Assembly: GCA_030765065.1 (NCBI GenBank)
Contig: CM060983.1
Span: forward strand, 48,544,067-48,608,066
Source of the DNA: Deroplatys truncata
Taxonomy: Eukaryota > Arthropoda > Insecta > Mantodea > Mantidae
Length of the DNA stretch: 64,000 nucleotides
Direction: 5' to 3'
Shown: positions 1-64,000 of the stretch, piece by piece
How positions within the stretch are numbered: position 1 is the stretch's first letter
How the letters are laid out: every line of letters starts with the position of its first letter
Translations under genes and position numbers: made by a program
Notes under the pieces: generated by a model
What the model saw: only the letters and a program-made list of their open reading frames with translations
What the model was told of the DNA's origin: nothing
Databases searched by the model: none

Positions 1-119
1 TAATTGCGTTCATAGGAAAAAGCCACAAAAGATTAACGATGGCAATCAACACTCAGATCATTGAACAGGTGACCAACTAAGTATTTGAAATGCAGGATAT
101 CTTATCGGAGATGAATGGA

Positions 120-300
120 TCATCCTCCGTGGTGTAGGGGTACCATGCTAGCGTCTGAATCCTGAGGTGGCGGGTGATGGATTTTTTCGGGCGTAAAAAT
201 CCTTAGCATGGCTTCCTTCGGAAAGGGAGTAAAACGGTGGCCCCGTGTCGTACATTTACGGCACGTAAAAGAACCTCAAGCCTGATAAAAGAAGCCTCTA
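120..300 (+). mobile_element. SINE fragment (tRNA-headed family with TTTACGGCACG block)
   Basis: The segment runs from a tRNA-like start (GTGTAGGGGTACCATGCTAG) through a GTAAAA/CTTCCTTCGGAAAGGGAGT body to TTTACGGCACGTAAAAGAAC and CTCAAGCCTGATAAA. The same body lies reversed at about 47150-47335, so it is a dispersed retroposon. The B-box region is eroded here. The strand follows the order tRNA head then body. Confidence 0.6.
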
Positions 301-1030
301 AGCAAAATAAAACTCAATTTTTAGAAACGAATGGAAACAGCAGATAAGTTTCATAAATATAATTATGCATATGGAACTATAAGATGATGTTTAGGGAATA
401 AAACCCTTAAGGAAACAATTAAAATTTCATAAATCAGAAGCAATTCCACAATTTCTTTATGGAGCCGAAACATAGACTCTAACACAGGAAGATAAAAAAA
501 CTCCTGGAAGCTTCAGGAATAAAATTTCTAAGATCTGTGCTAGGTATTAAATTGACGAAACATAACAATAAAATATTTTAGACATAAACTTCCTATACCA
601 AATAAAACGTAAAGCATTCAAGATCGTGGAACAGCTGGGATGAATGGATGAATCCAGCATCCCAAAAAGAGGGAGAAGAAATGCTGGTCGTTCTAGATTA
701 CGTTGGAACCAGAAATTCTGAGGTGAACGAAGTGGATCTTTAGGTTCCAAGCCGTGCTGATGATAATGATGGTGATTCTTAAACTTTAAAATAATTTACG
801 TTAGCAATAAACAGGACTTTCTATATATTCTATTCGGGCAGTTTTCTATGAAACACATTCAGAAAACCCAAACCACTCCTTAGAACAGACGCGTCTGGAA
901 AAACTATAGATGCAGTTGAGAAAATGAGGCATTTTCTCTATACGCCGTCACACGCGAAATTAAACGCTCTCTGCTCTTGAGGAGTTTTTATTTTCGTTAA
1001 TCGATGTTTCTAGTGGCATATTGTAAAATA
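301..1030. other. unassigned AT-rich DNA
   Basis: I see no repeat, RNA or convincing reading frame here. The 67-codon reverse frame at 547-750 has no recognisable domain. Confidence 0.5.
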
Positions 1031-1390
1031 GGATACGACTAGGAGCGGAGGGCGACTTAGCAGATCTTTTGTAGCTAGGCCACTGCCGGGGTGCCCCCTG
1101 GAGATGGGGATGAGGTGAGAGGAGACAGAAGGCACAACAGGCAGAGGGTAGGGTACCTATTATTTACAGATTTGAACACCCGGGTGGTGGCTGGTGCAGA
1201 GGATCCCCCTCCCCGGAGGACCCGGGACCCGAGACTGCTCAGAGAATCCTTTTCCCCTGCAATGCACATGCCGAGACCCCCCGCCGACACTTGCAATCCT
1301 AAAAGACACCAAGCAGATGAAAAGTGAAGTGAGAATGGAGATGTGATGGAGAGACAGGAAATTTGGGGAATGTATTGATTCTTCCCATCA
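1031..1390. other. GC-rich unassigned block
   Basis: This block is markedly richer in G and C than its surroundings and has short open frames on both strands (1075-1296 minus, 1091-1327 plus). They overlap each other and show no domain. It could be a retroposon body or an untranslated exon. Confidence 0.3.
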
Positions 1391-1394
1391 TTTG

Positions 1395-1525
1395 CTTAGC
1401 GACCCGGGAAAACCCCGAAAAAACTCATGGGTCAGGAAGGCCGGGCGAGGGAATTGAAGCCGTGACCTTCCGAATGGGGGCCACAGACGTTGCCGCCTGA
1501 ACAATCCCGTTCGGTAGCATATTTT
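1395..1525 (-). mobile_element. tRNA-headed SINE fragment
   Basis: Read on the minus strand, the block starts ACCGAACGGGATTGTTCAGG, an A-box-like start. It continues through a CCCATTCGGAAGGTC stretch and a B-box-like GGCTTCAATTCCC to a CATGAGTTTTTTCGGGG linker. The same layout (head ACCGAGCGGG, then GTTTTC/CCTGGTTT body) is seen at 27333 and 51083, so it belongs to a related group of SINE heads. It is truncated after about 130 bp. Confidence 0.6.
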
Positions 1526-1919
1526 AACTAGTAGGCATAAGAATTCTAATAATAAAACTAGGACGAAAGAAAATAATATTGAACTGTTATTGGGCATTAT
1601 ACAGTGATGTCGCAGATTTTAAACCACCCCAACCTGCAGTCTGATGGCACCTGCATATTCACCAGACCGTGTTTACCTGTCCGTCTATGATTAATGCCGA
1701 CTGTTGTTTAAATTCTTGGTATCGACAACGTGGTTTGATTGCAGAAAACTTTAAGCCAATGGTTTAAGAATTCCTGTGTCTGGTAATTAGTAAAAAGCAA
1801 GGACAAAGCTAAGTTTAAGGGTTTTACAATGATTAAAATCTACAGACTCCATGTAATATTCTGCATTTCATTTGATATTTTAATATTAAATATGGACAGT
1901 AACCTATAAAGTCCTTTTT
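1526..1919. other. unassigned DNA between SINE and family H
   Basis: No feature recognised in this AT-rich stretch. Confidence 0.4.
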
Positions 1920-2744
1920 ACTTTCTCTACTACATATAGTAAGTAGGGGAAGTATTGCATTCCACACAAAAATTCGATACCGAGATTTCACCGGAAATAT
2001 ATGTTTCGAGACCCCCTGAATACAAAAAAAGCATTTTTGGAAACATGTCCGTGTGTGTGTCTGTGAACAGTATAACTCAGAAACGAACAGTCGGATAAAC
2101 ACCAAACTTAGGTTCAGTATCTTCCAGAGATGCAACACGAAGGTTTTCAAGAAAATTCCCCCACACCAGACTACCCTTTACATGGAACATTTTTCGAACA
2201 TTTTAATTTTCTGAAAAATGGCTCTAACGATTTTGATTAAAATGTCATATGTTTAAGATATTTTCATGACAAATGAAAGGTATATCTCGAATTTTCTGGG
2301 AATGTCTCCAAAAGTATTCTTCATTGTGAACGACTTTTGCATAACTGGTAAACCATAAGAGATAGACAAAATTTTACTGCACAAAAAATGTAGATCGCGT
2401 TAAAATACATAATTTATGTCATATACATTTTTTGTTGTTGTGTGAACCATTTTCGACATATTGCTTGTTATTCCCCTAAAATTTTCCAATAGTTATACTT
2501 TTTCTCAAATTCGTTATTCATTTTTTTACGTCCTGTACATACAAAGAGAATGGAATACTCCACATAGCAAACAGCTCTTAAAATATTTGACTATCGCTTA
2601 TAGCGTACCATATTCCCCTTGCACCTACAAGAAAATTAGCAATAAGATTAACATCTCGATTAACATGAAGCACATGAAGAATAAGCTTTTGTAAAAATAG
2701 CTTGTACAAGAGTAGAGAAAGTCATGTGAGTGTAACACATCAGA
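1920..2744 (+). mobile_element. family H (Helentron-like) copy, subfamily A, near full length
   Basis: The copy begins ACTTTCTCTACTACATATAG after CCTTTTT and ends CACATCAGA followed by eight T. Just before the end, GAGTAGAGAAAGT is the inverted partner of the 5' terminus, and ATGTGAGTGTAACACAT can form a 5-bp stem. The reverse frame at 1833-2150 is a translation of this repeat, not a gene. The next copy starts 10 bp downstream, so the two are head-to-tail. Confidence 0.85.
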
Positions 2745-2753
2745 TTTTTTTTA

Positions 2754-3300
2754 ACCTTCTCTTCCACGTACGTAGTCGGTATTGGATTGCACCCAAAAAT
2801 TCGACACTGATATATCATCGGAAATTTGTTTTTAGTCCCCTGTCTAAAAAAAATTGAAGAATGTGTCTGAAAATGTGTATCGAAATGTCCAATAAATACT
2901 AAACTTGGTATTTAGGTTCAGTATGTTCCATATGCAACAAGAACGTTTTCAGGAAAATGCTCCCTCCCCAAAGCCCCTTTACACGAGAGTGTTTTTAATT
3001 TTCTCAAAACTGGCTTTAACAATTTTGATTAACATAACATGTGTTTAAGATATTTACATGACACATAAAAGTACATATCTTGAAATTTCTGGCTGTGAAG
3101 TCTTCTTCATTCGGAAACAATTTGTATATTTGGTAAATCGTAATGGAGACAACATCTTACTACACCAAAAATATAGATCTCATTAAATCACACAGTTTAT
3201 GTCAAGTTATGCAGGGTTAACCATTTTTCATATATTGTTATTCGTTTGAATTTTCAAATACTAATACTATTTTCAATGAATAAGTTACTATTCTATTTTA
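2754..3300 (+). mobile_element. family H copy, older, 3' truncated
   Basis: The degenerate 5' end ACCTTCTCTTCCACGTACG is followed by the usual order of blocks (TCACCGG-like, CTAAACTTGGTATTTAGGTT, GATTAACAT). It breaks off at about 3300, where another family H 5' end starts. Many substitutions relative to its neighbours indicate an older insertion. Confidence 0.75.
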
Positions 3301-3304
3301 TTTT

Positions 3305-3473
3305 ACTTTCTCTAACACGTGCATATAGGAGGTAGAGAAAGTATTGCATTCCACCCAAAAATTCGATAACGAAATTTCACCGGAAGTACACGTTTTGAGG
3401 GCCCCTGCATCCAAAAACTCATTTCTAGAAAAATATCTGAGTGTGTGTGTCTGTGAACATTTAACTAAAAAAA
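3305..3473 (+). mobile_element. family H 5' fragment interrupted by a minus-strand copy
   Basis: Starts ACTTTCTCTAACACGTGC and reaches CTGTGAACATTTAACT before an A tract, where an oppositely oriented copy begins. Only the first ~170 bp are recognisable. The 35 bp after the inserted copy (4369-4405) resemble an internal family H block. Confidence 0.75.
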
Positions 3474-4368
3474 TCTGATGTGTTACACTCACATGACTTT
3501 CTCTACTCTTGTACAAACTATTTTTACAAACGCTTATTCTCCCTCTACTTCATGTTAATCGAGATAAACATTTGCAGAGTCTATCTCATTGCTAATTTTC
3601 TTGTAGATGTAAGCGGAATATATATTTACAAGGGCAATTTGGAAATACAGTAGCCTTTAAGCACATACATATCTCTTAATAGCTGGTTGCTAGGTGCAGC
3701 ACCATTCCCTTTCCCACAGATTAATACTCTTTGCATATCCCAGACAAAAAAATGAATAACGAATTCCCATTTGAGAAAATAAGTATTGAAACATTTAAGG
3801 GAATAACAAGCAATATCTGGAAAATGGTTCACCCAACAAAAAAAAATGTATATGACAAAGTGTGTATTTTAACGCGATCTACATTTTTTGTGTAGTAAAA
3901 TTTTGTCTATCTCTTATGGTTTACAAGTTATGCAAAAGTCGCTCGCATGAAGAATACTTTTGGAGACATTCCCAGAAAATTCAAGATATACATTTTATTT
4001 GTCTTGAAAGTATCTTAAACATATAATATTTTAATCAAAATCGTTAGAGCCATTTTTTAGAAAATTAAAATTTTCGAAAAATGTTCCATGTAAAGGTTAA
4101 TCTGGGGTGGGGGGATTTTCTTAAAAACCTTCGTGTTGCATCTCTGCAAGATACCGAACCTATATACCAAGTTTGGTGTTTATCCGACTGTTCGTTTCTG
4201 AGTTATGCTGTTCACAGACACACACAGACACACACACGGACATGTTTCCAAAAATGCTTTTTTTGGATTCAGGAGGTCTCAAAACATGTATTTCCGGTGA
4301 AATCTCGGTATGGAATTTTTGGGTGGAATGCAATACTTCCCCTACTTACTATACGTAGTAGAGAAAGT
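3474..4368 (-). mobile_element. family H copy, subfamily A variant, full length
   Basis: On the plus strand it reads TCTGATGTGTTACACTCACA at the left and GTAGTAGAGAAAGT at the right, flanked by A tracts on both sides. It carries a variant 3' third (AGCTGGTTGCTAGGTGCAGC, ACAGATTAATACTC) shared with the copies at 16826, 53290 and 61771. A short (AC)n/ACAG core lies near 4220. The plus-strand frames at 4081-4407 and 4173-4358 are translations of this repeat. Confidence 0.85.
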
Positions 4369-4405
4369 AAAAATTGGATCTCATTAATGCATACAATTTA
4401 TATTT

Positions 4406-5200
4406 AATCTCTACTACGTATAGTAAGAAGGGGAAGTATTGAATTCCACCCAAAAACTTGATACCGAGATTTCAATTGAAATGCAAGTTTTGAGGCACCC
4501 TAAATCCAAATAAACATTTTCGGAAACATGTCCGTATGTGTATCTGTAAAAGCATAGCTCAAAAACGCAAAAACGAAATCATACTTGGTATTTTTGAGTC
4601 TAGTATCTTCCAAGGATGCAACATGCAGATTTTCAAGACAATAGCCCCAGCCTGTATAGTCTTTACGTGGAGCATTTTTTCGCAAATTTTGATTTTCTAA
4701 AAAATGGCTCAAACGATTTTGATTGAAATACCATACATTAAAGGTATTTAAATGACAAATAAAATGTATATCTTGAATTTTCTGGGAATAGCTTAGGAAG
4801 TTTTCTTCATTCGGAAGGAATTTTCGTGCATACAAAAATCTTTCAAACACACAATTTACTAAAAAAAAACCGTTTCTTTTGTGGCCTAAGGCGTTTCTGA
4901 GATATCTGTTATTAAAGGTTCGAAATGTTCAATATTTGTTCTTTTAAAATCCCGTAGATTTTCAGATATTTCTCGTGATGTTATGACAACAGTATTGAAT
5001 TTTAAGGGCAGCATATAGCGTGCATTTGACTATCGCTATTCCCTTTGTATCTATAACGACATGTGTAATGTAGCTATTTCTGCAAAGGCTTATTTTGATT
5101 AAAATATAGTAGATATAAAATAAGCTCTAGTAAGAATAGTTTGTATACCCACTAATAAATATGAAGGGAAGAGAAGGGCATATGAATGAATCATATTATA
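4406..5200 (+). mobile_element. family H copy, subfamily B
   Basis: The 5' end is eroded (AATCTCTACTACGTATAG). The 3' part has the subfamily B order: GCATATAGCGTG, a Tyr-rich AT stretch, TTGTATCTATAACGAC, then CACTAATAAA and a mutated AGAGAAGG terminus. The minus-strand frame at 4500-4850 is repeat-derived. Confidence 0.75.
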
Positions 5201-5209
5201 CTTTTCTGA

Positions 5210-5511
5210 TATTCTTTATTATTGGTTTGAATTTTCAAATACTTACACTTTTTTTAAGTGGTAGCTAGATATTCATTCGTTTTTTTAAACGTGGTTCATG
5301 CAAGGAGCATAGAATTTCAAAACCATTGCATAGCAACAAATTTTTAAAAAAATCTCACTATCGCTTTAGCCTACTGTATCCTTCTTATAACTATAATGGC
5401 TATGTAAATGCGTAATTAAAGTTTTTCCCGGAAGTACATGGAAGAATAAGTTTTTGTAAGAATAATTTGTAGAAGATTGAGTAGAAAAAGTTATGTGACT
5501 GCAACACAAGA
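5210..5511 (+). mobile_element. family H 3' fragment, diverged
   Basis: Begins internally at TTGGTTTGAATTTTCAAATA and ends GAGTAGAAAAAGTTATGTGA...AACACAAGA before a T tract, the eroded 3' signature of the family. The 5' two thirds are missing. Confidence 0.7.
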
Positions 5512-5986
5512 TTTTTTGGGGGAGGGCAAACGTTAGAAATGAGGAGATATCGGTATTTTTAAAACGTGCCTTCTTAAGATAACCTTTGAAAGTGTGTTAA
5601 AGTGTCTTATTCTCTCTTTATGTTAGAAAGTTAAAATCTTCCTCTCTGTTTTTAAAGAAACACGATGCAAGCATTAATTTGTTTTCATTCCAACTAGCGT
5701 GCTGTAACCCTATCTCTTTGCTAATTGCTTTTTCTTGTTATATGAAAATTCTTCACTATTAAAACATTTTTATGCCATGGAAGGAAGGAACGAGATCTGC
5801 ATCAAAGGCTTTCATACTTTTAACAGCTTTTAAGCTTTAGTTTTGAAGCTGAACTCTTTTCCTTGCCATAATCAATTACTAGGCTAAGGTCAAAGGATTC
5901 TGAATGTACCAGCTTTTAGGGAGTTATTCTGTTTAGCACAAGCACTGTAAAGTAGATATATTCAAGAATGAAAATGTTAGAAAAAA
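5512..5986. other. unassigned AT-rich DNA
   Basis: No repeat or gene recognised. It separates two family H clusters. Confidence 0.4.
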
Positions 5987-6583
5987 TCTGATGTGTTATC
6001 GTACACTCACATGACTTTTTCTACTCTTGTACAAACTATTTTTACAAACGCTTATTCTCCATATGCTTCATGTTAATCGAGATGTTAATCTTATTGCTAG
6101 TTTTCTTGTAGGTGCAAGGGGAATTGGTAGGCTTTAAGGGATAGTCAAATCTTTTAAGAGCTGGTTGCTATGTAGCGCATTCCATTCTCTTTGCATTACC
6201 AGGACATAAAAAATGAATAACGAATTCCCATTTGAGAAAAAGTATTGAAAAATTTAAGGAATAACAAGCAATATCTTGAAAATGGTTCACTCAACCTATG
6301 GTTTACCAAAGTCGTTCACAATGAATACTTTTGGAGACATTTCCAGAAAACTCGATATATACATTTTATTTGTCATGAAAATATCAAACATATGATATTC
6401 TAATCAAAACCGTTAGAGCCATTTCTGAGAATATTAACATTTTCGAAAAATGTTCCATAAAGGGTAATCTGGGATGAGGGGATTTTCTTGAAAACCTTCG
6501 TGTCGCATTTCTGGAAGATACTGAACCTAAATACCAAGTTTGGTGTTTATCCGACTGTTCGTTTCTGAGTTATGCTGTTCATA

Positions 6584-6641
<58 letters not shown>

Positions 6642-6770
6642 CATGTTTCCAAAAATGCTTTTTTTTGGATTCAAGGGGTCAAAAACATATATTTTCGGGA
6701 AATCTTGGTGTAGAATTTTTGGGTGGAATACTATACTTCCCCTGCTTGCTATATGCGTAGTAGAGAAAGT
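5987..6770 (-). mobile_element. family H copy, subfamily A, with expanded AC core
   Basis: Left end TCTGATGTGTTATCGTACAC, right end GTAGTAGAGAAAGT before AAAAA. The core has expanded to an (AC) tract of about 27 units at 6585-6638. The overlapping frame at 6579-7052 is mostly a Cys-Val translation of this microsatellite. Confidence 0.85.
6585..6638. repeat. (AC)n microsatellite inside family H
   Basis: About 27 uninterrupted AC units occupy the place where other copies have only a few ACAC/ACAG steps, so the tract grew from the element's own core. Confidence 0.95.
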
Positions 6771-6815
6771 AAAAATCGCACCAATGTAAGAAATTAAATT
6801 TAAATAAACTTTATT

Positions 6816-7656
6816 ACTTTCTCTACTACATATAGTAAGATGAGGAAGTATTACATTCCACCCAAAAATTCGATACCAAGATTTCACCGGAAATACATGT
6901 TTTGAGGTCCGCTGAATCCAAATAAAGTATTTTTGGAAACATGCCGTGCGTCTGTAAACACAGTAAATCAAAAACGAAAAGTAGAATAAATACCAAACTT
7001 TGGTATTTAGATTCAATATATTCCAAAGATGCGACACTAAGATTTTGAACAAAATACCCCTATCGCGAACTACCCTTTACATGAAACATATTTCAAAATT
7101 TTGATTTTCTAAAAAAAATGACTAACGATGTTAATTAAAATACCGTATATGAAAGATATTTACATGACAAATAAAATAATGTCTTGAGTTTTCAGGGAAT
7201 AGCCTATGAAGTCTTTATTAGAAAGGAATTTTGTATGATCTTCTATAACTGGTAAACGTTAAGCGATAGACGAAAACGTACTACACAAAAAATTATATCT
7301 CTTTGAAACACACAATTTCTTTAAAATAAGTTTTTTGTGGCATAAGCCGTTTCTCAGATATACCTTATTAAAGATTCGAATTTTTCATTTATTGGTCATT
7401 CTTTAAAGTCCTTTCAACATTCAGCTGTTTCTCGCGATTGCTTGGAAACAGTATGGTATTTTAAGGCCAGCGTATAGCGTCCAGTTGTTAAACACTTGAC
7501 TATCGCTGTTCCCTTTGTATCTATAATGAAATGTGTAATGTAGCTGTTTCTGCAAAGGTTTATTTGGATTAAAATGTAGTAGATAGAAAAATAAGTAGTA
7601 TACGAACTAATAAACGATCAAGTGTAGAGAAAGTCAGGTGAATGTATAACATCAGA
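6816..7656 (+). mobile_element. family H copy, subfamily B, full length
   Basis: 5' end ACTTTCTCTACTACATATAG, 3' end GTGTAGAGAAAGTCAGGTGA and CATCAGA-like terminus before a T tract. It contains the subfamily B markers CTATCGCTGTTCCCTTTGTA and ACGAACTAATAAACGAT. It lies in divergent orientation to the copy at 5987-6770, with 45 bp between them. Confidence 0.85.
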
Positions 7657-7737
7657 ACTTTTTTTTAATAAGATTGTATTTGAGGTTAGTGTTATGAAAG
7701 AAGGAAATCTTGCTGCAATCAAATGTTAGCACATCCT

Positions 7738-8092
7738 GTTATGATTATTTTATTTATGTGCCTTTAACACCTGCATCATACGGCGATCTTTAGCCACAGG
7801 TTCTTTGATTCACGGGTATATTCCGGACATAAGGCACCAGGGGACTGGGCCTCTACGTGACCCTAGGAGGAGGGGTCACCCGAGTAACACCCATCCACGA
7901 GTGCCGGTCCCATGCCCGTTACCGGCTCTCCAGGGCGATATCGGAGGACATAGAGGCGTCTAACAACCCCGCCTGGACGGTAAACCGCTCATACGTCCCC
8001 AATCTCCCATAGATATCGGGAACCATTGCCCTACCGAGTTCAAAACAATCCAAACGACACCCTTACGGGTGGGTCTTGGCCTAGCGTGCTTC
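7738..8092 (-). mobile_element. GC-rich retroposon-like fragment
   Basis: A GC-rich block in AT-rich surroundings. On the minus strand it ends GGTGTTAAAGGCACATAAAT followed by an A-rich tail, which is how many SINE or LINE 3' ends look. No tRNA boxes or reading frame are recognisable. It is the left neighbour of the mariner insertion site. Confidence 0.35.
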
Positions 8093-8267
8093 TACGAGGG
8101 ACACTATTTATATATTGAGCCTTGGCAACCTTGAGTGTTGAAGGTGCCATCTGACGTTTCCAATGGAAAGTTTAACATTTTTGACCATAATCTACTTCAA
8201 ACATTTTGTCAATAGAGCGTCATTTGTTTTGTTTACACTAACTTGAAAATTGTGTGCCAACAAAAGC

Positions 8268-9270
8268 ATGGAATTATCTCGTAAAAATGTTCGTGCAATG
8301 ATTTATTACGACTTTCGACGTAGATTATCAAGACAAGAGTGCATTGATCAACTAATTTCCACATTTGGCAACAAAGCTCCATCCTTTGCCACTGTGAAAC
8401 GCTGGTATAACGAATTTAATCGTGACCGCCGTTCGCTCAATGATGAAGTTCGTGAAGGTCGTCCAAAATCAGTTATTGTGCCAGAAAACATTGATGCTGT
8501 GCAAAACCTAATAATGAAAGATCGACATGCGACATATTGCGAGATTGAGGCAACCCTAGGCATTAGCTCCACCAGCATATATAAAATATTGCATGATTAT
8601 TTAACCGTGAAAAAGGTTTGCTCTCGTTGGATCCCACATAATTTGACGCAACCTCAAGAAATACAATGGCGGTGCCTCAAAAGACGTATATAAGATTATA
8701 TCAGGTGACGAATCATGGATCTATGCGTATGAGCCGGAACGTAAACAGTAGTCGACTGTATGGGTGTTTCAAGATGAAGCAAATCCAACAAAAGTGTTCG
8801 CACTCGAAGCACTTCGAAGCAAATGGTCGCCTGCTTTTTCAGCAAAACTGGCCATGGGCAAAAGTGCCTTTAGAGGAACGTAAAACGGTCAATGCCGAAT
8901 GGTACACAGCCATTTGTATGCCGGAAGTCTTCGGTAAAGTAAGGAAAACCAACAAGAACCGTAGGATCGTTCTTCATCAAGACAATGCGAGCGCACACAC
9001 ATCTCGTCTAACAACAGAGTATTTGAAGACTCAAAAAGTCAAATTGATGGGTCATCCACCATACAGTTCTTATTTGGCACCCAATGACGTATTTTTGTTC
9101 CGGAACATCAAGAATAAATTGCGTGGACAACGATTTTCGTTGGCAGAAGAAGCTGTGGATGCCTTCTAAAATCATGTTTTGGATGTGTCTCAAGAAGACT
9201 GGAATAAATGCTTTGACAAATGGTTCAAACGTGTATTGATCATAAAGGAGAATATTTTGAAAAACAATAA
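8268..9270 (+). pseudogene. mariner transposase, broken
   Basis: The ATG at 8268 opens the N-terminal DNA-binding part (MELSRKNVRAMIYYDFRRRL, helix-turn-helix, ending with the WIPHNLT linker near 8648), continuous to 8693. The catalytic part is split over other frames. GDESWIYAYEP, with the first catalytic Asp, is near 8704-8735. LHQDNASAHTS (second Asp) is near 8972. LAPNDVFLF (third Asp) is near 9080. The second and third Asp are separated by 34 residues, the D,D34D spacing of mariner. An apparent deletion near 8650-8690, an in-frame stop near 8750 and frameshifts near 8840-8870 destroy it. The SPDLAP motif reads SSYLAP. It acted as a cut-and-paste transposase and is now dead. Confidence 0.9.
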
Positions 9271-9298
9271 AGCAGTTTTCAATCAGAAATTACTTTTT

Positions 9299-10390
9299 AC
9301 TTTCTCTACTACGTATAGTAAGTAGGGGAAGTATTGCATTCCACCCAAAAATTCGATACCGAGATTTCACCGGAAATACATGTTTTGAGACCTCCTGATT
9401 CCAAAAAAATCATTTTTGGAAACATGTCCGTGTGTGTGTCTGTGTGTGTGTGTGTCTGTGTGTCTGTGAACAGCATAACTCCAAAACGAACAGTCGGATA
9501 AACACCAAACTTGGTATTTAGGTTCAGTATCTTCCAGAGATGCGACACGAAGGTTTTCAAGAAAATCCCCCCACCCCAGGCTACCCTTTACATGGAACAT
9601 TTTTCGAAAATATTAATTTTCTCAAAAATGGCTGTAACGATTTTGATGAAAATATCATATATTTAAGGTAATGTCATGAGAAATGAAATGTATATCTCGA
9701 ATTTTCTGGGAATGTCTCCAAAAGTATTCTTCATTGTGAACGACTTTTGCATAACTGGTAAACCATAAGAGATAGACAAAATTTTACTACACAAAAAATG
9801 TAGATCGCGTTAAAATACACAACTTATGTCATATACATTTCTTTTGTTGAGTGAACCGTTTTCGAGATATTGCTTGTTATTTCCTTAAATTTTCCAATAC
9901 TTATACTTTTTCTCAAATTCGTTATTCATTTTTTTATGTCCTGGACATGCAAAGAGAATGGAATGCGCCACATAGCAACCAGCGTTAAAATATTTGACTA
10001 TCGCTTAAAAGCTACCATATTCCCCTTGCATCTACATGAATATTACCAATAAGATTGACATCTCGATATCTCGATTAACATGAAGCATATGGAGAATAAG
10101 CGTTTGTAAAATTAGATTGTACAAGAGTAGAGAAAGTCATGTGAGTGTAACACATCAGATTTCTTTATGTCCTGGACATGCAAAGAGAATGGAATGCGCC
10201 ACATAGCAACCAGCGTTAAAATATTTGACCATCGCTTAAAAGCTACCATATTCCCCTTGCATCTATAACAATGCAAGCAATAAGATTGACATCTCGATAT
10301 CTCGATTAACATGAAGCATATGGAGAATAGGCGTTTGTAAAAATAGATTGTACAAGAGTAGAGAAAGTCATGTGAGTGTAACACATCAGA
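9299..10390 (+). mobile_element. family H copy, subfamily A, inserted in mariner, with duplicated 3' end
   Basis: The 5' end ACTTTCTCTACTACGTATAG follows TACTTTTT of the mariner, and the last CATCAGA precedes TTTTTTTTAATTATTAGG of the mariner. A first complete 3' terminus lies at 10159. A second block at 10160-10390 repeats about 230 bp (from TTTATGTCCTGGACATGCAA) with its own hairpin and terminus. The core carries TG/TCTG repeats at 9430-9470. Frames at 9309-9560 and 9367-9600 (minus) are repeat-derived. Confidence 0.9.
10160..10390 (+). repeat. tandem second 3' end of a family H copy
   Basis: Direct repeat of about 9931-10159, differing by a handful of bases (such as ATAACAATGCAAGC against the first unit). 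Each unit ends with AGTAGAGAAAGT, the hairpin and CAGA. Confidence 0.9.
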
Positions 10391-10435
10391 TTTTTTTTAA
10401 TTATTAGGCTCAAAATATAAATAGTGCCCCTCGTA

Positions 10436-10994
10436 GTAACGTCAGAAGTACCACGAGTGATCAGGGTCCCCTGTACCATGTGTTGGTGTAACTTTGCTGA
10501 TAGATGGTGTAAGTTACACAGGCTGTTGAATTTATTGGAAGCTCGACGTTTGTAATAGCGCGATATATGTTTTGAGAACAGTCAGTGTGGATCCCGGTTG
10601 GATGGCATTAGTTGTTAGTCGTCCTCCTGTTCCATCTATTTTATTTCTATCTTTTACAACTCTGGGTCGTGATGCTGAATACTCAATCCGGTATTTGCCT
10701 AACTACTGAGGAAAACCAGGAGAAAAGAGAAATAGAATACTTGCTCCCTCTAAGCCTATCGGCTTGTGTCGAATCTACTTAATCAATTCCTATAAAGCCA
10801 TGGAAGATTTAAGTCACATTTCGAGTGATTTAAGTTCAATGCCCAGATGGTTATTCATGCTTCTGTGAATCCCCTCAAACTGTACACCAACTGATTTGTG
10901 TTTTGAGTGTCTTGTATTTGGAAGATCAAGATTTACCCTAGACAACTGTCTGAATTCTTGTGACATTTAAATGGAAAAACCTCTATTTCATATA
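10436..10994. other. unassigned DNA with a possible SINE-body remnant
   Basis: No gene seen. 10640-10750 resembles, on the minus strand, the SINE body at 38440-38560 (TGAATACTCAATCCGG, TATTTGCCTAACTACTGAGG, AAAACCAGG). The match is weak. Confidence 0.3.
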
Positions 10995-11457
10995 CAGGTT
11001 TATTCAAAAAGAAGGAACAGGCTTTACATATTGATTTCTAATGAACGACAATAGATGGCGACACATGCAATACATATTTTTTGTGTTCAAAATGAGCATC
11101 ATTTGTTATGCGAGGACGACCAGTGCTATTCCGTTTGCATACGCAACCATCTTCTATGAATTTATTGTATCAATTGCAAGTTTTTTATGACGAGTCGGCT
11201 CTTTGTTGATCCTATAACGAAGTGCACACTGCAATGAAACAATGGATTCACTCTTTGCATACTGCAGCACACAAAACGACTTTTCCTGTGGCGTCGCCAT
11301 TTTCTCGTAAATTTTCTAGGCACTGAATGGAACTAATAGGTGGGGCTTAAAATTTTGAAATTTCCTCTATTCAATGATGTTTTCTGTGTGTCAATATATA
11401 TTGTCGCTCATTAAAAATAAATATTTAAAATCTGTTCCTTCTTTTTGAATAACCCTG
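10995..11457 (-). mobile_element. short TIR element (Tc1/mariner-type deletion derivative)
   Basis: The ends are a 26-bp inverted repeat: CAGGTTTATTCAAAAAGAAG at the left, and CAGGGTTATTCAAAAAGAAG reading inwards from the right, one mismatch overall. TA precedes the left end. The right flank reads ATT, so the duplication is eroded on one side. At 463 bp it has MITE dimensions, but it still encodes a transposase N-terminus on the minus strand, so it arose by internal deletion of a larger element. Confidence 0.75.
11100..11300 (-). pseudogene. transposase N-terminal remnant (helix-turn-helix)
   Basis: From the ATG at 11300 (minus) the frame reads MATPQEKSFCVLQYAKSESI and continues with a VSLQCALRYRINKEP stretch. 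After a stop it resumes with DGCVCKRNSTGRPRI. This spacing (start, VLEYAK-type helix, FR..F.K.PP-type segment, then GRPR) is the N-terminal DNA-binding region found in insect Tc1/mariner-like transposases of the DUF4817 kind. The catalytic domain is absent. The match to the family is from memory of its conserved words. Confidence 0.6.
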
Positions 11458-11951
11458 ATTAAAAAGAACAATGCTGTTACTCACTTTCTAACTTCATTCA
11501 TCGCATCTTTAATAAGATTTCACCATACTGTCTAATCTGTTCTTTATAGTATGTAATAATTATCAAACAATGCTACGCTCTACACAATAAGGTTTCTTTT
11601 GTGTTTTCTGGAAATTCAATAAATACATACATAAAGAAAGAATGTGTAATCCTTTGGCGCTGGTCGGTGACTGCAGTACGATAGAAACCTCTACCAAAGA
11701 GTAAGAAGACACAATGAGTTTGTAATAGTTTAGTTGTAGAAACGAGAATTTCTGGGAAAAAGAATGGTTTGTTTTAGCACTTCCGCAGGTAGATCCACTC
11801 CCTCTTTATCTTATCTTTTGAGGTTTCTAATATATGCAATTCTACTTTTTCGAAACTGGGATTTCGTTCGGGTTAAAAGTTTACTGGCTGAGGTAACGTG
11901 CTTCTTAAATGTTAATCTTTTTAGTCTAAAGTGCTATTTGGGAGCCTTTTT
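11458..11951. other. unassigned AT-rich DNA
   Basis: No repeat or domain recognised before the family H copy. The plus frame at 11764-12051 runs into that copy. Confidence 0.4.
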
Positions 11952-12771
11952 ACTTTCTCTACTACGTATAGTAAGCAGGGGAAGTATTGTATTCCACCCA
12001 AAAATTCGATACCGAGATTTCACAGGAAATATATGTTTTGAGACCCCCTGAATCCAAAAAAGCATTTTTGGAAACATGTCCGTGTGTGTGTCTGCGTGCC
12101 TGTCTGTGAACAGCATAACTCAGAAACGAACAGTCGGATAAACACCAAACTTGGTATTTAGGTTCAGTATCTTCCAGAGATGCGACACGAAGGTTTTCAA
12201 GAAAAGCCCCCACCCCAGATTACCCTTTACATAGAAGATTTTTCGAAAATTTTAATTTTCTCAAAAATGGCTCTAACGATTTTGATTAAAATATCATATA
12301 TTTAAGATATTTTCATGAAATGTGTATCTTGAATTTTCTGGGAATGTCTCCAAAAGTATTCTTCATTGTGAACGACTTTTGCATAACTGGTAAACCATAA
12401 GAGATAGACAAAATTTTACTACATAAAACTGTAGATCGCGATAACATACACAATTTATGTCATATACATTTTTTGTTGTTGAGTGAACCATTTTCGATAT
12501 ATTACTTGTTATTCCCTTAAATTTTCCAATACCTTTTCTCAGATGGGAATTCGTTATGTCCTGGACATACAAAGAGAATGGAATGCGCCACATAGCAACC
12601 AGCTCTTAAAATATTTGACTATCGCTTAAAGCCTACCAATTCCCCTTGCATATAAAAGAAAATTAGCAATAAGATTAACATATCGATTAACATGAAGCAT
12701 ATGGAGAATAAGCGTTTGTAAAAATAGTTTGTACAAGACTAGAGAAAGTCATGTAAGTGAAACACATCAGA
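11952..12771 (+). mobile_element. family H copy, subfamily A, full length (good type copy)
   Basis: 5' end ACTTTCTCTACTACGTATAG after CCTTTTT; 3' end CAAGACTAGAGAAAGTCATG, hairpin and CATCAGA before TTTTTTT. Length 820 bp. The next family H copy begins 8 bp downstream in the same orientation. Frames at 11934-12213 and 12363-12593 (minus) are repeat-derived. Confidence 0.9.
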
Positions 12772-12778
12772 TTTTTTT

Positions 12779-14276
12779 ACTTTCACTACTACGCAGCTGG
12801 TATGTAGAGGAAGTATTGCATTTCACCCAAAAATTCGAGATTTCAATAAGAATACATTCCTTGAGCCCCCTAAATTAAAACAAATTGGATTTTTAAAGAA
12901 AAAAGTGTGTCAGAAGAGCAAACCCAAAAAAACAAAATGTTCTATAAATACTACAGCAGCATCTTCAAAAGCAAATCCCTCAATCCAAAATTATTCTTTA
13001 CAAGGAAGATTTGTCGAAATTTTTATTGCTTTAAAAATGGGTCGAACAGCTTTTATTAAAATTCGCTATATTTAAGATATTTACACAACAGATAAAATAT
13101 AAATGTTAATTTTCTAGGAAATTCTGAAGTGTTCTTCATTCGGAAGGAGTTTTTATAATTTTATATAACTGGTGAATATTAAGACGTACACAATAATTTA
13201 TAACACCAAAAATAAATATATCTTTAAAACACACAATTTATTAAAACAATTTTTATTGTCTCTCCAGCCATTCCCAAGATATCCGTTATTATTAGTTTGA
13301 ATTTTTCAATATAGTGTCATTTTTAAGTGCTGCCGCCATTCTGCTGTTTCTCGCGATGTTATGGACACAGTATGCAATTTCAAGTCCCGCGTATAGCATC
13401 CGTTTTTAAACATTTGACTATCACTTCGGTTTCTTGCATCACCCTTATACCTACAACGAAATGTGTGATGAAACTAATTCTGAAAATTTTTATCTCGATA
13501 ACGTGAAGTAGATACAAAAAAATTTTCATGACCTTACGCTCTATCGTTTGTTAGTGTGTATACACATTTTCTTACGAAATTTTATTTTTTATCTACATCA
13601 TTTTAATTGAGATAAACTTTTTATTACACATTTCGTTATAGATACAAAGGGAACAGCGATAGTCAAATGTTTAAGAACGGGACGCTATATGCTGGCCTTA
13701 AAATTCCACACTGTTTTCATGACATCGCGGGAAACAACTGAACGTTGACAGAACTTTAAAAGAATGGTAAAGTAATGAACAATTTGAACCATTAATAATG
13801 GATATCTGGGAAATGGCTAATGTCAAAAAGGTTATACGAAATAAACTGTTTTTTTACACAGCTCTGCATTTTTTGTGTAGTACGGTTTTGTCTATCACTT
13901 AACGTTTACCAGGATTATATAAAATTCCTTTCGAATGAATAGGATTTCATAGGCTAAATTCAAGAAATATATTTTATTTATCATGGGTAAGAGGATTTTT
14001 TTTAAAAAATCTTCGCGTCGCATCCTTGGAAGGTATTGAACAAGTTGGTATTTATCCGAATTTTCGTTTTTGGATTTTGTTCACAGACACACACAAGCAG
14101 GACCGTATTTGAAAATGCTCTTTCTAGATTCAGCTGACATCAAAACTGTATTTCCGGTGAAATTTAGATATCAAAATTTTAGTTGAACTGCAATTCTTTC
14201 TCAGCCTAATATAAACATTGTAGATAAAGTAATAAACGATAGTGAGTAGAGAAATTGATGTGAATGTAACGACAAA
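12779..14276 (+). mobile_element. family H copy, subfamily B, old, split by a minus-strand copy
   Basis: 5' end ACTTTCACTACTACGCAGC immediately follows the T tract of the upstream copy. The body runs to about 13528, is interrupted by a minus-strand copy (13529-14230), and resumes at AATAAACGATAGTGAGTAGA to a mutated terminus (TGTAACGACAAATC) near 14276. High divergence shows it is older than its neighbour. Confidence 0.75.
13529..14230 (-). mobile_element. family H copy, subfamily B, nested
   Basis: The left part reads inverted ACACTAACAAACGATAGAG and the GGGAACAGCGATAGTCAAAT marker follows at 13652. The right end is eroded to TTGTAGATAAAGT. It sits inside the 3' end of the copy at 12779. 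Confidence 0.75.
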
Positions 14277-14817
14277 TCTTTAAATATATTCTAATAAAAA
14301 CCTAAGGAACTTCCTTGAAGCGTTGAGAATGAAGTGACCGTATTCTTTTTGCACTACCATTCGCCTGAACTTAAAGTGAAAAATGATCAAGCAATGAAGA
14401 TGACCCTCTGGTGGACATACCTTGTTTGCATCCACAGCAGACGGCAGACAGGAGAACATTCTGCGAGTTTCCCATGCTGGAAGTGACATACCGACACTGA
14501 CAGTGAAATACGACGCCGTTCACAAACTCGGCGACCTGTTCAGATTCGCTCCCGAGTCACCACGCCTTGATGCTCTCTAGGTGTTCTTATACAGTTGGTG
14601 ATGCTGTTTTCCCTACTTTCTTCTCCCACTTTTACCTCGCCTCCCCCCCATTCCAGGACTAACTCTACTCTATGTAGTTTTATCCAGTCTTCCATAAACA
14701 CTAAAACAAGTTGCTGGTATTCTCGCAGGTATGTCAAACTTTAACTTAAAATACTTTTTTACACTTCACCACCAAATTCAATTACATGTTAATAGAAATT
14801 TTAAAAGCTTACCCATT
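14277..14817. other. unassigned DNA with a possible Cys-rich exon on the minus strand
   Basis: Between about 14545 and 14390 on the minus strand an open stretch encodes VNGVVFHCQCRYVTSSMGNS and then LLSAVCCGCKQG, immediately before GTATGT, a good 5' splice-site consensus (exon end AACAAG at about 14435). No family is recognised and the upstream acceptor is not clear. It may be a host exon or chance. The rest holds nothing recognisable. Confidence 0.25.
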
Positions 14818-14915
14818 TTTACTTCTTATGGCATTTCACCTAAGAACTCGATATCTAGATTTCGTAGGAAATACGCTTTTTGAGGACCTCTAATCACAAA
14901 ATATACCTTTTTACA
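14818..14915 (+). mobile_element. family H 5' fragment, highly decayed
   Basis: Reads TTTTTACTTCTTATGGCATT, then CACCTAAGAACTCGATATC and TTGAGGACCTCTAATC, recognisable as the first 95 bp of the family. Everything after is lost. Confidence 0.55.
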
Positions 14916-15079
14916 TCAGTAAATAGAAACTTATTATTCGGACAATCAAACTACACTTACGAAATGACAATTCAAAACCAAAGTGATAATTGGATGTAAA
15001 ATCTATAAATAATTGTCGGGATAAACAAGTAACTATAAGTGGATTCCAACAATTACGCCTTAACCGTGAGACCCATCAC
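14916..15079. other. unassigned DNA
   Basis: No feature recognised. Confidence 0.3.
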
Positions 15080-16653
15080 TATCACGTGCGTAATAGGCAG
15101 AGAGGGTAATGCATTCCATCCAAAAATTTGAAACAGTTTTTTACCGGAAATACATGCTTTGAGGCCCTTTTAGAAAAATCTGATTGTTACACTCATATGA
15201 ATTTCTCTACTCTTGTACAAACTATTTTTACAAACGCTCATTCTCCATATGCTTCATGTTAATCGACATATCGAGATGTTAATCTTATTGCTAATTTTCT
15301 TGTAGATGCAAGGTGAATTGGTAGCCTTTAAGCATTAGACAAATATTTTAAGAGCTGGTTGCTATGTGCAGTATTCCATTCTCTTTGCATTACCAGGACC
15401 AATAAAAATAACGAATAACGAATTCCCATTTGAGATAAAGTATAAGTATTGGAAAATTTAAGGGAATAACAAGCAAATCTTGAAAATGGTTCACTCAATA
15501 AAAAAGTGTATATTGTGTATTTTAATGCGATCTACATTTTTTGTGTAGTAAAATATTGTCTATCTCTTATGTTTAACATTATGCAAAAGTCGTTCATATT
15601 GAAGAATACTTTTGAAGACATTCCCAGAAAATTCAAGATACACATTTTATTTTTCATGAAAATATCTTAAACATATGATACTTTAATCAAAATCGTTAGC
15701 CATTTTTAAGAAAATTAAAATTTTCGAAAAATGATCCATGAAAAGGGTATTCTGGGGTGGGGATTTTTTTGAAAGCCTTTGTGTCGCATCTCTGGAAGAT
15801 GCGCAACCTAAATACCAAGTTTGGCGTTTATCCGACTGTTCGTTTCTGAGTTATGCTGTTCACAGACACACACGGACATGTTTCCAAAAATACTTTTTTT
15901 GGATTCAGTGGGCCTCAAAACATGTATTTCCGGTGAAATCTCGGTATCGAATTTTTGGATGGAATACAATACTTCCCTTACTTACTATACGGAGTAGAGA
16001 AAGTAAAAACGAAAAGACGGATATACATTAAACTTGGTATTCAAAGATGCGAACGAAGATTTTCAAAACATCCACCCCAAACTGCTCCTTACATTGAAAA
16101 AGTTTCGAAATATTTTATTTTATAAAAAATGTCAAACGATTTTGGTTAAAATACCGTGTATTAAACATATAATTAATGAAAAATAAAATGTATATTATGA
16201 ATTTTCTGTGAATAACCTGTGAAATGCTCTTTATTCGGAAGGGATTTTGTATAATCTTGTATAAATGGTAAACGTTAAGGATAAACGAAGGCGTATTGCA
16301 CAAATAATGTAGACCCTTTAAAACATACAATTTATTTCAAATAACATTTTGTGGCATGATTCATTTACACGATATCCATTATTAATGGTCTCTTGAAGTC
16401 CTATCAATATTGTTTCTCGCGATGTCATGGAAACAGTATGGAAATTAAGGCCAGTATGTAGTGTCAGTTCTAAAACATTTGAATATGGTTATTTCCTTTG
16501 TATCTATAACGAAACTTGTAATGCAGCTATTTCCGGAATGTTATACGTCGATTAAAATGAAGTATATAGGAAAATAAACTTTCGTAAGAACAATTTGTGT
16601 ACCCACTAAAAAGATAGAGGGTTGAGAAAGTCATGTGAATGTAACACATCATA
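15080..16653 (+). mobile_element. family H copy, subfamily B, split by a minus-strand copy
   Basis: Left piece 15080-15178 has CCATCCAAAAATTTGAAACA and TTACCGGAAATACATGC. The right piece starts at 16005 with AAAAACGAAAAGACGGATAT, continues the expected block order, and ends TGAGAAAGTCATGTGAATGT, ACACATCATA near 16653. About 70 bp between the two pieces are missing. Confidence 0.8.
15179..16004 (-). mobile_element. family H copy, subfamily A, nested
   Basis: Left end TCTGATTGTTACACTCATAT after AAAAA; right end GGAGTAGAGAAAGT before AAAAA. It is inserted in the older copy at 15080-16653. The plus frame at 15738-16031 is repeat-derived. Confidence 0.85.
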
Positions 16654-16654
16654 T

Positions 16655-18000
16655 TTTTAGGAAACGGTGCATCTGTATGTATGTGAACAGTGCAACTCCA
16701 AAAACGAAATGACGTATAAATACTAAACTTGGTGTATAAAATCAGTATCTTTCAAACTTGCGACAGAGATTTTCAAGAAAATTTGCCACCCCAAACAATT
16801 CTGCATACGAATATTTTTAGTTATTACTTTCTCTACTACGTATAGTAAGTAGGGGAAGTATTGTATTCCACCCAAAAATTCGATACCGAGATTTCACCGG
16901 AAATATATGTTTTGAGACCATCTGAATCAAAAAAAAGAATTTTTGGAAACATTTTCGTGTGTATATCTGTGAACAGCATAACTCAGAATCGAACAGTCGG
17001 ATAAACACCAAACTTGGTATTTAGGTTCAGTATCTTCCAGACATGCGACACGAAGGTTTTCAAGAAAATCCTCCCACCCCAGATCATCCTTTACATGGAA
17101 CATTTTTCCAAAATTTTAATTTTCTCAAAAATGGTGTAACGATTTTTATTAAAATATCATATGTTTGAGATATTTTCATGACAAATAAAATGTATATCTT
17201 GAATTTTCTGAGAATGTCTCCAAAAGTATTTTTCATTATGAACGACTTTTGCATAACTGGTAAACCATAAGAGATAGACAAAATTTTACTACACAAAAAA
17301 CGTAGATCGCGTTAAAATACACAATTTATGTCATATACATTTTTTTTGTTGAGTGAACCATTTTCGAAATATTGCTTGTTATTCCCTTAAATTTTTCAAT
17401 ACTTATTTTCTCAAATGGGAATTCGTTATTCATTTTTTTATCTTGTATATGCAAAGAGTATTAATCTGTGGCAAAGGGAATGGTGCTGCACCTAGCAACC
17501 AGCTATTAAGAGATATGTATGTGCTTAAAGGCTACTGTTTTTCTATATTGCCCTTGTAAATATATTTTCCCCTTACATCTACAAGAAAATTAGCAATAAG
17601 ATAGTCTGCAAATGTTTATCTCGATTAACATGAAGTAGATGGAGAATAAGCGTTTGTAAAAATAGTTTGTACAAGAGTAGAGAAAGTCATGTGAGTAACA
17701 CATCAGATTTTTTCAATACTTCGCTATTTTCGTAATGCTCTCCCTAAGTTTCTCGCGATGCCATGGAGGGAGTATGTAATTCCTAGACCAGCATTTACGG
17801 ACCACCTTGTTAACATCTGACTATGGATGTGGTTTTATATATCCCCATTGAAACTACAACGAAATGTATAATGAAAGTATTTCTACAAACGTTTATCTCG
17901 ATTAACATGAAGTAGATATAAAATTTCATTTGTATAGCTTGTAGAAGCTACATAAAATAAACGACAATGGATAGAGAAGTCATAGGAATGTAAAACATTA
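16655..18000 (+). mobile_element. family H copy, subfamily B, split by a full copy
   Basis: The piece 16655-16825 begins inside the element (GTATGTATGTGAACAGTGCA). The 3' piece 17708-18000 carries TTCTCGCGATGCCATGG, ATCTCGATTAACATGAAG and a degenerate terminus GATAGAGAAGTCATAGGAAT. About 350 bp that should lie between them are absent. Another copy starts 10 bp after its end. Confidence 0.65.
16826..17707 (+). mobile_element. family H copy, subfamily A variant, full length
   Basis: 5' end ACTTTCTCTACTACGTATAG, 3' end GAGTAGAGAAAGTCATGTGA and CATCAGA. It carries the variant 3' third (AGTATTAATCTGTGGCAAAG) shared with 3474, 53290 and 61771. The frames 16817-17011 and 17084-17296 (minus) and 17353-17559 (plus) are translations of it. 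Confidence 0.85.
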
Positions 18001-18010
18001 AATTTTTGTT

Positions 18011-18867
18011 ACTTTCTCTACTATGTACAGTAAGTAGGCAAAGTATTGCAGTCCATCCAAAAGTTCGATACCGAAATTTCACCGGAAATACTTGTTTCGA
18101 TGCGTCCTGAATCAAAATAAATTATTTTTGGAAGCATGTCCGTGTGTCTGTCTGAAAACAGCAATCTCGAAACCAAAGAGTCGGGTAAATACCATACTTG
18201 GTACTTAGTCAATATGTTCCAAATATGGGACACGAAGGTTTTTCAACAAAATCCTCCTACCCCAAACTACCCCTTACATTGAAAATGTTTCGAAATTTTT
18301 GTATTTCTAAAATTGGCTGTACAATTTTGATTAAAATACCATATATTAAAGATATTTACATGAAAAAATGTATATCTTGAGGTTTCTGAGAATAATCTAT
18401 GAAGTCCTCTTCATTCGGAAGAAATTTTGTATAATCTTGTATAAGTGGTAAAGTTCAAATGACAGACAAAAACGTACTACACAAGAAATGTAGATCTCTC
18501 TAAAACACAAAATGTATTTAAAATATATTTTTGTTGCATAAGTCGTTTCTGATATATGCGTTATTAAAGGTTCGAATGGTTCATTTCTTGTTCTCACTCG
18601 TAAGTCCTGTCAATATTCAGTCGTTTCTCGTGAGTCATGAAAACAATATGGAATTTTAAGGCCAGCATATAGCGTTGAGTTCTTAAACATTTGACTGTCG
18701 CTATTCCCTTTGTATCTGTAACGAAACGTGCAATGTAGCTATTTCTGAAAATGTTTATTTGGATTAAAATGTAGTAGATAGAAAAATAAGTTTGAGTAAG
18801 AATAATTTGTGTACCGACTAATAAACGATAGAGGGTAAAGAAAGTCATGTGATTGTATCACATTAGA
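18011..18867 (+). mobile_element. family H copy, subfamily B, full length
   Basis: 5' end ACTTTCTCTACTATGTACAG, 3' end TAAAGAAAGTCATGTGATTG and CATTAGA before a T tract. GACTAATAAACGATAGAG marks subfamily B. Frames at 18021-18848 on either strand are repeat-derived. Confidence 0.8.
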
Positions 18868-19473
18868 ATTTTTTTACTAATATTTGCTTACGATTTAATT
18901 CATACTGCAGCTATGTATGAGCTGCAAGTTATTTGGGGTCAACAACTAGGGGCGTATAATTGGCGACCTTGCCACAGTAACCATCATGTTCAGCAGTTGT
19001 TAGTAATGATAAGCAATACAGATTTGTTAACTGCAATGGAGAATCTCTGAAGTATAAAATGCTCGACTTCGTCTCGTATTTTCTAACTCTCTCCTCCATC
19101 AGTGATGCACTTGCATCGCAATAAACTAAGTTGGTCAGTTAGTAGTCTAAATTGAAATGTTTTAGATATTTTCGAATATATACAACAAATATTTTCAGCA
19201 TACGTAAAATACTTGCGGCTGCCTAAATAAAATAGTTTAGTGTCTTTAGAACCCTATTTAAGGTATGCATCTCTAAATTTTACAGATGCATTACTTTAAA
19301 ATGGGGACGAGTTTTGAATTTTAAATACAAGTTTATTTTAGGATTTAATACTGTGTATGAGCAAACCCGGATAAAACAGCGGTTTTATATACAAAACAAA
19401 AACATCCTGTTTAGGAATCTAAAATATTAGCTCTTAAATTTTCAGAAAATGTTGTGCTTCCTTTAAAAAAAAG
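18868..19473. other. unassigned AT-rich DNA
   Basis: No repeat, RNA or domain recognised. The plus frame 18853-19050 has no known motif. Confidence 0.4.
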
Positions 19474-20310
19474 TCGGATGTGTTACACTCACATGACTTT
19501 CTCTACTCTTGTACAAACTATTTTTACAAACGCTTATTCTTCATATGCTTCGTATTAATCGAGATGTTAATCTTATTGCTAATTTTCTTGTAGATGCAAG
19601 GGGAATTGCTAGGCTTTAAGCGATGGTCAAATATTTTAAGAGCTGGTTGCTATGTGGAGTATTCCATTCTCTTTGTATGTCAGGACATAAAAAAATGAAT
19701 AACGAATTCTCATTTGAGTAAAAGTATAAGTATTAGAAAACTTAAGGGAATAACAAGCAATATCTCGAAAATGGTTCACTCAACAACAAAAATGTATATG
19801 ATATAAATTGTGTATTTTAACGCGATCTAAATTTTTGTGCAATAAAATTTTGTCTATCTCTTATGGTTTACCAGTTTGCAAAAGTCGTTTACAATGAAGA
19901 ATACTTTTGGAGACATTCCCAGAAAATTCGAGATATACATTTCATTTGTCATGAAAGTATCTTAAATATATGATATTTTAATCAAAATTGTTAGAGCCAT
20001 TTTTGAGAAAATTAAAATTTTCGAAAAATGTTTCATGTAAAGGGTTATCCTGTGTGGGGGAGTTTTCTTGAAAGCCTTCGTGTCGCATCTCTGGAAGATA
20101 CTGAACCTAAATACCAAGTTTGGTGTTTATCCGACTGTTCGTTTCTGAGTTATGCTGTTCACAGACACACACACACACGGACATGTTTCCAGAAATGCTT
20201 TTATTTGAATTCAGGGAATCTCAAAACATGTATTTCCGGTGAAATCTCGGTATCGAATTTTTGGGTGGAATGCAATATTCCCCCTACTTACTATACGTAG
20301 TAGAGAAAGT
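19474..20310 (-). mobile_element. family H copy, subfamily A, full length
   Basis: Left end TCGGATGTGTTACACTCACA after an A tract; right end CTATACGTAGTAGAGAAAGT before AAAAATC. A short (AC)n core lies at 20162-20178. The plus frame 20028-20300 is repeat-derived. Confidence 0.9.
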
Positions 20311-20689
20311 AAAAATCAATCATATAATTTAGTAAGCAGCTAGGAAAGCTGAAACTATACCTAAAAAGGTTATTTATGATCAATGTCAAAAGTAATTTCC
20401 TCTGTGTGCAAAAGTGTGGAAAAATCAGGCATCGACAAATTAAGTTCAAGGTTGGTAAAGCTGACTTATACCATATAGAGTCATCCAACCAGATCTCCAT
20501 GGCTTGCACTAATGAGCTTGTGAATAAACATTAGACTTGCGAGTTGCTATGGCAACCACTTTCGTGCTAAAAGAAGCTCTTTTGGGGAGTCACGCACTGT
20601 CAAACAGATTTATCTGTGTTGCCTGCTTGTTAAAAATAATTTCCAAGTTCCTGGATGAGGCCCCTTCAATAATGTCGAACATTCAGTGA
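20311..20689. other. unassigned DNA
   Basis: No feature recognised. Confidence 0.4.
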
Positions 20690-21775
20690 AAGTATGTTGC
20701 ATTTGTATAGTTTTCTCTACTCACTCTTTACAAGCTATTTTTACAAATGCTTCTTCCTTCTTAATCAAGATAAACTTTATTACACATTTTGTTATAGGTA
20801 TAAGATGAGACTATGGCGACAGTCAGATCTTTAAAAGCGCGTTACTATGTAATACCTTTGAAATTCCATGTTCCATGACCACAAGAAAAAAAAATAGCGA
20901 CGCCACTTGAAAAAAAGCGTAGCTATTTGAAAATTCAAACCAATAACAAAGAATATCTCGGAAATCGTTAATGTCACAAACATTTTATTTTACATAAATT
21001 GCGTGCTTTAACAAGATCCACATTTTGTGTATCTCTTACCGTTTACCAATTATACAAAAGTCATTCAGCTATTCCCAGATGTTACAAGATGCAATTTTTT
21101 CGAAATGTTTTATTTTCTCAAAAATGGCAGTAACGATTTTGATTAAAATGCCACATTTAAGCAATGTTTACGTGACAAATGTAATGTATATCTCAAATTT
21201 TCCGAGAATAGTCTATGAAGTCCTTTTCATTCGAAATGAATTTTATATAATCTTGTATAACTAACACATGTTGAATAGACAAAAACGTACTACATAAAAA
21301 ATTTAGTTCTTTAAGAGCACAAAATTTCTTTCAGATAACTTTTTTGTAGCATTAGCCATTTCCAAGGTGTCCTTTATTAATGGTTTTGATTGTTCAATAC
21401 TCTGTTATCCTTTAAAGTTCTGTCGATTTTCAACTGTTTCTCGAGATGTCCTGGAAGGAGTATGGAATTTTTAAAGCCAGCATATCTTAAACATTTGACT
21501 ATCGCTGTTCTCTTTGTATCTATAAAGAAATGTGTAATACAGCTATTTCTGCAAAGATTGATCTCAATTATGAGGTAGATGGAAAAATAAGCTTTGGTAA
21601 GAATAGTCTGTATACACACTAATTAACAATAGAGGGGTAGAGAAAGTCACGTGAATGTAACACATCAGAATGTCTTTTATTCAGAAAGTCTCAAAACATA
21701 CATTTTTCGTGAAGTCTCGATATCGAATTTTGGGTGGAATAACAATATTTCCTGTACTTACTATAGGTTGATACC
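20690..21775 (-). mobile_element. family H copy, old, split by a plus-strand piece
   Basis: Left piece 20690 to about 21092 reads inverted 3' sequence (TTCTCTACTCACTCTTTACA). Right piece 21670-21775 reads TCTCAAAACATACATTTTTC and CTCGATATCGAATTTTGGGT, the inverted 5' end. Confidence 0.65.
21093..21669 (+). mobile_element. family H copy, subfamily B, 5' truncated
   Basis: Starts inside the element near TTTTTTCGAAATGTTTTATT and ends GGTAGAGAAAGTCACGTGAA, ACACATCAGA. CATTTGACTATCGCTG marks subfamily B. Confidence 0.75.
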
Positions 21776-22600
21776 GTAATTATTGACGGGAAAACATAAA
21801 TAATTTAATAAACAAATAACAAGTAAGATAAAGAGATAATTTCAATAAATAATTTACGTATATTAAATCAATGTATAATGTAACAAGTTTGAGTTGAAAT
21901 ATTTGTCCGGAAAGATGAAGGCAATTAGGAGTCAAGTCAACGAGTGTCATTTAGCGAGCCATGTAAGAAAGTCATTAGCAACAGCCGAACGAGGGAACAC
22001 AACCTCTGGGAACGCAGTTAACAGATAAATTCCGTACGTTTACAGTCACGTAAGCAGAAATTCTGGAAAAGAGAAAGGCATTTACATTCTGAGAATTTAG
22101 CCAAACTCCCTAGTAACAGTGCCACGTTCAGATACTTAAGAGTTTTGAGAGAATTGGCAACGTATAAGGTAGAATGTTGGTGGGGGTAATTCTAATGCAG
22201 TGACTTAAGTAATAAGAAGTCGGGCATCTAATTCTGGTACCGTCAGCGGTACTTGCTCCTGTGATATTTTAAGCGCCCAGTGACGCGCTTGTGTGAGTAG
22301 CGGCTATCGCGAGGGATCTTGCCGGTAAACATTTTAGCGACTCAGGAAGTTTACGCTTCTTTTCTAGTTTCTTTTATTGTGGAAACAGTTATTTCCAACC
22401 GTAACTTTGATACTGCGAAAGTTAGCCGGTATAATAATTCAGTTGTTACAAATTGCGAGTGCTACGATACGCAAACTCACTTCAAGAACTCAAATATTAG
22501 TTTACAATAAATTTCTCAATCATTTTAAGCTGGTGTTGCCCTTCACAATACATCCACCTATACCGTGAGGGAAGGTACATAGCTTTACTACTGGAGCAGC
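21776..22600. repeat. unclassified dispersed repeat R4, copy 1 (possibly LTR)
   Basis: Clearly homologous to 35700-36330: shared landmarks are GTCCGGAAAGATGAAGGC, TCTGGTACCGTCAGCGGTAC, AAGCGCCCAGTGACGCGCTT and ACATTTTAGCG, in the same order. No reading frame is conserved between the copies, so it is not coding. A CAATAAA signal at 22505 would suit an LTR, but no TG...CA ends or target duplication could be fixed. Confidence 0.6.
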
Positions 22601-23078
22601 CAGCAGCAGAATCAACAACAGATATTGGAGAGAACAGAATTCCTGTACCAAACTCTCTCACCATCGCGGCATCTCACACTCGGCCTCAAGGTAAGGGGTA
22701 GAGAAAGTAAGAATATCCGATAGAGAAGAGAGTCAAGCGAAAAGCAATATTACAACCTTTTGGAAAGCTGCAAAAATTTGTAATTGCACCAATATCAATA
22801 TAGTAGAATTTCATTTTCATGGAATGTCATTTTCATCCAGTTCAGTGAGCTGTAGAGGAAGGGGAGGTATCTGTCTCTCGGAGGGAAATTCCAAAAAACA
22901 GGCTTTAGCGATATTCTTTCTTTCAAATATTGGTTTAGGTTGTAACTTTCAAAGAATAGTACACTGTAACGTAGGTGTTGAAAATACACATCGTGCATTC
23001 GAGTGTAATTGGTTGCAATCCGAAGTTTACGCGACAGTCGTAATGAATCTTTCAACATATATATTTTATAGAGCTTTT
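22601..23078. other. unassigned DNA with a family H terminal scrap
   Basis: 22690-22712 reads GGGGTAGAGAAAGTAAGAAT, an isolated inverted 5' terminus of family H. The rest holds overlapping frames on both strands (22795-23058, 22824-23105) without a recognisable domain. Confidence 0.35.
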
Positions 23079-23201
23079 ACTTTCTCTACCACTTACATAT
23101 ATTAAGTAGAACTATTGAATTCTATCCTAAAACTCAGTATGGACGTCAGCCTGTGTCGGTAGGTGCATGGGTGGGTGTTTGAGAACAGCAAAATTAAAAA
23201 A
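23079..23201 (+). mobile_element. family H 5' fragment
   Basis: ACTTTCTCTACCACTTACAT after GAGCTTTT, reaching TTGAGAACAGCAAAATT, where an oppositely oriented copy begins in an A tract. The remainder of this copy was not found downstream. Confidence 0.75.
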
Positions 23202-24050
23202 TATGATGTGTTACACTCACATGACTTTCCCTACTCTTGTACAAACTATTTTTACAAACCCTTATTCTCCATATGCCTCATGTTAATCGAGATGTTAATC
23301 TTACTGCTAATTTTCTTGTAGATGTAAGGGGAATTGGTAGGCTTTAAGCTATAATCAAATGTTTTAAGAGTTGGTTGCTATGTGGAGTATTCCATTCTCT
23401 TTGCATTACCAGCACACAAAAAAAAAAATGAATAACGAATTTGAGAAGAAGTATAAGTATTGGAATTTAAGGGAATAACAAGAAAGATCTCGAAAATGGT
23501 TCACTCAACAAAAAAAATGTACATGACATAAATTGTGTATTTTAATTAGATCTAAATTTTTTGTGTAGTAAATTTTCCTCTATCTCTTACGGTTTACCAG
23601 TTATGCAAAAGGCATTCAGAATGAAGAGGACTTTTAGGCACGTTCCCAGAAAACTCATCATATACAGTTCATTTACCATGAAAGTGTCTTAAACATATGA
23701 TGTTTTAATCAAAATCGTTACAGCCAGTTTTGAGAAAATCAAAATTTTCGAAAAATGTTCCATTTAAAGCCTACCCTTGGGTGAGGGGAATTTCTTGAAA
23801 ATCTTCGTGTCGCATCTTTGAAAAATACTGAACCAAAATACAAAGTTTGGTATTTATACAAATTATTGCTTTTGAGTTATGCTGTTCTCACACACACATC
23901 CACAGAGACACACATACACGGACCTTTTTCTAAAAATGCTTTTTTTGGATTCAGGTGACCTCAAAGCATATATTTCTGGTGAAATCTCGATATCGAATTT
24001 TTGGGTGGAATACAATACTTCCCCTACTTACTATACGTAGCAGAGAAAGT
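23202..24050 (-). mobile_element. family H copy, subfamily A, full length
   Basis: Left end TATGATGTGTTACACTCACA (first C changed to A); right end ACGTAGCAGAGAAAGT. The core has ACACACATCCACAGAGACAC near 23895. It abuts another minus-strand copy at its right end. Confidence 0.85.
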
Positions 24051-24605
24051 AATAACGAATTCCCATTTGAGAACAAGTATAAGTATTGGAAAATTCAAAC
24101 AAATAACAAAAATATCTCGGAAATGGTTCCACTCCACAAAAAATGTATATGACATATTGTGTATTTTAAGGTGGTCTAAATGTTTTGTGTAGTAAAACTT
24201 TGTCTATCTCTTACGGTTTACCTTATTATGCAAAAGTCATTCAGAATGAAGATGACTTTTGGGGACTTCCCTGAAAATTGATCATATACATTTCATTTGC
24301 CATGAAAATATCTTAAATATATGATATTTTAATCAAAATTGTTAATAATTTTTAAGAAAATAGGAATTTTCAAAGAATGTTCCATGTAAAGGATAGTCGG
24401 GATAGGAGGATTTTCTTGAAAATGTTCGTGTGGTATCTTTGAAAGATAGTGAAACTAAATACCAAGTTTGGTATTTGTCCGACTTTTCGTTTTTGAGTTA
24501 TGCTGTTCATAGACATACAGACACACATTTTTTTTATTCAGGGCACCTCAAAACATGTATTTTTGGTGAAATCTCGGTATCGAATTTATACATAGCAGAG
24601 AAAGT
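24051..24605 (-). mobile_element. family H copy, 3' truncated, tandem with the previous one
   Basis: Starts internally at AATAACGAATTCCCATTTGA and ends at CATAGCAGAGAAAGT before AAAAA. Both copies point the same way, so they form a second type of head-to-tail pair with one partner truncated. Confidence 0.8.
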
Positions 24606-24634
24606 AAAAATGTAGGTCACATTAAAATTCACTT

Positions 24635-25629
24635 TCGAAGTAGGAGTTGTATTGTTATTTGCCCCACATTTTTGGGCGTCAATTTGAAGTAGGTTGTTGC
24701 TTCACGTATGGAAATCCAATTTGAGGTAGGTTGTATTGAAGGAGTTGTACAGTAATTCAACTGTTAGGGAGCCGAACTTGAAGTAGTAGTAACCACACGT
24801 ATGGTAAAAAGTTTCCGGTAGCCTTCGCCCCAAATTTAAAAATATTAACTTTGTAATTTGACTGTTTCTTTAAATATTATATATTTATGTTTGCCTCGGC
24901 TGCGTCAGTATTATTGTTAGAGACATGGATTTCTTTGCAGGGAGTAGTGCGGCTAAGAATGTAGGCTTACACAGATTATTATTTTTACTTCACTACATTT
25001 ATTAATGCTTGACACGATTTAAATAACACTTCACTGATAGAGAGAGAGAGAGAGAGAGGAGCTGTGAGATTTTTTTTATTAATTACTTGCACTTTTTTTC
25101 ACGTAAACTATTTTTTTTCTCTTACACAAAATACGTATTAAATTTCTTGAGGACGCATCTCGCGTCCGGTTAAGAACACTGTCTACAACCAACTGACTTC
25201 TGAATTTGTACAATTTGCCCTATTTCAGTTTTTGATAAGGTAAGCCTACTCCAATAGAATACTTTTATTTAACTTAAGCTTTTTTCTGGTTGTGGATTGG
25301 CTATTTAATAAACTGTCTCAAAATTTACATTGTTGCTACAATAATGACTAGCAGTATTGTTAAACTTTTAAATTCATTATTGCCTCAATGTTACCTCATT
25401 GTTAGCAACTTTTAACCTATTACTCTCACAGCTCCTACATTATTAAATTACGTAATATATTCACATAACATTATTACATATGTATACAATAATACAAACA
25501 TATACAATGACTGTAATATACACTTTTTATATATCATTACATACACATATTGCTTTAAGGTATGCTGTTATTATATTTTATATTATATAATTTGACTGAA
25601 ATCATTCAGGTGTTAAAAATACTGCCTCA
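24635..25629 (+). mobile_element. LTR-like repeat R2, copy 1 (solo)
   Basis: Begins TCGAAGTAGGAGTTGTATTG (TG changed to TC) after ACTT and ends ACTGCCTCA before ATTT. It contains GCCTTCGCCCCAAA, CTCGGCTGCGTCAGTATTAT, GCGTCCGGTTAAGAACACTG, two CCAAT-type motifs in inverted sense (GATTGGCTATTT) and a (GA)n run at 25038-25058. Same as 44517-45378 and, reversed, 31666-32556 and 33205-34167. This copy keeps an extra ~130 bp near its start. Confidence 0.75.
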
Positions 25630-25639
25630 ATTTTTGTCA

Positions 25640-25932
25640 ATAATTGTATTCTTGCGTTAACCATTTTCATTCTTGTTATTGGTATGAATTTCCAAATATT
25701 TATACAACTTTTAAATGATAAAACGCTATTAGTTTTCATGTAACGGAAAGAACATAGAACTTGGTAGCTGTCGCAGAGATATGATTTTTACACTGATTAC
25801 GCTTTAGTGTATTGTCCCCTTATATCTGCAACAATATGTGTAAATATGCAATGAAGTAAGGGGACAGAAGAATAAGCTTCTGTAACAATTGTAGGAGTGT
25901 GAGTAGAGAAAGTCATAGGAATTCAACACAAT
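25640..25932 (+). mobile_element. family H 3' fragment
   Basis: Starts internally (GTTAACCATTTTCATTCTTG) and ends GAGTAGAGAAAGTCATAGGA, TTCAACACA before a T tract. It abuts the end of R2, so R2 probably inserted in this copy or beside it. Confidence 0.7.
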
Positions 25933-26289
25933 TTTTATATTACCATTTCGTAATGTAACAACGTTTTATTAAGTATAATTGATTTGTAACCTGGAGAGCT
26001 GAAAAATGGATAGCTAGAAATTTCAAATCGATTAGTATTTGCTCATATGTTTCTATTGTTTTATGATATATTGGTGGCTCTTGAGATCATCAAAGGGGCA
26101 TGTGGACGACTCCTTGCAGAATAAGGTCGAAATCTCTACTAGAACAAATGAAGACGGCAATAACCATGACGGGATGTCAGGAATGCATGAAGGAAAGTGT
26201 ACAAGCAGTTGTTTCAGATCTTAGTATTTTGGATAAAGTGCCAGGAATTAATTAATTACCTGAAGATTACGGCGAAATACCTAAATTTG
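25933..26289. other. unassigned DNA
   Basis: No recognisable feature; the plus frame 26039-26224 has no known domain. Confidence 0.35.
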
Positions 26290-26415
26290 CAAATACAATA
26301 TTTTAAAAAAGTGCTAAGCTACAAAAAAAATTATCAAAAGCTGTGTATTTTAACAAGCTCTATAATTTCCCTGGGTTTTTGTTTATCTTTTAAGATTTCC
26401 TTGTTATATATAATT
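26290..26415 (-). mobile_element. family H internal scrap
   Basis: CTGTGTATTTTAACAAGCTC and TTTTTGTTTATCTTTTAAG match the minus-strand internal block TTGTGTATTTTAACGCGATC...TGTCTATCTCTTA of intact copies. No ends remain. Confidence 0.5.
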
Positions 26416-26990
26416 TACAACGGACCTCCTCTCCGGCTGCTCGTCGCCTTCCTTCCTGGTGTGGGTGTTGACTTGCTGTCAGAGAATGCCCATACAACAC
26501 TTCTGTGTTGGCCTATGCTCTTAATTTTGATCTAGGGAATGATCACAGTAGATGAAATGAAAAAGTTTAAATTCACTTTAACTGCAATTTATTTGCCTAT
26601 CTGTTAACTGTACCTCCCAATCTATATTGCTTTCTTAAATTGCGAATAGCTTCTTCACACATATGACTATCTGAGTGGCACGAAATCCCCCCCCCCCCCG
26701 AGGAAATTTTATAAAGTCTTCCATCATGACGAATTCGGAATTTCCGCTTTTGTCCCTGCCTCTCACTATCTCTTTTCAATCTCTATTCGTCTCTCTCATT
26801 TAAGCCTCTCTCCGTCTGGTACAACGTGGTTTCAGGCAACCAAATTGTACAGTTGCAAGACTATCTAGCTTCTGTTACATTTACGATACAACATGTTTAT
26901 ACTTGTATAATGTTATTTACATGAATGTAGAAATTTACATTGATTATTATTGTTCCCGCCGCAAAATTCAGTCAAATAAAGGGAAGCTCA
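26416..26990. other. unassigned DNA
   Basis: Includes a C11-12 homopolymer at 26688-26699. No gene or repeat family recognised. Confidence 0.35.
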
Positions 26991-26994
26991 TTGC

Positions 26995-27205
26995 TATTCA
27001 CAGAACATTCAAGATACACATGCTATTTCTCATGTTATTCTATATTAATCAAAATCGTTAGAGCCGTTGTTGCGAAAATAAAATATGACGAAGCTTTTTC
27101 CGTTAAAGAGCAGTGTGGAGTGGGGGAGTTTACTTAAAAATCGTTGTGTGCCATCTTTGGAAGATACTGAACTTACTTTTCGTTTTTGATTTAATCTGCT
27201 CTCTC
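26995..27205 (-). mobile_element. family H internal scrap
   Basis: AATCAAAATCGTTAGAGCCG, then GTGGAGTGGGGGAGTTTACT and TCTTTGGAAGATACTGAAC follow the order of the minus-strand family H interior. A short CT run follows at 27202-27216. Confidence 0.6.
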
Positions 27206-27332
27206 TCTCTCTCACATACACAACAGAAATGTATGAGGAACGAGGATATTTGAATATCTATAAAATCAGAGAAATGGGACATGCTAGTTCCTACAATTTT
27301 GTAGGTCAGTAAGGCATTCGTAGCAACATTAT

Positions 27333-27725
27333 TACAACCGAGCGGGTTGGTTCAGGCGGTAACATCTGTGCCCACATTCTGGATGTCCCAGGTTCGATCC
27401 CCGGCGACCGTCCACCTGGCCCATGGGTTTTTCCTGGTTTCCGTGGGTCGGCAGGCGAGTGATGAGGTGGTTCATTTCCTACCACGATTCTCCTGCCCCC
27501 CCCAGTTTCCTGCACCCATCATCTTCCTTGCCATCTGTTTCAGGACTGCAGGACCAGGCGATGGTGTTCGGCACGTTGCGGTTGAGCGGTGGCTTGCGTT
27601 CAATCTGGAAACGTTAGGGATCCCGCCCATCGGCATCCGGATCTGGTCGTCCTCGGGTCTCCCCCCACATACCTCATCCCAGGGAAATCATGAGTGGCAT
27701 TTGCTAAGACTATTTTACGAATAAA
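27333..27725 (+). mobile_element. tRNA-headed SINE, nearly complete
   Basis: Starts ACCGAGCGGGTTGGTTCAGG (A-box TGGTTCAGGCGG) with B-box GGTTCGATCCCC about 45 bp later. The body has TTTTCCTGGTTTCCGTGGG and an extended GC-rich 3' part. The 125-codon plus frame is retroposon sequence, not a gene. Confidence 0.75.
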
Positions 27726-28184
27726 ATGAAGTTATTTACTAAAAAATCATAACTGTAATACAATCATAAAATATTTATATTTATTTGCAATATAAATGTC
27801 GTTTTCGAAAACAAGTTAGAATCGTATGGTCACGTTTTGCTTGATCAGTGCAACTTGATCATATTGGTATTATTTTCTGCCATCTGGCGTGTGGAACTTG
27901 CAGTAGGAATTTACTATTCTTTTATCTATGATTGCAAGAATGCTCCTAGTAGAGAAAATATGAAACAAATAAAACCTATATTATAGGTAATGACTTTGTT
28001 TACAGAAAAATGCTGAGACATATTAACCTGTTTCAATTTATTGGTTTATTATGAACATTATTTAAAAACCCAATTATCTCATCAATTTTGTAGTGTAATC
28101 CTTGTTTGATTTCTTCAATAAACAATGTGAAATGTCACAGCTAAAATGCTACAAGAAATGTATTTTAAGGAATATTGTTATATA
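27726..28184. other. unassigned AT-rich DNA
   Basis: No feature recognised. Confidence 0.4.
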
Positions 28185-28685
28185 CCGGGGTGAGACCAAA
28201 ATGTTTTGCAGCTAAATATTAAATTTAGTTACCCCGGCATAAACATTGGTGGACGTAACTGCAGTGGCAACGAGAGGAGCAGGACCTTAGCTGCACATTT
28301 TAGAGCAGACGTGGGATATTCATAACAAAATACACTTAATTTCACATTAACTGTTGTATATTATAAATTTACCTTGGTGCCACTACATCATTCACAGAAG
28401 ATTACACAACAGCCATTGGAGTGAGATGTTCCACACACACGTAGAACACTCGCCCTGAAGAGACACACACGACTGACGCACTAGACAAAGAAGCTAGTCC
28501 CTCTACTTGCCTTCGCCCCCTTTCCTCTCTCCACCCCTGACTAGGAGGTGGGAAGAGAGATGCCGCGTCGGACGAAATTCAAACTCCATAAACGAAATAA
28601 TTATGTCCAAAAATGTCATGCTACAAAGCAATAACGTGTCCGACGCGACATACACGCTACAATAATATATACAGTTCAATGCATT
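28185..28685 (-). repeat. unclassified dispersed repeat R3, copy 1
   Basis: On the minus strand it matches the two outer parts of 49548-50405. Shared landmarks are GTCGCGTCGGACA, GAATTTCGTCCGACGCGGCA, GGAAAGGGGGCGAAGGCAAG, ATCCCACGTCTGCTC and ACATTTTGGTCTCACCCCGG. Copy 2 has a ~400-bp middle that is absent here. No coding content is evident. Confidence 0.7.
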
Positions 28686-29254
28686 TTAAGACCAGGAGTT
28701 TGAAGAGGCGAGAGATGCAAGGAACGCGAAAAGAAAACTGCTCCAAAACTTACAGAAAAAAGGAAGTTAGTGCAGTGTTTTTAAGTCCGAAGAATTTGAA
28801 ACGATCAATTTAGGTGACGAGAATGCTTCTGAAGGATTACAAATGAAGTTCTTCCTTATCATTGCGCTAGAACTGGCATGCCTAATTAGTAGTCTATATC
28901 TTCATTTGAAGCGCTACCAAATCACGTTTCTGCCATTTTTATATCTAATTGTACCCGCATTGGTTGTTGGTAGCTGAGTCACTGCAAAATGATACTACAA
29001 CCTCTTCAGAATATTAAAAAAAGAGGAGTCCAAAGGAGGAGATGATAAAGATATTTCGATAAACATTCAGAGACTCATTGCCGTGATTGTTTCAAAGGCA
29101 ACATTCCTTTAAACGTAATTAATTATTAACTCCCATTTGCGTTATGAGTGAAATAGTTATGACTAACCTTCTTGCTTTATGCTCAGTCATCTGCTTATAA
29201 GAGGTTGTATCCAAGTGATAGAAAAGAATGAGGCGTGTTAAGCGGTTGAGGAGA
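28686..29254. other. unassigned DNA
   Basis: No feature recognised. Confidence 0.35.
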
Positions 29255-29257
29255 CGA

Positions 29258-29790
29258 GCGAGATGGCTCCGTGGTAACGTGTGAGGCTCGCACTTGGGAG
29301 CTCCCGTGTTCGATTCCCTAGGGCCATCCACTCTGACCATGGTGTTTCTTGGTTTTCTCTGGTTGACAAGGCGAAACCACGACCCTCTTCTCTCTCTCTC
29401 TCTCTCTCATTTCCTCTCATTTCATTTACCTTTCACGTTTCATTCCGGTTGACTTCAGGCTTGTGATTCGGTCGTTCTCAGGCAAATAGCGTGGGGGCTT
29501 GAGCTTTGGAAACGTTTCTCCGTTCCTAACGGAGGGACGTCTCCGAGCGGCCTTCACGTGGCCGGATGGTCAAGTCTGGAATTGTTAGGGAAATCTGCGC
29601 GTTTCTGTACACTTGCCCGGCTTCGTTCTGCAACCAGTATGATCTTGCGGTTTCCTCACTTCATCCGTTCCTCCTGGGGGTGTAAGCACAATAAAAATCT
29701 CTTGAGGGTAGTAGTGTTAGGTGTCCCCTCCGTTCATTAGTCCAATCTAGGGGTTGAGGAGCGGCAATAAATCAAGCTCTAGCGGGAACT
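29258..29790 (+). mobile_element. tRNA-headed SINE with CT tract
   Basis: A-box-like GATGGCTCCGTGGTAACG and B-box GTGTTCGATTCCC, then CATGGTGTTTCTTGGTTTTC. A (CT)n tract lies at 29388-29409. The GC-rich tail ends near GGCAATAAATC. The head and linker resemble those at 27333, but the body differs. Confidence 0.65.
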
Positions 29791-31665
29791 ACGAGATCAT
29801 TGTAAATGTTAATGAAATAAGGTTACTTAATATTGTAACACACACATGTAAGATGTGAGGGAAGGCCAGCTAGCCGTGAAAAGGGTAAGAATGCAGGTAA
29901 CAAGAGGGCAGGATTGCAACCTCGCTAAAGCAGTCACAAGCACTTGCAACAGATGAGTGAGAGAGATAGCGATAGGATAGAAAGAGAGGGAGAGAGATCT
30001 TGACACTTTGGGAAATTCCAAACTTGTCAGGACTTCAGATATGAAGGCAAATATTCTCATACCACACGCAGGGGAAAGCCAATGAAAGTAAAGCTTTTAA
30101 AATAGCTTGGTAAATGTAGCGTCCCCCTGTGACGGTATAAAAGGGAACACGTGTAAAGCTTTGGCGTCTTATCGCTTTGCTCATTCTGGAGAGGAGGTAA
30201 AATTCACGCCATGCTTGTGGCGATGCGTGTGAAGCCAGCTATAGGAAATAAATTTAGCTTGGGGAGGCAAATGTCTGCAGATAGGCCCCTTAGAATTGAG
30301 TACTAAAGTAAAACACACGGCTAGCGGCGTTACAGAGGACTGTTATTACTATTACTAATAAATCAAGGTTAAAGCATCAAGGAGTTTCATTTCGTCTAGT
30401 GTTACCACACCCTGGGAAAGTGTTTAGCAATAGGGCAACACACAAGTGTGCTAGGCTTACAATTTCAGCCTGGACCATCCACCCACAGCTCAATCAAAGA
30501 AAGAAGGAAGGACGCCAGGAGGAGGTCCGTCGCAAAGTGTCAATAATCAGTGTTCTTTCATCCAACTGCACAACCACACCTGAGACGTATGAATAGCCCA
30601 GGCAACGGAGACTACATCTTGGCAGTAAATTAAAGCCGAAATTATGAAATCAATAATTATCATCATAATCTGAGAATGATAGTGATATAAAATAAATAAC
30701 AAAATATTTAATTTCAGTGTATGTATAAAAAGGAGAAGTATTGAAAAATTGTTGACTGTTAAAAGCGCGACGGAAAGGCCAGACAGGGACAGTTTAGCTA
30801 ATTAGGGACCAGCCCCAGGTATAAAGGGTAAAATAGTTGAAGCCAGTTTCTCTTGGGATTCATGGGTGCAGTTGCACTGGCCGGGATGTGAAGGTCATTA
30901 GAGGCTTCATGACGCTAAGTTTTGAGGGGGAGAGGGGAAGTTAGGAGTTTTTCCTCTTTGTAGCGCGGTGGTGAAATTCATTCTGTCCTGAGCGATCGGT
31001 GAGAGCGGGACGACATTCTCGTCGAGTTGTGAACATTGTCGGCGAACGTTCAGCTGTAGTTAATAATCTTCGGTCTTGGTAAAGACACAATAGCATCGTA
31101 TGCATTTAAAAGTGATCGGCAAACCTTAAGTTTTATTTTAAAATGGTGAAAATAAAAGTGTTCCAAGAAAGCGTTCGTGTTTCTCTGTACACATCCACGC
31201 ATACCCAGTGATTAAAAACCAATATTATTTATTTAATTTTATGGTATAACCGCGGATGCTGGCACAATTTTCAGCAAATTTTTTAAGATCTCATGCTCGA
31301 GCAGCCGTGGCAAAGTATAAAAAAACAACTAGGAGGAGAAACGCAGCAATCGTGAGGCAAAGGTATTGCTTCATTGTTGGAGGACGTAGCGTGGCTGCTT
31401 CAAAATAAACACCCCCAAGCGTACATGTCACCAGAGCAACAAAGCCAACAACCCTCCTCCTACAGGTTGTGTAAATGTTGACATTATGCAAGTTGCTAGT
31501 AAAGAGAACTCAAAACGTGCAACTCAATGGTTCGAATGCAACATGTTTTTAGTTACATTTATACCCGCCTTTAACTGCATTGATCTTATCGGCGGCCTTT
31601 CCTTTGGACCATTGCCTATTGGTAATGGTGTTGGGTTTCTTGCACTTTGCTTTTTAATCATACAC
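29791..31665. other. unassigned DNA with two promoter-like blocks
   Basis: Two TATA-type boxes stand out: GGTATAAAAGGG at about 30134-30145 and GGTATAAAGGG at about 30819-30829. Each sits in moderately GC-rich DNA followed within 100-300 bp by A-rich signals (AATAAA at 30246). They could be LTR or host promoters, but no coding exon follows that I recognise. The opposed small frames at 31291-31491 and 31486-31668 have no known domain. Confidence 0.3.
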
Positions 31666-32556
31666 TGAGGCAGTATGTTTAACACTTAAATGATTTCAGT
31701 CAAATTATATAATATGTAAATTCAGTAACAGTCTGCCTTAAAGCAATATGTGTATGTAATAATTTGTAAAATATATTATTGTATACTATTGTATCCATGT
31801 GTAATAATGTTATGTGAATATATTACGTAATTTGATAATGTAGGAGCTGTGAGAATAATAAGTTAAAATTGCTAACAATAAGGTAACTTTGAGTCAATAA
31901 TGAGTAAGAAAGTTTAACAGTACTACTTGTGATTCTTGGAAGCAATAATGTAATTTTAGTGACAGTTTATTAAATAGCCAATCAACAACCAGAAAAAGCT
32001 TTAGTTGAATGAAGGTATTCTATTGGAGTAGGAATAGCCAATCAGAAACTGAAAAGGAGAAAATTTTACAAATTTAGAGTTCAGTTGCCTGCAGACAGAG
32101 ATTGTAACCGGACGCGAGACACATCCTCGAGAGATTTAATACGCATTCGTGTGAGACGAAAAATAAGTTTTACGTATTAAAATGTACAAGTAATTAATTA
32201 AAGAATCTCACAGATCTTTATATCAATGAAGTGTTATTTAAACCGTGTCAAGCATTAATGAAAAGGAGTGAAGAAAAAGCTAAAATCTCTGTAAGCCTGC
32301 ATTCTTGTCGCATCACAACCCTGCTAAGAGAAACGTGTCTCTAACAATAATACTGACGCAGCCGAGGCAAACATAAATATATAATATTTAAAAAACAGTC
32401 AAAATTACAAAGTTAATATTTTTTTAAAACTTGGGGCAAGGGCCACCTGAAAGTACACTTGGGGCGAAGGCTACCGGAAACTGTTTACTATACGTGCGGT
32501 TGCAACTACTTCAAGTTCGGCTCCCCAACAGTTGAAATATAATACAACCTACTTCA
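31666..32556 (-). mobile_element. LTR-like repeat R2, copy 2
   Basis: On the plus strand it reads TGAGGCAGTATGTTTAACAC to CAACCTACTTCA, flanked by ACAC on the left and ACAT on the right, a one-mismatch 4-bp duplication. It contains AGCCAATCAACAACCAGAAA and TAATACTGACGCAGCCGAGG. No internal retrotransposon genes adjoin it. Confidence 0.75.
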
Positions 32557-32576
32557 ACATACATTCACACTCGCAT

Positions 32577-32785
32577 TCATACTTCCATACTCTGGGGGGG
32601 GGGATAAGGAATAATCTTGGCTAGAGAAAAATTCCCAGTTCATACTTCCATACTCTGGGGGGGGATAAGGAATAATCTTGGCTAGAGAAAAATTCCCAGT
32701 CCCCAGTCGGGAATCGAACCCGGAATCGCTAGCACAACAGGTAGGTGCTCTACCGACTGAGCTATGGGGCCAGCCTGAATGCAAC
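32577..32785 (-). mobile_element. SINE with tRNA-like head and a duplicated tail
   Basis: On the minus strand CCCCATAGCTCAGTCGGTAG is a near-perfect tRNA 5' half with a 4-bp D stem, and GGGTTCGATTCCCGAC is a B-box/T-arm. The anticodon stem does not pair, so it is not a working tRNA. Its tail, GACTGGGAATTTTTCTCTAG to CCAGAGTATGGAAG, is present twice (32577-32640 and 32641-32701), with poly-G/C runs of unequal length. Confidence 0.75.
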
Positions 32786-33204
32786 ATTATATCAGCCGCA
32801 GGCGAAAATAAAACGCAATCCGGTTTGTTCGTTTTGGGGTAGGTTTGTGATATCAACACAAATGACAGCTTTTAGTGCAATTTCTTGTTACTAAGATACT
32901 TAACTGGAGAGGAAGACTTTAAAATCGAGATCCTACTTCCTTAAGAGGAACAAAAGCTGCGAGAAAGCCATTCAGAATTCTTAATAACCACCCTTTTAAC
33001 TAACACCGCCCGCCACTCCAGCACCTCTCCAGAATCCACTGTACTTCTGAGAAAAGGCGTAACAAAGCCTTCTTGTAGGAATCTTCTTTACTGAAGGAAT
33101 AAAGCGGTTTTAATAAAATTGCATTTCCTAGAAGCATTACTATTGAGAACAATTAAAAGCACATATACATTTCTGTCAAAATAAGTAAATCCTTGGCATA
33201 GGGT
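32786..33204. other. unassigned DNA
   Basis: No feature recognised between the SINE and R2 copy 3. Confidence 0.4.
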
Positions 33205-34167
33205 TAAGGCAGTATTTTAACACTTAAATGATTTTAGTCAAATTATATAATAAAAAAAAAAATAAAATAACAGTCCACTTTAAAGCAATATGCAAATGTA
33301 ACAACATATAAAAAGTGTATATTACAGTCAATGTATATGTTTATATTATTGTATACATGTAATAATGCTATCTGAATGTATTACGTAATTTAATAATGTA
33401 GGAGATGTGAGAATAATAGGTTAAAAGTTGCTAACAATGAGCTAACAATGAGGTAACCTTGAGGCAATAATAAGTAAGAAGTGTAATAATGCTACTAGTC
33501 ATTCTTGAAGCAACAATAATGTAATTTTTGTAACAGTTTACAAAATAGTCAATCAACAACCAGAAAAAGCTTAAGTTAAATAAAGGTATTCTATTGGACT
33601 AGGATTAGCCAATCAGAGATTTGAAATACAGAAATTTACAAATTTAGGCGCTAGAAATCAAGTCAGTTGTTTGTAGACAGCGCTCATAACTGGACGCGTT
33701 GGGTGCAGACAGTGTTCCTAACCGGACGTGAGATGTGTCCTCAAAGAAATTTAATACTTTGTGTGAGAAAATAGTTTACGTGTTTAAAAAGTGCAAGTAT
33801 TTAATAAAAGAATCTTACAGCTCTCTATATCAGTGACGTGTTATTAAAATCGTGTAAAGATTTAATAAAAAGGAGTGAATTAAAAAATTATAATCTGTGT
33901 AAGCCTACATTCTTCAGTCTCACCACCTCCCTGCTAAGAAATCCATGTCTCTAACAATAATACTGACGCAGCCGAGCAAACATAAATATATAATATTTAA
34001 AGAAACAGTAAAATTACAAAAGTTAATATTTTTAATTTTTTGGACGAAGGCTACCGGGTACCATACGTGCGGTTACAACTACTTCAAGTTCAACTCCTCC
34101 TACCAAACCTTCTTCAAATTGGCTCCCAAAGCGTGGAGGTAAATAACAATACAACAAAATAACTTCA
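33205..34167 (-). mobile_element. LTR-like repeat R2, copy 3
   Basis: Plus-strand start TAAGGCAGTATTTTAACAC and far end ACAATACAAC...AACTTCA. It retains the extra terminal segment (CTTCAAATTGGCTCCCAAAG, AAATAACAATACAAC) that copy 1 also has. No target duplication is visible. Confidence 0.7.
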
Positions 34168-34536
34168 TCAAGGTGCAACGAACTGAAATTTATAAATTAC
34201 ACACTTTCAGAGAATGAACCTTCAAATTTTGTGCTTGATTTCTCTTAAGAGCAGAACTGCTCGAAATGAAGTATCTCTCCCTTTCTATTCCCTCCTCCTT
34301 ATCTCGCTGATTTGACCTTACCCTCCCTCGCTTTTTGTTTTTTATTTTAACCTTCTTTATAGTCCATTTAAGCTTCATATCGCAACTTTACAATTATTTG
34401 TACATGGACATTGGATTTTGAATCAAACATTGTATATTTTTATCATTTGAAGAATTGAATTAACTTGAGGCATCTGCCTCTCTTCTCAATGCAACTTACG
34501 TCATGTCACGTTTTGAAAACGCGCATAAAACTACTT
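34168..34536. other. unassigned DNA
   Basis: No feature recognised. Confidence 0.35.
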
Positions 34537-34544
34537 TTTATTTT

Positions 34545-35240
34545 CTCTACCAAGTACTTAGTAGGTGGATAAAATATTGCATTCCAGCTAAAAGTTTTAC
34601 GTCGAGAGTTTACCGGAAATACACGTTTTAATACTCCCTTAATCCAGAGCAAGCATTTTTAGAAGAACGTCTTTATGTGTGTGTGTCCACGAACAGCAGG
34701 TCTAAAACGAAATTTTGGATAAAAACCAAACTTGCTATTTAAGTTCAGTATCTTCCAAAGATGCGACATGAAGATTTTCAAGGATATTCTGCCACCCCAA
34801 ACTACACTATACATGAACATTTTTTGAAATATTCTATTTCCTTAAAAATGGCTAACGACTTTGATTAAAATAGACTACATTTAAAATATTTACATGACAA
34901 ACAAAACGTATATGCATTTTGAATTTTCTGGGAAAAGTCTATAAAGTCCTCGTCTTCCAGAAGGAATCTTGTATAACCGATAAACCATAACATACAGACA
35001 AAAACTTCCTTCACAAAAAAAAAAAAATTAGATCTGTTTAAAACACACAACTATTTTAAATAGCTTTGTAACATCACCAATCTTCGAGATATTCGTTATT
35101 TATTTGAATATTCCAATAATTATAATTTTCTGATGTGCTGTCGCCATTCAGCTGTTTCTCCCGATCCTATGGAAAGAGCGACATGCTTTTAAACATCTGA
35201 CAATTTCTTCAGTTTCCTGCATCCCCTTTGTGTCTATAAC
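34545..35240 (+). mobile_element. family H copy, old, 3' truncated
   Basis: Reads TTTTCTCTACCAAGTACTTA, CCGGAAATACACGTTTTAAT, GTGTGTGTGTCCACGAACAG and CAGTATCTTCCAAAGATGCG, and stops after the ATCCCCTTTGTGTCTATAAC block without a terminus. Confidence 0.75.
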
Positions 35241-35511
35241 TTCCCCTAAAACATGGGTAAGCTTTACCTCTTTGCTCCAGATGCTCTGCCATTTTTAAAA
35301 ATATATTTAACATATTAGTAATGTGCCTAAAATGATATATATTCTAACAAATTAAAGAGAAAATTCAAATTAATAGGACCGCATGAAACTAAAAGTGTCA
35401 TTATATTGCAATTTTCGCGTTTTATCTTCCCGTGCGTTAATAATAACCATGATAATATTAATAAATCTGATAACAGCCGATGTTTGACTACCGAGGCCAC
35501 ATCTGTGTCAT

Positions 35512-35513
<2 letters not shown>
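35241..35513. other. unassigned DNA
   Basis: No feature recognised. Confidence 0.3.

Positions 35514-35584
<71 letters not shown>
35514..35584. repeat. (AAT)n microsatellite
   Basis: About 23 perfect AAT units. They account for the Asn/Leu homopolymers of the overlapping frames, which are not genes. Confidence 0.95.
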
Positions 35585-35586
<2 letters not shown>

Positions 35587-35699
35587 TCCCAAGTACCGAA
35601 GTTTTTATTTTCCTAGCAGCCAAGAGGGTGCAGAAACAGAGGAAGACCGTCATTCAGATGGCATGACAGCTTTAACATCTTGAAGTCGTAAAGGCAAGA

Positions 35700-36330
35700 C
35701 GACTAATTGTTTAATAAATATTCTCCGTATGTTAACCCAATGACATAATAAATTTGAGTTCAAAGATTTATCCGGAAAGACGAAGGTAATTAGGAAGCCA
35801 GGTTAACCAAAATCATTATCGGCAGCCGAAGTAGCGAACGCATTAGCTTAAATTCAGTTAGGTTATAAGCTCGGTACATTTGCAAGCACATAGGCCACAA
35901 TTCTGAGAAAAATGAAAGGCTCAGTTAGCAACAAAGTCAAGAGTCGCATGAAGAGAGTTGAATATTAGCCCAGGCGTAAAATAATGTTGGAAAGGGAATA
36001 ATGTGTAGGTGGAGCTAAAAGTAATAAAGGCGTGCAGTTTCAGATCGCAGAGTTACTGGCACCGGTACTGATCGACATTCGCTCGTGTACACAGTTGTAC
36101 ATACATTACTCAGACTCTGGTACCGCCAGCGGTACGTACTGCTCGTGTGATAGTTTAAGCGCCTAGTGACGCGCTTGGGCAAGTAAGATTTCGCGGCTAT
36201 TGCGAAAGGTCTCACCGATAAGCATTTTAGCGCTAGTTAACACTATTAGTTTCTTTAATTGTGAAAACACTTATTTCAAATCGTTAAATTGCGAGCTACG
36301 AGATCACGGCAGCAGAATCAAAAACGAAGC
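35700..36330. repeat. unclassified dispersed repeat R4, copy 2
   Basis: Homologous to 21776-22600 over GTTTAATAAATATTC..., TTATCCGGAAAGACGAAGG, CTGGTACCGCCAGCGGTACG, GCCTAGTGACGCGCTTGG and CATTTTAGCG. The palindrome-like GGTACCGCCAGCGGTAC is retained in both copies. Confidence 0.6.
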
Positions 36331-36467
36331 AGGTAAAGTTGACATCAAAAAGATCCAGCATGAAAATAAATAATAAACTATACAGATTATTATTATTATC
36401 ATCACCAGGCATGATAATTTCTCAGCCTTAAAGCGAGAACGGAAGGAAATAAACTGTCAGTGGACTC

Positions 36468-37579
36468 TACTGTCCATTCCAAACCAGAGTGCCTTTCACT
36501 GAAAACAAACTCTTTGTATTATCCGTGCGAAAGTAGTTCGCGATCACCGCCCATAATGGCTGCTTGTTCCCCTCCCATGTGCTGGTTGAACACTATTTAA
36601 TTTATAAAAAGGCGTCCTGCGTGAGAATCAGTTCAAAATGCAACCTGAGGTAACAATCGATTTTATAAGTATACGGAAATGAACATTTTACTTACGTTAA
36701 TCACAATCCTCGGGCAAAAGTGCAACACCCGCATCCGAATCCTCCGAAGATGACTCAGCTGCCGTATCAGAATCAGAACTACTCTTCAAAATAATGACAA
36801 GTTATCCACAATTCCACAGCACTGTCGCACTTAAAACAAGTTCCCACATTTTATCCTCTTCTATGTTGTATTATGTCTGTTTATATTCCGTGCTCGCTTT
36901 CGTTACACTTCTCACTGAAACGCCTGTAAAATCCGATATTAGTTTCATAATATGCAATAATGCAAGTGTCGGCTATTTTTGTAATAGTGAGTTGAATATA
37001 TGAAGTATTGTTTGTTTTTAGCCACTTTTTAACTGTTTCCCGCCTCTGTGTTTGAACAGTTTATTCGCACTACACGGACCTTCCTCTGCCATGTAAACTC
37101 AAATACCAACTGACTAAATCACAAGATTTGGCCTGAGCTGAGCATATGTGTGTTAGTGTATTATGAATGACTGTTCGCTTATCATATATCCTGTGTTACG
37201 CAAAGTGTTTATTCGGTACTCAGATAGCACTTCTGGGAATTCATTGCTGCATTTCTTGTGTATGTAAGAGAGTGGCAGTCATGCATACGGTTGGTATTAA
37301 CAAGCAAGATGCTCTCGGCGTTAGCGCAAAGCAGACGAAAATAGTATTTTGTAATCTCTTAACAGCTAGTATATATCCATTACCTTTAACGATGAGTTCT
37401 TATGATAACCGCAATAAAATGTGCAGTTCTATACCTTTCCTGCTCTAATACGTCATAATACAATACATGTATTAAGGAACTATTTACGTTGGCGTAAGAG
37501 TATAGCCTTGGGTTCGTGACAAGCCGAAGCACGTGCTTCTGTTTACATCAGATGGAACTCTGGTTTGGAATGGACAGTA
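36468..37579. mobile_element. TIR element flanked by TA (Tc1/mariner/pogo type), non-autonomous
   Basis: CTGTCCATTCCAAACCAGAG at 36470 recurs inverted, ending at 37577, perfect over 21 bp. Both ends are flanked by TA (36468-36469, 37578-37579). Length is 1108 bp. A TATA box (TATAAAAAGG) lies at 36603. On the minus strand near 36785-36695 a tail reads SSSDSDTAAESSSEDSDAG and ends LLPEDCD then stop, like the acidic C-terminus of a transposase. No catalytic motif remains. Confidence 0.75.
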
Positions 37580-38184
37580 GGCAGGCACATCGCAGATAAT
37601 AAACACCCCATTCCTCTTATAGTATCTTGGCGTTTGCAGATAACACTCGGACCAGTTTTTGCCTGCCTGTCAGTGGCCATTGTTGTTTACGTTCTTTCTA
37701 ATGATAATGGCTTGAGTGTAGATAACTTAAGCTAATTGGTTAAGAATTCCTATGCCTGATTATTATTATTATTATTATTATTATTGTCTTTAAATGCTTA
37801 TGAACCCCAATAATTACTGAAATTCATAAATATTACCAAATAATATCTTCCCCACGGCGGCAATAGCTCGATAATGGTAATGATGTTATGTAGATCTGAT
37901 TTCCATATTTACCTCAGACATCGTGATGTGCATTTCAGCGCTACAGGAAACGCATTTCCCACCCATCCTTCCTTCTATAAGATCGAGTCACTAACAATGT
38001 TACATCGTCTAGACATCTCTACTTGTTTACACGAATCAGAATATAGTTCATAAAGAGGGGTTATTTCTGACTCCCTTCTTATTTCACTCCGAGTATAACA
38101 TCGCTCATTAATTTATGTTTGTTTCAAGTCATTCATAAAGAGGCGTGATTAGGACTGCGTGGAAATTACAACTATTATTATTGC
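37580..38184. other. unassigned DNA with an (ATT)n run
   Basis: An (ATT)8-9 microsatellite lies at 37760-37785. Otherwise nothing is recognised. Confidence 0.4.
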
Positions 38185-38625
38185 GCTATTTATTTTACGT
38201 CGCGTTAACTATAGGATCATATCGCGACGGATCTGTTAGTGGATAACTCTTAAGTCGACGTGTTAGCCTTCTAGGTCTCATCCCTGTAACTATCCGCTTC
38301 GTCACGTGTTCACAGAAATCCTAGTGCATAGCAACTGGATCTTCTGTTTCGCGCCGTGCAGATGGTATTAGGGTGCCGTCCAGTCTACCTGCTTTCAATT
38401 TCTGAGGATAGATGGCACAGCATTCGCTATTACCACCTATTTTCCATTTTTACTATTGTTTTTGACTTAAGCTGGAATTTTGAGTTGTTGTATTAAATAT
38501 CCAATCTGATATTTACCTTGGTGACTGAGGGAAACCACGAAAAAACCTCAGATTGGTCGGCCCACGGGATTTTAACTCGGGACTTCCCGAATGCGGGCCT
38601 GAGCCATACCGCTCGGTAGCGAAAT
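38185..38625 (-). mobile_element. long tRNA-headed SINE, same family as 51080-51900
   Basis: On the minus strand: ACCGAGCGG(T)ATGGCTCAGG head, CCCGAGTTAAAATCCC B-box region, CCTCAGTCACCAAGGTAAAT, CTGCACGGCGC and CCTAGAAGGCTAACACG, ending GCGACGTAAAATAAATA. The same order is found at 51080-51900, but here the internal unit is present once, so this copy is the unexpanded form. Confidence 0.75.
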
Positions 38626-39873
38626 TATACTGTTGGTTAGCTAAATGCGGAAACCTTAAGTAAGAAAAGCCACTATTGCGATCTAGAGGAAAAGCCAGAG
38701 TTCGGTCCGGGTCATGAACTCTTCAGATATGCTGGTATTGCTGCCACTGGTTCCATCTCTGTTACCACCCACCGTGTTTTGTTTCCCTGTAAGCACTACC
38801 TTTTACACAAGTGACAAGAAGCCGATGTCTGCAGTAATAAAGCCGTTTAAAGCGTGGTTCTCCGTCCCTAACGGTTTGTATAATTCCGAGTTTGTGGCAC
38901 ATCTGATACAAGGATCGATACGCCTTAGAGCTACAAAACGAGAAGCGGTTGAGCAATCCAAGCACCTGTCGTAAGTCAGTGTTCTGGAACGTTGGACATG
39001 CAAGGTAGACACGCTGCACCACATTCTACCTGCTACCTCATAGAGTTCGGATGAGATTTGAAACACAATAAAACCTGTATCTCTTATCCATATTAGTTTT
39101 GAAGCTATATACTTTTAGTCCACTCCCCATTACTGCATAAGGGATTTCTCTTGAATGACACGACTGGCGGTCCGCGGCTCCCACAGCACCACTATACGAA
39201 TTCATGTAGTACCGACAGACGGCCAGCCGTTTCTTTCCTAGATAATATCAACATTATGAACTGCGTGTATGGTACAAGTCTGGTACAAATTAACATCGAA
39301 CATTCGTGCAGCCAAATATTGGAAAACGTAGGATGAATTAACTCTTCTAATTTTTAGGTCGTTTCAATTTGTTCCATAATCATTCCACACAGATACTATG
39401 CACCTGAATTTAGATCTGCAGAGCGAGTCTATTATTTCATCATCAACACGTTGTGCGATGCATCGATTTACTTTGAATTTTTTCCACGCATCTTGTCTAA
39501 TTTTTCTTCGGTTACAATTGTTGGCTGTCTATGCTTTTTTCTTTCTTTTCTAACACATACTCAGAGTGTTAAATGTTTTCCAGCAATCTATAAATTGAGA
39601 ATTTGTTAAGAACGGCGAAACCAGGGAATTTCGTTAGTAAGAGATCAAAACTTAACATTATAAACACACTTTTCTGCAGCACACACAGCTTCACATAACG
39701 TTATTCCACAATGCTAAACAACGTTAGACTGAATTACGAATGCTGTTACCCTCCGTAGGCGCGTGAGCTGGCTAAGGCAGAGCGAGGGCATTCAACCCGT
39801 TACGAATCAGACCAATTTTGTGTATTTGGTGAACCCAAGAGAGACAATCTGACTACACAAGACTTGCATTAAT
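38626..39873. other. unassigned DNA
   Basis: Overlapping frames on both strands at 38714-39066 are open for about 85 codons but share no known motif. No repeat family is recognised. Confidence 0.3.
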
Positions 39874-40207
39874 CGATGGAGACAAACATGGAAAACCACA
39901 TCTAGAAGCAAGTTACATGATGTCTATATTTTAGAGTCTAAACTTCAACACTATCATTTCAACCACAAAGATCGAGTTGTATTAAGTCGACTACGTATTG
40001 GACATACTTCTATAACGCACAAACATCTCCTCAACCGTGACCTTCCTCCTGTGTGCGACCTCTGCAGATCCACCTCAATGTTCATCATCTCGTTACAGCC
40101 GGCCGTCACTATGTACAACACAGAGAAAGATGTGACATCCCCAACAGCCTACCAGACGCCCTAAATTCAGCACAACAAACAACCTTTACCAAGACCGAAG
40201 AATATTA
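39874..40207 (+). pseudogene. Jockey-type non-LTR retrotransposon, C-terminal remnant
   Basis: One frame encodes RWRQTWKTTSRSKLHDVY, then DRVVLSRLRIGHTSITHKHL and LLNRDLPPVCDLC over about 70 codons. After a frameshift near 40075 it continues LNVHHLV, HRERCDIPN. This LRIGHT..TH..LL...PP.C..C..-..HH order is the conserved tail after the RNase H region of arthropod Jockey-clade ORF2 proteins. The reverse transcriptase, endonuclease and 3' tail are missing. The remnant shows that LINE machinery able to mobilise SINEs exists in this genome. Confidence 0.8.
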
Positions 40208-40650
40208 ACTACAGCTAAGCGTTCTACCCTCTAGCATGTTCGCCACCATTCTTCTCCACACGACGAGAAAGACGTCCTGCACTCACCAGGCTCTCAGGCA
40301 GACTGATCTACCCACGCTGCACAAGGAAACCCAACTTCCCCTCTCTCCCCTCAAACGCTCTCCTCAAACTTAGCGTCATGATGCTTAGAGTGGCCTTCAC
40401 CAGGCTAAGTGCAGCTGTACTCGGCTGTTTACCAGGAAAAACTTGCTTCAATGGTATTTACCCTTTCTACCCGAGGCTGGTCTCCAATTAACAAAACTGT
40501 GCCTGTCTGGTCTTTGTGTCGCTTTTACAGTCAACAATTTTCACAATGCTTCTCCTTTTTATACATACACTGATTTTAAATACATTATTACTTATTTTAT
40601 ATCACTATCCTTCTCGGAATATTATGATAATTATTGCCTTTATAATTCCG
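40208..40650. other. unassigned DNA, possibly LINE 3' region
   Basis: Downstream of the Jockey tail, moderately C-rich (CTCCACACGACGAGAAAG, CTCCTCAAACTTAGCGTC). Probably the LINE 3' untranslated part; not provable here. Confidence 0.3.
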
Positions 40651-40800
40651 GCTTCAAAGCCTACCATATTCCCCTTGCACCTACAAGAAAATTAGCAATA
40701 AGATTGACATCTCGATTAACATGAAGAATATGGAGAATAAGCTTTAGTAAAAATAGTTTGTACAAGAGTAGAGAAAGTCATGTGAGTGTAACACATCAGA
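40651..40800 (+). mobile_element. family H 3' fragment, subfamily A
   Basis: GGCTTCAAAGCCTACCATAT through CATGAAGAATATGGAG to GAGTAGAGAAAGTCATGTGA and CATCAGA. Only the last 150 bp are present. Confidence 0.85.
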
Positions 40801-40854
40801 TTTTTGAGAATAGAAGAGTGAGTAAAGGAAGTCATATCAATGCAACACATCAGA
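40801..40854 (+). mobile_element. second family H 3' terminus directly after the first
   Basis: GTGAGTAAAGGAAGTCATAT and CAACACATCAGA repeat the terminus 54 bp downstream with changes. A weaker third copy may follow at 40893-40915 (GTAGGTAGAGAAAGTTCTAT). Confidence 0.7.
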
Positions 40855-41509
40855 TTTTTGTATTTTGCTTTGGTATATAATGTGAATTTGTAGTAGGTAG
40901 AGAAAGTTCTATGAGTATTTTGATTATTTGAAGACTCCGACGTGGAAGTTTCGATCACAGAAAATGTGTGCCCATTGTCAGCTTTATGAGATTCTTGCCG
41001 GGCAGGTAAGGTGGAAGTTTTACGATTGTTTCAAGCCGAGCGTTATTACCGACTGCGCTGGAACTTCTTGGCGACCAGGTATTTACCTTCTTCCATCGAT
41101 CGCAGTGCAGCGTTAAAATTATGAAGAGAGTGGTAAAAAGAGAGAAGTTTTGTAGCCCAGCTATAATCCGCAGTAGAAGCGACGTAATGGGATTCGCCTT
41201 CCAGTGATCCTGTTATGTTTTTCATAGGAACGTTCAGAAACCAGTTTCACAGAGTCACCTTGTGGTCTCTAACAGCGCTAACACACCGGTCCCAGCTTAA
41301 TTTCTCGCTTTCTCACCTTTTCCATGGTCGGGGATGTCAAACCTGTAAAATATACATCCGAGACATAGGTGCCGACATAGAGGGTCAAGGTACTTTTGCT
41401 TCCCCCTAACTTAGAAAGCTAGGGGCATCACTCCCACCCAAAACAGGAGCCTGCTCACCGTAAAATTCCAAGATGGATCTCTCATTAAGCAAACAAAGTA
41501 AGAAAGATC
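40855..41509. other. unassigned DNA
   Basis: No feature recognised. Confidence 0.35.
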
Positions 41510-42018
41510 TCTACCCTCTATTGCTTATTGGTGGATATACAAACTGTTCTTACGAAAGTTTATTTTTCCGTCTACTTCATTTTAATCGCGATAAACCTTT
41601 GCAAAAATAACTATATTACACATCTCGTTATAGATACAAAGAGAACAGCGATAGTCAAATGTTTAAGAACTGGACGCTATATGCTGGCCTTGAATTCCAT
41701 ACTGTTTCCATGACATCGCGACAAAAAACTGAAAATCGGCAGATTAGTAAAAGCATGCCTAACTATTGAACGATTCGAACCATTAATAACCAACATCTCG
41801 AAAATGGCTGATGCCACAAGAAAGGTTATTTGCAATAAATTGTGTCTTAAAGAGATTTACAGTTTGTGTGTAGTTCGTCTATTGCTTAACGTTTACCAGT
41901 TACACAAGATTATAAAAAATTCCTTCCTAACGAAGAGGACTTCACAGGATATTCCTAAAAAAATTCAACATATATATTTTATTTGTTATCTAAATACATT
42001 TAATATATGGTATTCGTA
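41510..42018 (-). mobile_element. family H copy, subfamily B, 5' truncated
   Basis: Inverted 3' part: CTATTGCTTATTGGTGG, GAGAACAGCGATAGTCAAAT, CTGGACGCTATATGCTGGCC. It runs to ATACATTTAATATATGGTAT, after which unrelated sequence leads into the minisatellite. Confidence 0.8.
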
Positions 42019-42147
42019 GGTTATTATAGGGGAAGCTGGGCCACTTTTTTTGCGTTTATATGGGAAAGGATAGGTAAAACGAGGGTAGATGCGACGGTTC
42101 AAGGAGGAAAAATGCGTTTATATGTGAGAGATAGGGAATACGAGGAT

Positions 42148-42902
42148 GTCGTCGAGCGTCGTGTGCAACGTACATCCTCATGTCGTCGAGCGTCGTGTGC
42201 AACGTACATCCTCATGTCATCGAGCGTCGTGTGCAACGTACATCCTCATGTCGTCGAGCGTCGTGTGCAACGTACATCCTCATGTTGTCGAGCGTCGTGT
42301 GCAACGTACATCCTCATGTTGTCGAGCATCGTGTGCAACGTACATCCTCATGTTGTCGAGCGTCGTGTGCAACGTACATCCTCATGTCGTCGAGCGTCGT
42401 GTGCAACGTACATCCTCATGTTGTCGAGCGTCGTGTGCAACGTACATCCTCATGTTGTCGAGCGTCGTGTGCAACGTACATCCTCATGTCGTCGAGCATC
42501 GTGTGCAACGTACATCCTCATGTCGTCGAGCGTCGTGTGCAACGTACGTCCTCATGTCGTAGAACGTCGTGTGCAACGTACATCCCATGTCGTCGAGCGT
42601 CGTGTGCAACGTACATCCTCATGTCGTCGAGCATCGTGTGCAACGTACATCCTCATGTCGTCGAGCATCGTGTGCAACGTACATCCTCATGTCGTCGAGC
42701 GTCGTGTGCAACGTACGTCCTCATGTCGTAGAACGTCGTGTGCAACGTACGTTCTCATGTCGTCGAGCGTCGTGTGCAACGTACGTCCTCAAGTCGTCGA
42801 ACGTCGTAGCATGCTCCCGACGTACGTCCTCATGTCGTCGAGCGTCGTGTGCAACGTACGTCCTCATGTTGTCGAATGTCGTAGCATGCTCCCGACGTAC
42901 GT
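42148..42902. repeat. 34-bp minisatellite, about 22 units
   Basis: The unit GTCGTCGAGCGTCGTGTGCA plus ACGTACATCCTCAT repeats head-to-tail. Variants are CGTC/TGTC, GAGCGT/GAGCAT and ACATCC/ACGTCC, one unit is 2 bp short, and the last units carry a longer variant with TAGCATGCTCCCGACG. Because 34 is not a multiple of three and the unit has no stop in any plus frame, long overlapping open frames result (42007-43149, 42180-42731, 42569-42958). They encode 34-residue repeats such as VVERRVQRTSSC but are not evidence of a gene. Confidence 0.95.
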
Positions 42903-44512
42903 TACGTGCCCAACAAAATTCTCTATTGTATCTTCCAGCAGTCCCTTCTTTTACCTGAACTCATTCTCGAGTTTCTTAACGTGTCTGACATGGTCCTCTG
43001 AATCAGTTGTTGTGTTCACAGAATTTCTGTATCCATATATAGCTCTTAGATATCTTGCTCTCCAGTTAACTATTCTTGGACGTCCAATAAGTAATTTTCT
43101 CTTGCTTCCACATGGTTTCCATTTGAAGCCAGGGATGGCTCCGGGGTAGCGCCTTCAAGCCATCACGCTACATTAATTAAATGAAGTAATGCGTATTTAA
43201 AATTATCTGAGTACTCCACGATTACGTCAAGAATACGGTCAGGCTTATTATTCTTAAAGCCGCAATTAAATTGATTGTCTGACAATAGAAAACCATAGAA
43301 GCTGAAGGAAACGACTGTAAATTGCGAGTTTGCAAACTTATTTATTAACCGTATATTATATTATATTTCTGTCCTGGCTCGGATTCATAGCCCTCTGACC
43401 TTTTACACTGGACTCTAGCGGGGATGGACGGCCAAGAAGATAGCCCATATTCGTGCCAGTTAGTTCCTGTCACGGCTTTTCTTGGCAGCACATGCGAATC
43501 AGAAGTACCAACTTTACCGTACACTTACGAGTCGTACGACAAGGTGTGCTATACTGAGAAATGAGAAATAAGGCACCAACCACTTGTATGTTAACCTTAG
43601 CAGAAAATAATTCTTTGTTATATATTCGTCATTAATTTTCCATTATTCATACCTTAAATTAAATTAATAATTGTTTATAGTGCTGCCTGCACTACCAGCA
43701 GATTTAAAGAGTAAAGACTCCACAGTACCTGCACCTGCCAGCTGCGAGTTTGCACGCGTGATTTGAATGGGAACCGTAGTGTTTGGCTTACTTTCATTAG
43801 TGTGTATATTTGTGCTCTATAATAGTGCCTCTACAATTAAGGGCGTATATTATAATCTCCGGTTAAGTTTCTGGTTAGATATTAACTGAGTCAGAGAAAA
43901 GTTTCCGCCACCTCGATTAGTGTACTAACTTGGAAGAAAGCAAAGTGAGGCAATGCTACCTGCTTCACTGAAGCCAGAGCCGCCATCATGTGTTACTGTG
44001 CTCTGCGTTATACACAATACACATCATCTGTCAAACTCATTGTTTTCCCAAGTTTTTCAAGTAAAGAGCAATTAACAGTAGAAGCAGAGAGATTGTTAGT
44101 TAATAAAACCACATTTTTGAGCCTGTCAGACGCTCCTGTTGACAAATTGCTATTACTACACCAAACATGCGGCAAAGTCATAACTTAATTTAGCTCTATT
44201 ACTTGGTTTAAAACTAGTGTTGAAGTAACAAAAGCCTTGCAGCATTAGCTTAAAGCTTTCGGAGAATGTGTGATACTATTAATCAGGAATTTCGATCAGG
44301 GCATATTGGGATTATGACCACTCCGTTCATAGTCCGAGGAACACGCCTTCTGTCTTCACGGCTCTGGTATCACAGGCACCTAATTTGATACTAATTCTTC
44401 CTCGCGATAGCTGCTACATGGGCTAATTAGCAAAACGTTTCTTATAGAAACATGTTATAATGTGCACGCACGGTGACAGTTATATATACAAATTCTAGTG
44501 TTACTTTGAAGT
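42903..44512. other. unassigned DNA
   Basis: No repeat family, RNA or domain recognised; it may be single-copy. Confidence 0.4.
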
Positions 44513-45382
44513 AGGAGTTGTATTGTAGTCCAACTGTTGGGGAGTCGAACTTGAAGTAGTTGCAACCGCACGTATGGTAAAAAGTTTCCGGTAGCCTTCG
44601 CCCCAAGTTTAAAAATATTAACTTTGTAATTTGACTGTTTCTTTAAATATTATATATTTATGTTTGCCTCGGCTGCGTCAGTATTATTGTTAGAGACATG
44701 GATTTATTAACAAGGCGTGGTGCGACTGAAGAATGTACGCTTACACATATTATAATTTTACTTCACTCCTTTTATTAATCCTTGACACGATTTAAATAAC
44801 ACTTCACTGATATAGAGAGAGCTGTGAGAATATGTATTAGTTACTTGCACCTTTTAAGACCAACTATTTTTTTCTCACACTGAATACGTATTAAACTTCT
44901 CGAGGACGCGTCGCGCGTCCGGTTAGGAACTCTGTTTACAAGCAACTGACTTCTGAATTTGTAAATTTTGCTCCATTTCAGTTTCTGATTGGCTAATCCT
45001 ACTCTAATAGAATACTTTTATTTAACTTAAGCTTTTTTCTGGTTATTGATTGGCTATTTATAAACCGTTTAAAAAAATTACATTATTGTTTCCAAAAACG
45101 ACTAGTAGCATTATTAAGCTTTGTAATTCATTATTGCCTCAAGGTTACCTCATTGTTAGCAATTTTTAACCTATTATTCTCACAGCTCCTATATTATTAA
45201 ATTACGTAATAGATTCACATAACATTATTGAACATGTACATAATAATATAAACATTAATACAATGACTATTACATGCATTTTATATATTATAGACATTTT
45301 GCTTTAAGGCGGGCTGTTATTATATTTTATATTATATAATTTGACTGAAATCTTTTAAGTGTTAAACATACTGCCTCAACTT
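44513..45382 (+). mobile_element. LTR-like repeat R2, copy 4, with 4-bp target duplication
   Basis: TGAAGTAGGAGTTGTATTGT (44517) to ATACTGCCTCA (45378), so it has TG...CA ends and is flanked by ACTT on both sides (44513-44516 and 45379-45382). It is 862 bp long with no coding capacity. It carries GGACGCGTCGCGCGTCCGG (a hairpin) and inverted CCAAT motifs. TG...CA with a 4-bp duplication suits a solo LTR of an LTR retrotransposon. Confidence 0.8.
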
Positions 45383-45399
45383 TTATATACCGATTTAAA

Positions 45400-45608
45400 A
45401 TCGTGTTTACATTCATTTGAAGCTGGAGAGTAAACCAGTTGTTAAGAAACTCTTTATATGAATGCGTTAGGTCCGAATCCTTGGGTTCAAAGTGCTGGGA
45501 GCACACAGCAGAAGCCGGAGTTACAATTTTTTTCCGCTTGTTGCCTTTAACCATCTTTGGAAACATAAAATTATTAAACAATACAGAAACGTTCTGTTGA
45601 TAGTACAT
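45400..45608 (-). pseudogene. THAP zinc-finger domain fragment
   Basis: The frame reads FPKMVKGNKRKKIVTPASAV followed by CSQHFEPKDSD. The C..HF.P.D ending is the second half of a THAP domain (C2CH zinc finger), in which this Cys and His bind zinc. The first half (C-x2-4-C) is not found upstream, and the sequence after KDSD is not THAP-like, so this is a broken or single-exon fragment. THAP domains occur in host DNA-binding proteins and in P-element transposases. A GC-rich promoter-like block lies upstream at 45840-45920. Confidence 0.5.
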
Positions 45609-45839
45609 ATTTCATGAAGTTTACCACCGAGAAGTGACTAAAATAAGTACACAAACCTGTGTATTGAAACATCTCATTTTACTTGCTTTTTCCTCTCGAT
45701 ATAAGAGAAATTGCACCCAAACACCACACACGTGTTCACGTTTATATTAGTTTGAAAATCACCTTATAAATACACTGATTAATTCAACATTTTCACACCA
45801 CGAAAGCTTATTTTTTGTGCCCATTCAACGCTTAGGAAG

Positions 45840-45925
45840 TTACTCCTCTCAAAAACAGTGACAAACTATGGCGGCCGTGCGCAAAGCCGGCTTCACTAGC
45901 GACAGTGTATTGCAGTGGGGCTTTG
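45840..45925 (-). promoter_or_regulatory. GC-rich, CpG-containing promoter-like block
   Basis: In AT-rich surroundings the minus strand reads CCGGCTTTGCGCACGGCCGC followed by CATAGTTTG. GCGCA and GCCGCCAT resemble NRF1 and YY1 sites, typical of housekeeping promoters. It lies about 250-300 bp upstream of the THAP-like frame on the same strand. Inference only. Confidence 0.25.
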
Positions 45926-46215
45926 CCAATATAATCTCATATATCTGTGAAGGAAACCATATAAAAATGTCGGGATGGTGGTATATTATTTATTGCATCA
46001 TATAAGAATTTCGGGGAGGTATTCCTGGCACAACCACTGCATTCATGCTACAGCTGCCAGTGTTTGAAGCCCATATCACGCAATGCCTTCCGTAGTGTCT
46101 CTCTTCCCCATGGAAAATATATAACTTCTATAATTATTGCTGTAAGTAGCTTGCGAAATGTAGGCACCTTTTTAACCAAATAAAAGTATCGAATTTATAA
46201 TCTAATTATCGTTCT
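45926..46215. other. unassigned AT-rich DNA
   Basis: No feature recognised. Confidence 0.3.
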
Positions 46216-46239
46216 ATTAATAATCACAATAGAATTTAC

Positions 46240-46473
46240 ATTCATCAGCACATCGGGTCCTTATCTCCGAATTATTTTCACCAGCTGAAACACATTGCAT
46301 CCTTATTCTTGATACAGTGCGTTCCGATGTCCCGTGGTAATTTGCCACACTTAAATTACTTGGCGAAATTACACGTTTCAATTGTCCGGATTTTGCCTCT
46401 TCGTCAAATTCTTTAATCACTTCTCGTATTACCTTCAATGCTTCACTGTGAATAGTTTGTCCCTTCTTTCGAA
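46240..46473 (-). CDS. possible internal exon with helix-turn-helix-like region
   Basis: A pyrimidine-rich tract and TATGCTGCAG on the minus strand make a strong 3' splice site just before 46473. The frame then reads RKKGQTIHSEALKVIREVIK, EFDEEAKSGQ and SVANYHGTSERTVSRIR. This K.G..IHSEA..VI..V....DEE......GTSERTV.RI pattern resembles the N-terminal DNA-binding segment of insect transposase-like predicted proteins. The frame stays open to the stop near 46217, and the donor is uncertain. Upstream codons in the 122-residue frame are probably intron. Host gene or domesticated or decaying transposon cannot be distinguished. Confidence 0.45.
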
Positions 46474-46585
46474 CTGCAGCATATGTAAAGAATAAAAAGA
46501 ATAAAAGTAACAAAATATATAAGTTGGACCACATACCGTAACACATGTTATCAGCGAGAGCCAAATAATGCGTAATGCCTATCAC

Positions 46586-46880
46586 AGCAGTTACATTAGA
46601 GTATTAGATCTGGCACCCTCTCCACCTCAAGCCCCTCTCGTCTTCTTCTGGTGGTCCAACAGTAATATCAAGCTTCTAAAATTAATTTTGCCATTTGTGT
46701 GGACACGGACTGAAATTCCTTGTATTCGCCTAAACGCTGTTGTCATCGTGAAGAAGCCATAAACTTAGATCTCATCGGTAGCAGGTAAGTTTATAAACAG
46801 GAATGAACTTGCGCCCGATCTTACTGCATATGCCACCACAGGCGGTGGACACTGATGATGCATCAAATTAAATATAATAA
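46586..46880. other. unassigned DNA
   Basis: No feature recognised. Confidence 0.3.
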
Positions 46881-46889
46881 TTGGGTAAG

Positions 46890-47045
46890 GGAATTTGGGA
46901 TTGAAAGGTTTCAGACCTAAGTTTAGGGTACATCCCGGCATTTGCCAGTTAAGAGGACTGGGGAAAACCTAGAAAAAATCTCAGTAAGGGAGGAGGGCCC
47001 TGGCAGGACTTGAACCGTCGACCTCCCGAATGTGCGCCTCCCATA
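46890..47045 (-). mobile_element. tRNA-headed SINE fragment
   Basis: Minus strand: GGAGGCGCACATTCGGGAGG, B-box GACGGTTCAAGTCCTGCC, then ACTGAGATTTTTTCTAGG and CCCCAGTCCTCTTAACTGG. The A-box region is missing at the right edge. The B-box and linker style match other SINE heads in the window. Confidence 0.65.
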
Positions 47046-47149
47046 TTATCTTTAAATTGAGCTTTTATTATTTATGGCGCTCCTTAACTGTTGTGATCCT
47101 TAGCGTCCCAATGTATATTGGACGTGAAAGACTGGTAATTTTGCTCAGA

Positions 47150-47335
47150 GGCCTCTTTATCAGGCTTGAGGTTCTTTTACGTGCCGTAAATCTACGACAC
47201 GGGACCACCGCCTTTACTTCTCTTCCGAAGGAAGCGATGCTAAGGGGTTTTACGGCTGAAAAAAACTCATCGCCCTCCGCTGGGTTTGAACCCGCGACCT
47301 CCGGAACGTTGTCCACGGAGGACAACGTAAAATAA
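47150..47335 (-). mobile_element. tRNA-headed SINE, same family as 120-300
   Basis: Minus strand: CCGGAGGTCGCGGGTTCAAA (B-box GGGTTCAAACCC), then CGATGAGTTTTTTTCAGCC, CTTCCTTCGGAAGAGAAG, ATTTACGGCACGTAAAAGAA and CTCAAGCCTGATAAA. The overlapping frames on both strands are retroposon sequence. Confidence 0.75.
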
Positions 47336-47715
47336 ATATAAAAATTGCTGGTATGAGCACAATACGCAGCCACCCTTCCAATAACTCAATTCTAAAGCAT
47401 ATTTCGTGAGCAGAACATAGCGACCTTTTTTACCTAGGAGAAGAGAGATGACTTTCCCCATTCCAACTCGTAAATTTTATGACACCAAGCTAAAGTTGTT
47501 TTGATGCCAAAGACCGCCAGACTTCAACAAGCACCATTCAGATCCAGCAAATTTACAGCATTTTCTCTCTTCTGAGTTCCGAATTGTGTGAATATAAGGT
47601 TAAGTGTTGGAGCATCTCCCGAAATGAGATAAAGGACCTTCATTGTAAACCACTCCGACTTATGCTGAAATTCATTAAATATTATGATTTTTAATACCAA
47701 ATCCGGAAAGAAAAA
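47336..47715. other. unassigned DNA
   Basis: No feature recognised. Confidence 0.3.
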
Positions 47716-48549
47716 TCTGATATGGTACACTCACATGGGTTTCTCTACTCTTGTACAAACTATTTTTACAAACGCTTAATCTCCATATACTTCATGTTAA
47801 TCGAGATGTTAATCTTATTACTAATTTTCTTGTAGATGCAAGGGGAATTGGTAGGCTCTAAGCGATAGTACAATATTTTAAGAGCTGGTTGCTATGTGGA
47901 GTATTCCATTCTCTTTGCATTACCAGGACAAAAAAAATGAATAACGAATTCCCATTTGAGAAAAAGTATAAGTATTGGAAAATTTAAGGGAATAACAAGC
48001 AATATCTCGAAAATGGTTCACCCAACAACAAAAATGTATATGACATAAATTGTGTATTTTAACGCGATCTACATTTTCTGTATAGTAAAATTTTGTCTAT
48101 CTCTTATGGTTTACCAGTTATGCAAAAGTCGTTCACAATGAAGAATACTTTTGGAGACATTCCCAGAAAATTCGAGATATACATTTCATTTCTCATAACA
48201 ATATCTTAAACATATGATATTTTAATCAAAATCGTTAGAGCCGTTTTTGAGAAAATTAAAATTTTAGAAAAATGTTCCGTGTAAAGGGTTATCTGGGGTG
48301 GGGGGATTTTCTTGAAAACCTTTGTGTTGCATCTCTGGAAGATACTGAACCTAAATACCAAGTTTGGTGTTTATCCGATTGTTCGTTTCTGAGTTATGCT
48401 GTTCACAGACACACACACGGACATGTTTCCAAAAATGCTTTTTTTGGATTCAGGGGGTCTCAAAACATATATTTCCAGTAAAATCTTGGTATCAAATTTT
48501 TGGATGGAATACAATACTTCCCCTACTTACTATACGTAGTAGAGAAAGT
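47716..48549 (-). mobile_element. family H copy, subfamily A, full length
   Basis: Left end TCTGATATGGTACACTCACA after AAAAA; right end CTATACGTAGTAGAGAAAGT before AAAAAC. 834 bp. The plus frames 48272-48481 and 48364-48585 are repeat-derived. Confidence 0.9.
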
Positions 48550-49183
48550 AAAAACTGTTTATCAGTTTCTGTTATCCTACAGTAATCGAGATATTTTATA
48601 ACCCCTTTGGGGAAGTAATTCTAAACATCTTACTTTGTGATACAAGCAATGGTAAATACGAAGTTCCATATTAATCGGTTCAATTAATTATTCTTATGTT
48701 AATAATAATAGTAATAATAATAATAATATTTTCGGTTTTCCGGAACCCAACACCTCATCTTATACCCTTTTCTCCATTCTTGCCTCTTGGACCACAAATC
48801 TTCAATTTCCCAAGCCATCATTGCCCGTCTAATTTCAAGAATCAACGTGTTATGCGATCTTCCTTTTCTCCTCCTTCCTGGTGGCGTCCACTCCATTATT
48901 CTTTTGCCATATCAGCAATTCTTTTAGCATGCCTGCGCCATTGAACTTTGAACATTCATATTTTCCCTTACATTCTGATTTTAAATGTTTTCCCTTTTAG
49001 ATATCCTAGCAAATCTTCTCCAATAATCCATTTCTGCTACCAGTAATTTTCTTTTCAACGATAGTTCAGTCCACAATCGAAGTTGTAGGTTATAATGCTT
49101 CTATTGTTTTAAAAATTGTACTTTTATTTTCTTTTGAGAACTATTTATCCCATAATATACCATTCAAAGTAGACATAGCATAC
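48550..49183. other. unassigned DNA with short (AAT)n
   Basis: An (AAT) run lies at 48700-48727. Nothing else is recognised. Confidence 0.35.

Positions 49184-49247
<64 letters not shown>
49184..49247. repeat. (AAT)n microsatellite
   Basis: About 21 AAT units after CATACTT. Confidence 0.95.
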
Positions 49248-49547
49248 CTTACAGATGCAATTTAAACTGACGGTTATTCAAAACAATTTTGATAGAATAG
49301 ATTATTAATATTATCATCATCATAAATCCCACTACCTTTCTTATAATGATATCCATGGCACTTTAAATATATAATGAAATACAAATGCCTGCATTGACCG
49401 ACAGTGTGAGGAAAGCGTTTAGAGCTGTTGAGAGGAATAAAAGACGGCAACTCTGTTGGGACACACATTATGATCCTTGGTGTGTGGCCAGCAGGATCAG
49501 TGTTGGAAATCAGCGCCACTTCTACATTTTCCCCCAGCCCACACGGT

Positions 49548-49678
49548 GTGCATTGCACCACTGGCATATTGTGGCGTATGTGTGCGCATTGTCGCGTCGG
49601 ACATATTATTGCTTGGCAGCATGACATTGTTGAACTAATTATTTTGAGTGGAGTTTGAATTTCGTCCGGCGCGGCATC

Positions 49679-49714
<36 letters not shown>

Positions 49715-50405
49715 CACCTTCTGGCAAACGGGTGGAGAGAGGAAAGGGGGTGAAGGCAAGTAGCATTACTGGTTTCTGTGACACCAACGCATGCCCGTAC
49801 CCAGAAAAAAATTTCGGGGAGGGTTTTCCACAAGTAGATCTAAACTTAACAGTACTCCACACAGTTATCATCTACCTACTCCGTAGTATATAGACGTTAC
49901 ATGGATACGAAAATTGCTTGGTGACATTATATAGACAAGAAAAACTCACCAGAATTAGGATATTCCACCTTATAGCACAGAACATGGAGACTGCTTCAAA
50001 AGCCAGAATGTATGGTCACCTTACCTATGTAAGGCGACGATATTAAATTTCCCTTTTTCTTGTAAATGTGCTACTAGCAATAAACCTACTGTTATCTAAC
50101 GACATTTCACATATTGATTTGCTATGAATTTAAATAAATAAAACTGTCAGAAGTTTCGGGGGAGGTTTGAACCCTAGAAACTCCCCCTCTAAATACGGCC
50201 CTGCACCAAGGTAACTTTATAATAAACCACAGTAAATGTGAAATTACATGTAGTTTGTTATATCCCACGCCTGCTTTAAATTTGTGCAGCTAAGTTCCTG
50301 ATCCTCTCGTTGCCACTGCAGCTTCGCTCTCCAGTGTTTATGCCGAGGTAACTAAATTTAATATTTTAGCTACAAAACATTTTGGCCTTACCCCGGTGTA
50401 TATGT
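49548..50405 (+). repeat. unclassified dispersed repeat R3, copy 2, with internal insert
   Basis: Outer parts match the reversed copy at 28185-28685. The inner ~400 bp (about 49780-50200) is extra. It begins CGTACCCAGAAAAAAATTTC with GGGGAGGG and ends ACTCCCCCTCTAAATACGGC, roughly inverted ends, so a small TIR element may be inserted. A (CT)n tract lies at 49678-49714. Confidence 0.65.
49678..49714. repeat. (CT)n microsatellite in R3
   Basis: Nearly perfect CT repeat with one CC interruption; R3 copy 1 has only CTCTCTT here. Confidence 0.9.
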
Positions 50406-50490
50406 AAAGTGCGTCATGTATATGGAATTAATAACGTCACCGACATATGCAAAATGCGGCACAGTAACATTTTCCTTCTTATTTTCTCAG

Positions 50491-50813
50491 ACTTAGGAAC
50501 TAGGCGCTACGCCGCATGCAGGGCCTTAGCCTGCGAATCCGACTGCTGGCCTCACGCCCACATACGCACGTCAGAGATGGGCGATGTGGCCAGTATCACG
50601 CATCCCCCGGCCGGAATGTTGGCTCTCGAGGCCGCGGCCACTGCCGCTACCTATCGCAGCTCCTCATTTTTCTCACGATGCTGAGTGGGCATCGGTTCTA
50701 TACCCGGGACTTAAAATCCGCACATATACGGGTGGGATCCTACACTGGCGCATTTCGTGGCCGCGAGGCAGAGCACCACGCTCCAGGACCTCAGACTTAG
50801 GACTAACTAGAAA
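50491..50813. mobile_element. GC-rich insert flanked by ~15-bp direct repeats
   Basis: TCAGACTTAGGAACTA at the left (about 50488-50503) recurs as TCAGACTTAGGACTA at the right (about 50794-50808). Between them lie about 290 bp of CpG-rich DNA unlike its surroundings. Long direct repeats of this size are typical of LINE-mediated insertions. No A tail or tRNA box is clear. The three open plus frames (50382-50823) have no known domain. Confidence 0.4.
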
Positions 50814-50824
50814 TTATGTCTAGG

Positions 50825-51079
50825 TGTGGTACCTATTGCTCCTGGGGCAACCTACAGATCTCCGTGGCGTTGTTTACAATCCTTTGTACATGCACCAGCA
50901 GGATGGGGATGGGTAGGTTACTGAGGAAGGCCGCTATGTTCTGTCCACAAGAATAAGCCTTCCCATTCATCTCCTTGGATTGAAAGCCATTAAATTCTGC
51001 CATATCCGCAATAAACTTCCAGAAATATCCAATGATATCGATATTTAGAAAAACGAATTGAAATTGGTTGACAATATTT
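50825..51079. other. unassigned DNA
   Basis: No feature recognised. Confidence 0.3.
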
Positions 51080-51900
51080 TACAACCGAGCGGGATGGCTC
51101 AAGCGGTAAAGTCTGTGGCCCGCATTCGGGAAGTCCCGGGTTCAAATCCCGTGGACCAACCAATCCGTCTGAGGTTTTATCGTGGTTTTCCTCAGTCGCC
51201 AAGGTAAATACGGATTGGATATTTAATACCATGACCTAAAGTTCCACCTTAAGTCTAAAACAATAGCACAAATGAAAAATAAGTGGTAATAGCGAATGCT
51301 ATGCCATCTATCTGCAGACAATGTAAGCAGACTGGACGGTACTCTTACGCCATCTGCACGGCACGAAGCAGAAGATCCGGCTGCCATGCGCTGGGTGTCT
51401 CTGTGGGCACGACGAAGGAAGATGGCATTTCCAGGGATGAGACCTAGAAGGCTAACTGTCCGTCTTTCTGTATGAGGGCGGCGGTTAGACTGGACGCCAC
51501 CGTAATGCCATCTGCACGGCATGAGGCAGGTGGTTACAGGGATGAGACCTAGAAGGCTAAATGTCCGCCTTTCTGTGTGAGGGTGGCGATTGGACTGGAT
51601 GACACCCTAATGCCATCTGCACGGCAGGTGGTTACAGGGATGAGACCTAGAAGGCTAAATGTCCGCCTTTCTGTGTGAGGGCGGCGGTTGGACTGGACGG
51701 CACCCTAATGCCATCTACACGGCACGAAGCAGAGGATTCGGTAGTTATGCGCTAGGGTCTCTGTGACACGTGACGGAGCGGGTGGTTACAGGAATAAGAC
51801 CTAGAAGGCTAACTGTCCATCACATATCTTTCTAAGAGTTATCCACCACCAGATCCGTCGCGATATGACCAGGGAGTTAAAGCGACGTAAAATAAAATAG
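51080..51900 (+). mobile_element. long tRNA-headed SINE with internal tandem expansion
   Basis: Head ACCGAGCGGGATGGCTCAAG (A-box) with B-box GGGTTCAAATCCC at about 51140. The body has CCTCAGTCGCCAAGGTAAAT and ends GCGACGTAAAATAAAATAG. Between 51440 and 51810 a ~100-bp unit (GACCTAGAAGGCTAA, GGGCGGCGGTTGGACTGGA, CATCTGCACGGCA) occurs about four times. The reversed copy at 38185-38625 has it once. Confidence 0.8.
51440..51812 (+). repeat. ~100-bp tandem repeat inside SINE
   Basis: GACCTAGAAG starts at 51441, 51545, 51644 and 51798, giving spacings of 104, 99 and 154 bp. The last interval retains an extra segment (ACGAAGCAGAGGATTCGG...). Confidence 0.85.
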
Positions 51901-52477
51901 AGAGAAAGAAACATATTGTACAGCCTATGTCCGTCCGTAAGAACAGTGCTTTACAGTGCTGACAGGAATTAATAAATCTGCTCTATTTATAATATTAGTA
52001 TAGATTACATTTTATTCGTCGATTGGTTTTAACAAATTCACCTGTTGATTTACCTATCAGAATTATACTCGAGATACCTGCTGATTTTGCAACTAATTCC
52101 TCGCATTAAACCCCATGTACACTGCTGTTAGAATTGCAGGTTTGACCTGCATCATCTGCAATGCACGATATGTGAGAGACAAAAATTGATGGTTGTGGAT
52201 GAAAAGGTAGTTACTTCCGGCGGAACTGAACACAATGTTTGCATGTATGAGTCACCTGTGTAATTATTGGGACCGTCTGATGTTTCAGGCTATCTCTCCT
52301 GCCTACCTAAAATAGGCACTTACATACTCTGCTAAGTAAATCAGACGAAAAGCGTGTTTGTGGTAATTTACTCGGTTGTCATAATTTTAAATGCTTTCTG
52401 TAAGTGCAAACTTGAGCATGCTTGGAAACACCTGATTCCGTTTTTTTGCTGAATAAATTATGAAAAATGATCAGAGA
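51901..52477. other. unassigned DNA
   Basis: No feature recognised. Confidence 0.35.
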
Positions 52478-54222
52478 AAGATCACACGACTTTCTCTGTC
52501 CTCTGTCGTAATTAGTAGGTATACAAATTATTCTTACGAAAGCATCTTTTTCTTTCTACTTCATTTTAATTGAGATAAACCATTGCAAAAATAGCTAAAC
52601 TACACATTGCGTTATAGATGCAAAGGGAACAGCGATAGTCAGATATTTAAGTACTGGACGCTACATGCGGGCCTTAAAGTTTCATACTGTTTCCATGAAA
52701 TCGGGAGAAACAACGGAAAATCGATAGGACTTAAAAGGAATGACGGAAATATTCCAACCTTTAATAACGGGTATCTCAGAAACGGCTTATGCCACACAAA
52801 GAATTATTTTAAATAAATCGTGTGTTTTAAAGATATCTACATTTTTTGTGTAGTACGTTTTCGTCTATTGCTTAACATTTACCAGTTATACAAAATTATA
52901 GAAAATTCTTCCAAATGAAAAGGACCTCCTAGATTATTCCAAGCAAATTCAAAATTACATTTTATTTGTTATGTAAATATTCTTTAATATACAGCATTTT
53001 AATTAAAATAGTTAGCTATTTTTTAGAAAATCGAAATGTTCGAAAAATGTTACATGTAAAGGATAGTTGGGGTGAGGGAATTTTCTTAAATCTTCGTGTC
53101 GCATCCTTAGAATATAATGAACTGAAATACCAAGTTTGGTATTTATCCCGACATTTTGTTTTTGAGTTACTCTGTTCACAGACACAGATACACACACACA
53201 CACGCGTGCAGACATGTTTCCAAAAATACTTTATTTGGATTCAGGGGCCTCAAAATATGTATTTCGGTGAAATCTCGGTATCAATTTTTACTTTCTCTAC
53301 TACGTATAGTAAGTAGTGGAAGTATTGTATTCCAACCAAAAATTCGATACCGAGATTTCACCGGAAATGCATGTTTTGAGACCCCCTGAATCCAAATAAA
53401 GTATTTTTGGAACATGTCCGTGTATGTGTCTGTGAACAGCATAACTCAGAAACGAACAGTCGGATAAACACCAAACTTGGTATTTAGGTTCAGTATCTTC
53501 CAGAGATGCGACACGAAGGTTTTCAAGAAAATCCCCCCACCCCAGATTACCCTTTACATGGAACATTTTTCGAAAATTTTAATTTTATCAAAAGTGGCTC
53601 TAACGATTTTGATTAAAATATCACATGTTTAAGATATTTTTATGAGAAATGAAATGTATATCTCGAATTTTCTGGGAATGTCTCCAAAAGTATTCTTCAT
53701 TGTGAACGACCTTTGCATAACTGGTAAACCATAAGAGATAGACAAACTTTTACTACACAAAAAATGTAGATTGCGTTAAAATACACAATTTATGTCATAC
53801 ATTTTTTGTTGTTGAGTGAACCATTTTCGAGATATTGCTTGTTATTCCCTTAAATTTTTCAATACTTATTTTCTCAAATGGGAATTCGTTATTCATTCTG
53901 TTTGTCTTGGATATGCAAAGAGTATTGATCTGTGGGAAAGGGAATGGTGCTGCACATAGCAACCAGCTATTAAGAGATATGAAGGCTACTGTATTTCTAT
54001 ATTGCCCTTGTAAATATGTATTCTCCTTACATCTACAAGAAACTTAGCAATAAGATAAGAGTCCTCAAATGTTTATCTTGATTAACATGAAGTAGATGGA
54101 GAATAAGCGTTTGCAAAAATAGTTTGTACAAGAGTAGAGAAAGTCATGTGAGTGTAACACATAAGATTTTTTAGGTGGAATGCAATACCTTCTCTATCTA
54201 ATATGTACGTGGTAGAGAAAGT
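52478..54222 (-). mobile_element. family H copy, subfamily B, split by a plus-strand subfamily A copy
   Basis: Left piece 52478-53289 (ACACGACTTTCTCTGTCCTC; GGGAACAGCGATAGTCAGAT; core (AC)n at 53180-53205). Right piece 54167-54222 (GGTGGAATGCAATACCTTCT to GGTAGAGAAAGT). Joined, the two pieces give the expected inverted 5' end. Confidence 0.85.
53290..54166 (+). mobile_element. family H copy, subfamily A variant, nested
   Basis: 5' end ACTTTCTCTACTACGTATAG, 3' end GAGTAGAGAAAGTCATGTGA and CATAAGA. Inserted in the T5 tract that intact copies have in GAATTTTTGGGTGG (minus-strand sense). Frames 53300-53566 (minus) and 53835-54047 (plus) are repeat-derived. Confidence 0.9.
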
Positions 54223-54657
54223 AAAAATGAGATCGCTTTAAAATACAGAATCTATTTCGGATAACTTTTTTTTTGTGGCGTAAGTCATTTTCGAGATATT
54301 CGTTATTACTAGTTCGCATATTTCAATACTTTCTTTTAAAGTCCTGTCGACATTCAGTTGTTACTCGCGACTGCACAGAAAGACCAGTGTATAGCGTCCA
54401 GTTCTTAAACATTTGAATATCGCTATTGCCTTTGCACCTATAACGAAATATGTAATACAGCTATTTTTTGTAACGGTTCGAATAAAATGAAATAGAGAAA
54501 AAATAAGCTTTCGTAAGATAAGTTTTTTTACGCATTAATAAATTATACAGAGAAAGTCATTAGAATGTAATACATACGATTTTTAGTTATGCTGTCCTTT
54601 GGGGGGGATTCAGGGTGTCTCAAAACGTGTATTTGCAGTGAAATCTAGTAGAAAAAG
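54223..54657 (+). mobile_element. family H subfamily B 3' half followed by an inverted 5' scrap
   Basis: 54227-54583 (plus) reads GATCGCTTTAAAATACAGAA to CAGAGAAAGTCATTAGAATG and a degraded terminus. 54586-54657 (minus) reads AGTTATGCTGTCC, CTCAAAACGTGTATTTGCAG. The arrangement suggests insertion of the first into the second. Confidence 0.65.
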
Positions 54658-55425
54658 AAAAATTACTATTTAGACTATCCTCAAAACAATAAAACCAGAA
54701 GAACAGCATGTACGCGAGTTATTAATAACATTATTTGTAGTATACATATTTAACATGTGACCTCATATGTATTCCACAGCAGTTGGAGCTTTTTCTCCCC
54801 TCTCTTTTCCCCAGAGGATAAAAGGCCCTTGCACTTGAAATGCCTTGCCACTCACTTTAAATGCTTTACAGCAGGTGGGTAAAGTGTAGGAGGAGGAGGA
54901 GGAGGAGGAGGAGGAGGAAGTAACAATAGCTATATAAGAGACAGGGAAGGAGCGAGGAAGGATGTGATTCAGGGTCAGGTAAATCTCGTCCGTGAGAGAC
55001 AGAGATGGAGACGGGGCAATGGCCCCTCCTCCAGTGCTGCCAACACATCCACACTGCCGCTCGCAATTAGAGCATTAATTACTGCTGCGTTTATGGTAAA
55101 GTGAGGTAATGATATTCCGGGAACAGGCCTCGAGGCGAGCTGGCGTTCATACATCACGTGTAACTGTTACCAGGTGTTTTAACACATGTTTACAGTGTAA
55201 AAATCAGGTTCTGGCACTTCAAGTATGCTAGTATATCTACAGTAACCAAAGCTGTTCTGATAACTCTGGGTTTAGAATAAATAGCCCATGTTTACTTCCC
55301 CAGAAAGGGTTATAATGAAAGGAACAAAATCAAAAGTTTTTAATATTTTGCTCTTACCATCGAGTTTTGTGAAAAATATCACGTAATAAACGCTTGCAGG
55401 CATAAGATTTCTAATAACCGTTTTT
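54658..55425. other. unassigned DNA with (AGG)n
   Basis: An (AGG)n run lies at 54891-54916 and CACGTG at 55156. The minus frames 54866-55157 have no known domain. Confidence 0.35.
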
Positions 55426-55801
55426 ACTTTCTCTACTATTTATGTACACTGACGTGCAGAAAAAGTGGCCCATTCTCCTAGATCGCCATAATGTTTTTCC
55501 CTCCGTAAGGTTTCCGCCTTCAAGTAACCAACTTTTGATTCCACTGAGCTTATAATCTACGTTAAATGAAGGGGTGGTTCAGATACCGCCTCTAAAAAAG
55601 AGTTTCGCTACACGAGGAAGTGCTAAACCAATTAGAATACAATTCGGCCTCTTAGAAGAAGAGACGAAAAATATTTGAATACGTGTGGTTAAACTCAATG
55701 ACAACAACGACATTTACATATATGGGAGCTTTAATCAGCGACACGAAGACGAAAGCAATAAGAAAACTGATATTAAGAAAACAAAGCGTAGCATGAAAAC
55801 A

Positions 55802-57096
55802 CAAGGGTGATTTATGAAGAACTGACACATTTTTTTCTTTAATTATTCTGTTGGAAATTCACTCAACGGCCCAATTTTAGCACCAAATTAAGCAGAATGT
55901 TCTGGACTTTCGAATGCCTGTCACTAGATGCGCAGATATTCATGTTTTATTCGTAATTGTTAGTTTTATTGTCGGCAACTCTTTTAAGATTTCGTTCTTG
56001 TCAACGCGAAAATGGAGTACACATTAAATGAGCGAATCTTCCTTGTAAAGCAATACTGGATTACGAATTCAATTATAGCTACTCAAAGGCATACCAGAGA
56101 GAATTTGGTGTTCGGAATCCTCTCCAAAGAAACACAATGCTAGGACTCGTAAACATGTTGGAAACAACTGGATCTCTGGTGAGTGAAAAAGGAAAACCTC
56201 GTTCATCTAGGCTTCCCACAGTTGTTGTTGACGTAAGAGCACGACTGGAGCAGTCACCCAAAAAATTATTAGGTTTGTCGCAGGAGACAGGGTACAGCTA
56301 GTCAATGTGTCCGAGAGCTGTGAAAAGTGCAGGACTAAAGCCGTATAGTATTACGGTTGTCCATCAGTTATAGGAACCAGATAAGGATAGACGACTGAAT
56401 TATTGTCGTTGGTTTCAGGCGTTCATTGTGCAAAATCCTGCCATATTGTCCATCACATGGTTCACAGATGAAGCATGGTTCCACTTATCCGGCTATGTGA
56501 ATTCACATATGCACCCGGTTAAAATCGAAGTTTGGTGTGGAATGTCCGCGCAGAGAATAGTGGGACCATTTTTTTTAAAACAATGTGAACACTGTAGAGT
56601 ACCGACGGATTTTCACGGAGTTTGCTGAGCAACTAGACGATGTAGAGCTGAGTCAAGGATATTTTCAGCAGGACGGCGCAACATGCCATACGTCAAATGA
56701 ATCCATGGCACTAATTGCAAGTTTCTTTAACGACCGGATAATTTCCAAGAACCTGTGGCCACGGAGATCTCCGGATTTGACATCGTCGGACTTCTTTCTA
56801 TGAGGTTACTTAAAAGACAGGGTTTATGCCACACGTCCCCAGACATTGGACGATCTGAAGCACAACATTACACAGGAGATTCAAGCTATTGACAACAGAG
56901 TCCTCCAACGAGTGGCCAGTAACATGGAACGACGTGTTGAGTTGTGCCTTATGCAGGATGGAGGGCATTTTTAACATTTGCTATAGAGGTAAATAATCTC
57001 CCAAAATGCTTTTCAGGTGTAATAAGTTGTCGCTAGCATAACTCGTTTTGAAACAATTAAAACAATAAATGTGTCAATTCTTCATAAAGCCCCCTG
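55802..57096 (+). mobile_element. mariner/Tc1-like element
   Basis: The left end has CAAGGGTGATTTATGAAGAA and ACTGACACATTT. Read inwards from the right the end is CAGGGGGCTTTATGAAGAAT and TGACACATTTA. TATA follows the right end; the left flank reads CA rather than TA. Length 1295 bp, normal for an autonomous element. It lies inside the outer TIR element. Confidence 0.8.
56012..56974 (+). pseudogene. Tc1/mariner-superfamily transposase (DUF4817-like N-terminus), broken
   Basis: The ATG at 56012 starts MEYTLNERIFLVKQYW, a helix of the kind that opens DUF4817 proteins. Catalytic words follow: SITWFTDEAWFHLSGYVNS (first Asp, near 56460), YFQQDGATCHTS (second Asp, near 56665) and SPDLTSSDFFL (third acidic position, near 56780). 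About 38 residues separate the second Asp and the SSD Asp. A ~50-bp deletion after GYVNS (near 56505), stops and frameshifts (for instance near 56140, 56590 and 56802) kill it. The last codons (MQDGGHF) precede the stop at 56972. Confidence 0.8.
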
Positions 57097-57484
57097 TATA
57101 AGGTTTAAGTTGTAATGTTACCTTCCAGCCATACTTTGCAGAAGTAAAGCTCCCTGCCAATGCAGTGACTATAAGAATGCTCGAAAAACATAGGTGGTCA
57201 CCCTGGTAGGGGGTGTGCCTAGATTTTGTCAGCACCTACATAAAAACTCCGTTTCATTATGGGCCACATTTTATGCATGCCAGTATACGTACCTATCGTA
57301 AATATAAGTATTACATTCCACTCAAAAATTCTATATCAAGATTACACAGAAAATACACGTTTTGAGGTTCCCCGAATAAAACTTTTTTTTAGAAAAACGT
57401 CCTCTGTATGGGTGTAAATGTGTGAATAACACAACTCAAAAACGAAGAGTCAGTTACCAAACTTGGTAACTAACTTCATTATAC

Positions 57485-57777
57485 TTCTTATAAACACATG
57501 ATAGTGTAATCAAAATGGTTAGTCATTGTTGAGAAAGTAAAAATAATGAACACTTATCTGAATAAAGATTTTTTTTGACGGGGTGGGAGATTTTATTGAA
57601 AATCTTCGTGTCGTATTCTTGGAGGATGTTAAATGTAAGTATCCAGTTTGGACCTCATCCTAAAAATGCTTGTTTTTGGTTTCAGGTGGTCTGAAAACGT
57701 GCATTTACAGTGAAATCTCTATATCGAAATCTTGAGTGGAATACAATACTTACTATAGGTAAGTAGTATAGAAATTA
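57485..57777 (-). mobile_element. family H 5' half, diverged
   Basis: Inverted 5' part: GGTGGGAGATTTTATTGAAA, ATCTTCGTGTCGTATTCTTG, GTGAAATCTCTATATCG and ACTATAGGTAAGTAGTATAG. The 3' half is absent. Confidence 0.65.
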
Positions 57778-58064
57778 AAAAAATGCTTCAGGGGTGTAAA
57801 CAAATAGCAGCTAGTGATCCTATACAGAAAATATGCATGTAATTCAAAATATGAGCAGTAGGTCATTCACAATAAACATCCCCCCCTCAGTCCTAAATTG
57901 GGTACACAAGTCTTTTTTCTTTTAAAAGCAAACAAAAATAGCATACATAAAATTGTTCCAATTGGGCAAAGTTACCAATTTAAAAATTGGAATACTTGCA
58001 ATACTGAAAAAATGCCTTTCTTAGAGAAGCAGTTTCCTTCTATTCAAGAGTGTATATGACTGTG
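57778..58064. other. unassigned DNA
   Basis: No feature recognised. Confidence 0.3.
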
Positions 58065-58165
58065 TTTTCAGAGGATCAGCACTCTGGCTTCTCAATCTAA
58101 GAGGTCCCCGGTTAAATTCCCGGCTGGGGCGGAGTTTTTCTTCAATTAAAATCTTTCCCTAAACC
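58065..58165 (+). mobile_element. tRNA-headed SINE fragment, first of a pair
   Basis: CTCAATCTAAGAGGTCCCCG and GTTAAATTCCCGGCTGGGG (B-box-like), then GGAGTTTTTCTTCA. A second, similar head lies about 180 bp downstream. Confidence 0.6.
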
Positions 58166-58267
58166 CCGCAGAGTCTGTAAGTTTAAGCGTAGTAGTGAAT
58201 GTAACTATGTTTCATAATTAAAACCAACATTAAACAACCTGCAGTCAAAGATATATGATCGTAGAAG

Positions 58268-58385
58268 TTAAAGGCTGTTAGCTTCCAAATCTAGAGGTCC
58301 CGGGTTCGATTCCCGGCTGGCGGATGGAGTTTTTCTTTCACCAGGGTTATTTCTCATCTTCTCTAGTTTCTGGAGGTATGAGCGG
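58268..58385 (+). mobile_element. tRNA-headed SINE fragment, second of a pair
   Basis: CTTCCAAATCTAGAGGTCCC, GGGTTCGATTCCCGGCTGG (perfect B-box), then GGAGTTTTTCTTTCACCAGG and TCTAGTTTCTGGAGGTATGA. The minus frame 58268-58477 is its translation. Confidence 0.65.
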
Positions 58386-58585
58386 TAATGTAAATGTGTG
58401 TGTGAATTTAATATATATAAAGAAAATCCAACGTAAACAAATCCAAAGATACACAACAGTAAACGAGTGAACATCACTATTCCAAAGGCAAAGTCGTCGA
58501 CATGATCTCGGGTGTTAAAGGCGGCACTTAAATCGGTGCAATAAAGTTAAAGCGAGCTATAAAAATGAAACCATAAAAAACTCAT
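58386..58585. other. unassigned DNA
   Basis: No feature recognised. Confidence 0.3.
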
Positions 58586-59249
58586 TTGATGTGATACATT
58601 CACATGACTTCTCTACCCTCTAACGTTCTTTTGTGGCTATAAAAATTATTCTTACGAAAGTTGATTTTTTTATCTACTTCATTTTAATCTAGATAAACCT
58701 CTGCAGAAATAGCTACGTTACTCACTTCATTACAGTACAAAGGGAAAAACGATTGTCACATGTTTAAGAACTGGACGCTATATGCAAAATTTCACACTGT
58801 CACCGGGAGAAACAACTGAAAATCAATGGAACTTGTTATGCCACAAAAATGTATTTGAAATAAATTGTGTGTTTTAGAGAGATCTACATTTTTTGTGTAG
58901 TATGTTTTCTTCTATCACTTATCGTTTAACAGTTATACAAGATTATACAAAATTTCATCGATTGAAAAGAACTTCACAGGCTTCACAGGCTTCACAGGTT
59001 CAAGATATACTTATCCTTAATGGCATTTTAATCAAAATCGTTAGAACCATTTTTTAGAAAGCCAAAATTTTCTAAAAAATGTTCTAGGTTAAGCGTAATT
59101 GCGGTAGCGAAATTTTCTTGAAAACCTTAGTATCGCATTCTTAGAAGACACTGAACTTAAATACCAAGTTTGGTACTTATATGACTTTCCGTTTTTTAGT
59201 TATGCTGTTCGCAAACACGTAGACACCTACATGGATGTATTTCTAAAAA
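58586..59249 (-). mobile_element. family H copy, subfamily B, 5' truncated
   Basis: Left end TTGATGTGATACATTCACAT; GGGAAAAACGATTGTCACAT at the B marker; stops at ATGTATTTCTAAAAA. A small direct triplication, CTTCACAGG, lies at 58971-58998. Confidence 0.75.
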
Positions 59250-59937
59250 TCAGATGTGTTGTACTCACAGGACTTTCTCTACTCTTGTACAAACATATTT
59301 TTACAAACGCTTATTCTTCACCTACTCCATGTTAATGGAGATAAACCTTTGCAGAAATTATTGCTAATTTTCTTGTAAGTGCAAGGGGAATATGGTAGGT
59401 TTTAATCGATAGTCAAATCTTTTCAGAGCTAGTTGCTATGTGGGGCATTTCATTCTCTTTACAAACAAACAAACGAATAGTGAATTCCCATTTGAGAAAA
59501 AGTATAAGTATTGGAAAATTTAAACAAATAATAAGGAATATCGCGGACATGGTTCACTCGGGGCAAAAAATTGTATGTGACATAAATCGTGTGCTTTAAA
59601 GAGATCTACATTTTTTGTGTAGTAAAATTCTGTCTATCTCTTACGGTTTTCTGGTTATGCAAAGGTCATTCAGAATAAAGAGGATATTCATTTGCCATAA
59701 AATATCTTAAACGTTATATTTTAATAAAAATCGTTAGAGCCGTTTTTGAGAAAATCAAAATTTTTGAAAAATGTTTCATGTAAATGGTAGTCTGATATGG
59801 GATGATTTTCTTGAAAATCTTCGTGTCGCATCTTTGAAAGATACTGAACCTAAATACCAAGTTTTGTATTTCTCCGATTTTTCGAATGAAATACCTCTTT
59901 TCCTACTATATACGTGGTAAAGAAAGTAAATACCGAC
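59250..59937 (-). mobile_element. family H copy, subfamily A, core deleted
   Basis: Left end TCAGATGTGTTGTACTCACA after AAAAA; right end ATACGTGGTAAAGAAAGT. About 130 bp around the AC core are missing. It abuts the preceding copy in the same orientation. Confidence 0.8.
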
Positions 59938-60130
59938 AAACAAGAATGTATGCTGCAAGTACAGCGCAGGGCATTATAGATATTCATGCCTTTAAAACAA
60001 TGAAATAATTAAAACATATCTAACATATGTAGTGACTTTTAGTGATATCGTTAAGGAATTTTGGCAACATTCCGCTCCCACTATACTTTAAGGGGGCTGC
60101 GAAAAATACTAGTGCACATATCTCACCTAC
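59938..60130. other. unassigned DNA left of mariner
   Basis: No feature recognised. Confidence 0.3.
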
Positions 60131-61377
60131 TAGGGCAGTCCCAGAAGTACCCGACCTGACGTATAGATAGCGACTGTTATTTCAAACAAATGACTATGGT
60201 AGAAAGTACCACCCTTATAAAGCTTAAGTTTGAAGTTTGACGATGCTACGTTGTTTAGTAATTGTTTGGCAGCCATTAATAGTGAACTCTCTCAGCGAAT
60301 TTGTAAACATGGATAAAACTGGCCATCGTTATACAATAAAATACTTTCATTTGAAAGGTCTTGGTCCAACTAATATTAAAGCTGAACTAGATCCTACTCT
60401 GGGGGAGTTTACAACAGTAAAACATTGGGTGGCAGAGTTTAAGCGAGACCATACGAGCTGCCAAGACGAACATCGCAGTTGTCGACCAAATGAGGTGACC
60501 ACTCCAGAAGCTGTGAATAAAATCCACAAAATGGTATTGGATGACCGTCGACTGAAAGTGCGCGAGCTAGCAGACATCACAGGCATTTCAAAAAGTGCTG
60601 TACATCGCATACTGACTGAAAATTTAGACATGAGAAAGCTGTCCGCAAGGTGGGTGCCGCGTTCACTTACAATGGAACAAAAACAGCGTCGTAAAGATGT
60701 TTCAGTCGAGTGTTTGGCGATGTTTCGCTGCAATAAAGCTGAGTTTTTTGCGTCGATTCATAACCATGGACGAAATATGGATTCATCATAGATTGAAAGG
60801 GAGAATCGGCTGCAGAGAAGGCGAAGACAGTTCCATCTGCAGGCGAGGTCATGGCGTCAGTTTTTTGGGATGCACGTGGAATAATTTTCTTAATTATCTT
60901 CAAAAAGGAAAAGCAATCAATGGCGAGTATTATGTAAACTTATTGCAGCGTTTGAAATGATGAAATCAAGCAAAAACGGCCGCATTTAGCGAAAAAGGAG
61001 GTTCTGTTTCATCAAGACAATGCACCAGGTCACACATCCATTATCGCAATGGCCAAAAAGCAATGAGTTAAAGTTCGAATTGCTTCCTCATGCACCCTAT
61101 TCGCCAGACGTAGCCCCTTCTGATTATTTTCTGTTTCCAAAGTTGAAGAAATGGCTTGGTGGTAAAAGATTTGCCAACAATGAAGAGGTGGAGTATGCAG
61201 TTGATGGCTATTTTGCAGAACTCAACGGTTCTCAGTATAAACAGGATATCGAAGCTATCGAACATCGCTGGGAAAAGAGTATCGAGCTGAAAGGAGACTA
61301 TGTAGAGAAATAAAGATGTTCTTTTCCCAAAGTTTTGTGTTTTCTTTGTTAGGTCGGGTACTTCTGGGACAGCCCTC
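60131..61377 (+). mobile_element. mariner element, irritans-like
   Basis: The left end GGGCAGTCCCAGAAGTACCC starts at 60133 after TA. Read inwards from 61375 the right end is GGGCTGTCCCAGAAGTACCC, one mismatch in the first 20, and the inverted repeat extends to about 26 bp. The right flank reads TC instead of TA. Length 1243 bp, full size for mariner. Confidence 0.9.
60309..61313 (+). pseudogene. mariner transposase, frameshifted
   Basis: The ATG at 60309 (MDKTGHRYTIKYFHLKG) is preferred to the upstream ATG because mariner proteins of this type start so. The helix-turn-helix ends at WVPRSLTMEQKQRR. Catalytic residues: TMDE (first Asp, near 60763), HQDNAPGHTS (second Asp, near 61010) and SPDVAPSDYFLF (third Asp, near 61105). 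The C-terminus ELKGDYVEK ends at the stop after 61310. Frameshifts at the T6 run 60747-60752, near 60957 (TGA at 60958) and near 61055-61064 (TGA at 61064) break it. Three indels in an otherwise recognisable protein suggest a fairly young but dead copy. Confidence 0.9.
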
Positions 61378-61770
61378 GTGCATAGGGTGGCTTAGTCACC
61401 TGGTATTGCAGCAGAAATCAATAAAGGGAGCTGCTTGTCATTATGTAATGAATGTCAATTGCCAGTCATATGCAGCCAACTAACTACTTTACTAGACCTA
61501 TAATTCACAGAGAGCTTTCACCAGTTATTAAAGACAACCGTTATATCGACTGTTGAACATTACAAAGATTTACTAATCAATTGGAATTCTTTTGGTGTTA
61601 TTCCAAGGTATCTCTGTCCTACTGCTCTATAGCCCAAAATAAAGTTGGGGAGTTGCACTACGTCATGAATTTACCGTTGTTCTGCAAGGTATTTCCTAAT
61701 TATTCTCTCTGAAGGACTACATTAAATTTCTACCTACAATTTGACCATTCAAGGGTTGCAAATTAAAATA
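61378..61770. other. unassigned DNA
   Basis: No feature recognised between mariner and family H. Confidence 0.35.
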
Positions 61771-62552
61771 TCTGATATGACTTTCTCTACTCTTGTACAA
61801 ACTATTTTTACAAACTCTTATTCTCCATCTATTTCATATTAATCGAGATAAACATTTGCAGAAACGATGTTTTGACATGCACAGAGAATTACATTTTACA
61901 CATAGCAACCAGTTCTAAAAATATTTGACTATCGCTTAAGGTGTACTATGTTCCCCTTGTTTTGTATTTGCAAGGGCATTATGGAAATACAGTAGCCTTT
62001 AAGCATAGACATATATCTTAATAGCTGGTTGTCATGTGCAGCACCATTCTCTTTGCCACAGATTAATACTCTTTGCATATCCAAGACAAAAAATGAATAA
62101 CGAATTCCCATTTGACAAAATAAGTATTGAAAAGTTTAAGGGAATAACAAGCAATATCTCCAAAATGGTTCACTCAACAAAAAAAAATGTATATGACATA
62201 AATTGTGTATTTTAACGCGATCTACTTTTTTGTGCAGTAAAATCTTGTCTATCTCTTATGGTTTACCAGTTATGCAAAAGTCGTTCACAATGAAGAATAC
62301 TTTTGGAGTCATTCCCAGAAAATTCGAGATATACATTTCATTTGTCATGAAAATATATTTAACATATGATATTTTAATCAAAATCGTTAGAGCCGTTTTT
62401 GAGAAAATTACAATTTTCGAAAAATGTTCCATATAAAGGGTAGTCTGGTGTGGGGGAATTTTCTTAAAACCTTCGTGTCGCATCTCTGGAAGATACTGAA
62501 CCTAAATACCAAGTTTGGTGTTTATCCGACTGTTCGTTTCTGAGTTATGCTG

Positions 62553-62598
<46 letters not shown>

Positions 62599-62725
62599 CA
62601 TGTTTCCAAAAATGCTTTTTTTTTATTCAGGGGTCTCAAAACATGTATTTCCGATGAAATCTCGGTATCGAATTTTTGAGTGGAATACAATACTTCCCCT
62701 ACTTACTATACGTAGTAGAGGAAGT
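61771..62725 (-). mobile_element. family H copy, subfamily A variant, with internal inverted duplication
   Basis: Left end TCTGATATGACTTTCTCTAC (hairpin deleted); right end CTATACGTAGTAGAGGAAGT. Near 61870-61960 about 90 bp run in the opposite sense (ACATAGCAACCAGTTC, TTTGACTATCGCTTAAGG, TGTTCCCCTTG) relative to the rest. An (AC)n tract lies at 62557-62595. Confidence 0.8.
62557..62595. repeat. (AC)n microsatellite inside family H
   Basis: About 19 AC units in the same core position as at 6585-6638. Confidence 0.95.
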
Positions 62726-62857
62726 AAAAATAGTTTAGATAAAATGTTACTAACTTTCTATTCTGACTTTTCAACTCTATTAAAAGCGTATGGAGATCTC
62801 AGAAGGCCCTTATGAAGATCAAAGCTTTTAAATATAATGAAAACTGTTAAAATAATT

Positions 62858-63615
62858 CAAATGTGTTACATTCACGAGTTTCTCTCTTCTCTAGTGCTTA
62901 TTAGTGGGTATACAAATTGTTCTTACGAAAGTTTACTTTCCTGCCTTCATTATAATCAAGGTAAACCTTTGCAGAAACAGCTAAATTACACATTTCGTTA
63001 TAGATACAAAGGGAACAGCGATAGTCAAATGTTTAACAACTGGACGCTATATGCTGGCTTTAAAAGTCCATACTGTTTCCATGACATCGCGAGAAACAAC
63101 TGAATATCGAAAGGAAATCCAAAAAGAATTGAACAATTCGAACCGTTAATAACGGATACCTCGGAACTGGCTGATGCCACAAGAAAAGCCATTTGAAATA
63201 AATTGTTTGTTTTAAAGAGATCTACATTTTTGTAAGATTATACAAAATTCCTTCCGAATGAAGAGGACTTCACAGGCTACTCGAGAAAATTCAAAATATA
63301 CGTTTTATATGTCATGCAAACATCTTTAATATATATAATACCTATTTTAATCAAAATCGTTAGAGCTATTTTTATGAAAATCCAAAAATGGAAAATGTTT
63401 CATACAAAAAGGAGTTGGGGTGGAAAGATTTTCTTGAAAATCTTCATGTCGCATGTCAGGAAGATACGGAACTTAAATACTAAATTTGGTATTTATCCGA
63501 CTTTACTTTCTTAAGTTATGCCTTCACAGAGACACACACACACACACTCATAAGGACATTTTTCTAAAAAAAACAGGGGACCCAAAATATGTATTTCAGG
63601 TGAAATCTGTACCGA
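62858..63615 (-). mobile_element. family H copy, subfamily B, 5' end lost
   Basis: Left end TGTGTTACATTCACGAGTTT; GGGAACAGCGATAGTCAAAT at 63010; (AC)n core at 63530-63546. Ends at GTGAAATCTGTACCGAG, so the first ~50 bp of the element are missing. Confidence 0.8.
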
Positions 63616-64000
63616 GTGTAATTATATCTGGAAAAGTTAGGGACCCCACCTGAGTCCCAGCCTGAAGCCCCGGATCTGGTTACCCGGAGTTTAAGTAGTT
63701 ACCCTGTCGAAATCCTCCTCCGCACCTAGTCTACTAATCTACTATAACTATTTGCAACGAGTAGTATAATATCTTTTGTTCCCCTGTGGTAAACATTTAC
63801 TCTCCAAACATACAGGGAAATGTATAGTGTTCGTGCAGACCTATACACGAAGACATGACCATCGTTCGTTGTCAGATTAACTACCTTACATATATGTATC
63901 CGAGAGATGAGAATATACATCCATGCTGGATTTGAGGGCAACACGCATGGTTCATGTGGAAGACCGGAACTCCGCTATAAACTGTAATTGCCAGCGTGAG
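63616..64000. other. unassigned DNA at the right edge
   Basis: No repeat or gene recognised. Confidence 0.3.

Follow-up and report, generated by a model that had tools for sequence, protein, structure and literature searches.

The 64,000-nucleotide stretch of the Deroplatys truncata genome analysed here (the window; C9:48544067-48608066 of a 4.29-Gb genome) contains at positions 11952 to 12771, on its forward strand, an 820 bp copy of a repeat that we call family H, delimited by motif scans and by its matches in the genome. This reported copy begins with the 5' inverted-repeat unit ACTTTCTCTACT at 11952-11963, letter for letter as the first-pass annotation gave it, and ends with CAGA at 12768-12771; the T tracts that had been seen on both sides are five T's before 11952, of which the final TT is probably part of the element, and seven after 12771. 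A subterminal inverted partner of the 5' unit, ACTAGAGAAAGT, lies at 12738-12749 and is followed at 12751-12767 by the hairpin sequence ATGTAAGTGAAACACAT, which is degenerate in this copy. The inverted partner does end 22 bp before position 12771 as described, but the strings quoted for the 3' end differ from the letters of the reported copy by one base in the inverted partner and two in the hairpin, so the family form had been given there. An AC/GT core is seen in other window copies, with (AC)27 at 6585-6638 and (CA)20 at 62555-62595, but the reported copy has only a short GT stretch. Forty of 8,138 genome candidates were scored, the copy itself included, and the main matches of the 39 other relatives are 87-91% identical to it.

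Within the window 42 sites match ACTTTCTCTACT with at most one mismatch and 17 match the 3' hairpin with at most three, where 0.44 and 0.34 are expected, so that the 5' end, the inverted 3' partner and the hairpin recur far above chance and were correctly taken for family features. The 5' end is also itself an inverted repeat, ACTTTCTCTACT...AGTAGGGGAAGT in its common form, which had been overlooked. In the reported copy this repeat spans 11952-11985 on the forward strand, and its second arm, AGCAGGGGAAGT, matches at 9 of 12 positions; of 30 distinct 5' ends that follow a TT, 21 have at most three mismatches of 12, versus 56 of 1,500 shuffles. Its first arm lies inside the subterminal inverted repeat (subTIR), which is the arrangement of DINE-1. 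The common form of the hairpin has a 5-bp stem and a 7-nt loop, within the 5-10 bp of the 3' palindromes of non-coding Helentron-associated elements (HINEs). As single-stranded DNA it is no stabler than its shuffles (z of -0.06 for the common form, -0.75 for the coding partner described below and +0.82 for the reported copy), so conservation alone speaks for it. The 5' TC, 3' CTRR and A/T insertion of canonical Helitrons are not found; family H has 5' T/ACTTTC, 3' CAGA and T runs. Its window copies show no coding capacity, as in HINEs, and the sole ORF that overlaps them and reaches 150 aa between stops, 6579-7076, lies on mixed repeat and microsatellite sequence.

Full copies of family H lie at 1920-2744 on the forward strand and at 15179-16004, 19474-20310 and 47716-48549 on the reverse strand, and another, at 53290-54166 (forward), sits inside an oppositely oriented H copy, its joined flanks matching unbroken H copies. 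The forward-strand copy at 16826-17707 has a different inner segment beyond position 606, and that at 18011-18867 is diverged (73%). Two further elements are composites: 9299-10390 (forward) is a full H with a second 3' half (H 606-820) that went into a mariner as one unit, and 23204-24605 (reverse) is a full H copy preceded by a 5' half (H 1-606), with two 5' ends and one 3' end. Directly downstream of the reported copy, at 12779-13311 on the same strand, is an older, diverged H copy that is 67-73% identical to it. The head-to-tail pair at 12771/12779 was considered as a rolling-circle product and rejected because the ages differ, the reported copy being much closer to its other relatives than to this neighbour; it looks like two insertions of different age. 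The window also contains two ORFs, at 8642-9169 and 60234-60791, that we take to be mariner-like, and the DNA beyond the first of them has at least 40 relatives in the genome. A 34-bp tandem array of about 21 copies occupies 42146-42902, with one frame open for 381 codons.

Family H had been said to fill over a third of the window; about a third is nearer, as the value runs from 29.0% to 36.5% with the query set. The reported copy as query covers 29.0% (30.0% with a looser search), six queries from elsewhere in the genome 32.3% (32.4% with the reported copy added), and eleven queries 36.5%, five of these being window copies that cover themselves; reversed queries cover 0.0%. Coverage is uneven among sixteen 4-kb bins, at 76-83% in three and 0% in two. 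The window has five exact 3' ends where 1.5 are expected from the genome mean, and is therefore an H-rich place.

All 46 distinct exact 5' ends have at least two T's before ACTTTC, which places the 5' subTIR 2-4 nt from the terminus as in HINEs, and 39 of the 46 have at least four (the TTTT background is 1.7%); a diverged 5' end at 27959 on the minus strand of the window has a single T. Downstream, 17 of 21 exact 3' ends run into at least three T's, and in the remaining four an A (three ends) or a C (one end) precedes the T run. Between 2 and 9 T's are present, and the two sides mostly differ in their number. The first-pass annotation had named target duplications of fixed length as evidence that would speak against a HINE; at the well-aligned empty sites, where several joined flanks match unbroken copies, there are extra T's only, about 3 to 8 of them. 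This is the T-rich insertion of HINEs, with no clear target duplication, and two poorly aligned targets (L007 and L075/L055) differ, their joined flanks departing at the junction by several bases from targets that are 67-82% similar. The clearest case is the 9299-10390 composite, which lies in the 3' region of its mariner: of 1,327 candidates 40 were scored, and all 40 matches span the junction unbroken; all five mariner copies read have AC-TTTGTTTT-AATT, and the filled site is AC-TTTTT-element-TTTTTTTT-AATT. The fourth and fifth T's are absent from the target copies read, so the two left T's are probably the element's own, which would put the subTIR 2 nt from its end. A target G inside the mariner T run is missing from the filled site, by loss or by earlier mutation, and because of this G and the junction differences at L007 and L075/L055, insertion may bring small changes to the target.

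Exact matches in the genome number 102,083 for the 37-base 3' end of family H and 130,996 for its 27-base 5' end, with 0 occurrences of either reversed control pattern. Family H is present in at least a hundred thousand copies, and if each 3' end stands for one 0.83-kb copy, the exact ends alone would make up about 85 Mb, or 2% of the genome. Inflation of this count by a satellite was considered and rejected, as the 83 exact junctions in a 3.4-kb satellite are under 0.1% of the 102,083. All 83 are confined to the arrays at C1:20306-122828 and C16:33833-269014 (L082, L084), near the starts of both contigs; the unit is about 3,409 bp, and between the two units read identity is 98.9%; in each of them a single full H copy (85% identical to the reported copy) is set in 2.6 kb of other sequence. 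A palindromic repeat that has no long ORFs is found at C1:13831800-13845000 (L099 and L100) and C1:22026500-22034900 (L098). The 13.2 kb read in the first of these places show 99.6% self-complementarity; their arms contain several H 5' units and their centre has tandem repeats, and pattern listings suggest further copies near 8.18 and 26.12 Mb of C1. On C1 some H 5' ends form mirrored pairs with a spacing of about 450 bp rather than about 620 bp, and these seem to be part of this repeat.

No stretch of the window matches an autonomous partner beyond H itself, in agreement with the first-pass annotation, which had proposed a genome search for the same termini around a Rep-helicase plus endonuclease ORF. 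That search found such elements, about 9.8 kb in length. A genome search with PF14214 gave 152 matches from 150 scored of 291 candidates, and 18 of the matches listed are inside open frames of 2,108-2,543 aa. B1 and B2, two loci read over 20 kb, share 99.2% identity along 7 kb; both have an H 5' end, a frame of 2,324 or 2,345 aa and a 3' end in the order subTIR-hairpin-CAGA, and neither has an ORF above 200 aa outside the long frame. This single ORF encodes a Herpes_teg_N-type domain, a Rep domain, a PIF1 helicase and a C-terminal AP-type endonuclease; read from its ATG, the 2,287-aa protein matches PF04843, PF20209, PF14214, PIF1 and PF14529. The PF04843 (Herpes_teg_N) match has an E of 1.2e-8 with the whole protein and 4.5e-11 on a fragment, and that of PF14529, 2e-6 on a fragment, is at 28.1 bits just above the cut-off of 27.4. 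Among PDB sequences the protein matches PIF1-type helicases, Helraiser and, weakly, a herpesvirus large tegument protein (E 0.0028); the endonuclease part gives no useful match there (best E 0.44). Rep motif 2 is VEFQMRGSPHEH, with an S between G and P that is described as diagnostic of Helentrons in the part of Thomas et al. (2014, PMC4067079) used here. The partner thus has the Rep, PIF1 and C-terminal AP-type endonuclease of a Helentron in one ORF, along with the Helentron form of Rep motif 2.

The Herpes_teg_N-type (cysteine peptidase-like) domain is fused in frame at the N-terminus (L045:341-1000), where the literature consulted has OTU proteases instead. It is followed by an in-frame 63-bp (21-aa) tandem array of about 14 units (L045:1142-2017), and several of the partner frame lengths, 2,324, 2,345, 2,387 and 2,408, differ by multiples of 21. 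In B1 (L039) the 5' non-coding region, which starts out H-like in direct orientation, includes further on, at 3012-3279, a segment of H (positions 697-433) in inverted orientation. The exact 46-base partner 3' end occurs 37 times in the genome, so that exact H 3' ends outnumber the coding elements by about 2,700 to 1. H copies occur on C16, at 707 Mb (16.5% of the genome) the largest contig seen, and none of these 37 ends lies there (binomial P 0.0013), perhaps as a sex-chromosome effect.

The partner shares the ends of family H. In B1, H 1-685 aligns to the partner start (87%) and H 789-820 to its end (87.5%), and among the partner copies examined 16 of 16 5' ends and 20 of 20 3' ends carry these termini. 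Thirteen additional, weaker Rep loci have a partner-type 3' end in nine cases; of the other four, L089 has the ORF end only, and three have neither a 3' end nor an ORF end in the stretch examined. The subTIRs common to H and partner comprise 12 of 12 positions at the 5' end and, for H in its common form, GTAGAGAAAGT (11 bp) at the 3' end, in line with the shared subTIRs of at least 11 bp that join a HINE to its Helentron. H 686-788 has no match at the ends of B1 or B2, so simple deletion from the partner does not account for H. At the 3' end the alignment is confined to the last 32 bp, short of 80% over the last 60 bp, and H and its partner are, on this alignment, different 3' subfamilies; none of the coding elements seen among the loci read has a 3' end of the H type. 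The 3' subTIR of H is 22 bp from the end of CAGA, unlike the 38-60 bp of the HINEs of Metaseiulus occidentalis, but that distance is the range given for the mite families in the consulted part of PMC4067079 and no rule for all HINEs, and neither it nor the subfamily difference excludes HINE membership.

The genome therefore holds a few dozen copies of a coding Helentron that shares the ends of H and probably moves it, a pairing that rests on common termini rather than on observed movement. We are confident that family H is a non-coding Helentron-associated element (a HINE, DINE-1-like), probably copied by the Rep/helicase/endonuclease protein of this low-copy Helentron, with which it has the 5' end and the 3' subTIR-hairpin in common. 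The HINE reading of the first-pass annotation is thus borne out by coding elements with the same termini. The family is of an ordinary kind; its copy number, the intactness of its partner and the clarity of its composites are unusual.

Most H copies compared have a T run, GTTATTCATTTTTTTATGTCC, at about position 606 (the H606 site; its place in the reported copy, at 12555-12559 on the forward strand, is deleted), and many partner copies lie in it. Ten of 22 partner 3' ends (the 20 examined plus B1 and B2) are followed by the right half of this site. Reading the flanks of the 18 partner copies with both ends seen (the 16 examined plus B1 and B2) places H606 halves around the innermost element on both sides in eight, on the left only in seven, on the right only in one and on neither side in two; the eight two-sided cases are nested insertions, and 15 of the 18 copies are at the H606 site or have captured an H 5' half. 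Composites with two 5' or two 3' ends have inserted as one unit: L079/L059 has two 5' ends and its target is unbroken in an antisense H, and with the two 3' ends of 9299-10390 both end choices are backed by empty sites. Tandem 5' and 3' halves might instead be left by rolling-circle read-through in unfinished rounds, and the consulted parts of PMC7492417 and PMC5148889 do report truncated tandem copies of Helitrons. That origin is improbable, as the partner copies seen break at one particular T run of H and, where both flanks could be read, 8 of 18 copies have the lacking half on their opposite flank; the joined flanks at H606 also match unbroken H copies.

In the genome as a whole, patterns that share one right anchor find 7,072 filled and 31,702 empty right junctions of H606 (18%); 17,077 left junctions were counted with another anchor and are not directly comparable with these. 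For a second T run of H, in antisense, the counts are 3,118 filled and 126,954 empty (2.4%). The sevenfold difference is a lead rather than a measured insertion preference, because the pattern lengths differ and composites multiply after insertion. Tentatively, and with somewhat less than even confidence, we suggest that H copies are landing pads for their own family, that the T run at about 606 is favoured for same-orientation insertion, and that 5' ends captured from its own parasite now travel with the Helentron as alternatives.

A different mover for family H has also to be weighed. A Helitron2-type element, with Rep and helicase and no endonuclease, could be drawn from the second Rep class of this genome (class A, L009-L012), which has higher Pfam scores and stops within the matches; this is very unlikely, since the single class-A locus that was read over 20 kb is bordered by no H ends and its ORFs are broken, and the class that does have H ends includes the endonuclease. 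Least probable of all is that family H is a MITE of a cut-and-paste DDE transposon, its inverted 12-bp ends being TIRs and its flanking T runs target duplications: other DINE-like families were indeed once classed as MITEs (Thomas et al. 2014, PMC4067079, in the part used), but the coding elements found with H ends carry Rep, helicase and endonuclease, the 3' repeat is 22 bp inside the end, the T numbers are variable and mostly unequal, and the one large inverted structure with H ends that was examined has no ORF above 140 aa. The inverted structures with H 5' ends at 13.83 and 22.03 Mb of C1 were also tried as a DDE source and rejected, being the palindromic repeat described above, with its tandem-repeat centre.

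As a HINE with its Helentron, this pair is most like the systems of Metaseiulus occidentalis and Culex, which in the portion of PMC4067079 drawn on have 12-bp subTIRs, a 3' palindrome, a T-rich target and no other target duplication, and partners with Rep, PIF1, an AP-type endonuclease and the S in Rep motif 2. Unlike those, the present partner has no separate RPA ORF (among ORFs above 200 aa in B1 and B2) and has the Herpes_teg_N-type domain fused at its N-terminus, and H and its partner are separate 3' subfamilies. Drosophila DINE-1 / INE-1, likened here by the description in the same source, shares the 5' inverted repeat with its first arm in the subTIR, the GT/AC microsatellite, the 3' hairpin and insertion at T's; against it we set for H a length of about 0.82-0.88 kb and over 100,000 exact ends. 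Cg_HINE of Crassostrea gigas has T-rich insertion, no TSD and copies within other repeats, and in the part of PMC7492417 consulted no autonomous partner could be linked to it, so the partner of a HINE is sometimes not identified; for H a partner is found, and the window H copies show no satellite-like core. For FoHeli of Fusarium oxysporum self-insertion and composite elements are also proposed (PMC5148889, in part), but these belong to the Helitron2 group that has no endonuclease, and FoHeli1 and 2 have a TNAT/A target. Among the titles listed by searches of open-licence PMC papers, we noticed none that describes family H.

In Rep-helicase transposons the Rep protein nicks, displaces and rejoins a single strand. 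By this known chemistry, Rep would nick family H at the 5' T/ACTTTC end, the helicase would displace a single strand, copying would normally stop at the 3' subTIR-hairpin-CAGA end, and the product would be joined into a T-rich site, which the endonuclease domain might nick, although this last is a guess. That the partner protein acts on H in this way is suggested by the shared ends. New copies often land in an internal T run of older H copies and give composites, in which either 5' end, outer or inner, could begin the copying and either 3' end could terminate it. The partners with H606 on one side may have started at the outer 5' end of the host H and stopped at the partner 3' end; alternatively, copying could start at the inner 5' end and continue to the outer 3' end. 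The nick, displacement and rejoining of a single strand are set out for this class of transposons in the consulted part of PMC4067079.

One genome here holds many near-identical coding copies with matching ends together with a very abundant non-coding family. To our knowledge Helentron transposition has not yet been reconstituted, and naturally occurring composites that carry a doubled 5' or 3' end, at sites whose empty state is known, are ready tests of which ends start and stop copying. On the landing-pad reading, HINE arrays would grow because a single Rep chooses among 5' and 3' ends unequally.
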